Source of the DNA: Robiginitalea myxolifaciens
GTDB lineage: Bacteria; Bacteroidota; Bacteroidia; Flavobacteriales; Flavobacteriaceae
Reading direction: 5' to 3'
NCBI RefSeq assembly: GCF_900115205.1
Contig: NZ_FOYQ01000001.1
Coordinates: 1-64,000 of the forward strand
Length of the DNA stretch: 64,000 bases
The position numbers were made by a program, and so were the translations under genes. The notes beneath the pieces are model-generated. The model searched no databases. It was not told the DNA's origin and saw only the letters and a list, made by a program, of their open reading frames with translations. This document shows positions 1 to 64,000 of this stretch, one piece after another (position 1 is the stretch's first letter; every line of letters starts with the position of its first letter).

Positions 1-121
1 GTTACGCACCCGTGCGCCACTCGTCATCAGAAAAGCAAGCTTTTCTATGTTACCGTTCGACTTGCATGTGTTAGGCCTGCCGCTAGCGTTCATCCTGAGC
101 CAGGATCAAACTCTTCATCGT
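1..121 (-). rRNA. rrs: 16S ribosomal RNA, 5' end (partial)
   Basis: Read on the minus strand, this holds the universal 27F-like 16S start (AGAGTTTGATCCTGGCTCAG, complement of 95-114), followed by the usual GAACGCTAGCGGCAGGC and the hairpin region ending in GCGCACGGGTGCGTAAC. The gene runs off the left edge of the window, so only about the first 121 nt are present. I placed the 5' end at 121 by setting the 27F sequence at E. coli position 8. The rest of the rRNA operon lies to the left. Confidence 0.97.
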
Positions 122-388
122 AGATTCTTAAATTTGGTGAGATCATAAAAGATTATTTAAAATCCTCCTACCACCAGCAAAACCCCCGATCAAAAGCCCT
201 CCCAACTCGGTCCAGGTTTTTTTAATATTTCCTTGACGGATGTTGTTTGTACTTACCAAGTTATAGCTCCCCCCGGCTAGGAAGGGATCTACACTTAATG
301 CTGTATGTCATTATGTCAATGAACAAAAACAAACCGCCTCTCTAGACGGCTTCCTTTTTCTCTCGCCCCCAAGGTTCCCCTCAAAAGC
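122..388 (-). other. rRNA operon 5' leader
   Basis: This roughly 267-nt stretch lies between the proposed rRNA promoter and the 16S gene and has no coding potential. It contains a 6-bp hairpin (arms 334-339 and 344-349, loop of 4) and A/T-rich stretches near 215-235. It is most simply the transcribed leader that pairs or is processed during 16S maturation. No tRNA is seen in it. Leader extent is inferred from the promoter position. Confidence 0.6.
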
Positions 389-393
389 GGGTG

Positions 394-401
394 CAAATAT
401 A
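394..401 (-). promoter_or_regulatory. candidate rRNA operon promoter (-7 box)
   Basis: The minus strand reads TATATTTG, a perfect match to the Bacteroidota -7 consensus TAnnTTTG. It is followed by GC and a leader that leads straight into 16S. No good TTG -33 box sits 19-20 bases upstream. The stretch just upstream (402-460) is rich in A and T tracts and could act as an UP-like element, as expected for a strong rRNA promoter. Confidence 0.6.
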
Positions 402-552
402 GGAGGTATTTTTTAAAAAACCACCACTATTTTTTCGAATTTTTTTTGACAAAAATTTACCTGCAGGGTTAACCCGCTAAGAATTAGAATTTTGCCGAAA
501 AAGTCTTCTGAAAAAGGACATGGAAGATACTAAAAAGTAAAGGATTGAGCAA

Positions 553-1239
553 TCAATATCCTCGCTTTTTTTCTTCCTTCCATTTATTAGTAAGCGTAAC
601 GTAGTCAAAATCGAGCACAGATTCCTGACGCTCTAACTGCTCCGCCGCAAACGCGCGCTGTAATATGTCCTCGATCAGGTAATCCTCATGTATGCTCTCC
701 GGGTGAAATTCCTCCTTGATGGAAATATCGAACATCTTAGCCGTGGTCTGGTACCAGAAGGCGCGCCAGCCACTACGCAGCTCTTTGACCAGCTCAAAAG
801 CCGTGATCCCTGTTTGCCTGTAAATGAGCTTGACAAGGATCTGCCCCTCAGTACGTGTTAGCTTTTTGAGCTCTTCCGAAAACTCCTCCTCAATAAAACG
901 CTGGACTATTTTGGTGTAGGCCTTGCGCTTCCGAGGGGATTTAATTTTGCCCAGGCGATCATTCAGGGCCAGCAATCGCTCCGAGGCGAGTTTTGCATAC
1001 GGGTATACCTTGAGTGTTTTACGCCTTAGGATATAATAACTCAGCTTCTCCTTATAGGAATCGAACTTAAGAGGTCCGAACAGGAAGACTTCCTCGAGTT
1101 CAATGGAACTGCGATATACCGAATCCCCCTCCACAATGATCAGCTTTTCCTGTACCGAGTCTAAAGGCTGGTCCTCCAACTGGCCGAGAACCAGCAGCGG
1201 ACAACAGAAAAGAGCGAGCAAACCAATTATTTTCTTCAT
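553..1239 (-). CDS. DUF4294 domain-containing exported protein
   Basis: This 228-residue protein starts with a hydrophobic signal peptide (about residues 1-19, ending VLGQ), so it is probably periplasmic or outer-membrane associated. The central part has the pattern of the Bacteroidota family DUF4294: YYILRRKTLKVYPYAKLASERL at about 68-89, then a charged helical region and a conserved GITAFELVKELRSGWRAFWYQ stretch. Family function is unknown. A TACTTTTG box lies upstream at 1265-1272. It is transcribed towards the rRNA operon and divergent from the M42 peptidase gene. Assignment rests on pattern recognition of the family. Confidence 0.85.
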   Translation of the reverse strand: MKKIIGLLALFCCPLLVLGQLEDQPLDSVQEKLIIVEGDSVYRSSIELEEVFLFGPLKFDSYKEKLSYYILRRKTLKVYPYAKLASERLLALNDRLGKIKSPRKRKAYTKIVQRFIEEEFSEELKKLTRTEGQILVKLIYRQTGITAFELVKELRSGWRAFWYQTTAKMFDISIKEEFHPESIHEDYLIEDILQRAFAAEQLERQESVLDFDYVTLTNKWKEEKKRGY

Positions 1240-1264
1240 AATATCCTTAGGGACAAGGCCCCGT

Positions 1265-1272
1265 CAAAAGTA
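1265..1272 (-). promoter_or_regulatory. candidate -7 box for the DUF4294 gene
   Basis: The minus strand reads TACTTTTG, matching TAnnTTTG, 25 bases upstream of the ATG at 1239. No clear TTG -33 box is present at the usual 19-20-base spacing. Confidence 0.4.
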
Positions 1273-1316
1273 ACGATTCGATGAGGCAAGTAGTATTAAA
1301 TAAGTGTGAATATTGC

Positions 1317-1324
1317 TAAGTTTG
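1317..1324 (+). promoter_or_regulatory. candidate -7 box for the M42 peptidase gene
   Basis: TAAGTTTG matches TAnnTTTG, 16 bases before the ATG at 1341. It would give a leader of only about 10 nt. No convincing -33 box is seen. Confidence 0.4.
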
Positions 1325-1340
1325 TAACAAAGAATCGAAT

Positions 1341-2429
1341 ATGAAAACTGAGCAAATCCTGGATAAAAAAGCCCTGGATTTTTTTGAGCAATACCTCAAC
1401 AACGCCTCTCCTACCGGATACGAATCCGAGGGGCAGAAATTGTGGATGAATTACCTGAAGCCGTATGTAGATGACTTCATCACAGACACCTACGGCTCGG
1501 CCGTGGCGGTGATTAACCCGGAAGCCGAATACAAAGTGGTCATCGAAGGCCATTCAGACGAAATCAGTTGGTATGTAAACTATATTACCGACGAAGGCCT
1601 GATCTACGTGATCCGCAATGGCGGAAGCGACCATCAGATCGCCCCTTCCAAATGGGTAAATATCCATACCAAGAAAGGGATCGTAAAGGGCGTTTTTGGC
1701 TGGCCGGCAATCCATACCCGCGACAAGTCAAAGGAACAGGCGCCCAAACTGGACAATATCTTTATTGATATTGGTGCGAAGAATAAGGAGGAAGTGGAGA
1801 AAATGGGTGTTCATGTGGGTTGCGTGATTACCTACCCGGATAGTTTCCAGGTTTTGAATAAGGACAAATTCGTTTGCCGTGCCATCGACAACCGGGCAGG
1901 AGGCTTTATGATTGCCCAGGTGGGTAGGCTGCTTAAAGAGAATGGCGTCAAGCTGCCCTTTGGCCTTTATATTACAAATTCTGTTCAGGAGGAAATCGGG
2001 CTGCGGGGTGCGGAAATGATCTCGCGCCGAATCAGGCCTAATGCTGCCATCATCACCGATGTTTGCCACGATACAACCACCCCGATGATCGAAAAGAAAA
2101 AAGAAGGGTTGATCGAAATGGGTAAAGGACCGGTTATTTCCTATGCCCCTGCGGTACAGAATAAATTGCGGGAGAAGATTATTGAAACTGCTGAGGAACA
2201 CAAAATACCGTTCCAGCGTCTGGCGGCTTCCCGTTCCACGGGTACCGATACGGATGCCTTTGCGTACAGCGACCAGGGGGTAGCCTCTGCGTTGATTTCC
2301 CTGCCCTTACGTTACATGCACACCACGGTGGAAATGGTTCACAAAGACGATGTGGCCAACGTTATTCAATTGATGTATCAAACCCTTCTCAACATGAAGG
2401 CCGGGGAATCTTACAGTTATTTCGATTAA
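1341..2429 (+). CDS. M42 family metallopeptidase (glutamyl aminopeptidase/endoglucanase-like)
   Basis: This is a 362-residue cytoplasmic metallo-aminopeptidase of family M42, which removes N-terminal residues from peptides as large tetrahedral particles. Expected metal and catalytic residues are visible in order: the GHSDE motif (His71, Asp73), Asp183 in AIDNRAGG, the EEIGLRG motif (Glu217-Glu218), Asp240 in ITDVCHD, and His327 near the C-terminus. The length fits the family (340-370). A Nudix gene follows after 3 bases, so the two are probably co-transcribed. Confidence 0.93.
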   Translation: MKTEQILDKKALDFFEQYLNNASPTGYESEGQKLWMNYLKPYVDDFITDTYGSAVAVINPEAEYKVVIEGHSDEISWYVNYITDEGLIYVIRNGGSDHQIAPSKWVNIHTKKGIVKGVFGWPAIHTRDKSKEQAPKLDNIFIDIGAKNKEEVEKMGVHVGCVITYPDSFQVLNKDKFVCRAIDNRAGGFMIAQVGRLLKENGVKLPFGLYITNSVQEEIGLRGAEMISRRIRPNAAIITDVCHDTTTPMIEKKKEGLIEMGKGPVISYAPAVQNKLREKIIETAEEHKIPFQRLAASRSTGTDTDAFAYSDQGVASALISLPLRYMHTTVEMVHKDDVANVIQLMYQTLLNMKAGESYSYFD

Positions 2430-2432
2430 CGC

Positions 2433-2996
2433 ATGCAAGCGGCCGAGGAGTGGATCCCTATCTGGGAGCCGGACATGACGCCTACTGGCAGGACAGCGCT
2501 GAAAGCTGAGGCGCACCGAAATGGTTGGTGGCATCCCACGGTTCATATTTGGTGCTTTGATGCTGCTCGCAATGTATTGGTGCAGCGCAGGTCGGCCTCC
2601 AAAAAAACCTTTCCCGGGCTTTGGGACGTTTCCGTAGCCGGGCATGTCAGTGCCGGGGAAGAGATTGTAGATGCAGCCCTTCGGGAAATCCAGGAGGAAG
2701 TCGGGTATGAAGCAAAAGCTGGTGACCTGAAACTCCTGGGGATTTTCCCGGAGCGGAACCAGCATCCCGGAGGCATCGAGGATTACGAATTCCACCATTG
2801 TTTCACCCTTGAAATGCCCCTGCCCCATCCGCAGCTCACTCCGGAAACCGGGGAGGTCGATGCGCTGGCCTGGGTGCAACTCCTGACCCTGACCCAGGAA
2901 ACGCTCGGACTCACCGCCCCGGGTAAATACGTACCACACGATCCCGAATACTATGGAGCCGTTTTTCGGGAAATCCGGCAACGGACGGTATTATAG
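2433..2996 (+). CDS. Nudix hydrolase (IPP-isomerase-like subfamily)
   Basis: This 187-residue protein has a complete Nudix box at residues 70-92 (GHVSAGEE...REIQEEVGY, fitting Gx5Ex7REUxEExGU), which binds the divalent metal for pyrophosphate-bond hydrolysis. The flanking sequence (WHPTVHIWCFD before the box, DYEFHHCFTL after it) resembles the YfcD/Idi-like Nudix group often annotated as NUDIX domain-containing protein. The substrate cannot be read from sequence. It starts 3 bases after the M42 peptidase stop, implying one transcript. Confidence 0.9.
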   Translation: MQAAEEWIPIWEPDMTPTGRTALKAEAHRNGWWHPTVHIWCFDAARNVLVQRRSASKKTFPGLWDVSVAGHVSAGEEIVDAALREIQEEVGYEAKAGDLKLLGIFPERNQHPGGIEDYEFHHCFTLEMPLPHPQLTPETGEVDALAWVQLLTLTQETLGLTAPGKYVPHDPEYYGAVFREIRQRTVL

Positions 2997-3062
2997 AGAC
3001 ATATATCCGTACAGATCACGCATCCATTTCCAGAATTTGAATCTATCCTGTAAAGGATTCTT

Positions 3063-3533
3063 ATGCGTACTGTACTGGTTTTAACCGTTTCCCTGCTACT
3101 CTTTTCATGTTCCCCGGATACTGATGACGAAAGAATCGGGATTTCAGGGGATAGTTTCCTGATCTTCGGACATTTCTTCGGAGAGTGCATTGGAGAAGGT
3201 TGCGTGGAGACCTTTAAATTAACGGAGTCGCAGTTGTTGGAAGATACCATCGATGACTATTCCGGGCAACAACTCAATTTTGAGGTGCTAAGCGATGCGC
3301 TTTATCAGCAGGTCAGGGATTTACCGGATTTCTTCCCCCTGGAATTACTCAACGAGAAGGAGGCTGTCATTGGATGTCCCGATTGCGCCGATGGTGGAGG
3401 GCTATTCATTGTCTATTCAAAAAACGGGACGCAACAAAGCTGGCGCATTGACCAGTCCAAGGGGAATGTTCCCGTATACCTCCACGATTTTATCGATCAG
3501 GTGAACGCACGAATTGCGTTGATCAACCAGTAA
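3063..3533 (+). CDS. hypothetical lipoprotein
   Basis: The 156-residue product has a short hydrophobic leader and a lipobox ending LLFSC, with the lipidated Cys at 16, then an acidic stretch (SPDTDDE). Acidic residues just after the Cys resemble the Bacteroidota lipoprotein export signal, so surface exposure is possible. The mature part is small and globular, with four further Cys: two near the N-terminus (ECIGEGC) and a CPDC pair. I do not recognise a named family. It sits 66 bases after the Nudix gene and converges on hisS. Confidence 0.8.
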   Translation: MRTVLVLTVSLLLFSCSPDTDDERIGISGDSFLIFGHFFGECIGEGCVETFKLTESQLLEDTIDDYSGQQLNFEVLSDALYQQVRDLPDFFPLELLNEKEAVIGCPDCADGGGLFIVYSKNGTQQSWRIDQSKGNVPVYLHDFIDQVNARIALINQ

Positions 3534-3543
3534 GTCCTTGTAT

Positions 3544-4926
3544 TTAACGGAGCAACTGGGCTGCGAAGTCTTCCCACTGCGCCATGGAGAAAGTTGCTTG
3601 CTCCCCACTTTTCATTTCCCGAACAGTGAAATTGCCGGCCTTTAATTCCTCGTCACCAATCAAAATTACCCTGGGGACCCCGCGTTTATCGGCATACTTA
3701 AACTGTTTCCCCACTTTGGCGGCATTGGGATAGATGTCGGTGCGGACGCCTTTGGAGCGCAGGTTTAATACGAGCTTAAAGGCAGCCTTTGCTTCGGCTT
3801 CCCCAAAATTGATACAGAACACATCGAGTTGTTGATCTACACTGGGTGGAAATAGGCCTAATTGTTCCATCACCAAATAAATCCGATCCAATCCAAAAGA
3901 AATCCCCACACCGCTCAGGTCTTTTAACCCGAAAATACCGGTAAGGTCGTCGTAGCGCCCGCCACCTCCAATAGAGCCCATTTCCACGCCCTCTGGAGCG
4001 GCCACTTCAAAGATGGCACCCGTATAGTAGTTAAGGCCACGAGCAAGGGTAACATCGGGTACTAATGTGCTGGCGCGCAATCCAAGCGCATCGGTTTGTT
4101 CGAGAATGCTGCGCAAATCGGCCAGACCTTCCTGTCCTACTTCAGAATCGGATAGTAATTCCTCCAGCTTTTCAAAGCGACCCATGGCGTCCATGGTAGT
4201 ATCCAGTAAGGGCTTCACCTTCTCAACGGCATCCGGAGCAAGTCCTTTCCCGAGCATTTCCTTTTCAACTCCGGCTGCACCTATTTTATCGAGCTTATCC
4301 AGAGCTACTGTAAAATCGATCAGCTTGTCGGATGCACCGATTACTTCTGCAATCCCTGCCAGGACCTTACGATGGTTGATCTTGATGGTAACTCCTTTAA
4401 GTCCTAATTGGTCAAATACCCGGTCGTATAGTTGTACGAATTCCAATTCCTGCAGGATTCCTGTGGCCCCTACTACGTCCGCATCGCACTGAAAAAATTC
4501 CCGGAACCTTCCGCGCTGTGGTCGATCGGCCCGCCATACAGGCTGGATCTGATACCGCTTAAATGGGAAGTCCAGTTCGTTCTGATGCATGACTACATAG
4601 CGCGCAAAGGGCACGGTCAGGTCATAGCGCAAAGCTTTCTCGCTAATTTTCGGGGTTAGGCTGTTAGCATCGCCTTTGGCCAATTCATCGGCACCTACTT
4701 TTGATAAAAAATCTCCCGAATTCAGGATCTTAAATATGAGTCGGTCACCTTCGTCCCCGTATTTACCCATAAGGGTGTCGTAATTCTCGAATGAAGGCGT
4801 TTCAATAGGTTGAAATCCAAAGCGCTCAAAGGCCTCCCGAATTACTTCTATAATATAGTAGCGTCGGGCAAGTTCTCCCGGTCCGAAATCGCGGGTGCCT
4901 TTAGGTATGCCAGGTTTCTGAGCCAT
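3544..4926 (-). CDS. hisS: histidine--tRNA ligase
   Basis: This 460-residue class II aminoacyl-tRNA synthetase charges tRNA-His. It begins PKGTRDFGPGE, typical of HisRS, and shows motif 2 at about 131-150 (VWRADRPQRGRFREFFQCDA). The histidine-binding signature LARGLNYYTG and the motif 3 region GVGISFGLDR follow, then an anticodon-binding C-terminal domain. Length is normal for the family. The ATG at 4926 is 20 bases downstream of a TATATTTG box, which supports this start. It lies just downstream of the DUF6495 gene on the same strand. Confidence 0.98.
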   Translation of the reverse strand: MAQKPGIPKGTRDFGPGELARRYYIIEVIREAFERFGFQPIETPSFENYDTLMGKYGDEGDRLIFKILNSGDFLSKVGADELAKGDANSLTPKISEKALRYDLTVPFARYVVMHQNELDFPFKRYQIQPVWRADRPQRGRFREFFQCDADVVGATGILQELEFVQLYDRVFDQLGLKGVTIKINHRKVLAGIAEVIGASDKLIDFTVALDKLDKIGAAGVEKEMLGKGLAPDAVEKVKPLLDTTMDAMGRFEKLEELLSDSEVGQEGLADLRSILEQTDALGLRASTLVPDVTLARGLNYYTGAIFEVAAPEGVEMGSIGGGGRYDDLTGIFGLKDLSGVGISFGLDRIYLVMEQLGLFPPSVDQQLDVFCINFGEAEAKAAFKLVLNLRSKGVRTDIYPNAAKVGKQFKYADKRGVPRVILIGDEELKAGNFTVREMKSGEQATFSMAQWEDFAAQLLR

Positions 4927-4945
4927 AAATTTGAATTGCTTGCGG

Positions 4946-4953
4946 CAAATATA
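4946..4953 (-). promoter_or_regulatory. candidate -7 box for hisS
   Basis: The minus strand reads TATATTTG in the 42-base gap between the DUF6495 gene and hisS. The predicted leader is short, about 15 nt. No TTG at the usual -33 position. Confidence 0.5.
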
Positions 4954-4968
4954 CAGTTTAGCAAGATG

Positions 4969-5448
4969 CTATTCCTCCATAATGGATTCAAACCATTGGT
5001 AGAGCTCCCCCTTGGTGATTACCGCACCTTTTTTTATGAGCTCAAACTTATCGCGTTTCGGATCCCCGGAATAAGCCTTGGAGGCTGTAAGGTATTCGAC
5101 AAAGTCGGATTGCCAGTTTTTGCGAAACCAGGTAAAACCTTCGGCAGTTCTCAGGTCTATCTCAGGGTTCATCACCTTTACGGAAAGTAGTTTCATTTCC
5201 TTTTCCCCACAGTCGAAGAGATGCATTTGCGCATCACTGATATTCTCCAGGTAACGAACACCGCCTAATACCCCTTCCCAGATCAGGTCGCTGAACACAT
5301 CGAGCTCCTGTTCGGCCACCTCGGGTTGGTCTTCCTTAAGCCGGGCCCACTCTTCGGCGGTAATAGACTGCGTAGCCAGGAAGTTGATAAACTCCTGGTG
5401 CAATTCTTCGAATTGTTCTTTGGTAAGGCGGGTGTATTTCATGGTCAA
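4969..5448 (-). CDS. DUF6495 family protein
   Basis: This is a 159-residue soluble, acidic, mostly helical protein (MKYTRLTKEQFEELHQEF... at the N-terminus, QWFESIMEE at the C-terminus). It has no signal peptide or membrane segment. It matches my memory of a conserved flavobacterial protein family (DUF6495) of unknown role. A second in-frame ATG six bases later (5442, MKYTR) may be the true start. It lies upstream of hisS, which has its own promoter box in the gap. Confidence 0.75.
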   Translation of the reverse strand: MTMKYTRLTKEQFEELHQEFINFLATQSITAEEWARLKEDQPEVAEQELDVFSDLIWEGVLGGVRYLENISDAQMHLFDCGEKEMKLLSVKVMNPEIDLRTAEGFTWFRKNWQSDFVEYLTASKAYSGDPKRDKFELIKKGAVITKGELYQWFESIMEE

Positions 5449-5488
5449 TTTGGATTTATACCAGCCCCTTTCGGTTGGCTGTAAATCA

Positions 5489-5517
5489 AAAGTCCACCCC
5501 TTAGCGGAGTGGACTTT
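5489..5517 (-). terminator. intrinsic terminator after rplI
   Basis: A 9-bp perfect stem (arms 5489-5497 and 5509-5517, loop of 11) is followed on the minus strand by a TTTTGATTT stretch. It lies in the gap after rplI and before the DUF6495 gene, so it should end the ribosomal protein transcript. Confidence 0.7.
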
Positions 5518-5568
5518 ATTATATTTGATTAATACCGGGAAATCAATGTCCTGGTACTATGCAGCGTT

Positions 5569-6021
5569 TTATTTCTGCTCGGGTACGACTTCAAAATCGA
5601 ATTCTACCTGAACCTCGCGGTGCAGGCGGATATCTGCAGTATAAGGTCCGGCACGTTTAATAGCGCCACCTTTGATGCTGATAAACTTCTTCTCGATATC
5701 GTGTCCTTCTTTCTCCAAAGCTGCGGAGAGGTCGGCGTTGGTAACTGAACCAAAAAGCTTATCGGCTTCACCTACTTTAGCGCTGATTTTAACTTCCAGG
5801 CTTTTCAGGGCCTCGGCAGTTTTTTCAGCAGCTTCGATAGCTTGCTTTTCCTTATGTGCTTTCTGCTTCAGGTTTTCGGCCAGTACTTTCTTAGCGGAAG
5901 GAGTTGCCAAAACGGCTTTACCCTGAGGGATCAGGAAGTTTCTTCCGTATCCGTTGCGCACTGTTACCAAATCGTCTTTGAACCCTAGGTTCTCAACGTC
6001 TTGTTTCAATATCAATTCCAT
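5569..6021 (-). CDS. rplI: 50S ribosomal protein L9
   Basis: This 150-residue bL9 binds 23S rRNA at the base of the L1 stalk. It starts MELILKQDVENLGFKDDLVTVRNGYGRNFLIPQGKA, the conserved N-terminal rRNA-binding domain with its GYGRNFLIP signature, followed by the long Ala/Lys/Glu-rich connecting helix and the C-terminal domain. It is the third gene of rpsF-rpsR-rplI, 12 bases after rpsR, and is followed by a terminator. Confidence 0.98.
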   Translation of the reverse strand: MELILKQDVENLGFKDDLVTVRNGYGRNFLIPQGKAVLATPSAKKVLAENLKQKAHKEKQAIEAAEKTAEALKSLEVKISAKVGEADKLFGSVTNADLSAALEKEGHDIEKKFISIKGGAIKRAGPYTADIRLHREVQVEFDFEVVPEQK

Positions 6022-6033
6022 GGTTCCTCTCGC

Positions 6034-6330
6034 TTATTTTAATAGGTCTCCTTCGTACGGCATCAGGGCAAGGTGACGGGCACGCTTGATAGCCTGAGCT
6101 ACTTTACGCTGGTATTTCAGCGATGTTCCTGTAAGGCGACGCGGTAAAATTTTACCTTGTTCGTTTACCAGTTTAATAAGGAAATCCGGATCCTTGTAAT
6201 CGATGTACTTAATTCCGGACCGCTTGAAACGGCAGTACTTTTTTTCCTTCGAAGTTTCGATGTTCAACGGGGTGAGATATCTGATCTCTCCGTCTTTCTT
6301 TCCTTTTGCCTGTTGTTGTAATGTGGCCAT
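6034..6330 (-). CDS. rpsR: 30S ribosomal protein S18
   Basis: This 98-residue bS18 is slightly longer than the E. coli form because of an N-terminal extension ([19 protein letters not shown]). The conserved core includes the single-Cys [17 protein letters not shown] and the ending [31 protein letters not shown]. It partners S6 on the platform of the 30S subunit, and rpsF lies 3 bases upstream, as in most bacteria. Confidence 0.98.
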
Positions 6331-6333
6331 GTC

Positions 6334-6672
6334 TTACGCTTTTGCTTTAAGTTTCTTACGACGCTTTTCCGCCCATTCTACGGCATGCTTGTCCAGCTTA
6401 ACCGTTAAGAAGCGCATGATTCGCTCATCGCGCTTGAATTCTTGCTCGTAAGGAGTAATAACTTCACCAGGAGCAGTAAATTCAAAAAGGTGGTAAAAAC
6501 CACTTTTTTTGTGCTGAATGGGATAGGCCAGCTTCTTCAGGCCCCAATCCTCCTTGGAGACCATCTTGGCTCCATTTTTGGTCAGGAAATCTTCGAATTT
6601 CCGTACTGTTTCCTCTATCTGCGTATCAGATAGAACGGGATTCAAAATGAAAACAGTTTCGTAATTGTTCAT
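6334..6672 (-). CDS. rpsF: 30S ribosomal protein S6
   Basis: This 112-residue bS6 begins [16 protein letters not shown] and contains the typical [22 protein letters not shown] strand. It forms the S6-S18 heterodimer on the 30S platform. First gene of the rpsF-rpsR-rplI operon. A strong promoter (TTG, 20 bases, TACTTTTG) lies just upstream and supports the start at 6672. The operon is divergent from an orphan LytTR regulator, with 244 bases between them. Confidence 0.98.
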
Positions 6673-6698
6673 AAATTATTTTTCGTTTAAAAGGAGCG

Positions 6699-6729
6699 CA
6701 AAAGTAACAATTCCAAAAAGTATTTACAA
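6699..6729 (-). promoter_or_regulatory. promoter of the rpsF-rpsR-rplI operon
   Basis: The minus strand has TTG (6727-6729), a 20-base spacer, and a perfect TACTTTTG -7 box (6699-6706). This is the two-part Bacteroidota promoter. It would give a leader of about 20 nt before the rpsF ATG. Confidence 0.7.
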
Positions 6730-6854
6730 GAAATCAGAAAAAACTTCGTTATAGCTACATGAATGTCAAATTCAAACTTAACCTATAACCCAAATCGAAT
6801 GACAGTATTTCATGGTCATTAACACAACAATTGCTACCGTGTTTACAACTTATG

Positions 6855-6885
6855 TTGCATTTCACCGGTAATTTTGTGTATTTTG
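6855..6885 (+). promoter_or_regulatory. candidate promoter of the LytTR regulator gene
   Basis: TTG (6855-6857) lies about 21 bases before a near-consensus TATTTTG (6879-6885). The ATG at 6917 follows after 31 bases. The -7 box is one base short of TAnnTTTG, so this is tentative. Confidence 0.35.
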
Positions 6886-6916
6886 ACGATGATTTAACCC
6901 CACAAATCAACCATTT

Positions 6917-7609
6917 ATGAAACTTAGAAGTATTGTGGTTGATGATTCATCAATGCAACGTATGGCGGTTGCGAAATTGGTGAATAATCATCCAAATCTT
7001 GCCCTGGTCGCAGAGTACAGCAATGCGATCGAAGCCAAAAATGGCCTCAAAAACAACGAAATAGATCTGATTTTCCTCGATGTTGAGATGCCCATTATCA
7101 ACGGCTTTGACCTGCTGGAATCTCTGGAAAACAGGCCTCAGGTTATCCTGATTACCGGGAAGCCCGACTACGCACTGAAAGCATTTGACTACGACGTTAC
7201 CGATTACCTGCACAAACCCATTACTATGGCGCGGTTTGATGCTTCGGTAAAACGCGCTGTAACCAAGTACGAACAACTTCACAAAGTTGCTGAGGACGAA
7301 GAGCATATTTTCGTAAAAAGCAACCTGAAGAAACGCAAAGTTATCCTCAACGATATCAAGTGGATCGAAGCCCTTGGAGATTATATCAAATTGGTAACCG
7401 ACGAAGCCAATATTGTGATCCTTTCTACCATGAAGGCCTTTGAAAAGCAATTACCCGAGGATAAATTCCTTCGCATTCACAAATCATACATTGTTAACCT
7501 CGAAAAGATCGAGAAATTCAACAGCAAGAATGTTGAAGTAAGCGGCCGATCTATTCCGCTCAGCCGGAACAAGAAAACTGAGTTGGCCGAAGCCCTTAGC
7601 AATGTCTAA
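6917..7609 (+). CDS. LytTR-family response regulator transcription factor
   Basis: This 230-residue two-domain regulator has an N-terminal receiver domain (about 1-120) with the acidic pair Asp9-Asp10, the phospho-acceptor Asp55 in LIFLDVEMP, and a conserved Lys in YLHKPI. The C-terminal LytTR DNA-binding domain spans about 125-228 (IFVKSNLKKRKV, IKWIEALGDYIKL, FLRIHKSYIVN). Such proteins usually pair with a LytS/YehU-type sensor kinase, but none is nearby, so it is an orphan here. Its stop codon abuts the priA stop codon. Confidence 0.94.
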   Translation: MKLRSIVVDDSSMQRMAVAKLVNNHPNLALVAEYSNAIEAKNGLKNNEIDLIFLDVEMPIINGFDLLESLENRPQVILITGKPDYALKAFDYDVTDYLHKPITMARFDASVKRAVTKYEQLHKVAEDEEHIFVKSNLKKRKVILNDIKWIEALGDYIKLVTDEANIVILSTMKAFEKQLPEDKFLRIHKSYIVNLEKIEKFNSKNVEVSGRSIPLSRNKKTELAEALSNV

Positions 7610-10063
7610 TTAAATGTAGTCTACATTATAGATCACACGAATACTCCTGAATTGTGAAATAGCATTAAAAGATCGTTCGATTCTTTTGATGCTATTTTTC
7701 GTTTGGGCAAGTCCCTGATTTGGAGGAAGTTTGATCAGGATATTCCGGATGTATTGATTTCGGATTCGCGCTATCGGGGGGAATTCAGGACCCAATACGC
7801 CGCGTGTAAAACGCTGACGCAGTGCCTGGTTGAACCAGTTGGAACCCTCCACTACCCTATTGAATTCTTTGTGTCGGAAAGTAATTTTGATCAGTCGGAG
7901 TGCCGGAGGATATTCAAATTGCTGTCGTTCGTAAAGTTGGTCTGCGAACATACCCAGATAATCATTGGCCGAAACCTGCTGAAGGATGCGATGGTTCGGG
8001 TTAAAGGTCTGTATAAGCACCAGGCCCCGGTCGCGGGTCCGACCGGCACGTCCGGCCACCTGGGTCAGTAATTGGAAACAACGCTCATGTGCCCGGAAAT
8101 GGGGAAAATTCAATAAGGTATCGGCATTCATTATGCCGACCAGGCCCACATTTCGGAAATCGAGTCCCTTAGTAAGCATCTGGGTTCCCACCAGAATATC
8201 GATTTCGCGGGCTTCGAAATCCTGAATAACGCGCTGAAATCCATATTTCCCCCGGGTAGTATCCAGGTCCATGCGCCGCACGGCGGCATCCGGAAAGATT
8301 CTTGCAACCTCCTCTTCTACCTGTTCGGTCCCGAAACCTTTGGTGTCCAGCGTTACATTGCCACAGGCCTCGCAGTCCGGCTCCAGGTTGCGGTGATGTC
8401 CGCAATAATGACAGCGCAGTTCTTTGCGGTACTGGTGGAAGGTCAGGGAGACATCGCAATTGGGACATTGCGGGGAATGACCACAGCTCAGGCATTCGAC
8501 AATCGGGGCAAATCCGCGACGATTCTGGAATAGGATTATTTGCCGGCCTTCGTTTAGCTGTTCTTCAATAGCCAGTTTAAGACGTTCCGAGAACCGTCCG
8601 TCCATCCGCTTTTTGCGCTGATACATCCCCAAATCGACCAGTTCCATTTCCGGAGGCAGGACATTGCCATACCTGCGTTTCATTTCTACCAGTGCGTATT
8701 TCCCGGTTTTGGCATTGTGGTAGCTCTCCACGGCCGGAGTGGCCGACCCGAGTAGTACCTGTGCCTTGTGATAGCCTGCCAGGACTATAGCGGCATCCCG
8801 GGCGTGATACCTCGGGGCAGGATCAAATTGCTTAAAGGTATTTTCGTGCTCTTCGTCAATAACCAGCAACCCTAATTTCGCAAAGGGGAGGAAAAGGGCA
8901 GATCGCGCACCCACAATGAGTCGGGCCCGCTCGGAATGAGACGCAATTCGCCGCCAAAGTTCGGCCCGCTCCTGCAAATTCAGGCGGGAATGAAATACAG
9001 CAACCTGTTCCCCGAAAACAGCTTCCAGGCGACGCACCAATTGTTCGGTCAGCGAAATTTCCGGAACCAGATACAGGGTTTGTTTCCCGGCCTCGAGTTG
9101 TTGGGAAATCAAGTGGATATAGATTTCTGTTTTACCCGATGACGTTATCCCGTGTAAAAGTGTTGGTTTCCCGGCGGCCAATCCCGTTTGAATTTCACCG
9201 AGAGCCCGCTGCTGCTCTTCGGTCAGTACGGGTAGCGTGCCTCCTCCACTTGCGTCATCGGTATCCAGTCGGGAAGTTTCCAGGAGGTATTCCTCCAGAA
9301 TTCCTTTGTCGATCAATGCGTTGAGGCTGGGTCTTGAAGCACCCGAAGCCTTTAATAAATCCTTCGTTTTTACCGGCTTTTCCTTCCCTTGTTGCAGTTG
9401 GAATAGTTGCAGGACCAGGGCGCCTTGTTTAGGAGCTCGGCTTAAGGCCTCCATAGCCTCCTCCAGTGCAGACTCCTCTTGATACTGTGTGGCGAGGCGG
9501 GTAAATCGCTCAGCCTTGGGTTTAAATCGCTCCACGAGCTTTTCCTCCTGGATCACCCAACCCTTTCCTACCATGCCGTGAAGCAACGGCAACACATTTT
9601 TGCGATCCACAATCTGGCTGATTTCCTCCACGCTCAGGACATCCTGATGGCCCAATGCTTCCAGGATAAGGAAGGCATCATCGGGCAATTCGCCATCAGA
9701 CTTCGGTGGAACACCCGCTTTAACACGAGTCTCGCTCTGAAGCAAGAATACCGAAGGTACAGCAGTGCGGAACACTTCCCCCAGCGTACACATGTAGTAG
9801 GAAGCAATCCAGATCCAGTGTCGCAACTGAATTTCGCTGACCAGGGGCTCCTGGTCCAGGACCCGATATATCTCTTTGGGCTCGTAGGCCTCAGGTTTCT
9901 CCTGATGACATTTTAGCACCAGGCCTGTATACAGTTTTCGCTTACCGAAGGGGACGGCCACCCGCATACCCACTTCCATTTGATCCAGCAAATCCGCAGG
10001 TATGGCGTAGGTATAATTCCTTTCGAGGGGAAGCGGGAGCAATATGTCGGCAAAATAGGTCAT
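7610..10063 (-). CDS. priA: replication restart helicase PriA (primosomal protein N')
   Basis: This 817-residue PriA restarts stalled replication forks by binding fork structures and loading the primosome. Visible parts: the N-terminal 3'-DNA-binding and winged-helix regions; a Walker A motif LLHGITSSGKTE; the DEEH box LVIDEEHENTFK; paired zinc-binding Cys motifs (CLSCGHSPQCPNC, then CHYC and CEAC); and the helicase motif with LTQVAGRAGR. All eight zinc cysteines are present. It is transcribed towards the response regulator, with adjoining stop codons. Confidence 0.98.
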   Translation of the reverse strand: MTYFADILLPLPLERNYTYAIPADLLDQMEVGMRVAVPFGKRKLYTGLVLKCHQEKPEAYEPKEIYRVLDQEPLVSEIQLRHWIWIASYYMCTLGEVFRTAVPSVFLLQSETRVKAGVPPKSDGELPDDAFLILEALGHQDVLSVEEISQIVDRKNVLPLLHGMVGKGWVIQEEKLVERFKPKAERFTRLATQYQEESALEEAMEALSRAPKQGALVLQLFQLQQGKEKPVKTKDLLKASGASRPSLNALIDKGILEEYLLETSRLDTDDASGGGTLPVLTEEQQRALGEIQTGLAAGKPTLLHGITSSGKTEIYIHLISQQLEAGKQTLYLVPEISLTEQLVRRLEAVFGEQVAVFHSRLNLQERAELWRRIASHSERARLIVGARSALFLPFAKLGLLVIDEEHENTFKQFDPAPRYHARDAAIVLAGYHKAQVLLGSATPAVESYHNAKTGKYALVEMKRRYGNVLPPEMELVDLGMYQRKKRMDGRFSERLKLAIEEQLNEGRQIILFQNRRGFAPIVECLSCGHSPQCPNCDVSLTFHQYRKELRCHYCGHHRNLEPDCEACGNVTLDTKGFGTEQVEEEVARIFPDAAVRRMDLDTTRGKYGFQRVIQDFEAREIDILVGTQMLTKGLDFRNVGLVGIMNADTLLNFPHFRAHERCFQLLTQVAGRAGRTRDRGLVLIQTFNPNHRILQQVSANDYLGMFADQLYERQQFEYPPALRLIKITFRHKEFNRVVEGSNWFNQALRQRFTRGVLGPEFPPIARIRNQYIRNILIKLPPNQGLAQTKNSIKRIERSFNAISQFRSIRVIYNVDYI

Positions 10064-10102
10064 TCAAAAAAGCACCGGCCCTGCAGGCGGCGATATGGAA
10101 AT

Positions 10103-11080
10103 TCAACTTTTCTCCTCCCCGGGATAACTCCTGCGGAGGTAATTCAAGGTGGCATTCAATTCAAAGCCCAGCAGGAGAATATTGGAGTTTAGCCAGATAT
10201 AAACCATCAGAATCAATAAGCCACTCAGGGTTCCATACAGCTCATTGTATCGGGCAAAGCTATCGATATAAATCCCGAAAAAATAGGAGGTTAGAAGGAT
10301 CAACAATGTGGTCATTAAGGCGCCGTAAGAAAAGAATTTCGCCTGTTTGCCCTCGGCGGTGCCAAAGTAATAGAGTATGGCCGTGGTCAGGTAAGTCAAT
10401 AGGGTAAAGAATAAGAATTTACCGATGCGCGCGCCAAAGATTTCTCCTTCATCCAGTACTACCCCACTGGTTTTAGCGGTGAAGTCCGTAAGGTAGCCCA
10501 GTACGTAAAATTCGAAATAGACATAACCCACTGCACCAATAATCAACAACAAGGAAAGAATCAAACCCACCATGAGTGCATAGGCGTATTGCTTAAAGAA
10601 GTTTCTGGTGAGTTCAATATGATAGCTATTTTCAAATCCCCCGAAAATGGCATTAACGCCATTGGCCATCAGCAGAATAGAAATCAGAAAAGCAGAGGAT
10701 AGCAATCCGCCTTGCTTGCGATCCCGGATTTGCTGAAAGATCTCTGTAAAGTAATCCCCGGTGGCGGCCGGCAGGAAACTTTCCATAAATTTTAGGAATT
10801 GCGTGTCAAATTCGGCATTGCCCAGACTTACGTATGGAATAATAAAGGGTATTAGGGTAATGAGGAAAATAAGCAGCGGAAACAGGGCCATAAAGAGACT
10901 AAAGGCAATGGCACTTGCCCGGGTCGACAAGGCACCTCCAATGATCCCTTTGACGTACATGACCAGCAAATCGTAGAGCGATAAGCCTTCGAAAGCAGGC
11001 AATTGAATGCGCCTCAGGAATAAAATCAACTGACGAATGATCGGCAGGCGTTCCAGTTTTTCTTCCAGTGATTCTCCCAT
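10103..11080 (-). CDS. YihY/BrkB family membrane protein
   Basis: This 325-residue inner-membrane protein has a short cytoplasmic N-terminus and about six hydrophobic segments (for example LFMALFPLLIFLITLIPFI and ALMVGLILSLLLIIGAVGYVYF), matching the YihY/BrkB family. The family was once called ribonuclease BN, a misassignment; its real role is unclear. Its ATG follows the nadC stop with no gap, so it is probably translated from the same mRNA. Confidence 0.9.
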   Translation of the reverse strand: MGESLEEKLERLPIIRQLILFLRRIQLPAFEGLSLYDLLVMYVKGIIGGALSTRASAIAFSLFMALFPLLIFLITLIPFIIPYVSLGNAEFDTQFLKFMESFLPAATGDYFTEIFQQIRDRKQGGLLSSAFLISILLMANGVNAIFGGFENSYHIELTRNFFKQYAYALMVGLILSLLLIIGAVGYVYFEFYVLGYLTDFTAKTSGVVLDEGEIFGARIGKFLFFTLLTYLTTAILYYFGTAEGKQAKFFSYGALMTTLLILLTSYFFGIYIDSFARYNELYGTLSGLLILMVYIWLNSNILLLGFELNATLNYLRRSYPGEEKS

Positions 11081-11944
11081 TTAAACAGCTTTCAGGCTAA
11101 GGTCCATATTGGAAACGGAATGGGTCAGGGCCCCTGAAGAAATATAATCCACGCCACATTCGGCGTAGGCCCGCAAGGTTTCCGCCGTGATTCCTCCTGA
11201 GGATTCGCTCTGGCAGGAATCGCCAATAAGGGCAACGGCCTCCCGGGTCTGCTCGTAATTGAAATTATCCAATAAAATCCGGTGGATCCCGCCATTGTCT
11301 AGGATTTCCCGAACCTCATCCAGATCGCGGGCTTCTACAATAATTTTTAAATCCCTCCCGGTGCGTTCCAAATAACTTTTGGTTTTGCCAATCGCAGCAG
11401 AAATTCCCCCGGCAAAGTCAATGTGGTTATCCTTGAGCATGATCATATCGTAGAGCGCAAACCGATGGTTTTCTCCCCCTCCGATTTTAACGGCCCACTT
11501 TTCCAAAGCGCGAATTCCCGGTGTTGTCTTTCGGGTATCCAGAATCTTCGTGCCGGTACCTTCCAGCAAAGCCGTGTACTCCCTGGTCTTTGTGGCTATG
11601 GCACTCATACGCTGCATGGCGTTGAGCACCAGGCGTTCGGCCCGTAAAATGGCCTGTGAACTCCCACTGACGTAAAAGGCAACATCGCCGTAGCTTACCT
11701 GGGCGCCATCTTGCATTATCGGGTTAAATTCCAGTTCCGGGTCGGTCGCGGCAAACACCTGTCTCGCAAAATCTACCCCTGCCAAATAGCCTTCATCCTT
11801 TACAAGTAAGCGAGCTTTGCCCTTAGCCGTTTCGGGTATACAGGCCAGGGAACTGTGATCGCCATCGCCTACATCTTCGCGTAAGGCATTTGCGATTATA
11901 TGGTCTATCTCCCACTGGAATTGTTCGGCTGAAATCATCTGCAA
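11081..11944 (-). CDS. nadC: nicotinate-nucleotide diphosphorylase (carboxylating)
   Basis: This 287-residue quinolinate phosphoribosyltransferase makes nicotinate mononucleotide from quinolinate and PRPP in NAD synthesis. Signature stretches are ILDTRKTTPGIRALEKWAVKIGGGENHR and LKDNHID, followed by the TIM-barrel phosphate-binding loops (IVEARDLDEV, ILLDNF, SGGI, DYISSGALTHS). Length is standard. The next gene (YihY/BrkB) starts directly after the stop. nadA and nadB are not in the window. Confidence 0.97.
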   Translation of the reverse strand: MQMISAEQFQWEIDHIIANALREDVGDGDHSSLACIPETAKGKARLLVKDEGYLAGVDFARQVFAATDPELEFNPIMQDGAQVSYGDVAFYVSGSSQAILRAERLVLNAMQRMSAIATKTREYTALLEGTGTKILDTRKTTPGIRALEKWAVKIGGGENHRFALYDMIMLKDNHIDFAGGISAAIGKTKSYLERTGRDLKIIVEARDLDEVREILDNGGIHRILLDNFNYEQTREAVALIGDSCQSESSGGITAETLRAYAECGVDYISSGALTHSVSNMDLSLKAV

Positions 11945-12023
11945 AAAATAAAGTCCTAAAGTACTAAATAGTTGTGTGAAAGTCCTGCAGGGAAAATGTC
12001 CCGATCCTTCCGGCTAAAGCAAC

Positions 12024-12031
12024 TACCTTTG
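12024..12031 (+). promoter_or_regulatory. candidate -7 box of rlmH, very close to the start codon
   Basis: TACCTTTG, a perfect TAnnTTTG, ends only 4 bases before the rlmH ATG (12036). With the usual 4-6-base distance to the transcription start, the mRNA would begin at or next to the start codon. Confidence 0.5.
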
Positions 12032-12035
12032 GGGT

Positions 12036-12509
12036 ATGAAATTAGTATTGCTCGCCTGTGGCAAAACGCAGCCTGCTCAGCTGGAGCCGCTCATCGCAGA
12101 TTTTTCCAAACGCATAAAGCGCTATCTCCCTTTCGAGATCATTTACACACGGGATTTGAAGTTTAAAGGGAATACCGATCCCGATTTTATGCGTCAAAAA
12201 GAAGGCGAGGTCCTCCTCAGTCAACTACAACCACAGGATCAGGTTTGGATCCTGGATGAAGCCGGGCGGCAGTTTACTTCCAGGGGGTTCGCAAAGCGTT
12301 TGCAAAAAGCAATGAATGCCGGGCCTAAACGGCTGGTTCTCATCATCGGCGGCGCCTATGGCTTTAGTCAAGAGGTTCGGGAGAAGGCGGATTTTTCCCT
12401 GAGCCTTTCAGAGATGACCTTTAACCACCAGGTAGTCAGACTCATGGCTGTGGAACAACTCTATCGCGCCCTATCAATCTTAAGGGGCGACCCCTACCAC
12501 AACGATTAA
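12036..12509 (+). CDS. rlmH: 23S rRNA (pseudouridine(1915)-N(3))-methyltransferase RlmH
   Basis: This 157-residue SPOUT-class methyltransferase modifies pseudouridine 1915 in helix 69 of 23S rRNA. It begins MKLVLLACGKT and carries the AdoMet knot motif LVLIIGGAYGFSQEVREKADFSLSLSEMTFNHQ near residues 97-130, then the conserved C-terminal YRALSILRGDPYHN. Length is exactly typical. It is divergent from nadC and convergent with the serB-serA fusion. Confidence 0.97.
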   Translation: MKLVLLACGKTQPAQLEPLIADFSKRIKRYLPFEIIYTRDLKFKGNTDPDFMRQKEGEVLLSQLQPQDQVWILDEAGRQFTSRGFAKRLQKAMNAGPKRLVLIIGGAYGFSQEVREKADFSLSLSEMTFNHQVVRLMAVEQLYRALSILRGDPYHND

Positions 12510-12531
12510 TGGGCTTGCCAAAAACAGCTTC

Positions 12532-14442
12532 CTAGTAGAGTACCCTGAATTTTATGGTGTGTTCGATCTTACGCAGGGCCCGGACCACTTCTTTATTGTA
12601 ATCCTTATCCAAATCCGTAATTACATATCCCACCTGAGGGTCAGTAGAAAGGTACTGTCCGGTAATATTCATATCGAATTCGGCCAGTACTTTGTTGATG
12701 TGCGCCATGATTCCGGGAACATTCCGGTGGATATGCAGGAATCGGTGCGCATTCTGCTGTTTGGGCAAACGGATATTCGGGAAATTCACGGCATCAACAG
12801 TGCTCCCTGCGTTGATGTATTCCATGATCTTATTGGGAACAAAATCAGCGATGTCTCGCTGGGCTTCCTCGGTACTTCCCCCGATATGCGGGGTTAGGAT
12901 TACGTTTTCCAGGCCGGCCAGTTCGGTCTGGTACTCCCCGTTACTTCTGGGTTCTTCAGGATATACATCGATGGCGGCACCTGCCAGCTTCCCGCTTTTA
13001 AGGGCGTTGCCCAGGGCGGGGATATCTACTACAAATCCGCGGCTCAGGTTAATGAGATAGGCCCCTTCACGCATGCGCGCCAGTTCCCGCTCCCCGATAT
13101 AATTCTTATTGGCGGGGTTGTCGTCGATATGCAGGGTAACGACATCGGAGACCGAAAGAAGGTCTTCCAGGGTATTGCATTTTGTGGCGTTCCCCAGAGC
13201 GAGCTGTTCATCCACATCGTAATAATACACACGCATTCCCATAGCCTCAGCGAGAACAGAGAGCTGCTTCCCGATGTTCCCGTAGCCTACGATACCCAGG
13301 TTCTTTCCACGTATCTCGCGGGAATTTGCTGCCGTCTTGTTCCACTTCCCGCCGTGGATTTCTGTACTGCGCGGAAATATGCTGCGCATGAGCATGATAA
13401 TTTCCCCTATCGCCAGTTCGACCACGGAGCGGGTATTGCTGTAGGGAGCGTTGAAAACGACGACCCCTTTTTCCTTGGCGTATTCCAGGGCTATTTGTGT
13501 GGTCCCGATACAAAAGGCACCCACAACCAGAAGTTTGTCTGCGGCATCAAGCACGCGTTGGGTTACCTGAGTTTTAGAGCGGATCCCGAGGACATGTACC
13601 CCCTTAATGCGCTCAATGAGCTCTTCCTCCGGCAAACTGTGCGATACGAGTTCAACGGAGAATCCATCTTCGGAAAGGTTATCAAAAGCTGCCGGGTGGA
13701 CATTTTCCAGCAGTAAAATCTTAATTCGGTTCTTAGGGTAACTTAAGTTTCTAGGCAAATCGTTCACAAATAAAAATTCATCCAGGTTGGGTGCAATATG
13801 ATCGGCATTGCGGGCCGCCTTCTCGCGATGTACATTTTCGGTATAGGCGAAGAATTTATCGGCTATTCCTGCCTCACGCATCACATAATCGCTGTATCCG
13901 TCTCCAATTACCTGGACCTCTCCGTCCAGGTCGAGTTGCCGGAGACAGGCGATCTTTCCATTATGAGTGGCCAGGACATTTTCTTTGTCGAAGCCAATAA
14001 TCTTTCCTTCCGCATCTACTTCAAAAGTATTGGCAAAAACCCTTTCGGAAGGGATGTTGTATTCCGAGACAATAGGATCGATAAATTCCTTAAAGCCACA
14101 GGAAATAACGTAAATATCATCGGCATAATCTTCAAAGAATGCACGATTGGCGGTAATGGACTTACTGATCTTGTTCCGGAGCGCGTCAATAAGCGGAATG
14201 AGATCTTTCTCATGCGCATTGAGCAGCCGTATCCGTCGTTCCAGGGATTCCGTAAAGGATATATCCCCATCGATACCGAGGTTGGTTATCTCCTGGATTT
14301 TACGGATAATCTCTTCCCGGTCTTCCCTGTTTTCCAGGGTAAGTTCTGCCAGCACATCCAGGGCTTCGACCTGGGTAAGTGTACTGTCGAAATCGAATAT
14401 GAATTTACGGGTGGAAATCGTTTGGTTTGATTGTTTTGCCAT
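12532..14442 (-). CDS. serA: phosphoserine phosphatase-like / D-3-phosphoglycerate dehydrogenase fusion
   Basis: This 636-residue protein joins two serine-pathway enzymes. Residues about 12-230 form a HAD phosphatase like SerB: motif I FDFDSTLT with Asp17 and Asp19, motif II VISCGF, and motif IV IGDGYSDYVM. Residues about 240-540 are SerA: the NAD-binding LGIVGYGNIGKQ, the substrate Arg in INLSRGFVVD and the catalytic His in LTPHIGGSTEEAQ. A C-terminal ACT domain (about 560-636) could sense serine. The order is SerB-like then SerA, so the first and last steps from 3-phosphoglycerate are linked; the middle step (SerC) is not here. Confidence 0.93.
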   Translation of the reverse strand: MAKQSNQTISTRKFIFDFDSTLTQVEALDVLAELTLENREDREEIIRKIQEITNLGIDGDISFTESLERRIRLLNAHEKDLIPLIDALRNKISKSITANRAFFEDYADDIYVISCGFKEFIDPIVSEYNIPSERVFANTFEVDAEGKIIGFDKENVLATHNGKIACLRQLDLDGEVQVIGDGYSDYVMREAGIADKFFAYTENVHREKAARNADHIAPNLDEFLFVNDLPRNLSYPKNRIKILLLENVHPAAFDNLSEDGFSVELVSHSLPEEELIERIKGVHVLGIRSKTQVTQRVLDAADKLLVVGAFCIGTTQIALEYAKEKGVVVFNAPYSNTRSVVELAIGEIIMLMRSIFPRSTEIHGGKWNKTAANSREIRGKNLGIVGYGNIGKQLSVLAEAMGMRVYYYDVDEQLALGNATKCNTLEDLLSVSDVVTLHIDDNPANKNYIGERELARMREGAYLINLSRGFVVDIPALGNALKSGKLAGAAIDVYPEEPRSNGEYQTELAGLENVILTPHIGGSTEEAQRDIADFVPNKIMEYINAGSTVDAVNFPNIRLPKQQNAHRFLHIHRNVPGIMAHINKVLAEFDMNITGQYLSTDPQVGYVITDLDKDYNKEVVRALRKIEHTIKFRVLY

Positions 14443-14617
14443 AAAACTGCCTCCTGGCTTCTCGCACTTTTCGGGGGTGAATATACTAAGTTTTCCCCGG
14501 CCACAATCGCTGCATTTCTTAATTCGAAACTCCCCGCAGCTCAGGCGGGATTCTATTGAAAATTTCGCGATTTAGCCTGCCCTTTTTTAAGAATACTGCA
14601 AGTGGAATTCTAAAGAT

Positions 14618-15088
14618 TCAGAACCATCTCCGGGTTTGCAGGCAAAACTGTTTGAACTCGTTCCCAAACAGCCGGGACAACTGACGCTCTTCCGGTTGGA
14701 TCTGAAAACGATTCATATAGGCGACATAACCAGCCGCAACTAAGGTGTTAAAGGCATTGCCTAAATGCAGTCCTAACGCCAGTAAGAACAAAAGCATTCC
14801 CAAATACATGGGATTTCGGGTAAACCGATATATTCCGGTAGTTACCAAATGAGATGCCGACTGCGGTTTGGTGGGATCGATCGTGGTTTTGTGCCGCGCA
14901 AATTGAATCAGAGCAATCCCTGCCACCAACACGGCCAGCACTACTAATAGCTTCATCAAGAGCTCGCGACCAAAAAAATCGAATTCCCCTACCGGCAGCG
15001 TGCGGTCTAACAGGAACATCAGGGCTCCGAAAATCAGAAATACAAGGGCCGGGGGAATTTTTAACTCCAGAAATTGCAGGTTTCGCAT
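14618..15088 (-). CDS. isoprenylcysteine carboxylmethyltransferase-like membrane methyltransferase
   Basis: This 156-residue membrane protein has about four hydrophobic segments and the ICMT/PEMT-family signature TTGIYRFTRNPMYLGMLLFL, followed near the C-terminus by a charged EERQLSRLFG-like motif (here RQLSRLFGNEF). Members methylate small or lipid-like substrates with AdoMet at the membrane; the bacterial substrates are mostly unknown. It is divergent from the XTP/dITP pyrophosphatase gene. Confidence 0.88.
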   Translation of the reverse strand: MRNLQFLELKIPPALVFLIFGALMFLLDRTLPVGEFDFFGRELLMKLLVVLAVLVAGIALIQFARHKTTIDPTKPQSASHLVTTGIYRFTRNPMYLGMLLFLLALGLHLGNAFNTLVAAGYVAYMNRFQIQPEERQLSRLFGNEFKQFCLQTRRWF

Positions 15089-15104
15089 AGGCTGGTAAAA
15101 GTAC

Positions 15105-15112
15105 TATTTTTG
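15105..15112 (+). promoter_or_regulatory. candidate -7 box for the XTP/dITP pyrophosphatase gene
   Basis: TATTTTTG matches TAnnTTTG and lies 50 bases upstream of the TTG start codon at 15163. No -33 TTG at the usual spacing. Confidence 0.4.
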
Positions 15113-15162
15113 AGCGGTAAATCCATTGCCAAACACGCGCAGGAACCTAAGCTTTACCCCTA

Positions 15163-15741
15163 TTGAAAACCCTGGTATTCGCAACGAATAACCCCCACAA
15201 ACTGGAAGAAGTCCGGCAAATGCTCCCGGCTTCCATCGAGTTGAAATCCCTTAAAGATATCGGCTGCATGCAGGACATCCCGGAAACGGGAACAACCCTT
15301 GAAGCCAATGCCCGCTTAAAGGCGGAATTCATCCGCGAACGCTTTGGCTTGGATGTCTTTGCAGACGATACCGGGCTGGAAGTAGAAGCCCTGGACGGAG
15401 CCCCTGGTGTGTATTCGGCGCGTTATGCCGGAGAGCCGGGCAATAGTGCTGCTAACATGGCCTTGTTAATGGAGAATATGAAGGGCCAAGCCAATCGAAA
15501 AGCCCGCTTCAGGACGGTAATTGCCCTATTTTTAGCCGATTCCTACTATGAATTTGAAGGCATTGTTACTGGTGAAATCCTCGAAGCCGCCCAGGGAGAA
15601 AAAGGATTTGGGTACGATCCCCTATTCGCCCCGGAAGGACAAGCGCGTAGTTTTGCCGAATTCAGTATGTCTGAAAAAAATGAAATCAGCCACCGTGGCC
15701 GGGCATTCCGGAAGTTGCAGGCCTTCCTCGCACACCGTTAA
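15163..15741 (+). CDS. rdgB: XTP/dITP diphosphatase (non-canonical purine NTP pyrophosphatase)
   Basis: This 192-residue Ham1/RdgB protein hydrolyses dITP and XTP to monophosphates, keeping deaminated purines out of nucleic acids. It begins MKTLVFATNNPHKLEEV and carries FADDTGLEVEALDGAPGVYSARYAG, the core active-site signature, plus GYDPLF and SHRGRAF. The start codon is TTG, not ATG; the conserved LVFATNN strand begins three codons later, so the start is firm. Confidence 0.97.
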   Translation: MKTLVFATNNPHKLEEVRQMLPASIELKSLKDIGCMQDIPETGTTLEANARLKAEFIRERFGLDVFADDTGLEVEALDGAPGVYSARYAGEPGNSAANMALLMENMKGQANRKARFRTVIALFLADSYYEFEGIVTGEILEAAQGEKGFGYDPLFAPEGQARSFAEFSMSEKNEISHRGRAFRKLQAFLAHR

Positions 15742-15809
15742 GGCCTTCCTAAAAATTGGGAACAGGAGTATTTTTTTACGTTCTTAGCATTCCAACCGAA
15801 GGTGGATTT

Positions 15810-16595
15810 ATGAAGTACTACTTTACCCTGTTATTTTTTCTTGCCCTTTCTACCGCCGTTATCGCCCAGGATACGACACCTGAAGGGAGCGAAAGCAGGG
15901 ATTTCTCCGCCCGGGTAATCAATGCACAAACCCAACGACCGCTGGAAAGTGTTCACGTGGTAAACCTCAACCAGGTGGTGGGTACCATTACCGATGCACA
16001 AGGCGAATTTACTATTCGCGCAGCTGTGAACGATACCCTGTTTTTCTCCTATCTCGGTTTTAAAACACAAAAAATCCGGGTCACCAATGATATGTTCCGC
16101 TTCGCTGAAACCCAGGTTGAACTCACCGAATTGGCTTATGCCCTGGAAGAAGTTATCGTACAACCCTATCAGCTTACCGGTTTTCTGGACATCGATGTGC
16201 GTAACCTCCCGATGAACAATGCCTATCAGTACAGTATTTCGGGCTTACCGGTGAGTTATGAAGGAGGAAACAAGAGCCCGAATGCGGTTACCAAAGTCCT
16301 GGGTGCCATTATGAACCCCGCGGACCTGTTGCGGAATTTGTTTGGCCGCCATCCCCGTCAGATGCGGAAACTACGGCAAGTAAAGGAAGACGATCGCATT
16401 CGCGACCTGCTCGCATCTAAATTTGACCGGGAAACTCTTACGGAACTCCTGCAACTCGAAAAGGTTGACATCGAAGATATCCTTACAAACTGCAATTATT
16501 CTTCATCTTTTATCCGGACGGCAAATGACTTGCAAATCCTCGATGCCCTGAGCGCTTGCTATGAGGAATTCAAAGTGCTGAACCGGCAAAATTAA
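15810..16595 (+). CDS. carboxypeptidase-like regulatory domain protein (exported)
   Basis: I start this protein at the ATG at 15810 because a signal peptide begins there (MKYYFTLLFFLALSTAVIAQ); an upstream ATG at 15756 would place 18 extra residues before it. The 261-residue product has a CarboxypepD_reg-like beta-sandwich after the leader (FSARVINAQTQRPLESVHVVNL...TDAQGEFTIRA, LFFSYLGFKTQKI), the module often found at the N-terminus of TonB receptors. No barrel follows, only a helical C-terminus. Its role is unknown. It precedes the amylase gene by 50 bases. Confidence 0.82.
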   Translation: MKYYFTLLFFLALSTAVIAQDTTPEGSESRDFSARVINAQTQRPLESVHVVNLNQVVGTITDAQGEFTIRAAVNDTLFFSYLGFKTQKIRVTNDMFRFAETQVELTELAYALEEVIVQPYQLTGFLDIDVRNLPMNNAYQYSISGLPVSYEGGNKSPNAVTKVLGAIMNPADLLRNLFGRHPRQMRKLRQVKEDDRIRDLLASKFDRETLTELLQLEKVDIEDILTNCNYSSSFIRTANDLQILDALSACYEEFKVLNRQN

Positions 16596-16645
16596 TTTTA
16601 CTTTTCGCCCGCCATTTTATAGTTTTAGGGCAAATCCTCGGCCCT

Positions 16646-18343
16646 ATGCGGAAATTCCTGCCTTTGTTGCTCGTTGTAGCGCTTTTCTGGCAATGTAAAC
16701 CCGAACCTAAAAAAGAAACAACACCTCCGGCTGAAGCGGAAAGTGCTGCGATCGAAGTAAAATCCGACAGCATCCCATTTCTCTGGGAGGCGGCTAACGT
16801 TTATTTCCTCCTTACCGACCGCTTCAACAACGGAAACCCGGATAACGATACCAACTTTGAACGCGATAACCCCACCGGACCCCTGCGCGGTTTTATGGGC
16901 GGGGATATTGCGGGGATTACCTCCAAAATTGAAACCGGATACTTCGATGCCCTCGGGGTCAATGCCATATGGTTTACCCCGGTTGTGGAACAAGTGCATG
17001 GGGATACCGATGAAGGTACAGGGAATACCTACGGTTATCACGGATACTGGACCAAAGACTGGACCGCTCTGGATCCGAATTTCGGAACTATGAAAGACCT
17101 GCGGCGGATGGTCGATGCTGCGCATGACAGGGGTATACGTGTGCTTATGGACGTGGTGATTAATCACACAGGGCCGGTAACCGAGGAAGATCCAGCCTGG
17201 CCCGAGGCCTGGGTTCGGCTCTCGCCTACCTGTGATTTTCAAACCTATGAAACTACAACTTCCTGCACCCTGGTAGATAACCTGCCAGATATCCGTACCG
17301 AAAGTGATGCGGGTGTAGAACTTCCCGATGCTTTGCTTGCAAAATGGAAGCAGGAAGGCCGCTTGAGTACGGAACTGGATGAATTGCAATTATTCTTTGA
17401 GCGCACCGGGTATCCCCGGGCGCCCCGATTCTATATCATTAAGTGGCTCACCGACTATGTCGGAGATCTCGGTATTGACGGTTTTCGTGTAGACACCGTT
17501 AAACATGCCGACGAGAAGGCCTGGAGTGAATTGTATACCGAGGCCGCTATCGCCTTTGAACGCTGGAAAAAACAACACCAGGATAAGGTGCTGGACGACA
17601 CCCCATTCTACATGGTGGGAGAAGTTTACAACTATGGGATTTCCGGAGGGAGGTCTTTTGATTTCGGGGATCAGCAAGTAGACTACTTTGACCATGGCTT
17701 CAAGAGCCTAATCAACTTTGAGCTGAAATACGATGCGGCACAGCTCAGTTATGATAAAATCTTCAGTAAATACGACGGATTACTGCGGAAAGAGCTTTCT
17801 GGAAAATCTGTATTGAATTACCTGAGTTCCCACGACGATGGTGCCCCGTTCGATCCGAATCGGGAAATGCCGATGAAAGCGGCCAATGTGCTGATGCTAA
17901 CTCCAGGAGCCTCTCAAATCTATTACGGTGATGAATCTTCCAGAAGCCTGGTGATCGACGGCACCGTCGGAGACGCCACCTTGCGCTCTTTTATGAACTG
18001 GGAAGAAATCGATTCCCTGGAATCGACGCAAAAGACCCTGGAGCACTGGCAAAAATTAGGGCAGTTTCGCGCGAAACACCCGGCTGTAGGAGCAGGCATC
18101 CACCAGCGCCTTTCCAGCAAACCCTATGTATTTAGCCGTAGCCTTACCGGTGAAGGCTACCGGGATAAGGTGGCCATTGGCCTGGATTTGCCTGAGGGAC
18201 CTAAATCCTTATACGTACGTGGCTTTTTCGGAAATGGCACCAAGCTACTCGACGCCTATTCGGGACAGGAAGTAGTTGTGGAAAACGGACGTGTCGCTTT
18301 GGACAGTCCGTATACCATAGCATTGCTGGAAGTGCTTCCTTAA
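16646..18343 (+). CDS. alpha-amylase family (GH13) lipoprotein
   Basis: This 565-residue glycosidase cleaves alpha-1,4-glucans or related oligosaccharides. The leader ends FWQC, with Cys17 as likely lipidation site, so it is probably anchored in a membrane. The four GH13 regions are present: DVVINH (169-174), GFRVDTVKH with nucleophile Asp283, MVGEVY with acid/base Glu326, and SSHDDG with Asp397. The domain order is typical, with a C-terminal beta domain. No SusC/SusD pair or starch regulator lies next to it, so it is not part of a standard polysaccharide locus here. Confidence 0.93.
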   Translation: MRKFLPLLLVVALFWQCKPEPKKETTPPAEAESAAIEVKSDSIPFLWEAANVYFLLTDRFNNGNPDNDTNFERDNPTGPLRGFMGGDIAGITSKIETGYFDALGVNAIWFTPVVEQVHGDTDEGTGNTYGYHGYWTKDWTALDPNFGTMKDLRRMVDAAHDRGIRVLMDVVINHTGPVTEEDPAWPEAWVRLSPTCDFQTYETTTSCTLVDNLPDIRTESDAGVELPDALLAKWKQEGRLSTELDELQLFFERTGYPRAPRFYIIKWLTDYVGDLGIDGFRVDTVKHADEKAWSELYTEAAIAFERWKKQHQDKVLDDTPFYMVGEVYNYGISGGRSFDFGDQQVDYFDHGFKSLINFELKYDAAQLSYDKIFSKYDGLLRKELSGKSVLNYLSSHDDGAPFDPNREMPMKAANVLMLTPGASQIYYGDESSRSLVIDGTVGDATLRSFMNWEEIDSLESTQKTLEHWQKLGQFRAKHPAVGAGIHQRLSSKPYVFSRSLTGEGYRDKVAIGLDLPEGPKSLYVRGFFGNGTKLLDAYSGQEVVVENGRVALDSPYTIALLEVLP

Positions 18344-18364
18344 GTTCAATCCCCTTAATTGGAC

Positions 18365-18751
18365 TTAGGTTCTGGAGTGCAGGGCCACACGATTCCCTTC
18401 AGAGTCTATGAATAATCCCATATATCCGTAACCTTCGGCAATCAGTTTTTTTTCCTGTACTATCGTTCCACCTGCTTTAGCTATCAGTTCCAGACTGTCC
18501 GCAACATCGGGACAATTGATATAAACCAGCGTACCGTGGGTTGGGCTGGGATGATAGAATTCCTCATGCCGGACCAGGGATCCGCCCGCACCAGCACCAT
18601 CACTGACAAAAGGGAACCAACCCATTTCCAGCTCGCCCATTTGGTGTACTTCAATCTTAATATCAAACGCAGCCTCATAAAATGCTTTAGCACGTTGCAT
18701 GTCGGTAACCGGTATTTCAAACCAGCCTACCATGTTCTCTTCTTTACTCAT
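18365..18751 (-). CDS. VOC family protein (glyoxalase/dioxygenase fold)
   Basis: This 128-residue protein has the paired beta-alpha-beta-beta-beta units of the vicinal oxygen chelate superfamily: MVGWFEIPVTDMQRAKAFYEAAF at the start and GYMGLFIDSEGNRVALHS at the end. Many such small members have no assigned substrate. It lies 12 bases upstream of, and reads with, an SRPBCC protein to its right, suggesting a two-gene unit. Confidence 0.9.
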   Translation of the reverse strand: MSKEENMVGWFEIPVTDMQRAKAFYEAAFDIKIEVHQMGELEMGWFPFVSDGAGAGGSLVRHEEFYHPSPTHGTLVYINCPDVADSLELIAKAGGTIVQEKKLIAEGYGYMGLFIDSEGNRVALHSRT

Positions 18752-18763
18752 AATGCCTGAATA

Positions 18764-19288
18764 TTAAGATTCCATTATTTGCTTAAGATCGGCCAGGCCT
18801 TCTTCAAAGTCCTTTCCAATCATTTTATCCATATTCATGAAAAGCAGCATAATGCGCATCGGAAACCCGCTTTTTCCTTCAAATCCCCAGGTCACAGCAG
18901 CTTTATCCGCTCCATTCGGTTCCACGTCTATATACGCCTGGGATGTGGATTTCCAGGGTTTTAAAAATCGCAATTCGCTTTCGACGCGTTGTCCGGGAAT
19001 TATTTTCGTGATTTCCTGCTCCCCGGAACCTACCTCTTTGTTTCCTTCCCAGCGGCTTATCGCGCCTACCTCCCCATCGGTTCCTTCAAATTCCTTCTTC
19101 ATATTGGGATCACGCTTTCCCCAGGGCGACCAGTCGTCCTGTTTTTTTAAGGATCGGATGTACTCAAAAACTTCGTCGGCGGGCCGGTTTATTACCGCGC
19201 TCCTCTCGGCCTTGTAGGATGAGGGGCCTGCCAGATAAAGCAACAGGATCAAGCCCACTATCCCGAGGATAATGTATAGTACTAGCAT
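18764..19288 (-). CDS. SRPBCC family protein (polyketide cyclase-like)
   Basis: This 174-residue protein has an N-terminal membrane helix (MLVLYIILGIVGLILLLYLAG) and then a START-like SRPBCC domain beginning ERSAVINRPADEVFEYI, with WSPWGKRDPNMK and ISRWEGNKEVGSGEQEI. The fold forms a hydrophobic pocket; the ligand is unknown. It is upstream of the VOC protein gene. Confidence 0.88.
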   Translation of the reverse strand: MLVLYIILGIVGLILLLYLAGPSSYKAERSAVINRPADEVFEYIRSLKKQDDWSPWGKRDPNMKKEFEGTDGEVGAISRWEGNKEVGSGEQEITKIIPGQRVESELRFLKPWKSTSQAYIDVEPNGADKAAVTWGFEGKSGFPMRIMLLFMNMDKMIGKDFEEGLADLKQIMES

Positions 19289-19320
19289 ATCGATTAGGTT
19301 TGGATAAAAGATACAAAAAT

Positions 19321-19983
19321 TCAGGGGGACTCCTGATATCTCGAAATGATATCTTCTACAGATTTAATGGTCTTTTTGGTCCAATCCAACCGAATTTCAT
19401 CTCTTTGTTTTTCAGGAATTTGCCAGGGAATGTCACTGGCGTTTAGCCGGGAACGTAGCGTATTGAGCACTATCGCTGCAGCCACCGACACATTGAGGCT
19501 TTCGGTAAAGCCATACATGGGAATCTTTAGTTTACAATCGGCCTGATTTAGCACGACATCGCTAAGGCCTTCCTTTTCGGTCCCGAAGAACAGGGCTATT
19601 GGAACATCCAAAGGTAGTTCCTGCGGAGCAATTGCCGATACATGGGGTGTCGTGGCCACTATTTTATATCCCTTGGCGCGAAGGGACTCCATACAAGCTG
19701 CAGCGCTGACCTGCCGATGGATACTCACCCATTTCTGGGCACCGAGGGCAATATTCTTGTCGAGACGGCGTCCAAACCGATCTTCGATAAGGTGAACGTC
19801 CTGAATTCCGAAAACATCGCAGGATCGCACCACTGCGCTGGCATTGTGCAATTGGAAGACATCCTCAAGTACGACTGTGATGTGCCGCGTGCGCCAATCC
19901 AGGATCTCTTCAAAACGCTGCAGGCGGGATGGGGTCAGATATCCCTGTAAATAAGATAGTAAATCTGGTTTGCGCTCTGGCAT
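19321..19983 (-). CDS. trmH: tRNA (guanosine(18)-2'-O)-methyltransferase, TrmH type
   Basis: This 220-residue SPOUT 2'-O-methyltransferase has the TrmH pattern: RHITVVLEDVFQLHNASAVVRSCDVFGI near the start, then the AdoMet-knot motifs ALFFGTEKEGLSDV and IPMYGFTESLNVSVAAAIVLN. It probably methylates G18 in the tRNA D-loop. Length and start agree with TrmH proteins. It is divergent from the sirtuin gene. Confidence 0.9.
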   Translation of the reverse strand: MPERKPDLLSYLQGYLTPSRLQRFEEILDWRTRHITVVLEDVFQLHNASAVVRSCDVFGIQDVHLIEDRFGRRLDKNIALGAQKWVSIHRQVSAAACMESLRAKGYKIVATTPHVSAIAPQELPLDVPIALFFGTEKEGLSDVVLNQADCKLKIPMYGFTESLNVSVAAAIVLNTLRSRLNASDIPWQIPEKQRDEIRLDWTKKTIKSVEDIISRYQESP

Positions 19984-20042
19984 TTTGGCTAGGGTTTCGA
20001 TTTTTGTCCCGCAACTAAAAGTAGTAAATTTCCGGGGCGGAG

Positions 20043-20735
20043 ATGAAACGAATCGTGGTACTTAGCGGCGCCGGAATGAGTGCGGAAAGTGGAATCAGTA
20101 CCTTCCGGGACGCTGGCGGGTTATGGGAAGGGCACGATGTTATGGAAGTAGCTTCCCCCGAGGGATTTGCACGGAATCCCGCATTAGTCCAGGATTTTTA
20201 CAATCAGCGCCGTCGGCAGCTTCACGAGGTAAAACCCAATGCCGGACACAGCGCCCTGGTTGAACTCGAAAAATTCTTTGAAGTATCTATTGTAACCCAA
20301 AATGTAGATGACTTGCACGAAAGGGCAGGTAGCAGCCACGTATTGCACTTGCATGGGGAATTGCGAAAGGTCCGCAGTACGGGTCCAACAGCTGCTGTTT
20401 TTCCGTGGAAAGAAGATTTAACCCCGGACGACCGTTGTCCGGATGGCTTCCCGCTGCGTCCACACATTGTGTGGTTCGGGGAGGAAGTACCCTTGCTGGG
20501 GCCCGCAGCTCATATAACGGCTCAGGCCGATGTTTTGATCATTGTCGGTACGTCAATGCAGGTCTATCCCGCGGCTGGGCTGGTGCATTACAAGCAACCC
20601 GGGGTGCCCCTCTATTTTGTCGATCCCAACCCGGCAGTAGTTCCGGACCAGTACGATTCCCTTGAAATTATCCCCGAAAAAGCCGGTGCAGGTCTTACTA
20701 CTCTGGCCGAGCGTTTAGCGTATACAAGGCTCTAG
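20043..20735 (+). CDS. cobB: NAD-dependent protein deacylase (sirtuin), zinc ligands missing
   Basis: This 230-residue sirtuin removes acyl groups from lysines using NAD. Rossmann motifs are clear: LSGAGMSAESGISTFR, TQNVDDLHERAG (84-95), catalytic His104 in LHLHGEL, and HIVWFGEEVP. The pair Tyr53 and Arg56 in FYNQRRRQ matches the acid-acyl-binding residues of SIRT5 and E. coli CobB, suggesting desuccinylase activity. The small domain, which normally holds four zinc Cys, has only Cys132; it looks like a zinc-free form. The coding region overlaps the next, convergent gene by 38 bases. Confidence 0.93.
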   Translation: MKRIVVLSGAGMSAESGISTFRDAGGLWEGHDVMEVASPEGFARNPALVQDFYNQRRRQLHEVKPNAGHSALVELEKFFEVSIVTQNVDDLHERAGSSHVLHLHGELRKVRSTGPTAAVFPWKEDLTPDDRCPDGFPLRPHIVWFGEEVPLLGPAAHITAQADVLIIVGTSMQVYPAAGLVHYKQPGVPLYFVDPNPAVVPDQYDSLEIIPEKAGAGLTTLAERLAYTRL

Positions 20736-21177
20736 TGCGGTCCGCCCAGGCCACTAAGGCCTGACGTTCGGTCTCACTCAATCGGGCCTCACTGTGTGCC
20801 CAGGTATAGGAATTAAGCGGCATTTCCCCGGATTTCACTTCCTCTACAATTTCCTCCAATTTGTGGTCTTTGCGATCTGCGGGATAGCCACTCCACTCTG
20901 AGAAATTCAAGTTTCCTTTGCCGTGGTCTATATGGTCCGCCAGCCAATAGGAAACCGGCGCTACCTGACTGTACCAGGGATAGGTGGTTTGGTTGCTGTG
21001 GCAATCGTAACAAGCACCGGAAAGTATTTCCCGCACTTCCTCCGGGGGATTGGTTTCCTCCAGGAAGACATCCAGGTGGCCCGGTTCGGCTGTATTGAGC
21101 TCGGGGCGGTAGAACTGAATCGCCACCAGGGCTATAAGCAAGGTCCAGCCTATTTTTTTTACTAAATTGGATCGCAT
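20698..21177 (-). CDS. haem-binding domain protein (cytochrome-like)
   Basis: This 159-residue protein has an N-terminal hydrophobic anchor or signal (WTLLIALVAIQFY), then ILSGACYDCHSNQTTYPWYSQVAPVSYWLADHI with one CxxCH haem-attachment site (Cys56, Cys59, His60). This is the Haem_bd domain common in Bacteroidota. A nearby conserved Met (EMPLNSYTWAH) could be the other axial ligand. It should sit in the periplasm. Its 3' end overlaps the end of the sirtuin gene. Confidence 0.9.
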   Translation of the reverse strand: MRSNLVKKIGWTLLIALVAIQFYRPELNTAEPGHLDVFLEETNPPEEVREILSGACYDCHSNQTTYPWYSQVAPVSYWLADHIDHGKGNLNFSEWSGYPADRKDHKLEEIVEEVKSGEMPLNSYTWAHSEARLSETERQALVAWADRTRALYTLNARPE

Positions 21178-21211
21178 GGTTGTTTCTTTTGGTGTTGTTT
21201 AGGTTAAATGT

Positions 21212-21784
21212 ATGGTATTGGACCCTAAAGCTCAATTAATTAACAGATTGGATTATGTGGATGCCACGCGCATAGCCCGGGGACAGGCTGCACGGGAAAT
21301 CCTCGATAATCCGGATGAATTCGGCACCTTATTGGAAATAGCTATGACCGAAAAAGGGGTTATCGGACATCGTGCCTGCTGGGTAACCGAATTTGTCTGC
21401 AAGGAGAATTTACGGCTCATGGAACCCCATCTGGACTATTGGGTGTCTATGCTGCCCGGTCTTACTGACGAATCCGCTATCCGGCCTATGGCCAAGCTAA
21501 GTGAAATGCTTTGTGAATACCATGAGAAAACCGACCAACCCTTCACAACCTGGACAGCGGAATTCCGGGAAGAACTGATCGCGGTTTGTTTTGACTGGCT
21601 TATCGGGCCGCATAAGGTGGCGCCCAAAGCCTTTAGCATGCGATGTCTTTATTTGCTTGGAAAAGAATTCGACTGGGTTCACGACGAGCTGCGTGCCACG
21701 CTCTTAAAAGGCTATCCAACCGGAAGTGCCGGTTACAAATCCCGGGCAGGTCATTTGCTCAAGAAACTGGAAAAATCGGCTTAA
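21212..21784 (+). CDS. conserved helical protein upstream of purB
   Basis: This 190-residue protein is soluble and almost all helical, with a repeat-like pattern such as HRACWVTEFVCKENLRLMEPHLDYWVSMLPGL that resembles HEAT-type pairs. No catalytic motif is visible. It ends 37 bases before the purB ATG, and the purB promoter box lies over and just after its stop. Homologues in flavobacteria are, as I recall, often labelled by their purB neighbour, but it has no adenylosuccinate lyase motif. Function unknown. Confidence 0.75.
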   Translation: MVLDPKAQLINRLDYVDATRIARGQAAREILDNPDEFGTLLEIAMTEKGVIGHRACWVTEFVCKENLRLMEPHLDYWVSMLPGLTDESAIRPMAKLSEMLCEYHEKTDQPFTTWTAEFREELIAVCFDWLIGPHKVAPKAFSMRCLYLLGKEFDWVHDELRATLLKGYPTGSAGYKSRAGHLLKKLEKSA

Positions 21785-21788
21785 TCGC

Positions 21789-21796
21789 TATCTTTG
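21789..21796 (+). promoter_or_regulatory. candidate -7 box of purB
   Basis: TATCTTTG matches TAnnTTTG and is followed by CA, as in many boxes here. It sits 5 bases after the stop of the preceding gene and 25 bases before the purB ATG. Confidence 0.55.
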
Positions 21797-21821
21797 CACT
21801 TTCCTAATCTGGACCTGGACC

Positions 21822-23165
21822 ATGAATTTCGATGCCTTAAGTGCCATTTCCCCAATAGACGGACGTTACCGCTCCAAAGCCGAGCCCCTGGCCGATTACT
21901 TCTCAGAAGCAGCCCTGATCAAGTATCGCCTGCAAATTGAGGTAGAATATTTTATCGCGTTATGCGAACTGCCCCTACCCCAACTATCCGATTTCCCCAA
22001 AGCCAAATGGGAGGATTTACGAGCTATTTACCGGGGTTTTGACCTGGACGATGCCCGGGCCATTAAGGAAATTGAAAAAACGACCAACCACGATGTCAAG
22101 GCCGTAGAATACCACCTCAAAAATCAGTTTGATTCCCTGGGGTTGCAGCCTTACAAAGAATTTATCCACTTCGGGCTAACCTCCCAGGATATCAACAATA
22201 CAGCCATCCCTTTATCCTTAACCGAGGGCATCAATGCCTGCTACGTTCCCCGGTATCAGGAATTGCTCCAGAAAATTGAAGCCCTTGCAAAAGAATGGCA
22301 AAACGTACCTATGCTGGCACGTACCCACGGGCAACCGGCCTCCCCTACCCGTCTGGGTAAAGAAATCCAGGTCTTTGTGGTACGCCTAAAAGAACAGTTC
22401 GATCTGCTCAACGACGTTCCTTCGGCAGCGAAATTCGGAGGCGCTACCGGGAATTTCAATGCACATGCTATTGCTTATCCCGATATCGACTGGCAGGAAT
22501 TCGGGCGTAATTTCGTGCAGGAAAAATTGGGCTTGCATTATTCCTTTCCAACCACACAGATTGAGCACTACGACCATATGGCCGCCCTGTTCCACGGGCT
22601 TAGCCGGATCAATACCGTGCTCATTGACCTGAACAGGGATTTTTGGAGTTATATCTCCATGGACTATTTCAAACAGCAAATCAAAGCAGGTGAGGTAGGT
22701 TCCAGTGCCATGCCCCATAAGGTAAACCCTATCGATTTCGAAAATTCGGAAGGAAATCTTGGAGTAGCCAATGCGCTATTCGGACACCTGGCAGCAAAAC
22801 TCCCTGTCTCCCGCTTGCAGCGAGATCTTACCGACAGTACCGTCCTCCGGAATATTGGCGTCCCGCTGGCCCATACCATCATTTCCCTTGAAGCTACATT
22901 GAAAGGGCTCAACAAGCTGCTGCTGAACGCAGATAAAATCGAGGCGGATCTTGAAGGCAATTGGGCTGTGCTGGCCGAAGCTATCCAGACTATTTTACGC
23001 CGGGAGGGATATCCCAATCCCTACGAAGCGCTGAAAGGGCTCACCCGTACCAATTCCAAAATAACCGAGGAAACCCTGAACGTATTCATAAACGACCTTG
23101 ATATTAGTGAAAATATCAAGGCCGAATTACGTGCATTGCGCCCGGAAAACTACACCGGGATTTAA
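21822..23165 (+). CDS. purB: adenylosuccinate lyase
   Basis: This 447-residue lyase of the fumarase/aspartase family acts twice in purine synthesis, releasing fumarate from SAICAR and from adenylosuccinate. It begins MNFDALSAISPIDGRYRSKA, and has TTNHDVKAVEY, FGLTSQDINN, ARTHGQPASPT and the signature GSSAMPHKVNPIDFENSEGN. I chose the ATG at 21822 over an upstream ATG at 21726 because the conserved N-terminus and a promoter box support it. Confidence 0.97.
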   Translation: MNFDALSAISPIDGRYRSKAEPLADYFSEAALIKYRLQIEVEYFIALCELPLPQLSDFPKAKWEDLRAIYRGFDLDDARAIKEIEKTTNHDVKAVEYHLKNQFDSLGLQPYKEFIHFGLTSQDINNTAIPLSLTEGINACYVPRYQELLQKIEALAKEWQNVPMLARTHGQPASPTRLGKEIQVFVVRLKEQFDLLNDVPSAAKFGGATGNFNAHAIAYPDIDWQEFGRNFVQEKLGLHYSFPTTQIEHYDHMAALFHGLSRINTVLIDLNRDFWSYISMDYFKQQIKAGEVGSSAMPHKVNPIDFENSEGNLGVANALFGHLAAKLPVSRLQRDLTDSTVLRNIGVPLAHTIISLEATLKGLNKLLLNADKIEADLEGNWAVLAEAIQTILRREGYPNPYEALKGLTRTNSKITEETLNVFINDLDISENIKAELRALRPENYTGI

Positions 23166-23169
23166 GCCT

Positions 23170-23979
23170 TTATTTATTGATTTGTACCTCGTGTGGATAA
23201 GGAATTTCAATTCCTGCCTTATCAAGTGCCAGTTTGCATCCTTCGTAGGTGGCAAAGTACACATCCCAATAGTCGTCCGGAGTTGCGTAAGGACGAACCG
23301 CAAAATTTACAGAGCTGTCTGCCAGTTCCAGCACATTCACTGAAGGCGCTGGGTCCTTTAGGACTTTGGGGTTGGAGGTGAGCACCTCCAGCAATACCTC
23401 CTTAGCTTTCTGGATATCCTCATCGTACCCGATCCCGATAACCGTATCGACCCGGATCTTGCCCTGGGCAGTATAATTGATAATATTTCCATTGGCCATA
23501 GCCCCGTTGGGTACGATGGCGAGCTTGCTTTCAGGTGTGGAAAGCTTGGTAGTGAAGATTTCGATTTGCTTGACCACCCCCAGTACTCCCTGGGCTTCGA
23601 TCAGGTCGCCGATCTTGTATGGCTTGAAGATCATGATCAGCACCCCTCCGGCGAAATTGGAGAGCGATCCCTGCAAGGCCAGCCCTACTGCCAAGCCAGC
23701 GGCGGCAATTACGGCGGCAAAAGTAGTGATGTCCACACCGAGCTGACCAACCACCACAAGGATAAGCACAACTTTTAAGGTCCAGTTGAGCAAGTTCAGC
23801 AGAAAACGCTGCAGGCTTTCGTCGTAGTTGCTCTTGTTCATTACTTTGCGCAAGGCGCCCATGATCTTTTTGATCACCCAGGATCCTACGATAAATACAA
23901 GAATCGCCCCTATGAGTTTGGGGCCGTAATCAATTACGAATTCGGCTATTTTGTCATACCAGATCTGTGCTTGTTCCAT
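23170..23979 (-). CDS. small-conductance mechanosensitive channel (MscS family)
   Basis: This 269-residue channel protein has three membrane segments (about 15-35, 60-80, 85-110). The pore-lining third helix reads AAAGLAVGLALQGSLSNFAGG. The beta domain (FKPYKIGDLIEAQGVLGVVKQIEIFTT) and alpha/beta domain follow in the cytoplasm. It opens under membrane tension to release solutes during hypo-osmotic shock. It is convergent with purB with a gap of only 4 bases. Confidence 0.94.
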   Translation of the reverse strand: MEQAQIWYDKIAEFVIDYGPKLIGAILVFIVGSWVIKKIMGALRKVMNKSNYDESLQRFLLNLLNWTLKVVLILVVVGQLGVDITTFAAVIAAAGLAVGLALQGSLSNFAGGVLIMIFKPYKIGDLIEAQGVLGVVKQIEIFTTKLSTPESKLAIVPNGAMANGNIINYTAQGKIRVDTVIGIGYDEDIQKAKEVLLEVLTSNPKVLKDPAPSVNVLELADSSVNFAVRPYATPDDYWDVYFATYEGCKLALDKAGIEIPYPHEVQINK

Positions 23980-24049
23980 AGTGTCTTATTAAAGGAGATT
24001 ATATTCTACTCGTTAGACACCAATGTAGGGATTCGGTCACAATAAAAGA

Positions 24050-24077
24050 AATCCCGCCTATAGCTATAAGCGGGATT
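24050..24077 (-). terminator. intrinsic terminator after the ECF sigma operon
   Basis: An 8-bp perfect stem (24050-24057 and 24070-24077), with a further TATAG/CTATA pairing inside the loop, is followed on the minus strand by TTCTTTTATT. It closes the operon that starts with the sigma factor at 26264. Confidence 0.7.
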
Positions 24078-24132
24078 GTCTTCTCGGTATAACCAGCAGT
24101 AATCGACTGGTAATGCTCTTGGTACAGTAATA

Positions 24133-24687
24133 TTAACCCTTAAAGATGCCTCGTAACTGCGACAGGCCTTCGGTGTCAAAATCGTCCTGCTCCAGGGACT
24201 GCATGAGTTGTGCAAAATGAACAGGGTTCATATCCTTTCCTAAAATGCGGATTAAGGCAAACCCGTCTTCGGTATTATCGCCATAAATGATAACCTCATC
24301 GATCGCATCCTCATCGCCCAGATATTTAATTACGCCCTTACCGTACTTGGTATTTAACTTCATAAGCTCTTTGTACTTCTCATTCTTGAGAATAGCTTTT
24401 ACGGTATTGCGTTCGACCTGAAATTCGGCCTCGTTGTTCTCCGTAAGGCGGAATGCCAGGATGTTGAGTTTGCGTACCGAGCGCATGGCATTCAACTCGG
24501 TTTCCCCCAAATCTGTTTCTTCCAGCTTAAGGATATTCGCAGGAACATCTACGGCGAGGAAATTGGGATTCTGTGCATTATCTACATAATACTCCTGCAA
24601 GCTCTGGGTTGCAGAGCAGGAGGAAAATAGCAAGAGCAGCCCAAAGGCGGCAGCCAGCCAGAGTTTAGAGGAATACAGTCGGTTCAT
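24133..24687 (-). CDS. DUF4252 domain-containing lipoprotein
   Basis: This 184-residue protein has a lipoprotein leader (LLLLFSSCSATQS, Cys near 24) and a DUF4252-type mature domain (MRSVRKLNILAFRLTENNEAEFQVERN, then GVIKYLGDEDAIDEVIIYGDNTEDGFALIRILGKDM). The family is restricted mostly to Bacteroidota and has no known function. It is the last gene of an operon with a sigma factor, a short membrane protein and a related DUF4252 protein. A hairpin terminator (24707-24730) stands directly before it and may reduce its expression. Confidence 0.85.
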   Translation of the reverse strand: MNRLYSSKLWLAAAFGLLLLFSSCSATQSLQEYYVDNAQNPNFLAVDVPANILKLEETDLGETELNAMRSVRKLNILAFRLTENNEAEFQVERNTVKAILKNEKYKELMKLNTKYGKGVIKYLGDEDAIDEVIIYGDNTEDGFALIRILGKDMNPVHFAQLMQSLEQDDFDTEGLSQLRGIFKG

Positions 24688-24706
24688 TTTATTCGTTTTT
24701 TGAAAA

Positions 24707-24730
24707 CCCGGGATTCAGAAGAATCCCGGG
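24707..24730 (-). terminator. hairpin terminator/attenuator inside the ECF operon
   Basis: A perfect 10-bp stem (24707-24716 and 24721-24730, loop of 4) is followed on the minus strand by TTTT. It lies between the two DUF4252 genes, so it probably ends part of the transcript and lowers the last gene. Confidence 0.6.
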
Positions 24731-24796
24731 GTATTTTGATTGTTGATTGTCTTGCGGAGTATTTCCTGGTCCTTTGTATAACCCCCGGAATGCTCC

Positions 24797-25339
24797 TTAA
24801 TTCTTACCTGCCTTGTTCAATTCTTCCGGCAAGTTCATTTTATTGGTCAGGGAACCAATTTTGGTCAGGTCAATGTCGCCGGTAAGGGTCAACAGTACCG
24901 TTTCAATCTGACGGTCGTCTACCTCAACGTCCATGTTCTTAATTCCGGTCACAAACATGAGCAATTCACTAACATGGTCGCTGTCTTTTCCTTCACGGAT
25001 ATAGAACTTCACGTTGGCATCTTTATCCTTCACGCGCATCAGCTCGCTCAAGGAGGAAGATTTCAGGTAACGGTCTACGGTAGCCTTCATATCAGCTGAA
25101 ATTGCCTTGTCTTCTGTTGCGAATACCTTAACCCCGGTGAGGCTTTGGGCAATTTCCATAAACTCCTTGGCTTCAGGATCATCTACATCCATATCCATCT
25201 TAACCAGGAGTTCGAACATGTTTTTGTTGACAATTACCGAGCTTACCTCATCCATATCCTCATATTTATCGAAGATAGATTGGGCACCGGCCAGCATAGG
25301 GGCCAGTAAAATGGCTGCAATAATAAAATACTTCTTCAT
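24797..25339 (-). CDS. DUF4252 domain-containing exported protein
   Basis: This 180-residue protein has a signal peptide (MKKYFIIAAILLAPMLAGAQ) without a lipobox, so it is probably periplasmic. The mature part matches DUF4252: EDMDEVSSVIVNKNMFELLVKM at the start, ELMRVKDKDANVKFYIREGKDSDHVSELLMFV in the middle. It lies 12 bases after the small membrane protein gene. The two DUF4252 genes in this operon are similar in plan but diverged. Confidence 0.87.
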   Translation of the reverse strand: MKKYFIIAAILLAPMLAGAQSIFDKYEDMDEVSSVIVNKNMFELLVKMDMDVDDPEAKEFMEIAQSLTGVKVFATEDKAISADMKATVDRYLKSSSLSELMRVKDKDANVKFYIREGKDSDHVSELLMFVTGIKNMDVEVDDRQIETVLLTLTGDIDLTKIGSLTNKMNLPEELNKAGKN

Positions 25340-25351
25340 GATTTTAAGTTT

Positions 25352-25768
25352 CTAATTTTTGTAAATCTTTTGTTTTGCTTCATCGAATTCTGCGATATAG
25401 GCAACCTTTTCAGTGCCTCTATCGAGGTTTTGCGCGATCATCCCCAGAGCTTTCCGGGTTTCATTATAGGCAAATTCGGCCTCGCGCTGCTCCCGGTATC
25501 TATTACCGAAATACAAACCGAACATCAGGACGCCTACTGCGGCAACGGATAACCACCGATAATCAAATCTTCTGGTTTTTAGCGGCACCTGCCCAGTAAA
25601 GCGTTCGTCTCTTGCTTCGGAAAAGTAGGCGAAGAGCGGGCGGTAAGCCTCCAGCTCGGGGGCTACCTGATCTCCAGAGAAATATTCCCGAAGCTGAGCT
25701 TCTTCAGCAACGGTAGTTTCCCCCTCCAAATACTTTCCCAATACTATTTTTACACTAGCCAATTCCAT
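25352..25768 (-). CDS. small single-span membrane protein, probable anti-sigma-type regulator
   Basis: This 138-residue protein has a soluble N-terminus (MELASVKIVLGKYLEGETTVAEEAQLREYF), one membrane helix (WLSVAAVGVLMFGLYFG, about 72-88) and an extracytoplasmic helical C-terminus. The N-terminus resembles the short helical start found in anti-sigma factors encoded after ECF sigmas in Bacteroidota. It overlaps the sigma gene by 14 bases, which implies coupled translation. I infer it holds the sigma factor at the membrane; no motif proves this. Confidence 0.7.
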   Translation of the reverse strand: MELASVKIVLGKYLEGETTVAEEAQLREYFSGDQVAPELEAYRPLFAYFSEARDERFTGQVPLKTRRFDYRWLSVAAVGVLMFGLYFGNRYREQREAEFAYNETRKALGMIAQNLDRGTEKVAYIAEFDEAKQKIYKN

Positions 25769-26264
25769 AGCGATGTTTTTCTAAAAGTTGTTCCCTGACA
25801 GCCTTGCGGGCCCTTGATAGTGCCACACGAACAGCTGTAGGTTTCATATCCAGCATCTTTTCAATTTCTTCGAACTCATAGGATTCTACATCCCGGAGCT
25901 GAAGGATCAGCCTTTGCTGTTCTGGCAATCCTTCTACGATCTTCCCCACCCAATCCAGGCTGTCTTTAACCTCTACTTGTTTTTGGAGGGAAGTCTGACC
26001 ATCTGTATAATTACTGTGTACCAGTTTCAGGTTCCCGGATTGTTTGGATTTCAATCGATCCAGGCAGAAATTTTTGGTCATGGTCATCGCAAACGCTTCC
26101 ACGTTGGCGTATCGTTCCATTTTCTTTTTCCCGGCCCACAGTTTCATCAGAATCTCCTGGGTGGCGTCCTCGGCCTCCTCTGAGGAAATCAGCAGTCGCT
26201 TCGCAAGCCGGTACAGCTTATCCTTAAAAGGATTCACGATCTGCATGAATTCATTCTGTGTCAT
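25755..26264 (-). CDS. ECF-type RNA polymerase sigma factor
   Basis: This 169-residue sigma factor has region 2 (EAEDATQEILMKLWAGKKKMERY, FAMTMTKNFCLDRLKS) and region 4 (LPEQQRLILQLRDVESYEFEEIEKMLDMKPTAVRVALSRARKAV). I start it at the ATG at 26264 (MTQNEFMQI); a GTG at 26291 would add 9 residues. It heads an operon with a membrane regulator and two DUF4252 proteins. The upstream GTAAC-16-CGTC element suggests that it may control its own promoter. Confidence 0.92.
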   Translation of the reverse strand: MTQNEFMQIVNPFKDKLYRLAKRLLISSEEAEDATQEILMKLWAGKKKMERYANVEAFAMTMTKNFCLDRLKSKQSGNLKLVHSNYTDGQTSLQKQVEVKDSLDWVGKIVEGLPEQQRLILQLRDVESYEFEEIEKMLDMKPTAVRVALSRARKAVREQLLEKHRYGIG

Positions 26265-26316
26265 TATCGGTTGATCGGTTGTTGTTATCACCTTATCGAG
26301 TGTCTTACAAAAGCAA

Positions 26317-26341
26317 GACGACGCAGGTCGAAATTTGTTAC
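26317..26341 (-). promoter_or_regulatory. candidate ECF-type promoter of the sigma operon
   Basis: On the minus strand GTAAC (26337-26341) is followed by a 16-base spacer and CGTC (26317-26320). This is the typical ECF layout of an AAC-type -35 box and a CGTC-type -10 box, so autoregulation by the encoded sigma is likely. Confidence 0.55.
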
Positions 26342-26466
26342 AAAAAATTTTATTTTAACTCGTAACCCCCTATTTTAGAGCTGGGTTTGGGTAGAAAAGG
26401 TAACCTAATTTATTGCAAACCAGTACAGATGGAACGATAATTGCTGTACACCCCAAAAAAAGAACT

Positions 26467-28005
26467 ATGAAAAAATTCCTGCTCCTATTCGTGGGCCTGG
26501 CACTCCTTGCCTGCAGCAAAGACGACGACAATCTCAATCCCGGGGGGCCGAATCCAGGCGGCCAAAACCTCGATACCCAGGATTTTATGTGGAAAGCTAT
26601 GAACCTCTGGTATTTCTGGCAGGGGGATGTAGCGAACCTCGCGGATGACCGGTTCTCCACTGATCAGGAGTATACCGAGTTCCTCGCTTCTGAAAGCGAT
26701 CCCGCACTTTTCTTTAACAACCGCCTGCGCTTTAGCGAAGACCGCTTTAGTTTCTTCAGTGAGGATTACCGGGACCTTACCCAGAGCCTGGCAGGAACCA
26801 CGCTTTCTACCGGACTAGAATTCGGGCTTACCTATGACGATGTAAACGGTAACGGACAGCTGGATGCCACTGATCCAGTCTATGGTATTGTACGTTATGT
26901 GCTTCCTAATGGGAGTGCCGCTAGTGCCGACATTGCTCGAGGAGACATCTTTATCGGGGTAGACGGCACCAATTTGAATGGCGGAAACTTCAGTGACCTG
27001 CTCTTTGGTGAAAATACCTCGCTTACGCTGAATATGGCAGATTTTGCCGGAGGGGAGCTTAACCCCAGTGGCAAGGAAGTCCCGCTCACGAAAGCGGTCC
27101 TTACAGAAAATCCGGTTTTCATTACGAAAACCTTTAACCTCAATGGTACTATTGTAGGTTACCTCATGTATAATGGCTTTACCAATGAGTTCGATGCCGA
27201 CCTGAACAATGCCTTCGGCGAGTTAGTTGGCGCCGGGGCCACTGAGTTAGTGCTGGACCTTCGTTACAACAGCGGTGGTTCTGTAAATAGTTCCCGCCTG
27301 TTGTCCAGTATGATTTACGGTACGTTTACCAACCAGCTGTACCTGCGCCAGCGCTGGAACGACAAGATTCAGGAAGCCTTTACCCGGGACGATCCTAATG
27401 CCCTTGACGATTTCTTCGCCAGTACCATTGGTGGTGGGACAGCGGTCAACACGCTTAATTTGAGCCGGGTTTACATCCTCACTTCGCGAAGCACCGCTTC
27501 TGCAAGTGAATTGGTTATTAATGGACTGGATCCGTATATCGACGTTATCCTGATCGGGCGTACTACTACAGGAAAGAATGAATTTTCGCTGACTATGGTC
27601 GACGATCCGGATCGATCAGGCGCTCCTTTTATTTATACCCAGTCCCGTGAGGCCAACATCAATCCAGACAATGAATGGGCCATTCAGCCCCTGGTAGGAC
27701 GTAATGAGAATTCTGTTGGATTCTCCGATTACACCGCTGGTTTTGCACCTGACATTGAGCAGGGGGAAACCCTTGGAAACTACGGAATCCTCGGAGATGA
27801 AAATGAACCGCTTTTGGCACTTGCCCTTCAGGAAATCTCGGGAATGAGCGGGCGCACCAGTACTGCGCGACAAGCCAACGCCCGGGAGGTAGTACCTTTT
27901 ACCCATAGCGGTATGTTTACCCCTACCCGGGACAATATGTACCTGGACAAGAATATTACCCTGCCTTCCCTGGAAGTGGGTACAATAACGATCGGGGATC
28001 AGTAA
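26467..28005 (+). CDS. S41 family peptidase lipoprotein
   Basis: I use the ATG at 26467 because it starts a lipoprotein leader (MKKFLLLFVGLALLACSKDDDN, Cys16). The DDD after the Cys resembles a Bacteroidota surface-export signal. The 512-residue protease has an N-terminal helical domain (MNLWYFWQGDVANL), a PDZ-like part (about 110-170), and the S41 catalytic core: VLDLRYNSGGSVNSSRL, Ser345 in STASASEL and Lys370 in TTTGKNEF. The 25-residue Ser-Lys distance equals that of E. coli Prc (452/477). Its targets are unknown. Confidence 0.93.
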   Translation: MKKFLLLFVGLALLACSKDDDNLNPGGPNPGGQNLDTQDFMWKAMNLWYFWQGDVANLADDRFSTDQEYTEFLASESDPALFFNNRLRFSEDRFSFFSEDYRDLTQSLAGTTLSTGLEFGLTYDDVNGNGQLDATDPVYGIVRYVLPNGSAASADIARGDIFIGVDGTNLNGGNFSDLLFGENTSLTLNMADFAGGELNPSGKEVPLTKAVLTENPVFITKTFNLNGTIVGYLMYNGFTNEFDADLNNAFGELVGAGATELVLDLRYNSGGSVNSSRLLSSMIYGTFTNQLYLRQRWNDKIQEAFTRDDPNALDDFFASTIGGGTAVNTLNLSRVYILTSRSTASASELVINGLDPYIDVILIGRTTTGKNEFSLTMVDDPDRSGAPFIYTQSREANINPDNEWAIQPLVGRNENSVGFSDYTAGFAPDIEQGETLGNYGILGDENEPLLALALQEISGMSGRTSTARQANAREVVPFTHSGMFTPTRDNMYLDKNITLPSLEVGTITIGDQ

Positions 28006-28022
28006 TCTCCAGATAACACTGC

Positions 28023-28054
28023 AAAAAGGGTTGGCTTTTCGGCCAACCCTTTTT
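28023..28054. terminator. bidirectional terminator
   Basis: A 13-bp stem (28023-28035 and 28042-28054, loop TTTTCG) with T8 on the plus strand and A5 on the left gives termination in both directions. It separates the S41 gene from the convergent TonB receptor gene. Confidence 0.8.
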
Positions 28055-28075
28055 TTTATGGATCAAAGTTATCCG

Positions 28076-29956
28076 CTATAATCTAAGCGTTCCTCCGAGC
28101 AGGAAATTACGCCCGGGAGTTTGAAAACCGATCACCTCGGTAAATTCGGTATTGAAGATGTTGGACACTAGAAAGAATCCCCGGAGCTTCCCGTTAAACC
28201 AGGAATACGATATCCGCATATCCCAAAGGGAGAAAGGATCGAGTCGCTGATTTGTTCCCTGGGTAAAGTTGGTATCCGTTCGGGATCCAACGTGTTGAAA
28301 ATTCAACGCGGTTTGCAATCTGTCTCCCGGGGCATATTGCAGACCGGAAGAAAAGGTATGTCCAGGCACCCTAATTTGTGACAAGGTTGTAGGGTCCGTA
28401 AAGGTATATTGCGCATCCCATTTCCAGTCGGGCGACAGATTTCCGGATGCCGTAACTTCTACCCCCTGCGCTGTACCTGTTCCATCTGCATTGAAATACT
28501 GGAAATTAGCATTGTCGAACAGGACCTGCTGCCTTTCCTCCCGGTTAAAGTATAGTACGCCGAATTCCCAGGAACCCCGGTTCCAAACAGTTCCTGCTTC
28601 GATGCTGCGATTGGCTTCAGGTTCCAGATCGGGATTCGCCCCAAAAGGTCCAAAGAGCTGGCTCAGGGAAGGTGTTATATAAGCGGTAGCCCAGCTTGCC
28701 AATACCTTTACGTTACCTTCGGGAACGGGAATATTATAGGAGGGATTAATCTGGTAAACAGCCTGGGATCCGTATTCAGAATGCACGTTTAAGCGAACCC
28801 CGGTATTCAGGTTGAACGAGCCCGGGCTCCATACCAGATTCAAATGGGGGTCTATTATCAGGAAGGATTCAGCGGCTTCAAATTCGGCCTGATCGGCAAC
28901 TACCTGGAGCCCGACCAGGGATTTCAGATCGGCACCCCAGGATCGTTTATACAGTAGCTCTCCATTAAGGGTACGCCCCTTGAATTCACCTGGAAAACTA
29001 CTTCGGTTTTCCGACTCATAATTGCTGAGCCCCATGCGTAACTCCCAGGTATCTGCCCCGCTCTGATGGGTACCAGTGAGTGTAAGGCGCTCCTGGGTGG
29101 TCCAATATTCAAACACGGCATCGGCGGCTGCAAAGGAATCGTCGTAAGCAGCGTTAAACTGGCTTCGGTTGGCCAGGAGTTGGATACGGGTTTTATCGGT
29201 AGGCTGCCATCCCAACCCGAGGTTTAATGCAAAGCTGCCGAAAGCATCTTTTTCATTGGTTTCGGTTTCCAGAGATGACAAACCATTGTCCAGGCTATAA
29301 GTAAGACCGGCCTGATAGGTCAATTCTTGTTGGGTTCCACTCAGGCGAATGGCCGAACCAAATTGCCCCCAAACCGGAAAGGAATCCTCTGAACTGCCTA
29401 ATGTTCCCACACGCTGCGAAATTTCGACAGCCAAAGGTTTTCCTGCTGCCTTACGAGTTGTGATTGAAATAACCGCAGTTGCCGCCTGAGCTCCGTAAAG
29501 CGTACTTGAGGCGCCTTTTAAAATTTCGATGGATTCAATATCCGAAGCTGCCAGTAACCGCAAGTCGTACTCAAGGGAGATCGAAGAGGGATCTGAGACC
29601 CTGACCCCATCGATCAGGATCAAAACCTGCCTGCCCCGCCCACCTCGGGCAAAAACCCCCAGGACTTCCCCTGGCCGGCTCCGGCTTCCATTGATTTCGA
29701 GACCCGGCTGGCGATTGAGTATCTCAGCTACACTCAGGCCCGAATAGCTTTCAATATCGGCGCGATCGAGCCGAATTACGGTTTTCCCCGATTGCTCCCG
29801 GGGAATGGGAAATCGCGTGTCACTTACTACAACTTCGTCGAGTCGCTGGATTCGGACACTGTCTTGATTTGGCTCCTGGGAGCCTTGTTGGGCGGATGCA
29901 CCTCCACCCCAACAGCAGGTCATAAGGACTGCTGTCCATACATAAGAAATTTTCAT
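28076..29956 (-). CDS. btuB: TonB-dependent cobalamin receptor (BtuB type)
   Basis: This 626-residue outer-membrane receptor has a signal peptide, a TonB box (DEVVVSD near 39-45), a plug domain (ADIESYSGLSVAEILNRQPG..., LILIDGVRVSD, IEILKGASSTLYGAQA) and a 22-strand barrel ending with the C-terminal aromatic-type residue pattern GRNFLLGGTLRL. Length is near E. coli BtuB (614). The 200-base cobalamin riboswitch directly upstream, and divergent ABC transporter genes, identify the substrate as vitamin B12 or a corrinoid. Confidence 0.92.
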   Translation of the reverse strand: MKISYVWTAVLMTCCWGGGASAQQGSQEPNQDSVRIQRLDEVVVSDTRFPIPREQSGKTVIRLDRADIESYSGLSVAEILNRQPGLEINGSRSRPGEVLGVFARGGRGRQVLILIDGVRVSDPSSISLEYDLRLLAASDIESIEILKGASSTLYGAQAATAVISITTRKAAGKPLAVEISQRVGTLGSSEDSFPVWGQFGSAIRLSGTQQELTYQAGLTYSLDNGLSSLETETNEKDAFGSFALNLGLGWQPTDKTRIQLLANRSQFNAAYDDSFAAADAVFEYWTTQERLTLTGTHQSGADTWELRMGLSNYESENRSSFPGEFKGRTLNGELLYKRSWGADLKSLVGLQVVADQAEFEAAESFLIIDPHLNLVWSPGSFNLNTGVRLNVHSEYGSQAVYQINPSYNIPVPEGNVKVLASWATAYITPSLSQLFGPFGANPDLEPEANRSIEAGTVWNRGSWEFGVLYFNREERQQVLFDNANFQYFNADGTGTAQGVEVTASGNLSPDWKWDAQYTFTDPTTLSQIRVPGHTFSSGLQYAPGDRLQTALNFQHVGSRTDTNFTQGTNQRLDPFSLWDMRISYSWFNGKLRGFFLVSNIFNTEFTEVIGFQTPGRNFLLGGTLRL

Positions 29957-29977
29957 GTTTGCGCATGTTGCACGGGA

Positions 29978-29997
29978 GCGGTACCCTAGGGTTCCGC
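29978..29997 (-). promoter_or_regulatory. palindromic hairpin between riboswitch and btuB start
   Basis: An almost perfect inverted repeat, GCGG T ACCC TA GGGT T CCGC on the plus strand, lies 21 bases upstream of the btuB ATG and 43 bases after the riboswitch. It could form part of the expression platform that hides the translation start region. There is no T-run, so it does not look like a terminator. Role inferred. Confidence 0.35.
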
Positions 29998-30039
29998 AGT
30001 CGTCAAACTTTTATCCCGAAAGTTTATACTTCGTATTTT

Positions 30040-30239
30040 GAAACAGGCAGGTCTCCTGACTTGCGTCCTCTGGCTTGCCTTCCCATCTCCTGCGAGACAG
30101 TGGTATGTAGTGCGTCAGAGGCATTTCCTTTCCTCAATCGAAAAGGAAACTGAGCTTACAGTTGCGGGAACAGTTCCGGATTTGCACCGGATTCCCTTTT
30201 CATTCCAGAACCTAAAAAGTGTCCTGGAAACCTGATTTC
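30040..30239 (-). promoter_or_regulatory. cobalamin (adenosylcobalamin-type) riboswitch
   Basis: On the minus strand the conserved elements appear in order: GGGAATCCGGTGCAAATCCGG, then CTGTTCCCGCAACTGTAAGC, and the B12 box GTCAGGAGACCTGCCTG. The closing P1 stem pairs GAAATCAGG (30231-30239) with CCTGTTTC (30040-30047), with one bulged base. It controls btuB downstream. When corrinoid is bound, translation or transcription of btuB should fall. It is about 200 nt, normal for the class. Confidence 0.95.
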
Positions 30240-30269
30240 GGGACCAAGGTAGTCATTTAGGCGGGATTT

Positions 30270-30299
30270 TTGACTGCCCGCCCTTTTACGCTAATTTTG
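30270..30299 (+). promoter_or_regulatory. promoter of the btuF-btuC-btuD operon
   Basis: TTG (30270-30272), a 19-base spacer and a perfect TAATTTTG -7 box (30292-30299) form the complete Bacteroidota promoter. Transcription would start near 30305, 10 bases before the ATG at 30315, which rules out the ATG at 30270 as the start. Confidence 0.7.
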
Positions 30300-30314
30300 A
30301 CACAAAGAATTTCC

Positions 30315-31514
30315 ATGCAGGTACTCCATCGCTGCCTTTTACTCTTACTACTCCTATCCCTGGCCGGAAGTTGCCGTGAAGGGCAATCGGGAACTACCTC
30401 CGAGAAGGCCACCACAACCGCTGCAGACACCCTGGCTCCAAGCTATGCTACAGGATTTACTGCAATAACCAATACGCAGGGGTACACGGAATTAATTATC
30501 AATGAACCCTGGCCGGGTGCCGACCGGAGTTTTCGATATGCCCTGGTACCCGATTCCTTACAGACCGAGACTTATTTAGCAGCTATCGCCGGACTCAGAG
30601 CAGAAGATGAATCCCTGAAATTTGATGGGATCGTAGGAGTTCCGATTACTTCAATGGTACTGACCTCCACAACACATATCCCTGCCCTGGAGGCCCTCGG
30701 AACGGCAGATGCCCTTGTTGGATTCCCGGGGCTAGATTACATTTCTTCGACTCAGACGCGGGAACGAATTTCCAAAGGGCTGGTAACCGAATTGGGTGCC
30801 AATGAGCAACTCAATACCGAATTAGTGCTGCAATTACAACCCGAAGCCCTCATAGGCTTCGCAGTGAGCGAGGCCCCTAAGTCCTATGAGTTAATTGAAA
30901 ACTCAGGCATACCTGTACTGTATAACGGGGATTGGAACGAAGCTACCCCCTTGGCTAAAGCCGAATGGATCAAATTCTTTGGGTTACTGCTCGATCGGCA
31001 AGAGGAAGCCAATGCGCACTTCGCAGCCATAGAAGAAGAATACCTCCGCGTCCGATCCCTGGCCCGGCAAGCAGCCGGGAAACCAACCGTTCTGAGTGGG
31101 GCGCTCTATCGCGATGTCTGGTACCTGCCTGGTGGTAAAAGCTGGGCTGCACAATTTGTTGCAGATGCACAGGGCCAGTATCTCTGGGCGAATACCCCAC
31201 AAAGTGGGAGTTTAAGCCTAAGTCTTGAAGTAATCCTGGAACAGGGCGAATCGGCGGAATTCTGGATTGCCCCCTCTCAGTTTACCTCCTATTCTGAAAT
31301 GTTGGAAGCCAATCCCCACTACGATAAAATCAAGGCCTTCCAGTTACGACAAGTCTACGGTTATGCCGACTCCCGCGGACCTACAGGTGGCTTGCTCTAT
31401 TTTGAGCTCGGTCCCAACCGTCCCGACCTGATTCTTAAGGACCTGGTTTTTCACCTGCATCCCGGACTCCTCACAGACTATGAACCGGTTTTCTTTAAAC
31501 CGTTAAAACCATAA
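30315..31514 (+). CDS. btuF: corrinoid ABC transporter substrate-binding lipoprotein (BtuF type)
   Basis: This 399-residue protein has a lipoprotein leader (LLLLLLLSLAGSC, Cys20) and a cluster A/class III binding-protein fold joined by one long helix. Family features are VPITSMVLTSTTHIPALEALGTADALVGFP near the N-lobe and VLSGALYRDVWYLPGG in the C-lobe. The substrate is inferred from the divergent cobalamin riboswitch and btuB. The same fold also binds ferric siderophores and haem, so context decides. The ATG at 30315 is preferred over the upstream ATG because of the promoter. btuC follows after 2 bases. Confidence 0.88.
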   Translation: MQVLHRCLLLLLLLSLAGSCREGQSGTTSEKATTTAADTLAPSYATGFTAITNTQGYTELIINEPWPGADRSFRYALVPDSLQTETYLAAIAGLRAEDESLKFDGIVGVPITSMVLTSTTHIPALEALGTADALVGFPGLDYISSTQTRERISKGLVTELGANEQLNTELVLQLQPEALIGFAVSEAPKSYELIENSGIPVLYNGDWNEATPLAKAEWIKFFGLLLDRQEEANAHFAAIEEEYLRVRSLARQAAGKPTVLSGALYRDVWYLPGGKSWAAQFVADAQGQYLWANTPQSGSLSLSLEVILEQGESAEFWIAPSQFTSYSEMLEANPHYDKIKAFQLRQVYGYADSRGPTGGLLYFELGPNRPDLILKDLVFHLHPGLLTDYEPVFFKPLKP

Positions 31515-31516
31515 AA

Positions 31517-32539
31517 GTGCATCGGAATACCTGGCGATATACGTTGCTTTTTCTGCTGCTTCTGGGGAGCTTTCTGCTCAATTTGGGCCTGGGATCGGCA
31601 AAAATCCCCCTTAGCGAAACAATCGCCATCCTTACCGGAGGGACTCCGGAGGTTGCCTCCTGGGAATACATAATCACCGAATACCGGCTGCCAAAAGCAT
31701 TGACGGCCATACTCACGGGTGGTGGCCTGGCATTGAGCGGATTGTTGATGCAGACCTTTTTCAGGAATCCCCTGGCAGGTCCTTTCGTATTGGGGATTAG
31801 TTCGGGAGCGTCCCTGGGTGCAGCCCTGTTGATATTCGGCAGTGGGTTTCTCCTTCCGGCAAGCCTGGCTTTTGCACCGACCAATGCCGCCCTTGCCATT
31901 GCGAGCTCTTTGGGCAGTCTCGCAGTACTACTTCTGGTACTCAGCGTCAGTTATAGGGTAAAGGATGCCATGGCCCTCCTTATCATCGGGCTAATGTTCG
32001 GAAGTATTACCGCGGCAGTTGTAACGGTACTTTCCTCACTCAGTCAGGCAGAGGCCCTACAGCAATATATTTTCTGGTCCTATGGGAGCATTGGAAACCT
32101 GGGATGGAATAACCTCGGGATCCTCGGCTTGCTCTTTCTCCTCGGGGTAGGCCTGGCAGTGAGTTGTCTAAAAGGACTGAATGCCTTATTGCTGGGGCCT
32201 GAATACGCTGGAAGTCTGGGGATTAATATGTCCCGGTTACGCTTACAAATAATCCTGGCTACCGGTATTCTCGCAGGTGGAATTACGGCTTTTGCTGGTC
32301 CAATTGCCTTTGTAGGTCTCGCCGTGCCGCACCTCACCCGCCTGGCATTTAAGAGTTCCGATCACCGGGTTTTGCTTCCCGGGGTACTCCTGACAGGAGC
32401 TATCATGATGCTGTGTTGCGATACCGTTGCACAATTACCCCGAACGGCTTATGTGCTCCCAATCAATGCCATAACCTCAGTCCTCGGGGCTCCAGTTGTC
32501 ATCTGGCTACTCTTGCGCCGTAAGACAATGATGTTTTAA
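31517..32539 (+). CDS. btuC: corrinoid ABC transporter permease (BtuC/FecCD family)
   Basis: This 340-residue permease has about nine to ten membrane helices and family signatures: RLPKALTAILTGGGLALSGLLMQTFFRNPLAGPFVLGISSGASLGA at the N-terminal side and FAGPIAFVGLAVPHLTRL near 250-270, the region that contacts the ATPase. The start codon is GTG, 2 bases after the btuF stop. It forms the inner-membrane channel for substrate passed by BtuF. Confidence 0.92.
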   Translation: MHRNTWRYTLLFLLLLGSFLLNLGLGSAKIPLSETIAILTGGTPEVASWEYIITEYRLPKALTAILTGGGLALSGLLMQTFFRNPLAGPFVLGISSGASLGAALLIFGSGFLLPASLAFAPTNAALAIASSLGSLAVLLLVLSVSYRVKDAMALLIIGLMFGSITAAVVTVLSSLSQAEALQQYIFWSYGSIGNLGWNNLGILGLLFLLGVGLAVSCLKGLNALLLGPEYAGSLGINMSRLRLQIILATGILAGGITAFAGPIAFVGLAVPHLTRLAFKSSDHRVLLPGVLLTGAIMMLCCDTVAQLPRTAYVLPINAITSVLGAPVVIWLLLRRKTMMF

Positions 32540-32637
32540 TTTCATCTCGAACGAATCTGAACCGACAATCCCTGAATTCAAAAGACCAAATACCAGCTCC
32601 TCATCCACAGGACAACATCCTCCTGAATGCAACGAAA

Positions 32638-33387
32638 TTGCGCATCGGTTATTCGAAACCTGAACTGGAACTCGGTCCTCGGCAAGGGCTGGATTTTGAA
32701 TTGCAGTCGGGCAGTCTAACCGCGATTATCGGCATCAATGGCGTTGGTAAATCTACCTTACTCCGGACCCTGGCCGGGCTTCAACCCGCTCTGGGTGGCG
32801 TTGTAAAAATACTGGGAAATGAATCTGATACGTTAAGCGCAAGACAACAGGCCAGGCAGCTGAGCGTGGTACTCACCAATCCTCCTGCTTCACGGAATCT
32901 CAGTGTCCGGGATCTCATTGCCCTCGGCAGGCACCCTTATACGAATTGGTTGGGGCAATTGAGCGCTTTGGATGAGCAATGCATTGCCGATGCCCTTAAG
33001 CTTACAGCTTTGGAGTCACTTGCCCAACATCCTTGCCATTCGCTGAGCGATGGACAGCTCCAACGGGTTCTCATAGCCCGTGCCCTGGCACAACAAACCC
33101 CGTTGGTCCTCCTGGATGAACCGACTTCTCATCTGGACCTCCACCACAAGGTGCGCATTTTGAAGTTACTTCGCGACATTAGCCGGCAACCGGGCAAAGC
33201 AGTGGTTTTTACTACACATGAGATCGACCTTGCGCTGCAACTATGTACGCATATGCTGGTGCTTTTTCCTGACAATTATGCTTTCGGCACCCCGCAAGAG
33301 TTGATAAAAAGCAAGGTGCTGGAATCCCTTTTCCCCTCAGATTCTGTTACCTTTGATACCGTGCTGCAACGCTTTAATATCTCCTAA
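32638..33387 (+). CDS. btuD: corrinoid ABC transporter ATP-binding protein (BtuD type)
   Basis: The ATPase has Walker A GINGVGKST, Q-loop, signature LSDGQLQRV (a variant of LSGGQ), Walker B LVLLDEPTSHLD and switch TTHEID. From the TTG at 32638 it is 249 residues, but the reading frame stays open upstream to the stop at 32521 and codes NILLNATKLRIGY just before, which looks like the first beta strand. No ATG, GTG or TTG exists upstream; ATT at 32539 or CTG codons are the options. The true start is uncertain. It completes btuFCD. Confidence 0.88.
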   Translation: MRIGYSKPELELGPRQGLDFELQSGSLTAIIGINGVGKSTLLRTLAGLQPALGGVVKILGNESDTLSARQQARQLSVVLTNPPASRNLSVRDLIALGRHPYTNWLGQLSALDEQCIADALKLTALESLAQHPCHSLSDGQLQRVLIARALAQQTPLVLLDEPTSHLDLHHKVRILKLLRDISRQPGKAVVFTTHEIDLALQLCTHMLVLFPDNYAFGTPQELIKSKVLESLFPSDSVTFDTVLQRFNIS

Positions 33388-33390
33388 TTG

Positions 33391-34767
33391 ATGGGTATGG
33401 AAAATATCTGGGTAATTCTTGGTTTGGCGCTCGTTTTTGGCGGTCTTGGCTTTCTGGTAGGACGTTTACTTACCCGTTCGCAATTCACCTCCCAGTCGCT
33501 GGTTCAGCAAGAGCGTGAACGCGCCAGTGAACAAAGTCAGGAACAATTGCGCCTTGAATTGGCCAGCGCCCGGGAAGAAGTGACATCATTACGTGAACAG
33601 CGCGAAATCCAGGGGCAACAACTCATCCGCAGAGAGGGTGAGGTCGCTGCACTACAAGAAAAATATCAGGAGCAGAAAGCACAACTCGAAGAAGTACAAC
33701 AGCGCTTTACCAAAGAATTTGAGAACCTCGCCAACAAAATCCTGGAGGAGAAAAGCCTGAAGTTCACGGAGCAAAACCAGAAGAATATCAAGACTGTTCT
33801 GGAGCCACTTCAACAACGCATCAAAGATTTTGAGGAAAAAGTGGAGAAAACGCGAAAGGAGAATTACGGCATTCACGAAGCCCTGAAAGAACAACTGCGA
33901 AACCTGCAATCCCAAAACCTCAAGATCAGCCAGGAGGCGGAGAACCTGACCCGCGCTCTTAAAGGCGACAGCAAGATGCAGGGGAACTGGGGTGAGCTGG
34001 TATTGGAACGGGTCCTTGAAAAATCCGGGTTGGAACGGGATCGGGAATACCACGTGCAACAAAGTTTTCAGCGCGCAGACGGGACGCGTGTCCTTCCCGA
34101 TGTGATCATTAATTTGCCCAATGGCAATAAGATGGTAGTCGATTCCAAAGTTTCCCTCACCGATTACGAACGGTATGTAAATGCGGAAGAAGAGGAGCGT
34201 GCTGCTCTGTTAAAAGCCCACGTAAATTCTATCAAACGCCATGTAGAGCAACTCTCGGCCAAGAAGTACGAGGACCTCTACGAAATGGAGAGTCCTGATT
34301 TTGTTTTGATGTTTGTGCCGATAGAAACGGCATTTACCGTAGCTGTAAACTACGATCTGGAAATCTACAACACGGCCTTCGCCAAAAATATCGTCATCGT
34401 AACGCCGTCTACCTTGTTGGCAACCCTCAGGACCATTGACAGCATGTGGAGCAACGAGAAACAGCGGCGCAATGCCCTGGAAATTGCGCGTCAGGCGGGT
34501 AATCTCTATGATAAATTCGTGGGCTTTGCCGACGACCTTACCGAGGTTGGGCGTAAAATGGACAGCGCCAAAAAGGATTATGAAGGTGCCATGAATAAAC
34601 TCGTTAGCGGTAAAGGCAACCTGGTGAGCCGGGTGGAAACGCTGCGCAGTCTGGGTGCCAAGTCCAAAAAATCCCTGCCAGAGCCCCTACTTAAGAGGGC
34701 CGAGCGCCTGGATGAAGCCAGCAATGCCCTGGAGGGAGAATCCACCGCTAAACCGAACAAGTCATGA
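33391..34767 (+). CDS. rmuC: DNA recombination protein RmuC
   Basis: This 458-residue protein has an N-terminal membrane helix (IWVILGLALVFGGLGFLVGRLL), a long coiled coil (about 28-165) and the RmuC domain with GDSKMQGNWGELVLERVLEKSGLERDREY and the nuclease-like stretch VLPDVIINLPNGNKMVVDSKVSL. RmuC limits inversion of short repeats; its biochemical action is poorly defined. The ATG follows the ABC ATPase stop by 3 bases. A second possible start (GMEN) is two codons later. Confidence 0.94.
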   Translation: MGMENIWVILGLALVFGGLGFLVGRLLTRSQFTSQSLVQQERERASEQSQEQLRLELASAREEVTSLREQREIQGQQLIRREGEVAALQEKYQEQKAQLEEVQQRFTKEFENLANKILEEKSLKFTEQNQKNIKTVLEPLQQRIKDFEEKVEKTRKENYGIHEALKEQLRNLQSQNLKISQEAENLTRALKGDSKMQGNWGELVLERVLEKSGLERDREYHVQQSFQRADGTRVLPDVIINLPNGNKMVVDSKVSLTDYERYVNAEEEERAALLKAHVNSIKRHVEQLSAKKYEDLYEMESPDFVLMFVPIETAFTVAVNYDLEIYNTAFAKNIVIVTPSTLLATLRTIDSMWSNEKQRRNALEIARQAGNLYDKFVGFADDLTEVGRKMDSAKKDYEGAMNKLVSGKGNLVSRVETLRSLGAKSKKSLPEPLLKRAERLDEASNALEGESTAKPNKS

Positions 34768-35129
34768 AAAAAGCCTTTGGGATAAGCCTTTTGGTCATTT
34801 TTCTGTGTTTTGCAGCGTACTACGCCTTTGTATACTATGTACCCTACAGCGAAGGGGTTCGTTCCGGGGAGCTCATCAAAATATCCAATAAAGGGGTTCT
34901 GATAAAGACCTGGGAAGGAGAAATCAGCCAGGGTATTTCTGGTGCCCAAATATTTGCCTTTTCGGTGCAGGACAATGAGCAGGAAGCTATTCAGCGCCTT
35001 CAGGAATTCCAGGGTAGGTATGTTAAGCTGTATTATCGCGAGCGCTACACTACATTTCCCTGGTTAGGCGACACCAAGTACTTTATTTACAGGGTCGAGG
35101 AGGAAGAATCCCCGCATTTCAGGAGGTAG
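34764..35129 (+). CDS. small membrane-anchored protein, unknown
   Basis: This 121-residue protein has one N-terminal hydrophobic helix (ISLLVIFLCFAAYYAFVYYV) and then a small beta-rich domain (GVRSGELIKISNKGVLIKTWEGEI). It resembles a conserved flavobacterial protein sometimes mislabelled as 6-phosphogluconate dehydrogenase because it lies near gnd, but it lacks any such domain. Its ATG overlaps the rmuC stop (ATGA), so translation is coupled. The last 11 bases overlap the convergent pgl gene. Confidence 0.8.
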   Translation: MKKAFGISLLVIFLCFAAYYAFVYYVPYSEGVRSGELIKISNKGVLIKTWEGEISQGISGAQIFAFSVQDNEQEAIQRLQEFQGRYVKLYYRERYTTFPWLGDTKYFIYRVEEEESPHFRR

Positions 35130-35838
35130 CGGGATAGCCCGCAGCGGCCTGGTCAAGCATCCAGATAAGGTCACCGTTGACCGGTGCAACCCGGGAAGCC
35201 GGGTAGTCGGTTGCGACTGCGTGTTGATTCAGGATTTCTTCGACTCGATCGGCTTTGGATTCCCCGGTCACCAGGAAAACTACCTTTTTGGCATTGTTGA
35301 TAACGCTACCGGACAGGCTAATGCGCTGCTGGCCCGAATCGGGATGGGTTGCCACGACACAATCGCGATCGGCATCCCAAAGCTCCATCTCATGGGGAAA
35401 GATCGAAGCCGTATGTCCGTCAGTCCCCAGGCCGAGAATCACCAGGTCAAATTGTGGGACCCCGTTTACAAGCGGTAGTTTTTTGTGCAAGAGGCCGGCG
35501 TATCTTTCGGCTTCCTGGGCCGGGAGATCTTCCCCCCGCATCCGATGTACCTGTTGTTCATCAATTCCCAAAGGCCGCAACAAGCGCTCGGCAGTCATGC
35601 CGTAATTACTTTCGGGGTGATCCGGCGCTACGCAGCGCTCATCGCCCCAGTAAAATTCAAGGGAATTCCAGGATAGATCCTCCCTGAAATCCTGTGCCAG
35701 GATATCAAACCATAAGGCAGGAGTACTTCCTCCTGATAAGGCAATATGGTGGAAATCCCCTCCTGCTGTCCATTCCCGCAGGCTGGCTGCCAGAGCATGG
35801 GCCACCTCTTCTTTTGTTTTGAATATGCGTTTTTCCAT
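35119..35838 (-). CDS. pgl: 6-phosphogluconolactonase
   Basis: This 239-residue enzyme of the glucosamine-6-phosphate isomerase/PGL family hydrolyses 6-phosphogluconolactone in the oxidative pentose phosphate pathway. Typical parts are IALSGGSTPALWFDIL, FYWGDERCVAPDHPESNYGMT, LVILGLGTDGHTASIFPH and VVFLVTGESKADRV. It reads with zwf, 7 bases downstream of it, so the two probably share a transcript. Confidence 0.96.
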   Translation of the reverse strand: MEKRIFKTKEEVAHALAASLREWTAGGDFHHIALSGGSTPALWFDILAQDFREDLSWNSLEFYWGDERCVAPDHPESNYGMTAERLLRPLGIDEQQVHRMRGEDLPAQEAERYAGLLHKKLPLVNGVPQFDLVILGLGTDGHTASIFPHEMELWDADRDCVVATHPDSGQQRISLSGSVINNAKKVVFLVTGESKADRVEEILNQHAVATDYPASRVAPVNGDLIWMLDQAAAGYPATS

Positions 35839-35845
35839 AAGGGTT

Positions 35846-37372
35846 TTAAGAAATCACACAGAATCCGGGGTCGTCGGTAAGCAGTTTCCCGGGATTTCTC
35901 CAGTAACTGTCGCCTTCCAACAACTCATCGGCATTATTGGGGCCCCACATTCCAGCGGAATAGCCATAGGTAACCACATTTTTATCGGTCTTCCAGTAAT
36001 TGAGGATGGGATCTACAAACTCCCAGGCCGCTTCAACCTCATCGGCGCGCGCATAGAGCGTGGCATCGCCCTGCATGGCATCCAGTAAAAGCCGCTCGTA
36101 GGCATCCATTACCCGCGTACCTTTCAAATCGTCGTAATAGAAATCGAGATTGGCCCGCTCTACCTTGAAACCCTGCCCGGGAACCTTGACCCCGAACTTA
36201 ACCAGGATCCCCTCGTTGGGTTGAATCCGAATAATGAGCTTATTGTCCTTGCTGTCCACACCCGAATCCTTGAACAATTGATGGTGCGGGGTTTTGAAGT
36301 GGATTACAATCTCAGTGACCTTGGTTGGCATCCTTTTAGCTGTTCGGACATAAAAAGGGATATCGGCCCACCGCCAGTTATCTACAAAGAACTTGATCGC
36401 TGCATAGGTTTCCGTGGTACTGTTGGGATCTACCCCGGATTCTTCCCGATACCCGAGCACCTGTTCCCCATCTATTTCTCCAGACAGATACTGCCCGCGT
36501 ATGGTGTTCTGATGTAAGATATCCGGATCGGTCATTATCCGGAGCGATTTCAGGGCTTTTACTTTTTCGTTTCGGATACTTTCGGCCTTGGCGTCAATGG
36601 GAGGTTCCATAACAACCAGTGAAATAATTTGCAGGAGGTGATTCTGGAACATATCCCGTAACGCCCCGGCAGAATCGTAATAACCCCCGCGTTTACCGAC
36701 ACCTACACTTTCTGCGTTGGTAATCTCTACATGACGGATATAATTGCGGTTCCACAACGGCTCAAAGATGGAATTCGAAAACCGGGTTACCAGCAAATTC
36801 TGAACAGTTTCTTTCCCCAGGTAATGATCGATACGGTAAATCTGGGATTCCCCGAAATTATCCTGTAGGCCTTTATTCAACTCCCGGGCCGTATCCAGAT
36901 CATAGCCGAAAGGCTTTTCGACAATGAGTCGCCGATGACCTTCCGATTCCTTACTAAGGCCCTGCTCATTGAGCCTGCTCGCTATGGTTTCATATATTTT
37001 CGGAGGTACGGAAAGGTAGAACATGCAATTTCCGTCACAACCCATTGTCTTGTCCAATGCCTCAATACGCTCCCGCAACGGGCTGTAATCCAGATCGTAG
37101 GAGTCTCCCAGCGCCTGATAGAATATTTTTTCCGCAAAACTGTCTCGCTTTGCAAAGTTTCCAATCGTATCGGAGATATGCTGATTTTCCAGCACCACCT
37201 TTTTGCGAAAGTCCTCATCGGAAACTTCACTTCGGCTTACTCCTAGGACGCCAAAGTTTTCAGGAAGGTGCCCTTCACAGTATAACTTAAAGATTGAGGG
37301 TATTAATTTACGCTGCGTCAGATCCCCGGAAGAACCAAAGATTACCAGCAACTGGTTCGGCGTTTTACTCAT
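35846..37372 (-). CDS. zwf: glucose-6-phosphate 1-dehydrogenase
   Basis: This 508-residue enzyme oxidises glucose-6-phosphate to the lactone, making NADPH. It has the nucleotide-binding GSSGDLTQRKL near residue 13, the catalytic-site motif RIDHYLGKETVQNLL and the EKPFG substrate loop. Length is standard. It forms an operon with pgl and is divergent from gnd across 104 bases, so all three oxidative pentose phosphate genes are clustered. Confidence 0.98.
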   Translation of the reverse strand: MSKTPNQLLVIFGSSGDLTQRKLIPSIFKLYCEGHLPENFGVLGVSRSEVSDEDFRKKVVLENQHISDTIGNFAKRDSFAEKIFYQALGDSYDLDYSPLRERIEALDKTMGCDGNCMFYLSVPPKIYETIASRLNEQGLSKESEGHRRLIVEKPFGYDLDTARELNKGLQDNFGESQIYRIDHYLGKETVQNLLVTRFSNSIFEPLWNRNYIRHVEITNAESVGVGKRGGYYDSAGALRDMFQNHLLQIISLVVMEPPIDAKAESIRNEKVKALKSLRIMTDPDILHQNTIRGQYLSGEIDGEQVLGYREESGVDPNSTTETYAAIKFFVDNWRWADIPFYVRTAKRMPTKVTEIVIHFKTPHHQLFKDSGVDSKDNKLIIRIQPNEGILVKFGVKVPGQGFKVERANLDFYYDDLKGTRVMDAYERLLLDAMQGDATLYARADEVEAAWEFVDPILNYWKTDKNVVTYGYSAGMWGPNNADELLEGDSYWRNPGKLLTDDPGFCVIS

Positions 37373-37394
37373 GTCCGATTAGGATTATTTGCCC

Positions 37395-37402
37395 TATTTT
37401 TG
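37395..37402 (+). promoter_or_regulatory. candidate -7 box of gnd
   Basis: TATTTTTG matches TAnnTTTG in the zwf-gnd gap, 74 bases before the gnd ATG. A start of transcription here leaves a leader of about 70 nt. No good -33 TTG. Confidence 0.4.
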
Positions 37403-37476
37403 AAAGGACTGCTGAAAACGAATATACAGCGAAAATAGCGGGTGGTAAAACCCTTTTCCCCGCGAAAAAAAATAGT

Positions 37477-38895
37477 ATGTCAAAATCCGCATCTTATACA
37501 TTTGGTTTGGTTGGCCTGGGCGTCATGGGTCGAAATTTTATCCTTAACGTAGCCGATAATGGTTTTTCGGCTCTTGGTTACGACCTGGATGAAGAAAAGG
37601 CCCGTTCCTTGCGGGAGGAAGGGGGTAATCCGGATAAGGTTGATGCCACCAGCGATTTGGGAACGTTTGTTGCCGGACTAAGCCTGCCACGCAAGATCAT
37701 GCTGCTGGTCCCTGCAGGAAACATTGTAGACCGGGTTATTGAGGATTTGCTTCCTCTTTTGGATGAGGGCGATATCATTGTCGATGGCGGAAACTCTTTC
37801 TTCCGGGATACCGACCGGCGGGAGACTTATCTGAAAGAAAAGGGAATTAACTTTTTTGGTGCGGGAGTTTCAGGAGGAGCCGAAGGGGCACGACGGGGCC
37901 CCAGTATCATGCCTGGCGGTAATCGGGAGGCCTATGCGCATTTGAAGCCGATCTTCGAGGCTGCCTCTGCCAAGTATAAAGGAGAACCTTGTGTGGCTTA
38001 CCTGGGGCCCAAATCCTCTGGAAACTACGTGAAGATGGTTCATAACGGCATTGAATACGGCCTGATGCAACTCACTGCGGAAATTTATGAATTGTTGAAG
38101 ACTGCTGGTCGCCTGGACAACCCGGCGATCTCGGACGCCTTTCATCGATGGGACCAGGATCGGCTGGAGTCGTTTCTGGTGTCTATTTCGGCCACCATAT
38201 TAAAGCAGAAGGACGATCTGGGATCGGGTTATCTCGTCGACAAAATCCTGGACAAGGCAAAACAAAAAGGAACCGGGAAATGGACCTCTCAAAACAGTAT
38301 GGACCTAGGGATTCCGATGCCTACGATAGATATGGCGGTAAGTATGCGTCAGTTATCCGCTTTAAAAGATCACCGGGAAACCCTGGATGAACGTTTCGGG
38401 GATTTGGAAGTACCCGAATGGACCCCGGAGGATTTACTTCCCAAAGCAGAAGCAGCCCTTTATTTCGCTTTTATAATGACCTATGCCCAGGGCCTGCACT
38501 TACTGACTGAAGCCTCGGAAGACTATGAATACAACCTGAATATGGAGACGATCGCCAAAATATGGCGGGCAGGTTGTATTATCCGGGCGGAACTCCTGGC
38601 AGACATCGCCCAAGCCTACGGAGCCAATCCGGAACTCCCCAATTTAGTCCTGGCTCCAGAGCTGACCGATGCTATTGGATCATGCTTACCGGCGATTCGG
38701 GAAGTTGTCGCTTATGGGGCGAAATATGGAATCTCTATTCCGTGCCTCTCAAGTGCCCTCTCCTATTTTGACGCATTCAGCAGCGGACGACTCCCCTTGA
38801 ACCTGGTTCAGGCACAACGGGATTATTTCGGTTCGCATACCTATGAGCGAACCGATCAGGAAGGCATATTCCATACCGAGTGGCCCAAAGGATAA
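37477..38895 (+). CDS. gnd: NADP-dependent 6-phosphogluconate dehydrogenase (decarboxylating)
   Basis: This 472-residue enzyme makes ribulose-5-phosphate, CO2 and NADPH. It starts MSKSASYTFGLVGLGVMGRNF (Rossmann motif), and has GAGVSGGAEGARRGPSIMPGG, the active-site region VKMVHNGIEYGLMQL and the ending LVQAQRDYFGSHTYER. I start at the ATG at 37477; an upstream in-frame start at 37294 lies inside zwf on the other strand and adds residues unlike the family. Length matches the dimeric long form. Confidence 0.97.
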   Translation: MSKSASYTFGLVGLGVMGRNFILNVADNGFSALGYDLDEEKARSLREEGGNPDKVDATSDLGTFVAGLSLPRKIMLLVPAGNIVDRVIEDLLPLLDEGDIIVDGGNSFFRDTDRRETYLKEKGINFFGAGVSGGAEGARRGPSIMPGGNREAYAHLKPIFEAASAKYKGEPCVAYLGPKSSGNYVKMVHNGIEYGLMQLTAEIYELLKTAGRLDNPAISDAFHRWDQDRLESFLVSISATILKQKDDLGSGYLVDKILDKAKQKGTGKWTSQNSMDLGIPMPTIDMAVSMRQLSALKDHRETLDERFGDLEVPEWTPEDLLPKAEAALYFAFIMTYAQGLHLLTEASEDYEYNLNMETIAKIWRAGCIIRAELLADIAQAYGANPELPNLVLAPELTDAIGSCLPAIREVVAYGAKYGISIPCLSSALSYFDAFSSGRLPLNLVQAQRDYFGSHTYERTDQEGIFHTEWPKG

Positions 38896-38910
38896 TTTGA
38901 GCAGCACGGG

Positions 38911-39768
38911 TTAGAAATTAAAGACCCGGACGAGGTTAAACCCGAAATAAACGATCCCCTCACCCCAGTCACCGACGGCATTTCCAAGAAAGCCACTTTC
39001 AAAAGTGGGTTGGGCATTGGTGAAGTGTAGTTGGAAGACATGCCCCCCGGTTTCGATATCCACGCCTATAGATAATGGGTTTTTGAATGGAGACCCGTCG
39101 GCCCGGTTCAGATGCCAGCCATAGTCCACATTCAGGCTCCAACGGGGTCCCAACTTATACCTTCCCCCTATTCCCAGCGCATATTGGGCGTTATCCTGTG
39201 GGGCGTAATCGACGAAGCCTTCGTAGAAGAATGTCGGCATGAGTTGCAGCGATAGTTTGTCGTTGAATTTCCTGGAGATCAGGACCTGCTGGGTAAAGGA
39301 TAGCCGGTCCGAAAAATCGATGGGAATTCCAATCAGGGCCTCATCCAATTCAGTATTTATGGCACCCTGGGAGTAGCCAGCCACCGTAACCGGTGTCCTT
39401 CCATCTTGTTGCAGCAATCGGTACTTCAGGGAGAGTTCATAGGTTTTATTGAAGGAGCTGCGCGAAGTCCCAATGTTGAAATTATCGCTTACGCCATAAA
39501 TGAATTGTAGTCGGGTATTGGCAAAGTCCAGGCCAAAGAAATCATCAAATCCATTGGAAATACTGCCAAAGCGGTGGCTCACCACAAAATAGAACTCCTT
39601 TTTACTCAATAACTTGGTCGACTCAAAGTTGACAATTTTGATCCCCTTAAATGCAGCAATAGCGTCTGCATTTGTATCCGATTTATCGATGCGATCCAGA
39701 AGATCGTCCTGTGCTTTGACTTGAACGCTTAAGGCAAGACAAAAACTGAGTAGAAGTAAATTTTTCAT
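38911..39768 (-). CDS. DUF5777 family beta-barrel protein
   Basis: The ATG at 39768 begins a signal peptide (MKNLLLLSFCLALSVQVKAQ); an upstream in-frame start at 39837 is unlikely. The 285-residue mature protein looks like an outer-membrane barrel: alternating aromatic strands, GIKIVNFESTKLLSKKEFYFVVSHRFGSI and a C-terminal strand ending VYFGFNLVRVFNF. It matches the Bacteroidota family DUF5777, of unknown function. It is divergent from a cytochrome c lipoprotein and a YceI protein. Confidence 0.87.
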   Translation of the reverse strand: MKNLLLLSFCLALSVQVKAQDDLLDRIDKSDTNADAIAAFKGIKIVNFESTKLLSKKEFYFVVSHRFGSISNGFDDFFGLDFANTRLQFIYGVSDNFNIGTSRSSFNKTYELSLKYRLLQQDGRTPVTVAGYSQGAINTELDEALIGIPIDFSDRLSFTQQVLISRKFNDKLSLQLMPTFFYEGFVDYAPQDNAQYALGIGGRYKLGPRWSLNVDYGWHLNRADGSPFKNPLSIGVDIETGGHVFQLHFTNAQPTFESGFLGNAVGDWGEGIVYFGFNLVRVFNF

Positions 39769-39875
39769 AGCGGTTGTTTTAAAGCGAACATACGAAATAT
39801 TCAAAACTGACCCCGCACCCAATGCAAGGGCAAGCAACCTATCGGGTTTCCATGTATCTCTATTAAAACACTGCT

Positions 39876-40301
39876 ATGAAGTTTCCAAGCAATTCCGGAG
39901 GCCTACTGGTCCTTTGCCTCTGCCTCACGCTGCTGGTCTTTCAGGGATGTTCCAGCGAATCCGACAACGGCGACCTCATAGAAACTGGGGGCACTAATAA
40001 TCCTCCCTCTTCCGATGGAGGATCGGGAGGTTCAGGGAATGACAACCCCGAGCCCCTTTCATTTTCCGCAGATATCCAGCCCATTTTTAATTCAAATTGT
40101 GTTACTTGCCATGACGATCCGCCAACACGTAGTGCACCTATGCCCCTGGTAACCCTGGAAGAAGTTCGTGAAGCGGTTGAAAACAGGAATCTGCTCGGTA
40201 GAATAAACAGTGTTACCCGCCCTATGCCCACTGAAGGACGTATGCCCAGTGCAACACGCGCGCGAATTGAAAGTTGGATAAACCAGGGAATGCCTGAATG
40301 A
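39876..40301 (+). CDS. c-type cytochrome lipoprotein
   Basis: This 141-residue lipoprotein has a leader ending VFQGC (Cys25), then a low-complexity Gly/Ser/Asn linker (about 33-57) and a small domain with the haem motif CVTCH (Cys75, Cys78, His79). A Met near PMPTEGRMP could be the second ligand. The haem-bearing part is preceded by SADIQPIFNSN, common in such cytochromes. Its stop overlaps the YceI start (ATGA), suggesting one functional unit. Confidence 0.88.
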   Translation: MKFPSNSGGLLVLCLCLTLLVFQGCSSESDNGDLIETGGTNNPPSSDGGSGGSGNDNPEPLSFSADIQPIFNSNCVTCHDDPPTRSAPMPLVTLEEVREAVENRNLLGRINSVTRPMPTEGRMPSATRARIESWINQGMPE

Positions 40302-40855
40302 GAACTACACTACTTACTACTATTCTAAGCCTGTTATCCCTCTTGGGAATGGCTACGGTAACGGCACAAACTACCCTGGAAACCCGGGAGGGTGTGATTA
40401 ATTTTAATGCTTCATCACCCCTGGAGAAAATCCAGGCGAAAAACGAGGCGGTCAACGCCATTTACCTTTCGGAAAAGGGAGACCTCGGGATTGTTATGCT
40501 GATCGCTGATTTCAACTTTCCCAAGCCCCTAATGCAGGAGCATTTTAATGAAAACTACCTGGAATCGGAGAAATTCCCCAAAGCCACATTCCGGGGGAAA
40601 CTCAGCCGCGTACCGGCATTTCCGCTCGAGTCGGAGATTGAAACAGAAGCTAAAGGGTCGTTGACCATCCATGGCGTGGCGCGAGAAGTTACCATTCCGG
40701 TAGTCCTTAAACCTGAAAACGGTGGACTCCAATTAGAAGCGGATTTTATTGTCCGGCCCGAAGACCATAAAATAAAAGTCCCGCGCTTCCTATTTAAAAA
40801 GATAGCGCGGGAAGTTCAGGTTGAGGTATCCCTTCCCTTGCAAGCCGAAGAATAG
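40298..40855 (+). CDS. YceI family protein
   Basis: This 185-residue protein has a signal peptide (about 1-22, ending TVTAQ) and a lipocalin-like YceI fold that binds isoprenoid or polyprenyl chains. Visible features are FNASSPLEKIQAKNEAV, YLESEKFPKATFRGKL, GSLTIHGVAREVTIPV and KVPRFLFKKIAREVQVEV. It overlaps the cytochrome gene by 4 bases and probably works with it in the periplasm. Confidence 0.92.
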   Translation: MRTTLLTTILSLLSLLGMATVTAQTTLETREGVINFNASSPLEKIQAKNEAVNAIYLSEKGDLGIVMLIADFNFPKPLMQEHFNENYLESEKFPKATFRGKLSRVPAFPLESEIETEAKGSLTIHGVAREVTIPVVLKPENGGLQLEADFIVRPEDHKIKVPRFLFKKIAREVQVEVSLPLQAEE

Positions 40856-40895
40856 CTTAATAGCCAACTCCACCAGCCGGGGGGAGAATCTCCGG

Positions 40896-43748
40896 TTATT
40901 TACTCAGATACATGGTACGACGGGAATACAGGTTGTAAAACTCGTCGTCTTTGAGGCTGTCTATAAACAAGATACTTTCGCCGGTACTTTTCATTTCAGG
41001 TCCCAGGTTCTTATTGACCTTAGGGAACTTATTGAAACTAAAGACCGGTTGCTTGATCGCATAGCCTTCTAATTTCGGATCAAAATTAAAGTCTTTAATC
41101 TTCTTTTTACCCAGCATAACCTTGGTGGCATAATTCACGTAAGGCTCTCCATAGGCCTTGGCGATAAAGGGAACCGTTCGGGACGCACGCGGATTAGCTT
41201 CAATGATATAAACTTTATCGTCCTTGATGGCAAACTGAATGTTTATTAGACCTACTGTGTTGAGCGCCAGGGCAATCTTATGGGTATGGTCCTTGATCTG
41301 TTGCATTACAAATTCCCCGAGATTAAAAGGTGGAAGGGTTGCGTTCGAGTCTCCTGAGTGGATTCCACAAGGCTCAATGTGTTCCATGATCCCGATGATG
41401 TAGACATTTTCCCCGTCGCAGATGGCATCGGCTTCGGCTTCGATAGCACCATCGAGATAGTGGTCTAACAGCAGCTTGTTATTAGGAATTTTGCGCAGCA
41501 AATCCACAACATGCGCCTCTAACTCCTCCTTGTTGATCACAATTTTCATCCCCTGTCCTCCAAGGACGTAAGAGGGTCGCACCAACAATGGGAATTTTAG
41601 CTCGTCGGCCAGTTTCAGGGCCTCATCGGCGTTTTCGGCTACACCGAATTGCGGATAGGGAATATCGTTTTCCTTAAGCAGGGTGGAAAAGCTTCCCCGA
41701 TCCTCGGCCAAATCCAGGGACTGGAAAGGCGTACCGATGATTTTAATACCGTATTTATCGAGCTTTTCGGCCAGTTTCAGTGCCGTTTGCCCTCCCAGCT
41801 GAACGATCACCCCTTCGGGTTTCTCGTGCAGGATAATGTCGTAGATATGCTCCCAGAATACGGGCTCAAAGTAGAGTTTATCGGCCGTATCAAAATCGGT
41901 AGAAACCGTTTCCGGGTTACAGTTGATCATGATGGTTTCATAATCGCATTCCGCGGCGGCCAGCACCCCGTGCACGCAACAGTAATCGAACTCGATCCCC
42001 TGCCCGATTCGGTTAGGCCCGGATCCCAGCACCACAATTTTCTTGCGGTCTGTGACTTCACTGTCATTCTCGACGAATCGTTTCCCATCCGCTGTCTCCA
42101 CTTCTTCTTCAAAGGTGGAATAGTAATATGGGGTTACCGCCTTGAATTCTGCGGCACAGGTATCTACCAACTTATACACCCGCTTGATATCAAAGTCCGT
42201 CCGTTTGGTATGTACTTCGCTTTCCCAGCACTCGAGCATGTGTGCGATCTGACGGTCTGCAAATCCTTTTTGTTTGGCTTCGAGCAGCAGGGGTTTGGGC
42301 AGGGTGTCAATGCTGTACTTCCCTATTTCCTTTTCGAGTTGATAAAGCTCTTCGTATTGTCTGAGGAACCACATATCGATCTTGGTAATCTCGTGGATTC
42401 GACTCAAGGGAATCCCCAGGGCAATCGCATCATAGATCACAAATACCCGGTCCCAGGAGGCATGGGTTAACTTGGAGATGATGGTATCATAGTCGGTATA
42501 ACCCTTTCCGTCGGCACCGAGACCATTTCGTTTGATCTCCAGGGATTGCGTTGCCTTATGCAGGGCTTCCTGGAAGGAACGTCCGATTCCCATAACCTCT
42601 CCTACCGCCTTCATCGCCAGTCCCAGGGTACGGTCGGCACCTTCGAACTTATCGAAGTTCCAGCGTGGGATCTTCACAATTACATAGTCGAGGGTAGGTT
42701 CGAATAAGGCCGAAGTAGACTTGGTAATCTGGTTTTCCAGCTCATCGAGGTGGTAGCCAATAGCCAGCTTGGCCGCTACCTTGGCAATCGGATACCCGGT
42801 GGCCTTGGAGGCAAGAGCAGAAGACCGACTTACCCGAGGGTTAATTTCGATGGCAATAATTTCTTCTTCTTCATCCGGACTCACAGCAAACTGCACGTTA
42901 CATCCTCCGGCAAAATCCCCGATGCTGCGCATCATGTGGATGGCCATGTCCCGCATGCGCTGAAAGGTTCGGTCGGAAAGGGTCATCGCCGGAGCTACTG
43001 TAATGGAGTCCCCGGTATGAATCCCCATCGGATCCATATTTTCGATGGTACAGATAATTACGACGTTATCGTTTTTATCCCGGAGCAGCTCCAACTCATA
43101 TTCCTTCCACCCCATCATCGCCTTGTCGATCATTACCTCGTGAATCGGAGAGATTTCAAGGCCATGGCTGAGTTTTTCGTCAAAATCCTTTGGGTCATAG
43201 ACAATGGAAGCCCCTGCACCACCCAGGGTAAAACTGGCCCGGATTACCAGGGGGAAACCAAATTCCTGGGCGATTTCCTTTCCCTGAAGGAAGGAAGTTG
43301 CTGTTGCCTGAGGCGCCATGGGAACCCCAATTTTTTCCATCAGCCCACGGAATTGCTCCCGATCCTCGGTAATGTTTATCGCATCGATATCCACTCCAAT
43401 GATCTCAATTCCGAAGTCCTCCCAGATTCCCTTGTCACCGGCTTCTATACAAAGGTTCAGGGCGGTCTGCCCTCCCATAGTTGGCAGAACGGCATCGATC
43501 TCAGGATGTTCCTTCAGTACCTGAACAATAGACTTGGTGTTCAGAGGCAACAGGTATACATGATCGGCCATGGAGGGATCCGTCATGATGGTTGCCGGGT
43601 TACTGTTGATCAGTACGGTCTTGATCCCATCCTCCCGCAGCGAACGCAGGGCTTGGGAACCGGAATAATCGAATTCACAGGCCTGACCGATGATAATTGG
43701 TCCGGACCCGATAATCAGGATACATTCGATGTCTTTTCTTTTGGGCAT
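40896..43748 (-). CDS. carB: carbamoyl-phosphate synthase large subunit (short form)
   Basis: This 950-residue enzyme makes carbamoyl phosphate from bicarbonate, ammonia (from the small subunit) and two ATP. Both ATP-grasp halves are present: the first about 1-400 (IIGSGPIIIGQACEFDYSGSQALRSL, IEINPRVSRSSALASKATGYPIAKVAAKLAIG), the second about 560-930 (VLGSGPNRIGQGIEFDYCCVHG, IEANPRASRTVPFIAKAYG). It ends soon after FNKFPKVNKNLGPEMKSTGE. The C-terminal MGS-like allosteric domain of E. coli CarB (about 130 residues) is missing. carA is not nearby. Confidence 0.97.
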   Translation of the reverse strand: MPKRKDIECILIIGSGPIIIGQACEFDYSGSQALRSLREDGIKTVLINSNPATIMTDPSMADHVYLLPLNTKSIVQVLKEHPEIDAVLPTMGGQTALNLCIEAGDKGIWEDFGIEIIGVDIDAINITEDREQFRGLMEKIGVPMAPQATATSFLQGKEIAQEFGFPLVIRASFTLGGAGASIVYDPKDFDEKLSHGLEISPIHEVMIDKAMMGWKEYELELLRDKNDNVVIICTIENMDPMGIHTGDSITVAPAMTLSDRTFQRMRDMAIHMMRSIGDFAGGCNVQFAVSPDEEEEIIAIEINPRVSRSSALASKATGYPIAKVAAKLAIGYHLDELENQITKSTSALFEPTLDYVIVKIPRWNFDKFEGADRTLGLAMKAVGEVMGIGRSFQEALHKATQSLEIKRNGLGADGKGYTDYDTIISKLTHASWDRVFVIYDAIALGIPLSRIHEITKIDMWFLRQYEELYQLEKEIGKYSIDTLPKPLLLEAKQKGFADRQIAHMLECWESEVHTKRTDFDIKRVYKLVDTCAAEFKAVTPYYYSTFEEEVETADGKRFVENDSEVTDRKKIVVLGSGPNRIGQGIEFDYCCVHGVLAAAECDYETIMINCNPETVSTDFDTADKLYFEPVFWEHIYDIILHEKPEGVIVQLGGQTALKLAEKLDKYGIKIIGTPFQSLDLAEDRGSFSTLLKENDIPYPQFGVAENADEALKLADELKFPLLVRPSYVLGGQGMKIVINKEELEAHVVDLLRKIPNNKLLLDHYLDGAIEAEADAICDGENVYIIGIMEHIEPCGIHSGDSNATLPPFNLGEFVMQQIKDHTHKIALALNTVGLINIQFAIKDDKVYIIEANPRASRTVPFIAKAYGEPYVNYATKVMLGKKKIKDFNFDPKLEGYAIKQPVFSFNKFPKVNKNLGPEMKSTGESILFIDSLKDDEFYNLYSRRTMYLSK

Positions 43749-43782
43749 GTGGAGTTAATTTTTGGCGGTTCAAGGATAAAAA

Positions 43783-43813
43783 AAAGGTGTTACTTTCAGA
43801 AAGTAACACCTTT
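43783..43813 (-). terminator. intrinsic terminator after rpmH
   Basis: A 14-bp perfect stem (43783-43796 and 43800-43813, loop of 3) is followed on the minus strand by T-rich sequence. It ends the rpmH transcript before carB. Confidence 0.8.
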
Positions 43814-43837
43814 AAAGTTGTTAACACGATATCCCAT

Positions 43838-43996
43838 CTATCGCTTGTGTCGCGGTTCAGAGGATACACTTAATTTCTTACGCCCCTTGGCTCGGCGTCG
43901 AGCAAGGACCTTTCTCCCGTTGGCTGACGCCATACGCTCACGGAATCCGTGTTTGTTTCTTCTCTTTCTTTTAGAAGGCTGAAATGTTCTTTTCAT
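43838..43996 (-). CDS. rpmH: 50S ribosomal protein L34
   Basis: This 52-residue bL34 starts [42 protein letters not shown], the whole conserved protein. I use the ATG at 43996; a longer reading frame up to 44065 adds residues outside the family. A strong promoter (TTG-20-TATATTTG) and a strong terminator show it is a single-gene unit. rnpA and dnaA are not nearby. Confidence 0.98.
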
Positions 43997-44054
43997 GTTG
44001 ACAAATTTTCCGCGGGAGCGGTTAGGCCTGGATGGGCTATCAATTTTCCGGGGG

Positions 44055-44085
44055 CAAATATACAAAGAGTTTTATCTCCGAACAA
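44055..44085 (-). promoter_or_regulatory. promoter of rpmH
   Basis: On the minus strand TTG (44083-44085), a 20-base spacer and TATATTTG (44055-44062) make a full Bacteroidota promoter. The leader to the rpmH ATG is about 53 nt. Confidence 0.75.
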
Positions 44086-44242
44086 TATCGATTCGGCATT
44101 TTTTTATTTAGATTTTCTTAATTTTGCCGAACCCTTTTCAATAGGGGCTTTTCCCGGTGATCTCGGGGAGGAAATCCCTGAAATAATACAGTTAATTCTC
44201 CGGAGCCCTGACCGGCAGAGGAAATAAATAGATATAACGCTA

Positions 44243-44758
44243 ATGTTCCATAAATACATAAAAATTGCACTGGCAGCCCTGATCATTGGATACGCTGGCT
44301 ATCAATTCGCAGAAGGCGAAATTGGTAATGGTATTGCCCTAGTCCTGTTATCGCTGATCTTTGTTTTCCTGTATTTCCGCAACGAAATTATCCTATTGGC
44401 CTTCCTGCGCATGCGCAAACAGGATATGGAAGGAACTGAGAAGTGGTTGGGACGCATCCGCAACCCGGAAGCCGCCCTGACTCAGAAGCAACAGGGTTAT
44501 TACAATTACCTGTATGGGATTATCTACTCCCAGAAAAACCTCACCCAGGCCGAGAAATATTTCAAGAAGGCGATTAAGCTGGGGTTAAATATGGATTATG
44601 ACCTGGCTATGGCCAAATTAAGCCTGGCGGGGATTGCCATGCAGAAACGACGCAAGCGGGAAGCCACTACCCTATTGGCCGAAGCCAAGAAACTCGACAA
44701 AAACAGCATGCTTACCGAACAGATTCGGATGATGCAGCAGCAGATGAAGAAAATCTAG
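44243..44758 (+). CDS. membrane protein with TPR-like domain (DUF2892-type start)
   Basis: This 171-residue protein has two membrane helices at the start (IALAALIIGYAGYQF and IALVLLSLIFVFLYF), then a soluble helical part with TPR-like pairs: YNYLYGIIYSQKNLTQAEKYFKKAIKLG and DLAMAKLSLAGIAMQKRRKREATTLLAEAKKLD. It probably acts as a protein-interaction scaffold at the inner membrane. Function unknown. Its TAG stop pairs with the stop of the convergent cls gene in one CTAG. Confidence 0.8.
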   Translation: MFHKYIKIALAALIIGYAGYQFAEGEIGNGIALVLLSLIFVFLYFRNEIILLAFLRMRKQDMEGTEKWLGRIRNPEAALTQKQQGYYNYLYGIIYSQKNLTQAEKYFKKAIKLGLNMDYDLAMAKLSLAGIAMQKRRKREATTLLAEAKKLDKNSMLTEQIRMMQQQMKKI

Positions 44759-46218
44759 AGTAAGGGAGCCACCAGGCGTGTAACCGACTCTTTAAGTTTT
44801 CGGGTTATTCCACGAGCCTCCCACCTTTCGAGATCTACAAGCTCCGCTTCCTCGATATCCTCCAAGAAAACCTCTTTGACCTCTTTGGCTTTGGACTGCC
44901 CGTACAGTAAGGCATTGACTTCAAAATTAATCGAAAAGCTCCTATAGTCCAGATTGGCTGTCCCGACACTGGCCAACACATCGTCTACGGCCATAGTTTT
45001 GGAATGCACAAAGCCTTTTTTGTAGCGGTATATTTTTACACCAGCTTCGATTAATTCCTCAATGAACGAGTCGGTGGCATACTGTGCTACCCAGGAGTCG
45101 GACTTATACGGGATAAGGATCCGGACATCCACCCCACATCGGGCCGCCGTACTCAGGGCCGTTTTCATGGCGGAATTCGGGATAAAATAGGGGGTAGTAA
45201 TGTATACGTATTCATGCGCGTTATTTATGGCCATGAATAGTGCTTCCATAATATTTGCCCAATCGGAATCCGGACCACTGCTAGCGATCTGGATTGCAAC
45301 AGGGTCTTTGCTGGAACTCGGCTTGTTCGGAAATAGATCGGCATCTTCCGGAGGCCTCTCACCCGAAACAAATTCCCAGCTCAGTAAAAATATCGCTTGA
45401 AGAGAACCAGCAGCCGGTCCTTCCAGTCGCAGGTGGGTATCCCGCCAATACCGAGAATTCCCAATCGAGTTATCGTATTCGTCTTTGATGTTAATACCGC
45501 CCACAAAACCTACCTGACCATCGATAACCACAATCTTTCGGTGATCCCTGTAATTGAATTTACTGGTAAAGCGCGTAAATACGACAGGCATAAATGGATG
45601 GTGTTCTATTCCGGAATCATCAAGGCGCTTCTTGGTCTTACGGCTTAGCGAACTACCTACAGAATCGTAAATCAATCGAACGGCGACCCCTTGTTCGGCT
45701 TTTTCGCAGAGTATATTGAGAATCGAGATACCGGTGACGTCGTCACGTAGTACAAAATATTCTATGTGAATATGGCGCTCAGCCTTTTTCAGATCCTCTT
45801 TGAGGCATTTGAATTTAGCTTCACCATCCTGCAAGATATCGACCTGGTTTTCGAAGGTAAGAATGGAACGCTCATTGAATTCCAGAAGTTCGTGTAGTTT
45901 TACTATCCAGGGCGCATTGTCGCGGGCGAAGGCTGCGACCTTTGCATCGTCTTCTCGAAATTTTTTTCGCCAGGATTTCAGGCGCTTGTTATCGTGAAGG
46001 TACTTGCGGGTAAAAATCTTGTCTTTCCGGTAGTCCATCCCGAAAAGATAATATACCAACAACCCTATAAAAGGGAGCGTAGCCAGGGCGAAAATATACG
46101 CCATGGTCTTTGAGGGGTTTCGATTCTTAAGGAGAACAACCACCGAGAGGATTACTACAAAGATGTAATTCCCCAGTAGAAGAAATTTCCAGAGTTGGCT
46201 GTTAAACCAATCAGCCAT
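44755..46218 (-). CDS. cls: cardiolipin synthase
   Basis: This 487-residue phospholipase D family enzyme condenses phosphatidylglycerol to cardiolipin at the inner membrane. It has two N-terminal membrane helices (about 12-32 and 39-60), and two HKD motifs: HRKIVVIDG with His226, Lys228 and Asp233, and HSKTMAVDD near residue 405. Typical family length. It overlaps the lytic transglycosylase stop by 1 base, so the two are in one operon. Confidence 0.95.
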   Translation of the reverse strand: MADWFNSQLWKFLLLGNYIFVVILSVVVLLKNRNPSKTMAYIFALATLPFIGLLVYYLFGMDYRKDKIFTRKYLHDNKRLKSWRKKFREDDAKVAAFARDNAPWIVKLHELLEFNERSILTFENQVDILQDGEAKFKCLKEDLKKAERHIHIEYFVLRDDVTGISILNILCEKAEQGVAVRLIYDSVGSSLSRKTKKRLDDSGIEHHPFMPVVFTRFTSKFNYRDHRKIVVIDGQVGFVGGINIKDEYDNSIGNSRYWRDTHLRLEGPAAGSLQAIFLLSWEFVSGERPPEDADLFPNKPSSSKDPVAIQIASSGPDSDWANIMEALFMAINNAHEYVYITTPYFIPNSAMKTALSTAARCGVDVRILIPYKSDSWVAQYATDSFIEELIEAGVKIYRYKKGFVHSKTMAVDDVLASVGTANLDYRSFSINFEVNALLYGQSKAKEVKEVFLEDIEEAELVDLERWEARGITRKLKESVTRLVAPLL

Positions 46219-47174
46219 CAGGGTCCTGTTCGGTAGTAGCCTTTCAGAGGTATGGAAATCTGGTAAACCTTTCCTGAAGCGTTATTCAAATGAGGCTCTC
46301 TGAGCCAAGGATTGTGCCGCTTGAGAATTTTATAGGTGATTTCGTACTGCTTGGCAAACTCAGCGAAATCCGCAACCGGGGTATTCACTTCTACCTGGAA
46401 GGTGGGCACGTTGGAATACATGTCGTCTTGCTCCAGGATGAAGCCATATTTTTCAGGAGCTGAGAGGATTTCCTTGATCGCCATGATGCGGAAAACATAG
46501 CGACCTGTTTCCTGACCGAGCAGCAGATCGTAATAATCATCTACCTGTTGAATACCCATGTATTTATCAATGGAACCCGTTCCGGCATTGTAAGCCGCCG
46601 CTGCCAGGGTCCAGCTACCGTACTTTTCCTTGTAGCGCTTTAAATAGCGACAGGCGACTTCTGTAGCCTTTTCCAGGTGATAGCGCTCATCGACATTGCT
46701 ATTAACTTCGAGGCCATATTCTCTTCCGGTGGCGCGCATGATTTGCCAGAAACCGGTAGCTCCTGCCGGCGATACTACATTTTGCAGTCCACTTTCGGCC
46801 ACGGCCAAATACTTGAAATCATCGGGTACACCATTCTTAGCGAGGATCGGTTCGATTACCGGAAAATACTTGTTGGCCCGCTTCATCAGCAAAACCGCAT
46901 TGGATTGCCAGTACGTATTTACCAGGAATTCCCGGTCAATGCGTTCCATGATCTCGGGATCGTCCTGGGGAACCGCTTCACCCGCGAAATTCAGATCCTC
47001 GGGGATATCGATAGCGGTAATCTGATACTTGGGACTAACACGAGTATCCGTTGCCGGATCAGTGGCCTCCTGGGTTTGTATATTCGGCGTTGCCTCCTGT
47101 TGAAGGGCAAAGATCAATGTACTTAAGACAAAACAGATGCCCACTATCATCAGGGCGTTTTTCAGGACTCGCAT
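46218..47174 (-). CDS. lytic transglycosylase domain protein (MltD-like)
   Basis: This 318-residue enzyme cuts peptidoglycan between MurNAc and GlcNAc with anhydro-ring formation. It has an N-terminal signal or anchor (NALMIVGICFVLSTLIFALQ), and an SLT domain: YLAVAESGLQNVVSPAGATGFWQIMRATGREYGLEVN with the catalytic Glu in AESGLQN, and LAAAAYNAGTGSID. The C-terminal region (TYKILKRHNPWLR) resembles a LysM-like or substrate-binding module. Its stop overlaps the cls ATG. Confidence 0.92.
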   Translation of the reverse strand: MRVLKNALMIVGICFVLSTLIFALQQEATPNIQTQEATDPATDTRVSPKYQITAIDIPEDLNFAGEAVPQDDPEIMERIDREFLVNTYWQSNAVLLMKRANKYFPVIEPILAKNGVPDDFKYLAVAESGLQNVVSPAGATGFWQIMRATGREYGLEVNSNVDERYHLEKATEVACRYLKRYKEKYGSWTLAAAAYNAGTGSIDKYMGIQQVDDYYDLLLGQETGRYVFRIMAIKEILSAPEKYGFILEQDDMYSNVPTFQVEVNTPVADFAEFAKQYEITYKILKRHNPWLREPHLNNASGKVYQISIPLKGYYRTGP

Positions 47175-47242
47175 GGTGCTGGTTTAAAGAGTTTTCCTAC
47201 CCAAAGGTATAAAATAGTCCCTCACGGACTTAAAATAGAACT

Positions 47243-47923
47243 TCAATCTTCCAAAATAATTGCAGGTAATCGTTCATTAAACCATCTGGCCCGATGAATG
47301 ATCATGGTGTGTGTACCCCCTGGAACGGTCTGGCAGGCACCGATGTGCGTGATCGGGAAGACGACATCTTTGTCCCCGTGAAGGTGTATTAGACCCGGCA
47401 GGGGTGTTTCGCGTTTCCAGTGAATTGCCTGGTTAATGGCCCAGTTCAGGTATTTTTTCTCGCGCACGGCCAAATACTTCTCGTATAGTTTCAACCGCTT
47501 TTTGACGCGCCCTCCCATCGTATACCGGGCAAGCACTTCTACGTTGCTCAATAAACCCGTAGGCAGCGCATGGTGAATTCCTGTGCGTCTTGCCCATACC
47601 ATCCTACTGGGCATTTCCGAGCGACATTTTATACTGGAAATGATAATGGTTTTCGCAGGATTGAGGAATTCGGCCATTTCCTGAACGAGCATACCCCCAA
47701 AAGAAACACCTATGAGAACGGGTTGTTCATGGCGCACCTTTTCACTCATTTTGCGGGCATATTGCTGCAAATCCATGCCCGGTTCTGGTATAAACCATTC
47801 CAGGTGAGTAATTTCGAATCGGGATTCCGGTAATTTTAGGTGTTCAAAGATTTCCGGACTGGCTGCCAGACCCGGCATTAGATATACCCCGATTTTATCC
47901 CTTGCATTTCTACGCTCCATCAA
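47243..47923 (-). CDS. alpha/beta-fold hydrolase
   Basis: This 226-residue hydrolase has the nucleophile elbow IGVSFGG (Ser74), an acid residue in LHGDKDVVF (Asp184 or Asp186) and the catalytic His205 in GGTHTMI. It lacks a signal peptide, so it is cytoplasmic. The substrate is unknown. It reads away from the gap shared with the GNAT gene. Confidence 0.9.
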   Translation of the reverse strand: MMERRNARDKIGVYLMPGLAASPEIFEHLKLPESRFEITHLEWFIPEPGMDLQQYARKMSEKVRHEQPVLIGVSFGGMLVQEMAEFLNPAKTIIISSIKCRSEMPSRMVWARRTGIHHALPTGLLSNVEVLARYTMGGRVKKRLKLYEKYLAVREKKYLNWAINQAIHWKRETPLPGLIHLHGDKDVVFPITHIGACQTVPGGTHTMIIHRARWFNERLPAIILED

Positions 47924-47933
47924 TTCAAAACAC

Positions 47934-47966
47934 GCTAAATCTTAGGATTTTAGCAATTTTTTTTTT
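47934..47966 (+). terminator. terminator-like hairpin
   Basis: GCTAAATC (47934-47941) pairs with GATTTTAGC (47946-47954, one bulged T), followed by AA and a run of ten T on the plus strand. No plus-strand gene ends just upstream, so what it terminates is unclear; an antisense transcript across the hydrolase gene is one option. Confidence 0.45.
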
Positions 47967-48026
47967 AATTTTGTTAACTCTCGGGATATGAAATTTTTTA
48001 TCGCAAATATTATATCCCTCATCGAA

Positions 48027-48057
48027 ATTACGCTCCGTGAAACGGCGTAATTTTTTT
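48027..48057 (+). terminator. terminator-like hairpin upstream of the GNAT gene
   Basis: ATTACGCTCCGT (48027-48038) pairs with ACGGCGTAAT (48042-48051, 2-base bulge, loop of 3), with seven T at 48051-48057. It lies 29 bases before the GNAT ATG, so it could attenuate that gene or end a short RNA. Confidence 0.5.
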
Positions 48058-48085
48058 GTCTGGAAACCAAATTAAAACTAATCAT

Positions 48086-48379
48086 ATGAGCGAACTGGCC
48101 ATTAAGGACAATAGCTTTCTCCGTCAATTTGAAACCCGAGTAGACGGGCAATTGGCAAAAATTGAATATTCTTCCCAGGAACGAAAAGTTTTCCTGACCA
48201 AATTAGTAATCCCTGAAAGTATCAGTCAGGAAGGGTTCCGCGAGTCCTTTATCAAGGCCGTTTTGAATCACCTTCAAGACCAAAATCTGCGTGTGGTTCC
48301 AACTAGCCCGCAGATCGCAGGATTCCTAAGGAAGAATCGCCAGTATAAGGAAATGCTGCCGGTAGGCATTCGCATCTGA
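48086..48379 (+). CDS. small GNAT family N-acetyltransferase-like protein
   Basis: This 97-residue protein belongs to the short GCN5-related group (Acetyltransf_CG type): VDGQLAKIEYSSQERKVFLTKLVIPESISQEGFRESFIKAVLNHLQDQNLRVVPTSPQIAGFLRKNRQY. The last part is the conserved CP-F/YxKNP-like motif region, here in variant form. The start at 48086 (MSELAIKDN) is preferred to an upstream TTG. Such proteins are probably acetyl-CoA binding with unknown targets. A terminator follows. Confidence 0.88.
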   Translation: MSELAIKDNSFLRQFETRVDGQLAKIEYSSQERKVFLTKLVIPESISQEGFRESFIKAVLNHLQDQNLRVVPTSPQIAGFLRKNRQYKEMLPVGIRI

Positions 48380-48418
48380 TCCTGCCACGGCGCCAAGAGA
48401 AAACGCTATAAGAAAATG

Positions 48419-48447
48419 AAATCCGGCCAGAGTGCCGGATTTTTTTA
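48419..48447. terminator. bidirectional terminator after the GNAT gene
   Basis: A 9-bp perfect stem (48419-48427 and 48434-48442, loop of 6) is followed by a T-run on the plus strand and by T-rich sequence on the minus strand. It separates the GNAT gene from convergent mtaB. Confidence 0.75.
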
Positions 48448-48464
48448 TTCCCCGAAACTTGTGG

Positions 48465-49805
48465 CTATTCTCCGGAGAATTCCGGAACCAGTGTAGTAAC
48501 AAATTCCCCACGAACCAACCCGCTAGCATCGATTTCCTTCAATCGAACCTTGCGAAGCTGGCCAACTAATGCAGGATCCCAGGGCATTTGCACTTTGACG
48601 TAATTCGCTGTGAATCCATGGATGTACCCTTTTTTGTTTTCACCTTCAAAAAGCACGTCGAATTCTTCTTCCAATTGGGATTGATAGAACGCCCTGCGTT
48701 TTTTAACCGATAAACTGCGAAGCATTTTACTGCGCTTGGCACGATCCTCCTGGGAGACTACCCCATCCATGGACGCAGCCGGAGTATTGGGCCGTTCGCT
48801 ATAGGTAAATACATGGAGGTAGTTAATATCCAGTGCATGCAGGAATTCGTAGGTTTCCATGAAATGGGATTCGGATTCCCCGGGGAATCCGACGATAACG
48901 TCGACTCCTATACACGCCTCGGGCATATATTTTCGGATAAGCCGGACTTTTTCGCTGTACAATTCGCGCAGGTATCTTCTGCGCATCTTTTTCAAGATAT
49001 CGTTGCTCCCGCTTTGCAGTGGAATGTGGAAATGCGGCACAAAATGCCGGCTTTCGGCAACACATTGGATAATTTCCTCGAGGAGCAAATTGGGCTCGAT
49101 AGAAGAAATGCGCAACCGCTCCAGACCCGGCACTTCATCCAGGGCACGTACCAAGTCCAGAAAGGTATGTTCGTGGCGCTTGTTGCCAAACTCGCCTTTT
49201 CCATAGTCCCCGATATTGACACCGGTCAAAACAATTTCACGGATACCCTGCTCTGAAATCTCACGGGCATTTTTAAGGACATTCTCCAGGGTGTCGCTGC
49301 GGGAGATCCCTCGGGCCAATGGGATGGTACAGTAGGTGCATTTGTAATCACAACCATCCTGCACTTTCAGGAAGGCTCGGGTCCTGTCGCCTATGGCATA
49401 ACTACTAACATAAAAATCCGCAGCTTCTATCTCACAGCTGTGTACCTGGCCCTGATCTTCTTTGTCCAGGGAGTCGAGGTATTTGGTGAGGTTAAATTTT
49501 TCAGTGGCTCCCAGAACCAAATCAACCCCGGGGATTGCGGCGATTTCCTCCGGTTTGAGTTGTGCGTAACAGCCGACCACGGCGATATACCCTTCGGGAT
49601 TTGCCCGTTGTGCCTGACGAACCGCATAGCGGCAGCTTTTATCTGCATTATCTGTAACCGAACAGGTGTTGATCACATATAAGTCAGCAGCTTCCGGAAA
49701 ACCCACTTTCTCAAATCCCTCGGCCTGGAGGTTCCTGGCGATCGTGGAGGTTTCCGCGAAATTGAGTTTGCAACCCAGGGTATGAAAAGCAACGGTTCTG
49801 GACAT
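48465..49805 (-). CDS. mtaB: tRNA (N6-threonylcarbamoyladenosine(37)-C2)-methylthiotransferase MtaB
   Basis: This 446-residue radical SAM enzyme adds a methylthio group to t6A37 in ANN-reading tRNAs. It has an N-terminal UPF0004 domain with its own cluster cysteines (HTLGCKLNFAET, NTCSVTDNAD), the radical SAM motif QDGCDYKCTYCTIP, and a C-terminal TRAM domain. I use the ATG at 49805 (MSRTVAFHTLGC) because a longer version adds nine residues before the conserved start. It is 39 bases downstream of a GlmU-like gene on the same strand. Confidence 0.95.
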   Translation of the reverse strand: MSRTVAFHTLGCKLNFAETSTIARNLQAEGFEKVGFPEAADLYVINTCSVTDNADKSCRYAVRQAQRANPEGYIAVVGCYAQLKPEEIAAIPGVDLVLGATEKFNLTKYLDSLDKEDQGQVHSCEIEAADFYVSSYAIGDRTRAFLKVQDGCDYKCTYCTIPLARGISRSDTLENVLKNAREISEQGIREIVLTGVNIGDYGKGEFGNKRHEHTFLDLVRALDEVPGLERLRISSIEPNLLLEEIIQCVAESRHFVPHFHIPLQSGSNDILKKMRRRYLRELYSEKVRLIRKYMPEACIGVDVIVGFPGESESHFMETYEFLHALDINYLHVFTYSERPNTPAASMDGVVSQEDRAKRSKMLRSLSVKKRRAFYQSQLEEEFDVLFEGENKKGYIHGFTANYVKVQMPWDPALVGQLRKVRLKEIDASGLVRGEFVTTLVPEFSGE

Positions 49806-49843
49806 GTCTCCTGCGCAATTTTCAGGGCACAAAGATACGATCT

Positions 49844-51019
49844 TTAATACTTACGCCACTTTCGGGTTTGCTCAAAGACTTCCTGCAGGATTTCTGCGTC
49901 CGCCGCTGTAAATTCGACGTTTCTGCGGGCCATCATGACTTCGGCGGCTTCAAAGGCCCGGGCTGGTTTATACTCACTGAAACCAGAAGCTCCGCCCCAA
50001 CTAAAACTGGGAACAAAATTCCGGGGGAATCCGGGAACATAAATATTGCAATTTACCCCGATTACCGTCCCGGTATTGAACATGGTATTGATAGCCGTTT
50101 TACTGTGGTCCCCCATCATGAGACCACAAAATTGCAATCCGGTATGGTCAAAACCTTCAGTATCATAATTCCACAACCGAACTTTGGCGTAGTTATTCTT
50201 GAGGTTGGAGTTGTTGGAATCGGCACCGATATTGCACCATTCCCCCAGGACCGCATTACCCAGATACCCGTCGTGCCCTTTGCTGGAATAGCCAAAAATT
50301 ACCGAGTTATTGACCTCTCCGCAAATTTTACCGTAAGGCCCGATAGTGGTTGGACCATAAATTTTGGCTCCCATTTTCACCACGCCATGATCGCAAAGCG
50401 CAAAACCTCCTCGAATCATATTTCCTTCCATGACCAGGGAGTTCCTTCCCAGATAAATGGGACCCTCGGTGGCGTTTAGGATGCTGTGTTCTACTTCAGC
50501 CCCATCCTCGAGAAAAATGCGGTCAGGTTTAATCAGGCGGTTGGTCACTGAAATAGGTTGGGATTGGCGACCAGCGGTCAACAAATCAAAATCCGCTTCC
50601 AAAGCAGCACCGTTTTTACTGAATATGTCCCAGGTGTTTCGGACCTGGAAACAACCCCCCGTGAATTCGACGCGTTTCAGGGAAGCTGCCGACTCAAAGG
50701 TTTCCGGGTTTTCAACCCTGCAGGCGAGTAATAAGTCGTCTTTCCAAAGCGCTTCTCCTCGTTCCAGTTTTTTAATAGCGGCTACCAGATCGCCATCAGG
50801 CAGTACAGAGCCATGTATGACAACATTGTCTGCTCCTGAAGCCGTTGGAAATTTACCACGGAGGTAAGATTCGGTCCAGGTGCTGGTCTCAGCAGACAGC
50901 CAATGGTTCCACTTTTCGCGGATAGTCAGGATTCCAATGCGAATTTCTGCAACCGGGCGTGTAAATGTGAATGGAAGCAAGGCTGTCCTCCGATCCCCAT
51001 CGTGAAGGATGTACTGCAT
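49844..51019 (-). CDS. GlmU-like nucleotidyltransferase/left-handed beta-helix protein
   Basis: This 391-residue protein starts MQYILHDGDRRTALLPFTFTRPVAEIRIG and has a long left-handed beta-helix-like region (about 150-310, with GPIYLGRNSLVMEGNMIRGG, GAKIYGPTTIGPYGKI, GEVNNSVIFGYSSKGHDGYLG). This is the GlmU-family protein of Bacteroidota, with a UDP-sugar-pyrophosphorylase-related N-terminus and an acyltransferase-type C-terminus. The classic pyrophosphorylase signature LxxGxGTRM is not visible, so its nucleotidyltransferase activity is doubtful. Confidence 0.85.
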   Translation of the reverse strand: MQYILHDGDRRTALLPFTFTRPVAEIRIGILTIREKWNHWLSAETSTWTESYLRGKFPTASGADNVVIHGSVLPDGDLVAAIKKLERGEALWKDDLLLACRVENPETFESAASLKRVEFTGGCFQVRNTWDIFSKNGAALEADFDLLTAGRQSQPISVTNRLIKPDRIFLEDGAEVEHSILNATEGPIYLGRNSLVMEGNMIRGGFALCDHGVVKMGAKIYGPTTIGPYGKICGEVNNSVIFGYSSKGHDGYLGNAVLGEWCNIGADSNNSNLKNNYAKVRLWNYDTEGFDHTGLQFCGLMMGDHSKTAINTMFNTGTVIGVNCNIYVPGFPRNFVPSFSWGGASGFSEYKPARAFEAAEVMMARRNVEFTAADAEILQEVFEQTRKWRKY

Positions 51020-51102
51020 GAAAAGCTTTTTTACAAAATTAGAAAAAGCGCGGAAAGGCCTCGTTCAGCTGATCGGGTAAATCCGGATTGGGTCGAAAAA
51101 AG

Positions 51103-51132
51103 CAAAAAAAAAGCAGTCCGGGAAGGACTGCT
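51103..51132 (-). terminator. intrinsic terminator after rpmE2
   Basis: An 8-bp perfect stem (51112-51119 and 51125-51132, loop of 5) is followed on the minus strand by nine T. It is a textbook intrinsic terminator. Confidence 0.85.
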
Positions 51133-51157
51133 CTCTATAATCTTCGCACGCGGCGAT

Positions 51158-51415
51158 TTATTTCTTCTTCTCGAACTTCTTGTACTTGTTCTTGAATTTG
51201 TCGATACGTCCTGCGGTATCGATCAACTTAGATTTACCGGTGTAAAAAGGATGGGAAGTGCGGGAAATTTCCAGTTTTACCAGCGGGTATTCCACGCCAT
51301 CCACCTCCAGGGTCTCCTTAGTCTCCGCAGTGGATTTCGTAATAAAAACATCGTCATTGGACATGTCCTTAAAGGCGACCAAGCGATAATTGTCGGGGTG
51401 AATATCTTTTCTCAT
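51158..51415 (-). CDS. rpmE2: 50S ribosomal protein L31, type B
   Basis: This 85-residue bL31 starts [35 protein letters not shown] and includes [36 protein letters not shown]. It has no Cys, so it is the zinc-independent B form, which needs no metal. A full promoter and strong terminator mark it as a single gene. Confidence 0.97.
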
Positions 51416-51454
51416 CGTATTCTAAGTATTGTAAAGGTCTGAATTTTCAGGCTG

Positions 51455-51484
51455 CAAATCTAAGCATTTTTATTTGGAATTCAA
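51455..51484 (-). promoter_or_regulatory. promoter of rpmE2
   Basis: On the minus strand TTG (51482-51484), a 19-base spacer and TAGATTTG (51455-51462) form a full Bacteroidota promoter. The leader is about 35 nt. Confidence 0.75.
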
Positions 51485-51609
51485 TGCGGTGTCCGGCAAT
51501 TTTAAAAATCATTTTTGTAATTTTCTTTCTCATAAACTGCTCATGGATGTAACAAAGTACGTCTTATGTTTACTAATGGGCAGGTATAACCATCTAAACG
51601 ATTAATAAA

Positions 51610-52125
51610 ATGGAAGAAATCCAACCGAAAACTGGAAAGTATGCAATGAAATTTGGCCTGATCATGGGCGGAATTGGCGTGGTATTAAGCCTGATGATGT
51701 ATCTACAGGACGCACATACCCAGCCCAACTCAGCAATTCAATTGGTCAGCTTGGCAATATCTATCGCCGTTGTGATCTGGGCACTTATTAGCTTTCGTAA
51801 GGCCAACGGCGGGCTGCTCAGTATCTCTCAGGCATTAAAAATTGGAGCGGGAATGGGAGCCGTAGCGGGCGTGGTTACGGTACTTTATACCCTATTACTG
51901 GCGAATGTCCTCGATCCGGACTACGCCATGACCGTTACCCAGGCAAGAATAGCCGAAGCTGCCGCTGAAAACAATTTAACCCCTGAAATGGTTCAACAAC
52001 AAACCGAAATGGGTGTTAAATTCTTTTGGATTGGCTATCCTGTTATCCTGATCGTTTCTACCCTGATCGGTCTGGTTACCGGCCTGATCGGTGGCCTTAT
52101 TCTCAAAAAATCAGTGGAGGAATAG
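51610..52125 (+). CDS. DUF4199 domain-containing membrane protein
   Basis: This 171-residue protein has four membrane helices (about 15-31, 45-63, 76-100, 135-165) and the pattern of DUF4199: KYAMKFGLIMGGIGVVLSLMMYL, NGGLLSISQALKIGAGMG, and a hydrophilic loop with Glu/Gln (NNLTPEMVQQQTEMG). Family function is unknown. A terminator follows, so it is a single-gene unit. Confidence 0.88.
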   Translation: MEEIQPKTGKYAMKFGLIMGGIGVVLSLMMYLQDAHTQPNSAIQLVSLAISIAVVIWALISFRKANGGLLSISQALKIGAGMGAVAGVVTVLYTLLLANVLDPDYAMTVTQARIAEAAAENNLTPEMVQQQTEMGVKFFWIGYPVILIVSTLIGLVTGLIGGLILKKSVEE

Positions 52126-52154
52126 CCCCGATTTCAATTTAACAGTTACGAACA

Positions 52155-52196
52155 AGCACCCGGATTCCCTGGAGAATTTCCGGGTGCTATTTTTTT
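52155..52196 (+). terminator. intrinsic terminator after the DUF4199 gene
   Basis: A 10-bp perfect stem (52155-52164 and 52179-52188, loop of 14) is followed by A and seven T (52190-52196). Confidence 0.8.
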
Positions 52197-52205
52197 GCAA
52201 TAGTC

Positions 52206-52213
52206 TATATTTG
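52206..52213 (+). promoter_or_regulatory. candidate -7 box of the GT2 gene
   Basis: TATATTTG matches TAnnTTTG, 56 bases before the ATG at 52270 and directly after the DUF4199 terminator. Confidence 0.45.
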
Positions 52214-52269
52214 GTTCGGAGAAGGTCCTGGCTGCTTCAGCCGGGAGAATCATAACCCGCCAAACGACC

Positions 52270-53217
52270 ATGTTGTTATCCATTATTATCCCTTTACTTA
52301 ACGAAGACGAGTCGCTGGAGGAATTACACGGCTGGATTCAAAAAGTGATGCAACAGAACGGGTATTCGTATGAAATCCTGTTTATAGACGATGGCAGTAC
52401 CGATAACAGCTGGCAGGTGATTGAGAGACTCGCCGCTGCGAATCCTTCGGTAAGAGGAATTAAATTCCTGAAAAACTTCGGTAAATCACAAGCCTTACAC
52501 GCAGGATTTAAAGCTGCTCAAGGCGAAGTGGTCATAACCATGGATGCAGATTTGCAGGATAATCCGGAGGAAATCCCGGAACTTCTTGCCATGATCCGTG
52601 AAGAAGGATATGATCTGGTTTCCGGATGGAAAAAGAAGCGGTACGACTCTGTACTTATGAAAAACCTTCCTTCCAAACTCTTTAATTGGGCGGCCCGAAA
52701 GACTTCCGGTGTAAAGCTCCACGATTTTAATTGTGGGTTAAAAGCTTTCGACCATCGCGTAATCAAACAGATAGAGGTGAGCGGTGAAATGCATCGCTAT
52801 ATCCCTGTACTTGCCAAAAACGCAGGTTACGGCAAAATCGGTGAAAAAGTTGTGCAGCACCAGGCGCGAAAATTCGGTAAAACCAAATTTGGCGCAGATC
52901 GTTTCATAAACGGTTTCCTGGATTTGATTACTATCTGGTTTGTCTCCAAGTTCGGGAAGCGACCCATGCACCTCTTCGGGGCCTTAGGCGTACTGATGTT
53001 CGTCATCGGGTTCGGCTTTGCACTCTATCTGGGAATCGACAAGCTCTTTATCAATAAAACCGGACGGTTACTTACCGACCGGCCCCAATTCTTCATCGCC
53101 CTTACGGCCATGCTAATTGGCACCCAGTTTTTTATGACAGGATTCCTGGGGGAAATGATCCTCCGCAGTAAACGGGACACCGAACGCTACACGATCAGTG
53201 AGCGACTAAACATGTGA
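52270..53217 (+). CDS. glycosyltransferase family 2 (DPM/GtrB-like)
   Basis: This 315-residue enzyme has an N-terminal GT-A domain (LSIIIPLLNEDESLEELHGWI, LFIDDGSTDNSW, and metal-binding VVITMDADLQDNPEEI), then KAFDHRVIKQI and two C-terminal membrane helices (about 236-258 and 272-295). This plan matches polyprenyl-phosphate glycosyltransferases, which make lipid-linked sugars on the inner face of the membrane. The sugar and acceptor cannot be read from sequence. Confidence 0.92.
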   Translation: MLLSIIIPLLNEDESLEELHGWIQKVMQQNGYSYEILFIDDGSTDNSWQVIERLAAANPSVRGIKFLKNFGKSQALHAGFKAAQGEVVITMDADLQDNPEEIPELLAMIREEGYDLVSGWKKKRYDSVLMKNLPSKLFNWAARKTSGVKLHDFNCGLKAFDHRVIKQIEVSGEMHRYIPVLAKNAGYGKIGEKVVQHQARKFGKTKFGADRFINGFLDLITIWFVSKFGKRPMHLFGALGVLMFVIGFGFALYLGIDKLFINKTGRLLTDRPQFFIALTAMLIGTQFFMTGFLGEMILRSKRDTERYTISERLNM

Positions 53218-53263
53218 CCTGGTATTTCGAAGTCTGAGATTTCGGATTTGGAATTTGGGATTT

Positions 53264-55927
53264 CTACCGCTTTAAGGTAAAATGTCCCCGGAACTCCCGC
53301 CCATCGGCAAAACGCAAGTGATACCAGTAATCTGCAGGAGGCATCGGGTTCCCAGAGCGATTTCCATCCCAGGAGGGATTTGAAGGATTCAGGACCTGGA
53401 CAAGATTTCCATAACGATCGAAAATGGTAAGGCTGTAAGATTCAAAATATTCGGCATATTCCATTTGCCAAACTTCGTTATGGGCGTCCCCGTTTGGAGT
53501 AAAGAAGGTCGGCAAACCGCTCACAACAACCTCCTGGCTATCTTCAGAACACGGACCGCGAACCACGAGTTCATAAACCCCTGGAATTATTCCATTGAAA
53601 AAGGCATTCCCCTGAAAGGTACGTCCGCCATCCAGGGAATACTCCAAATCTTCGTCTCGGCCGGAGGTCAGTACATTAATCGTATTGTTCGCCTTAAAGT
53701 CATCAATCACAACCTCATCGATGGTAAAGCCCTGAGCCTCGACAACGCGAAACTGCTGAAAACCGGTACACTCTAACAGCTGCATTTCGACGGAATAAAC
53801 TCCTGGCTCGGTTACTTCCCGCAATCGCTCTGTACTTCCGTCCTCCCAAAGGTATTCCTCAAAAACGTCCGAGGCCTCCAGGATGGCGCTTTCCCCGCAA
53901 ATTTCAACCTCTTCGATGCCATCAAAAACCGGAGGCTCCACAAAAATGACTTCGACCTTACCTATTTGCCCGCAACTCCCGGCTTCGTCTATTCTGAACC
54001 ACGTTTCTCTCGGTGCATCCGGAAGATATACCACCTGGAACTTGAACAGGGGAAGTCTTCGCAATAAGGCGTCCTCCTGAGTTTCGAATAAAGCCAGAGC
54101 ACCGTCTTCCTCAACCTGTGCCCGGACATGAGCTTCAAGACCTTCCCGACGAACACTCACCAGGCCGTCCTCTTCGGTTACCTCACACAGGATAAGGGGT
54201 TCGATCTCCAGCGTATCCATAAAGTTGGTGGAAAGGACTACCGATACAATGACGAAACACTCCGGGTTATCAAAAACCCGGGCAAAAATTACCTGATCCG
54301 GCGTGGAGTTGGTATACCCACGCGATGTAATTTGATTCTCATTGGCCAGGGCATCGGCAAAGCTTTCAAAAAAGAAGGCGGTAACATCAGGGTCTCCCCC
54401 ATCGAGCAGGGGAATTGCATCCGACAGATCAAAAAGGGTAATCCCATCGTCTACCCCGTCTACATCGCATTGGGTAAGCACAACACTGGCAGGGGGTTGT
54501 GGTACATCCACGATATCGACAAATTCTACAAAATCCCGCTGGCTCCCATTGACATAGTTAACCGTATACGCCACTTCGAAGACTCCCGGTGCGGTAAATG
54601 TGTGGTTGGGTTCCAGTTGGGTGGTAGTATTCGCACCACCACTGGCCGGATCTCCAAAATTCCAGTTGATCGTCTGAATTCCATTGGCATTTTCGAGTCG
54701 GAATTCCGTAGGCTGCCCGTAACAGAATTGTTCAATGATTACCTCTGTGTCGAAATAGGACTGCATATAAGGAGGCAAACCGTAGGTAGCGAGGCGTCCA
54801 CCCAAATCCACATGAAATTCCCTGAAATCACAATCAACACCGGCGACATTGGGTCTTCGGATTACCGACAGGCTACCGCCCGGATAAGAGTGATATATCC
54901 TACGGTTAACGGCCAATTGAATGCTTCCGGAAACTACTCCGGGCACCTTGCGGTCGTAACGATGCACCAGGTATTCAGAATCCTCGATATAAGAAGCCCC
55001 GAGGTCCCACTGCGTGATATCAACCGTGTTCTGCCCACCCTGAAGGCCCGAGGCCGTGGCTTCCAGAATCCCGCCGGTGGCATATAATTTGGAGGAATCC
55101 GGGGAAAACTCTACCCCGTAATATACGCGCTCATCGCCCAGGGCGACCGCATTGCTGACCACGCCGGTATCCGCATTGAAATCGTAGAGATAGAGGTGAC
55201 TCTCAAAACGGGGATTGCGGACAGCATGGGCAATTGCAAGCTTTTCTCCGTTAGGGGATATCTTAGCACATCCGCGAAAATTGTCGGGGTTCGAGATGGA
55301 GGGTCCTACAATAGATACTACCGGATTGGGATCGAGGCCTGCAGCTGTCAGTTTCCAGGCGTAAAAGCGATCCACCCGATGCGTAACCACCCAATAAAAG
55401 TCCGGCACGAAATTCCAGATTGCTGAAACATTTTCCGAGGCCCGGTCCAATAGCGTGATGTTTTTTTGAACAACAGCCCCACGGCCGCCCGAAAGACTCA
55501 TATCAATCACCGAATAGTTGAAACCAAGGGGACCTGCACCTTGCAGGCCATTGTCATAGGCCAGGGCATCGTCGGGTGTAAATATGTAGTAGATGTCTTC
55601 GGTTCCGGGTAAAGGCACTACCATGGCTGCCTGCGCCCCGGAAGGGCTACTGGCCAGGTTGGTTCCATTAGTCATTACCTCATTAAACCGGTTCCAGATA
55701 GTTAAACCATCGGTATAGAAGAGCAGGTTACCCGCTTCATCGGAGTAGCTGTCGCAACCTTCCGCCGTGCTGACCAATCCGTTGAATAAGAGTTGGGGAT
55801 CTCCCGCACGAAAATCCAGTCCGGCTTCATCCCCAAAATACCAAATAGCAGCTTCTAACTGCGCCTGTACCCGGGAGACTACCGAAAACAAGAATACAAC
55901 CGATAAAAGTCCGGAAATTCTTTTCAT
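53264..55927 (-). CDS. secreted T9SS type-B sorting domain protein with PKD domain
   Basis: I start at the ATG at 55927 where a signal peptide begins (MKRISGLLSVVFLFSVVSRVQAQ). The 887-residue protein has an N-terminal beta-propeller-like part (about 24-370; AIWYFGDEAGLDF, RGCAKISPNGEKLAIAHA, GVEFSPDSSKLYATGG), a PKD-type domain (IQTINWNFGDPASGG), and a C-terminal gliding-motility-associated domain (SGLPTFFTPNGDAHNEVWQM...LTIFDRYGNLVQ) that directs type IX secretion. It is exported to the cell surface or medium. Cargo role unknown; no adjacent SprF-like gene. Confidence 0.9.
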   Translation of the reverse strand: MKRISGLLSVVFLFSVVSRVQAQLEAAIWYFGDEAGLDFRAGDPQLLFNGLVSTAEGCDSYSDEAGNLLFYTDGLTIWNRFNEVMTNGTNLASSPSGAQAAMVVPLPGTEDIYYIFTPDDALAYDNGLQGAGPLGFNYSVIDMSLSGGRGAVVQKNITLLDRASENVSAIWNFVPDFYWVVTHRVDRFYAWKLTAAGLDPNPVVSIVGPSISNPDNFRGCAKISPNGEKLAIAHAVRNPRFESHLYLYDFNADTGVVSNAVALGDERVYYGVEFSPDSSKLYATGGILEATASGLQGGQNTVDITQWDLGASYIEDSEYLVHRYDRKVPGVVSGSIQLAVNRRIYHSYPGGSLSVIRRPNVAGVDCDFREFHVDLGGRLATYGLPPYMQSYFDTEVIIEQFCYGQPTEFRLENANGIQTINWNFGDPASGGANTTTQLEPNHTFTAPGVFEVAYTVNYVNGSQRDFVEFVDIVDVPQPPASVVLTQCDVDGVDDGITLFDLSDAIPLLDGGDPDVTAFFFESFADALANENQITSRGYTNSTPDQVIFARVFDNPECFVIVSVVLSTNFMDTLEIEPLILCEVTEEDGLVSVRREGLEAHVRAQVEEDGALALFETQEDALLRRLPLFKFQVVYLPDAPRETWFRIDEAGSCGQIGKVEVIFVEPPVFDGIEEVEICGESAILEASDVFEEYLWEDGSTERLREVTEPGVYSVEMQLLECTGFQQFRVVEAQGFTIDEVVIDDFKANNTINVLTSGRDEDLEYSLDGGRTFQGNAFFNGIIPGVYELVVRGPCSEDSQEVVVSGLPTFFTPNGDAHNEVWQMEYAEYFESYSLTIFDRYGNLVQVLNPSNPSWDGNRSGNPMPPADYWYHLRFADGREFRGHFTLKR

Positions 55928-56038
55928 AGCGTTCTGGCGAACGTTAAATATACTTAAATACAAATCAAAGGCATAATGGCAGCGATCAATTGCAGCTATC
56001 GACAGATGAGTGGTTGACGGCTATTTGTATTTCTGCAT

Positions 56039-56046
56039 TACCTTTG
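56039..56046 (+). promoter_or_regulatory. candidate -7 box of the phosphohexomutase gene
   Basis: TACCTTTG matches TAnnTTTG, 15 bases before the ATG at 56062. It supports this ATG rather than the in-frame ATG at 55990, which lies upstream of the box. Confidence 0.5.
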
Positions 56047-56061
56047 GTAAAAAATAATCCG

Positions 56062-57780
56062 ATGGAACAATTTCCGGAGATACTGCAGAACGCGAAATCA
56101 TGGTTAACTGATTTCTTTGACCCAGCTGTTAAACAGGAAATTCAAGAGCTAATTGAGAAGGATCCGGAATCCTTGCAAGACCGCTTTTACAAGAATCTCG
56201 AATTCGGGACTGGGGGCATGCGTGGGATCATGGGTACCGGAACAAACCGGATCAACAAATATACCCTGGGAAAAAGTACTCAGGGGCTGAGCAACTACCT
56301 GAAGCAGACCTACGGCCCGGATGGTCTCAAGGTGGTTATTGCCTATGATTGCCGCAATAACAGCCAATCCCTGGCAAGGGTTGTAGCAGAGGTTTTTTCG
56401 GCCAATGGAATCCAGGTATACTTATTCTCAGAGCTTCGCACTACTCCCGAACTGAGCTTCGCGGTTCGGTATTTGAATTGTCATGCCGGGGTGGTACTTA
56501 CCGCATCACACAATCCACCCGAATACAATGGATATAAGGTATACTGGACCGATGGCGGCCAGATCGTGCCTCCTCAGGATGGTGAAATCATTGCCGCTAT
56601 CGATAAATTGAGCTTTGAGGAAATCGCATTTGAGCCTCGAGAAGAGCTTATCCATATTATCGACAAGGAAGTCGACGAGCCGTTTATCAATGCTTCGGTT
56701 GCGAACGGGAGTATCGGAGCCCGGGGCAGGGATCAGTTTTCCATAGTGTTTACCCCGCTCCACGGCACCTCCATTACTGCTATTCCTGAAGTGCTCAAAA
56801 GGGCTGGGTATTCCCAGGTAACGATTATCGAAGAGCAGGCCGAACCCGATGGAAACTTTCCTACGGTAGTCTCTCCAAACCCTGAAGAACAGGAAGCCCT
56901 GGACCTTGCCATTAAAAAAGGAGAAGCGATTGGGGCAGATATGGTAGTAGGAACTGACCCCGATAGCGACAGGTTAGGTATTGCCGTGCGCAACGGAGAA
57001 GGTAAACTGGAAATTCTGAACGGAAACCAGACGATGATCCTCATGACTCGGTTTTTGCTGGATAAACGAAAAGCAACCGGATTTAAGGGGGATGAATTCG
57101 TGGCCTCTACCATCGTGTCTACTCCGATGATGTCCGTTATGGCGGCCGACTACGGCGTGGATTGCAAAACCTCCCTTACCGGATTCAAGTGGATCGCCAA
57201 AATGATCGAAGACTATCCTGATCAGGACTTTCTGGGGGGCGGAGAGGAGAGCTATGGTTTTATGGTCGGCGAGTTCGTGCGCGACAAGGACGCTGTTACC
57301 TCTACCCTGCTCGCCTGTGAAATTGCAGCCGAGGCCAAAGCAGCAGGAAGTAGTTTTTACCAGGAACTGCTCAAGTGTTACGTAGATTTTGGTTGTTACC
57401 GGGAACGTCTTGTTTCCCTGACCAAAAAAGGGATGGACGGGGCAAAAGAAATCCGGGAAATGATGGTGAAATTCCGGGAGAATCCGCCAGCCAGCCTAGA
57501 TGGTTCGCCCGTGGTCCGGGTTGAGGATTACAGCACTGCCGTGGCTACCGATCCCCGGGATGGTAGTTCCGAAGCCATTGACCTGCCCAAATCCAACGTG
57601 CTGATTTTTATTACTGAAGATGGGTCTCGCCTGGCAGCACGACCGAGCGGAACTGAACCCAAGATCAAATTCTATATAAGCGTCAATGCTCCTTTGGATT
57701 CTGTATCGGATTACGCTGGTGTTGCCGGTGGGCTCGATGCAAAAATCGACCGAATCCTGGCCGAACTTACTCTGGATTAA
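56062..57780 (+). CDS. phosphoglucomutase/phosphomannomutase family protein
   Basis: This 572-residue alpha-D-phosphohexomutase interconverts hexose 1- and 6-phosphates. It begins MEQFPEILQNAKSWLTDFFD, with GTGGMRGIMGTG (53-60 region), the phosphoserine loop VVLTASHNPPEYNGYK (Ser149), the Mg loop GTDPDSDRLG, the sugar loop GGGEESYGF, and the phosphate loop RPSGTEPK. Length is that of the larger Bacteroidota PGM form. The next gene, an ABC exporter, shares the last base of the stop codon (TAATG). Confidence 0.95.
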   Translation: MEQFPEILQNAKSWLTDFFDPAVKQEIQELIEKDPESLQDRFYKNLEFGTGGMRGIMGTGTNRINKYTLGKSTQGLSNYLKQTYGPDGLKVVIAYDCRNNSQSLARVVAEVFSANGIQVYLFSELRTTPELSFAVRYLNCHAGVVLTASHNPPEYNGYKVYWTDGGQIVPPQDGEIIAAIDKLSFEEIAFEPREELIHIIDKEVDEPFINASVANGSIGARGRDQFSIVFTPLHGTSITAIPEVLKRAGYSQVTIIEEQAEPDGNFPTVVSPNPEEQEALDLAIKKGEAIGADMVVGTDPDSDRLGIAVRNGEGKLEILNGNQTMILMTRFLLDKRKATGFKGDEFVASTIVSTPMMSVMAADYGVDCKTSLTGFKWIAKMIEDYPDQDFLGGGEESYGFMVGEFVRDKDAVTSTLLACEIAAEAKAAGSSFYQELLKCYVDFGCYRERLVSLTKKGMDGAKEIREMMVKFRENPPASLDGSPVVRVEDYSTAVATDPRDGSSEAIDLPKSNVLIFITEDGSRLAARPSGTEPKIKFYISVNAPLDSVSDYAGVAGGLDAKIDRILAELTLD

Positions 57781-59603
57781 TGCACTATTTTCGGAAAATC
57801 CTGCGCTTTGCAAAACCGTATCAGCGGTATGGGGCGCTGAATATCTTCTTTAATGTCCTCTATGCACTGTTTAGTGCCCTGTCCTTTGTGGCGCTTATCC
57901 CTATGCTGGAGGTGCTTTTTGAGCAGACCGAACCCATTACAGAAGCTCCGGTGTATACGGGGATAGGCGAGCTGGAGAGTTACATCAAGGATTCCCTCTA
58001 TTTTAAGATGGGGGCCGTGGCCGCAGACGACAAAATGCAAGCCCTCCTGTGGGTAATCGGGCTGGTGCTGGTACTTTTTCTCCTGAAAAACATCTTTAAT
58101 TACCTGGCCATGTATTTCATCACCTTCTTGCGCAATGGCGTGCTGAAGGATCTGAGAAATGCCCTTTACGATAAAATTGTTTCCCTCCCCATTTCCTTTT
58201 ACTCTGAGAAACGAAAAGGGGACGTTATTGCCCGGATTACCTCAGATGTCCTGGAAATACAACATTCCTTCCTCTCTATCCTGGAGTTAATAGTAAGGGA
58301 ACCCCTGACCATTTTGTTTACAATCGGAGCCATGTTCCTGATCAGCGTTAAACTGACCCTGTTCGTTTTCATATTCATTCCACTTGCCGGCTTCCTGATT
58401 TCTAGGATCGGTAAATCGTTGAAGCGAAAATCGGATCGGGTGCAAAAGGAACAGGGAGCTTTCCTGTCTATAGTGGAGGAAACACTGGGCGGTCTTAAGG
58501 TAATTAAAGCATTCAATGCCGAAAGTATCTTCAGTAAGGAATTTACCCATTCCACTTCGCGATTTTTCCGCTTTTCAAACAGCCTGCTCAATCGCCAGAA
58601 CCTGGCTTCCCCTGTCGGGGAATTTCTGGGTATCCTCGTCATCGGGGTTTTGCTTTGGTTTGGAGGTAAAATGGTACTGGAAGATGGCACCCTCGAAGCC
58701 TCTTCCTTTATAGCATATATGGGGTTGGCCTATAATATTCTCACTCCTGCCAAGGCAATATCCAAGGCCTCCTACGGCGTTAAGAAAGGGAATGCCGCTG
58801 CCGAACGGGTGCTGGAAGTCCTGGAAACGGAGAATACCATTGCAGATCCTGAAAACGGAGCAACCCCTGCCGAATTTCAAACCGAATTAAGCCTGAATAA
58901 TGTAAGCTTTGCCTATGAGGAGCAGGCAGTTCTCCGGAATTTTAACCTCAGCGTTAAGAAAGGGCAAACCGTTGCCCTGGTAGGTCAGTCCGGAAGTGGG
59001 AAAAGCACCATTGCCAATTTGGTAACCCGGTTTTACGATGTTAGCGATGGCAGTATTACCATTGATGGCACGGATATCCGAAATATCAGAAAACCAGCCC
59101 TGAGATCGCTTATGGGACTGGTCACGCAGGATTCCATCCTCTTTAATGATACCGTCCGGAACAACATATTATTGAGTAAGCCAGAAGCGTCGCAAGAAGA
59201 AGTAGAAGCAGCAGCGCGAATCGCTAACGCCCATGACTTTATCGCCGCTTTACCCGAGGTTTACGACACCAATATCGGAGATAGCGGGAACAAGCTCAGC
59301 GGTGGGCAGAAACAACGACTTTCCATTGCACGGGCTGTTCTGAAAAATCCACCGATTATGATCCTCGATGAGGCTACTTCTGCCCTGGACACTGAAAGTG
59401 AGCGCCTGGTACAACAAGCGCTGGAAAACATGATGAAGGGACGCACTTCGCTGGTAATAGCACATCGCTTGAGTACCATTCAGAATGCCGATCAGATCGT
59501 TGTCCTCGATCGAGGTGAAATTGTGGAATCGGGTAGCCATAAAGAACTCATGGCAGCGAAAGGGGCTTACTACAAGCTGGTTGGCCTTCAACAAATCGGT
59601 TAA
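57780..59603 (+). CDS. ABC exporter, ATP-binding and permease domains fused (MsbA-like)
   Basis: This 607-residue half-transporter has six membrane helices (about 20-310) and an ATP-binding domain: Walker A LVGQSGSGKST, signature LSGGQKQRLS, Walker B IMILDEATSALD and VIAHRLS. It dimerises. The plan is typical of MsbA-type lipid flippases, but the substrate could be another lipid or drug. Its ATG overlaps the mutase stop, so translation is coupled. Confidence 0.94.
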   Translation: MHYFRKILRFAKPYQRYGALNIFFNVLYALFSALSFVALIPMLEVLFEQTEPITEAPVYTGIGELESYIKDSLYFKMGAVAADDKMQALLWVIGLVLVLFLLKNIFNYLAMYFITFLRNGVLKDLRNALYDKIVSLPISFYSEKRKGDVIARITSDVLEIQHSFLSILELIVREPLTILFTIGAMFLISVKLTLFVFIFIPLAGFLISRIGKSLKRKSDRVQKEQGAFLSIVEETLGGLKVIKAFNAESIFSKEFTHSTSRFFRFSNSLLNRQNLASPVGEFLGILVIGVLLWFGGKMVLEDGTLEASSFIAYMGLAYNILTPAKAISKASYGVKKGNAAAERVLEVLETENTIADPENGATPAEFQTELSLNNVSFAYEEQAVLRNFNLSVKKGQTVALVGQSGSGKSTIANLVTRFYDVSDGSITIDGTDIRNIRKPALRSLMGLVTQDSILFNDTVRNNILLSKPEASQEEVEAAARIANAHDFIAALPEVYDTNIGDSGNKLSGGQKQRLSIARAVLKNPPIMILDEATSALDTESERLVQQALENMMKGRTSLVIAHRLSTIQNADQIVVLDRGEIVESGSHKELMAAKGAYYKLVGLQQIG

Positions 59604-59630
59604 TTTGATCCGGCCGCAAGGTCCCGGATT

Positions 59631-59655
59631 AAACCTTGTGTGTATTCTGAAGTCT
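59631..59655 (+). promoter_or_regulatory. candidate ECF promoter, copy 1 (upstream of sigma gene)
   Basis: AAACC (59631-59635), a 16-base spacer and GTCT (59652-59655), preceded by GGATT so that GGATTAAACCTT is shared with copy 2. It lies 15 bases before the sigma-factor ATG. Confidence 0.6.
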
Positions 59656-59670
59656 TAAGTACAGATCCTA

Positions 59671-60219
59671 ATGGGAACGGAGACCGAATTCATAGCACGG
59701 CTTCAAAGCGATTCTACGCGAGAATTGGCTTTTAAGGAACTGGTAGCAACCTATCAGGAGCGCCTGTATTGGCATGTGCGAAGAATTGTCCTGGTCCATG
59801 CCGATGCAGACGACGTCCTCCAGAATACCTTTATTAAAATATACCGGAACATCGGTAAATTCAATGAACAGAGTAAACTGTATTCCTGGATGTACCGAAT
59901 AGCTACGAATGAAGCCCTGAGTTTTTTGAAAACTGAAACCAGGATGCGCAAACTAAAGGATGAGGAGCAGCAATCCTATCTGGCTGGAAAATTGGCCGCT
60001 GACCCTTATTTTGATGGGGATCAGGCACAATTATTATTACAACAGGCTATTGCTGGACTTCCCGAAAAACAGCGGTTGGTTTTTAACATGAAGTATTACC
60101 AGCAGCTCAAATACAAGGATATGGCAGATATCCTGGAGACCTCGGAAGGAGCTCTGAAGGCTTCCTACCATTTGGCAAGTAAAAAGATTGAAGAGTATAT
60201 TAAAGGCGTAAATGCTTAA
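59671..60219 (+). CDS. ECF-type RNA polymerase sigma factor
   Basis: This 182-residue sigma factor has region 2 (RRIVLVHADADDVLQNTFIKIYRNIGKFNEQSKLYSWMYRIATNEALSFL) and region 4 (LPEKQRLVFNMKYYQQLKYKDMADILETSEGALKASYHLASKKIEEYIK). It starts at ATG 59671 (MGTETEFIARLQ). It is followed by a membrane protein and a Spy-like exported protein. A duplicated promoter element lies before it and before the next gene. Confidence 0.94.
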   Translation: MGTETEFIARLQSDSTRELAFKELVATYQERLYWHVRRIVLVHADADDVLQNTFIKIYRNIGKFNEQSKLYSWMYRIATNEALSFLKTETRMRKLKDEEQQSYLAGKLAADPYFDGDQAQLLLQQAIAGLPEKQRLVFNMKYYQQLKYKDMADILETSEGALKASYHLASKKIEEYIKGVNA

Positions 60220-60237
60220 AAATCACAGCTTGGGATT

Positions 60238-60262
60238 AAACCTTTTGTGCGGGCAGACGTCT
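60238..60262 (+). promoter_or_regulatory. candidate ECF promoter, copy 2 (inside the operon)
   Basis: AAACC (60238-60242), a 16-base spacer and GTCT (60259-60262), preceded by GGATT. It has the same boxes and spacing as copy 1 and lies 31 bases before the ATG at 60293, so the two downstream genes probably have their own sigma-dependent start. Confidence 0.6.
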
Positions 60263-60292
60263 AAAGATAAAAGACCTAACGTAATTTAATAA

Positions 60293-60787
60293 ATGAAGCA
60301 ACATTCCAGGGACGGATTTAAGACACCTGATAAGTATTTCGAAAACTTTCAGGAACAACTCGGAAAGCGCCTTAACGCTGAGGATTCCGACGGTTTTTCC
60401 GTGCCTGAAGGCTTTTTCGAAAGTTTCGGGGAGAAACTGGAGCAGCGACTCACAGAAAGTCCTGGAAAGGTTCGAAAGCTAAGGCCGCAATTGCTGGCCT
60501 GGAGTGGTGCTGTTGCTGCAGCCATTATCCTTTTTGTGGTTTTACAGCCCGGCTCGAATTACGCATCCCCTACCTTCTCGGATCTCGCAGATGCGGAAAT
60601 CGAGAATTATCTGGAAGTGGGCTATGAGGATTTGAGCGCCTATGAATGGGCAGAAAATTTCCCGCCGGAAAGTTTAAGCGCGGAAGATTTGATCGAGGTC
60701 GAGCCTGCAGAGGAGCAGTTATTGGATTATCTGGATCAGGATCCGGATGCCCTGGAAGAATTATTTAAGGACACGGACAATGAGTAA
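60293..60787 (+). CDS. single-span membrane protein, probable anti-sigma-type regulator
   Basis: This 164-residue protein has a soluble N-terminus with two similar short segments (DKYFENFQEQLGKRL and EGFFESFGEKLEQRL), one membrane helix (LLAWSGAVAAAIILFVVL, about 64-82), and an acidic extracytoplasmic tail. Bacteroidota genes placed after ECF sigma genes often look like this. I infer that it binds or senses for the sigma factor; there is no classic zinc anti-sigma motif. Its stop overlaps the next ATG by 8 bases. Confidence 0.72.
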   Translation: MKQHSRDGFKTPDKYFENFQEQLGKRLNAEDSDGFSVPEGFFESFGEKLEQRLTESPGKVRKLRPQLLAWSGAVAAAIILFVVLQPGSNYASPTFSDLADAEIENYLEVGYEDLSAYEWAENFPPESLSAEDLIEVEPAEEQLLDYLDQDPDALEELFKDTDNE

Positions 60788-61235
60788 GCAACTTATTACT
60801 GTTATAACGATACTATTTTGTGCCTTTGGTTCAATACAGGCACAACAATCCAGCGAAAAGATTAAAGCGCTGAAGATTGCCTTTTTCACAGAGCGAATCG
60901 GTCTGAGTTCCGAGGAAGCCGAAATCTTCTGGCCCCTCTATAACGATTATCAAGAGCGTCGCCAGCAGCTCATGCAGCAGGAAAAACGCGACGTAAGGGA
61001 TAAGATCGGTGCAGGAGGATACTCAGAATCCCAGGCCAATACCATACTGAAACGGTACCTAGAACTGGAGGAACAGCAGGAGGAACTGGACAAGACTTTT
61101 TATCAGACCCTGAGCGAACGGATGTCGGCAACCAAGGTGCTCAAACTCTTCCAGGCCGAGCATGAATTCCGCAGGCGAATGCTACGAGAGTATCGCAACC
61201 GACGTGGACAAAACGGCGGACATCCTATTCCTTAG
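60780..61235 (+). CDS. Spy-like exported protein, possible ECF-system sensor
   Basis: I start at the ATG at 60780, where a signal peptide begins (MSKQLITVITILFCAFGSIQAQ). The 151-residue mature protein is helical and charged, with FFTERIGLSSEEAEIFWPLYNDYQERRQ and a paired helix around 95-130, resembling Spy/CpxP periplasmic chaperone-type proteins. Bacteroidota genes in this position are often named sensor of ECF-type sigma factor. It overlaps the preceding gene by 8 bases. Confidence 0.8.
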   Translation: MSKQLITVITILFCAFGSIQAQQSSEKIKALKIAFFTERIGLSSEEAEIFWPLYNDYQERRQQLMQQEKRDVRDKIGAGGYSESQANTILKRYLELEEQQEELDKTFYQTLSERMSATKVLKLFQAEHEFRRRMLREYRNRRGQNGGHPIP

Positions 61236-61241
61236 TCATAA

Positions 61242-62306
61242 TTATTTACGGAATACAAGCCGGGAAACCCTGCCGCGACCTGACGCGTAGGCTATGGAGT
61301 CATTAATAAATCGGATGCTGTAATAGGAGCTCTCCGATAGGGCCTTCCAGTTAAGACCCCCATCTCCAGAATAGCTTATCCCTGTAAATCCCACAGCTAC
61401 CAAATCCGATCCCCCGGCCCCCGGAATATACTGGACACAACTCTTGTATCCGGGCGCATTGCCATCGGCTACGACTTCCCAGGTCTTACCACTATCAGAA
61501 GTTCGCATCTTGTTGTTGGTATTTCCTTCGGGTTGTGTATAATCACCGCCAATGGCATATCCGTATTTCCCTTCGTAAAAATCCATGCTATAAAGTCCCT
61601 GAGTGGCCACTTCAGGAGCAATAGGGCTTTGGAGAACCGACCAGTTCTGGCCGCGATCCGGGCTATAGAGAATTCGGCCTTTTGTGGTAATTATCCAGGC
61701 TTCGTCCTCCCAGATCTCGATATTGGTGTCACTTGCCGCGAAGGCCCCTTCGCCTGGCAAGGCCACGGGTAGCGCTGTGCAAGGAATTTTCCCCCAGCTA
61801 GTTCCGCCATCTGTGGTTCGCAGTAGCGTCAGACAGTCTCCCTGTGCGTCCCCGAAAGCAATCCCCTCTTTGTCGTTCCAAAAGGCCAGGGCGTCGTAAA
61901 ATACTTCCGGGCCCGATTCTGAGTAGACCAACTCCATATTGCCGGAATTTCCAGTTTTGTACAACAGGGCCGGATCGCCCGCCGACAACATGAAAAAGTC
62001 AGATGCTGTATGGGCAAGGGCGCGAAATTCAGGGTACAAGCTATCCTGTTGTTGCCTACCGACACGTACCTGGCCATCCGCGAGTGAAATGGTTCCAAAA
62101 GTTCCTGCACTTCCTGCAAAGGCTACAGCCCCCGGCATAATTTCTAATGCCCTCACCGAAACGGAGTCTTCCCATAAAACGGTTTCAGCCACCTGGGTAT
62201 AGGCATGACTTTCCTGCTCCTGGCCACAGCTAAACAGGCTAATGGCCACCACCATTGTCAGGATTGGAAGGGTTACTATATCGCTGTTCTTACGTTTTTG
62301 CATCAT
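61242..62306 (-). CDS. Ycf48/Hcf136-like beta-propeller lipoprotein
   Basis: This 354-residue lipoprotein has a leader ending AISLFSC (Cys27) and repeated sialidase/BNR-like blades: LLRTTDGGTSWGKI, LYSPDRGQNWSVL, MRTSDSGKTWEVV, SYSGDGGLNWKAL. Such Asp-box propellers resemble the Ycf48 assembly factor. The role here is unknown. Often labelled oxidoreductase in flavobacteria, without evidence visible in this sequence. It converges on the second ECF operon with a 6-base gap. Confidence 0.88.
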   Translation of the reverse strand: MMQKRKNSDIVTLPILTMVVAISLFSCGQEQESHAYTQVAETVLWEDSVSVRALEIMPGAVAFAGSAGTFGTISLADGQVRVGRQQQDSLYPEFRALAHTASDFFMLSAGDPALLYKTGNSGNMELVYSESGPEVFYDALAFWNDKEGIAFGDAQGDCLTLLRTTDGGTSWGKIPCTALPVALPGEGAFAASDTNIEIWEDEAWIITTKGRILYSPDRGQNWSVLQSPIAPEVATQGLYSMDFYEGKYGYAIGGDYTQPEGNTNNKMRTSDSGKTWEVVADGNAPGYKSCVQYIPGAGGSDLVAVGFTGISYSGDGGLNWKALSESSYYSIRFINDSIAYASGRGRVSRLVFRK

Positions 62307-62355
62307 ACATATATTTCCACTTGCTGGAAAGATAAGGGAATTAAAGGCAAAGCAA

Positions 62356-62363
62356 TACCTTTG
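62356..62363 (+). promoter_or_regulatory. candidate -7 box of the RsmB-type methyltransferase gene
   Basis: TACCTTTG matches TAnnTTTG and ends 6 bases before the ATG at 62370, so the transcript should start at or within a few bases of the start codon. Confidence 0.5.
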
Positions 62364-62369
62364 CCGACT

Positions 62370-63584
62370 ATGCGATTACATCGAAATTTAGTTGAAGCCG
62401 TAGTCCAGGGATTGGAGCTGATCTTTTCAAAGGACACCTATGCCGATAAAGCCATAGAGCGTTTGTTGAAGAGCAATAAACGCTGGGGCAGTCGTGATCG
62501 GGGATTTATAGCCGAAACCTGCTATGAAATCGTTCGCTACAAGCGGCTTTACACGGAAATTGCAGGTGTGGGACAACGAATGACTAACCGGCAGGACGGG
62601 TTCAGAATCTTTGCAGTATGGGCCGTTCTCAGGGGAATTTCGCTCCCTGATTGGCCTGAGTTTAAAGGCACCCCGGAGCGCAGAATTAAAGGTCGTTTTG
62701 ATGCCTTGCAAAAAGAACGCGTTTATCGCGAATCCATCCCGGACTGGCTCGACCAAATAGGATTGGAAGGCCTTGGCGAGACGCTTTGGGAGGCAGAGCT
62801 CAGCGCCCTGAACCAAGTGGCACCGGTAGTAATCCGAACCAATACGCTTAAGACTAACCCGAAGCTACTCCAGGCCACTCTTACTGAAGAGGGCTTTGAA
62901 ACCGATCCCATAAAAGGGCAACCAGAAGCCCTGGTTCTCCGCAAGCGTGGCAATCTGTTTAAGACAAAATCATTTTCTGAAGGCTGGTTCGAAGTACAGG
63001 ACGCTTCTTCTCAGCGGGTAGCTCCCCTATTGGATGTTGGCGCGGGAATGCGCGTATTGGACTGTTGTGCCGGCGCAGGAGGAAAGACCCTGCATCTGGC
63101 GGCGCTCATGGAAAATAAAGGACGTATCCTGGCCACCGACATCTACCCGGGAAAATTAAACGAACTAAAAAAACGTGCCCGCAGGGCCGGTGCCTTCTGT
63201 ATTGAAGCCCGGGCCGTCAAGGGACCATCGGACCTGAAACGCCAGAAGGGTAAATTTGATCGCATACTGATCGATGCCCCGTGCAGTGGACTCGGGGTTT
63301 TACGCCGCAACCCCGATACGAAATGGAAATTGAGGCCTGACCAAATCGAAACCCTTGTTCAAACGCAGCGGGAAATCTTGTCCGGATACAGTCGCTTACT
63401 TAGTCCTGGCGGGAAATTGGTATATGCCACCTGTTCCATCCTTCCCCAGGAAAATCGACAGCAAGTAGATTGGTTTCTCGATACCGAGGCTGGGGCAGCG
63501 TTTAAGCTGGTAAAGGATGAAAAAATATTTGCTTCAGCCTCCGGATTTGACGGATTCTATCTGGCGCTTCTTGAAAGAAAATGA
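62370..63584 (+). CDS. RsmB/NOP-family 16S rRNA m5C methyltransferase
   Basis: This 404-residue methyltransferase has an N-terminal helical domain, a beta-rich middle (VIRTNTLKTN), and a Rossmann domain with LDCCAGAGGKTLHLAALMENKGRILATD, FDRILIDAPCSGLGVLRRNPD (Cys in PCSG) and LVYATCSILPQEN, the paired catalytic cysteines of m5C enzymes. The start is the ATG at 62370 (MRLHRNLVEA); a much longer form begins inside the divergent gene. Probably modifies C967-like sites in 16S rRNA. Confidence 0.93.
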   Translation: MRLHRNLVEAVVQGLELIFSKDTYADKAIERLLKSNKRWGSRDRGFIAETCYEIVRYKRLYTEIAGVGQRMTNRQDGFRIFAVWAVLRGISLPDWPEFKGTPERRIKGRFDALQKERVYRESIPDWLDQIGLEGLGETLWEAELSALNQVAPVVIRTNTLKTNPKLLQATLTEEGFETDPIKGQPEALVLRKRGNLFKTKSFSEGWFEVQDASSQRVAPLLDVGAGMRVLDCCAGAGGKTLHLAALMENKGRILATDIYPGKLNELKKRARRAGAFCIEARAVKGPSDLKRQKGKFDRILIDAPCSGLGVLRRNPDTKWKLRPDQIETLVQTQREILSGYSRLLSPGGKLVYATCSILPQENRQQVDWFLDTEAGAAFKLVKDEKIFASASGFDGFYLALLERK

Positions 63585-63648
63585 TACCTTTACGCCGCGA
63601 TTCAAACCCTGTTCGATCGCGCTTTGAAAACATAAAGGCCAACTGCCC

Positions 63649-64000
63649 ATGATCCTCTTTTTCGGAGACCCTCAGACCAAGATTTACGCCTTACAAACCA
63701 ACAACACCCCGAGCGCTGCCGACCTCGAAAAACTAAGCTGGCTTTTTGGGAATCTTCCACTTTTGGAATCGGCGTCTGTAGACGCCTTTTTTGTTGGTCC
63801 CCGGGCTGCAATGGTAACCCCCTGGAGTACGAACGCTACGGAAATCACCCAGAATATGGGGATTTCAGGAATATTGCGTATCGAAGTTTACGATCGGGTT
63901 TCAGAAGGTTTCCAGGACTTTGATCCCATGCTTCGCCAAAAATTCAATGGGCTGGATCAGGACATTTTCCGAATTGATCACGAGCCGGAAGCCATTCGGG
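63649..64000 (+). CDS. purL: phosphoribosylformylglycinamidine synthase, N-terminal part (partial)
   Basis: Only the first 117 codons are in the window; the gene continues to the right. Translation from the ATG at 63649 gives MILFFGDPQTKIYALQTNNT, then LSWLFGN, FFVGPRAAMVTPWSTNATEITQNMGI and ILRIEVYDRVSEGF, the N-terminal segment of large-form PurL. The enzyme turns FGAR into FGAM in purine synthesis. No reliable promoter is visible: TACCTTTA at 63585 is one base off the -7 consensus. Confidence 0.93.
   Translation, partial: MILFFGDPQTKIYALQTNNTPSAADLEKLSWLFGNLPLLESASVDAFFVGPRAAMVTPWSTNATEITQNMGISGILRIEVYDRVSEGFQDFDPMLRQKFNGLDQDIFRIDHEPEAIR

Follow-up and report, generated by a model that had tools for sequence, protein, structure and literature searches.

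Our results support a model in which two copies of a conserved two-box element, one upstream of an ECF sigma factor gene and one between that gene and the next, are promoters read by the sigma factor encoded between them. The first (P1) would drive the whole operon and the second (P2) only genes 2 and 3, with gene 2 acting as a brake and gene 3 as a sensor in a bounded envelope response. We assign this reading as a whole a probability of roughly 0.78. Taken by itself, the view that the two elements are ECF promoters is very probably correct, judging from their sequence and distribution.

Two copies of the element flank the sigma factor gene

The window, by which we mean the whole 64,000-nt stretch of Robiginitalea myxolifaciens DNA that was analyzed, contains the following features at and around the locus.

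57780-59603: MsbA-like ABC transporter gene, ending upstream of site 1
59626-59637, plus strand: putative P1 -35 element GGATTAAACCTT, with the AAACC core at 59631-59635
59652-59657, plus strand: putative P1 -10 element GTCTTA, exactly 16 nt past AAACC
59671-60219, plus strand: ECF sigma factor gene, 182 aa, with Sigma70_r2 and Sigma70_r4_2
60233-60244, plus strand: putative P2 -35 element GGATTAAACCTT, with the AAACC core at 60238-60242
60259-60264, plus strand: putative P2 -10 element GTCTAA, exactly 16 nt past AAACC
60293-60787, plus strand: gene 2, probable single-pass membrane anti-sigma factor, 164 aa (judged by its position, its topology and its likeness to cirYZ-spy)
60780-61235, plus strand: gene 3, Spy/CnrX-like periplasmic protein, 151 aa (from alignment, AF2 and Foldseek)
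61242-62306, minus strand: convergent gene downstream of gene 3

An earlier note on this DNA had described the same element before the sigma gene and again between it and the next gene, with AAACC followed after 16 bases by GTCT in both copies, and the exact positions agree with that description. In the window, GGATTAAACCTT occurs exactly twice (59626-59637 and 60233-60244), as does AAACC-N16-GTCT (59631-59655 and 60238-60262). Site 1 lies within the 67-nt gap between the end of the ABC transporter gene (59603) and the sigma ORF (59671), site 2 lies within the 73 nt that separate the sigma stop (60219) from the next ORF (60293), and an ungapped alignment of the two sites over 34 nt shows 76% identity. 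The DNA that follows the boxes, TTAAGTACAG at site 1 and AAAGATAAAAGA at site 2, is A-rich, as the note had put it, in a loose sense.

The bare pattern was rejected as genome-wide evidence. The note had called for a genome-wide search, and in the 3.2-Mb own genome AAACC-N16-GTCT gives 18 matches compared with 38 for a reversed-pattern control, so that the pattern is not special there. With up to three mismatches allowed, the own genome yielded 41 matches against 95 in the control, a signal swamped by chance, and we therefore weighed only own-genome matches with at most two mismatches. Thus, the two-box pattern alone is no proof, and what makes the sites significant is the longer stretch that they share and their conservation in relatives.

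Both sites are conserved among relatives

We compared 121 Flavobacteriaceae genomes, one per genus. An ortholog of the sigma factor (E <= 1e-25) is found in 108 of the 121 genera, or about 90% of those sampled, nearly always in single copy, and we examined the DNA around 106 sigma matches, a few of which are second, weaker copies. Of these 106 loci, 82 carry the core AAAC[CT][TA]T-N14-GTC[TA] ahead of sigma and 83 carry it at the junction of sigma and gene 2, whereas shuffled regions, which preserve letter composition only, gave means of 0.06 and 0.03, respectively. Any other box spacing from 8 to 23 was found in 0 or 1 of the 106 loci. When the same loci were scored with a leave-one-out weight matrix, using a stretch of coding DNA as the control, the upstream site was recovered in 96, the junction site in 90, both in 80 and the control in none, and the spacing was 16 at all 96 scored P1 sites and at 89 of the 90 scored P2 sites. 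The 10 loci without a scored upstream site and the 16 without a junction site count against our preferred explanation.

A second set of 73 named loci, which remained after seven overlapping the first set were dropped, gave similar counts (upstream, 66; junction, 69; both, 62; control, 1). These loci cover Robiginitalea, Polaribacter, Tenacibaculum, Cellulophaga and Muriicola and, outside the Flavobacteriaceae, Mariniphaga, Maribellus and Draconibacterium; the same boxes were often seen at loci of other families and orders within the phylum. The earlier note had held that its reading would fall if the boxes were not conserved in relatives, and with 82 and 83 of 106 loci carrying them it is not refuted on this count.

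One alternative is that a different DNA-binding regulator uses the repeat as its operator, or that the likeness is simply due to chance, which would fit both the absence of enrichment of the bare pattern in the own genome and the chance-level frequency of GGATTAAACCTT in the window when two mismatches are allowed. We regard this as highly improbable, because spacing and placement are invariant across about 100 genera, no inverted symmetry is visible in the shared element and the motif lies shortly before the start codon in most distant target genes. Chance similarity in particular is refuted by the locus counts set against their shuffled means.

An ECF-type promoter has two boxes that are conserved and held about 16 nt apart, placed ahead of the sigma gene and of its targets, and the sites found here share this layout. 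The elements also behave as the note's proposal of ECF-type two-box promoters would predict, with an invariant 16-nt spacer, conservation at both positions and co-occurrence with sigma. Since the same pair recurs at the same spacing around the sigma gene in most of the family, the sigma factor very likely activates its own gene and, separately, the putative brake and sensor.

The motif is associated with this sigma factor

The sigma factor, at about 180 aa and with regions 2 and 4 only, has the architecture of the ECF class. Its Pfam scores, 54.8 bits for Sigma70_r2 and 49.8 bits for Sigma70_r4_2, are both above the cut-off, and its sequence matches solved ECF sigma factors, including RpoE. 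Its score against the NCBIfam GFO_1088 / PG0214 ECF sigma equivalog, 83.2 bits, falls below the curated cut-off of 130 bits.

A strict form of the motif, TTAAACCTTT-N13-GTCTWA, occurs in 33 of 109 genomes across the phylum that carry a sigma ortholog (here E <= 1e-30), compared with 6 of 188 that do not. Within the family, a relaxed form is found in 101 of 108 genomes with the ortholog and 3 of 13 without. These co-occurrence counts are confounded by phylogeny, and the sites flanking the gene on both sides are the stronger argument.

The same data bear on a second alternative, in which the sites, while being ECF promoters, are used mainly by a different ECF sigma factor or by several with overlapping specificity. 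The genomes contain many ECF candidates, according to first-look counts, and overlapping ECF regulons in flavobacteria are suggested by a published study (PMC9723704). Moreover, two genomes, G016 and G059, carry motif sites and have no close sigma ortholog; those of G016 include one before a sulfatase-like gene and one before a lipoprotein-like gene. However, both are draft assemblies, 91% and 80% complete, respectively, and among the four genomes without a close ortholog that are at least 95% complete, the relaxed motif has no match in three and a single match in one. The sites also flank specifically this sigma gene in more than 100 loci, and we therefore consider it unlikely that another sigma factor is the main reader. 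In a further genome, G090, a 40-residue C-terminal sigma fragment lies at a contig edge (G090:C246:3-122), so the apparent absence of its ortholog probably reflects an assembly gap.

Genes 2 and 3 as a candidate anti-sigma factor and periplasmic sensor

In alignment, gene 2 shows no signal peptide and consists of about 64 residues followed by one transmembrane helix and then a periplasmic part. The alignment and a weak AF2 model (pTM 0.23) indicate two G-F-x-x-P-x-x-Y-F repeats (P-x-x-[YF]-F units), each followed by a helix, and the position of the gene after sigma is fixed among relatives. No Pfam anti-sigma family matched gene 2 in 31 relatives or in six distant ones, and sequence searches of Pfam, NCBIfam and PDB gave no confident family for either gene 2 or gene 3. 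These missing family matches and the weakness of the model count against our preferred explanation. From its place, its topology and the analogy with cirYZ-spy, we nevertheless take gene 2 to be, most likely, an anti-sigma factor that crosses the membrane once. The number of units varies at a distance: a relative from another family (L245) has about six P-x-x-Y-F units, and four very distant relatives (L261-L264) combine one unit with a longer helical N-terminus that resembles a class I anti-sigma (ASDI) domain, by eye only.

Gene 3 encodes a helical periplasmic protein with the alignment signature E-K-I-K-A-L-K...F-W-P-x-Y-N. Its AF2 model (pLDDT 91) has CnrX, NccX and a Spy/VirG-like protein as Foldseek neighbors in the PDB, all with weak E-values; for the CnrX fold, the probability reaches 0.93 and the TM-score to the target is 0.58-0.66, at E of 0.5 or worse. 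No histidine is conserved among 31 relatives of gene 3, so that metal sensing of the CnrX type is unsupported. The order of sigma factor, single-pass membrane protein and Spy-like periplasmic protein is that of a cirYZ-spy-type cassette. The first 8 nt of gene 3 (60780-60787) overlap gene 2, which suggests translational coupling.

CnrYXH of Cupriavidus metallidurans likewise combines an ECF sigma factor, a short membrane anti-sigma factor and a helical periplasmic sensor, and CnrX is among the fold neighbors of the gene 3 model, although the match is weak. It differs in gene order and in that gene 3 has no conserved histidine. In Escherichia coli, the ECF sigma factor RpoE is encoded in an operon with the membrane anti-sigma factor RseA and counts periplasmic folding factors among its targets. 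Our locus shares the pairing of an ECF sigma factor, one that matches solved RpoE, with a (here predicted) membrane anti-sigma factor in an operon, but gene 2 matches no RseA-type family and gene 3 is Spy/CnrX-like and not RseB.

The closest described system, likened here by gene order and description, is cirY-cirZ-spy of Phocaeicola vulgatus. It has the same order of sigma factor, anti-sigma factor and Spy-like periplasmic protein, its sigma factor raises its own operon, and its theme is envelope stress, with colitis as the inducer (PMC13114119). The passages of that report considered here describe no second promoter or promoter motif (PMC13114119).

These comparisons bear on the sign of the P2 arm. 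The earlier note had proposed a two-step positive loop, of which the P1 step, positive autoregulation, fits our data. The P2 step is probably wrong in sign, given the anti-sigma features of gene 2 and the finding in P. vulgatus that deletion of the anti-sigma gene raises sigma and spy (PMC13114119). A double positive loop would require that both sites are sigma-dependent and that genes 2 and 3 act positively, for instance as a sigma-activating receptor. The conservation of sites at both positions agrees with it, as does the fact that gene 2 matches no anti-sigma family, its inhibition of sigma being a prediction. On the other hand, gene 2 has the topology and the position of a membrane anti-sigma factor, and the corresponding P. 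vulgatus gene encodes an anti-sigma factor by deletion, so we give the double positive loop a low probability. As P2 would drive a probable anti-sigma factor and its periplasmic partner, it is more likely a negative, homeostatic arm.

Our results are thus consistent with a circuit in which gene 2 would hold sigma through its tandem cytoplasmic helices while gene 3 reports the state of the envelope from the periplasm. Disturbance of the envelope, the presumed signal, would free sigma from gene 2, and free sigma would act at P1 on the operon for sigma, anti-sigma and periplasmic partner, giving positive autoregulation, and at the same motif elsewhere on an envelope-maintenance regulon. Extra gene 2 and gene 3 product from P2 would keep the response bounded and then shut it off. 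Positive autoregulation coupled to a dedicated brake promoter would be expected to give fast onset with bounded output, and the conserved two-promoter layout could keep amplification and braking apart. Although many ECF sigma operons are autoregulated, the ECF promoters and anti-sigma factors of Bacteroidota are poorly known. A class I anti-sigma factor is found nearby for only 6% of ECF sigma factors in the phylum (PMC7406223).

Consensus and placement of the two sites

A motif refined from 170 sites reads ATTAAAC[CT][TA]TT, N13, GTC[TA][AT]A, with a 16-nt gap from AAACC to GTC. It amounts to a clear-cut consensus, approximately TTAAACYWTT-N13-GTCWWA, for the promoters of a sigma factor present in about 90% of the sampled Flavobacteriaceae genera. 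AAACT and AAACC are about equally frequent at P1, whereas AAACC is found in 77 of 89 P2 sites, and GTCA is commoner at P2 than at P1; such differences may tune promoter strength.

Two features of placement are new beyond the earlier note. First, the TAA stop codon of sigma lies inside the P2 -35 box (..AT TAA ACC..) in 72 of 89 loci. The box thereby dictates that the final sense codon ends in AT, and in these loci that codon is nearly always AAT, GAT or CAT. The window is an exception, with P2 18 nt past the sigma stop. Second, P2 lies close to gene 2: its 4-nt -10 core ends 7-13 nt before the start codon in 75 of 87 loci, compared with a median of 19 nt at P1. Here, too, the window is an exception, at 30 nt. 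ECF transcripts usually begin a few nt beyond the -10 box, and at so short a distance many P2 transcripts would have little or no leader. The sequences therefore suggest that the anti-sigma mRNA from P2 is leaderless or near-leaderless in many loci. In Flavobacterium psychrophilum, leaderless mRNAs make up 5.5%, according to the start-site study (PMC9723704).

It is tempting to join these features into one reading, which we hold only tentatively and at somewhat less than even odds. A nearly universal Flavobacteriaceae envelope-stress sigma factor would have a further conserved promoter, also dependent on sigma, in which the -35 box holds the sigma stop and from which transcripts start at the anti-sigma ATG or shortly ahead of it. 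Besides the operon mRNA, a near-leaderless, sigma-dependent mRNA would then supply the brake, as hard-wired positive-plus-negative feedback, and the brake would be an undescribed kind of anti-sigma factor built of tandem P-x-x-Y-F helix units.

Our searches of the open-licence literature brought up no earlier account of this motif. The SM6 promoters of F. psychrophilum belong to the ECF-type class and to the same family of bacteria, and SM6 itself drives a sigma/anti-sigma pair (PMC9723704). They differ in having a CGT -10 box and type IX secretion targets (PMC9723704), whereas here the boxes are AAAC[CT] at -35 and GTC[TA] at -10 and the targets are envelope lipoproteins and Spy-like proteins. 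As far as the study was available, the start-site map of F. psychrophilum holds a single ECF motif, that with the CGT box, and not the AAAC/GTC motif (PMC9723704), which counts against our preferred explanation.

A predicted envelope regulon

The strict motif has 127 matches in the 121 family genomes, compared with 3 for its reversed control, and among 75 sites inspected outside the sigma locus, 55 lie before proteins that group by sequence into clusters of at least two. The distant target groups are Spy-like DUF4890 proteins (12), serine hydrolases of the beta-lactamase family (9), DUF6515-like small lipoproteins (8), a 280-aa lipoprotein without a family (8), outer-membrane beta-barrels (5) and DUF1800 proteins (3). 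Paired targets include GLPGLI (Porph_ging), EF-hand, di-haem peroxidase and sulfatase-like proteins; Pfam names are those of one member per group, and the sulfatase label was given by eye. The same motif thus predicts a small, testable envelope-maintenance regulon.

The own genome has only four further sites with at most two mismatches, three of which precede genes of recurrent target families: a GLPGLI-like gene 107 nt away and an RND-adaptor-like gene 23 nt away, both named by eye, and a Spy-like gene 28 nt away. At C2:1161445, 46 nt ahead of a response-regulator gene, there is a site with two mismatches; none of the other targets is of this kind. Upstream of the own-genome gene for the 280-aa lipoprotein (C3:494895-495710, minus strand), there is a copy of GGATTAAACCTT (GGGATTAAACCTTTT) with a spacing of 17 and a poorer -10 box, ATCCTA.
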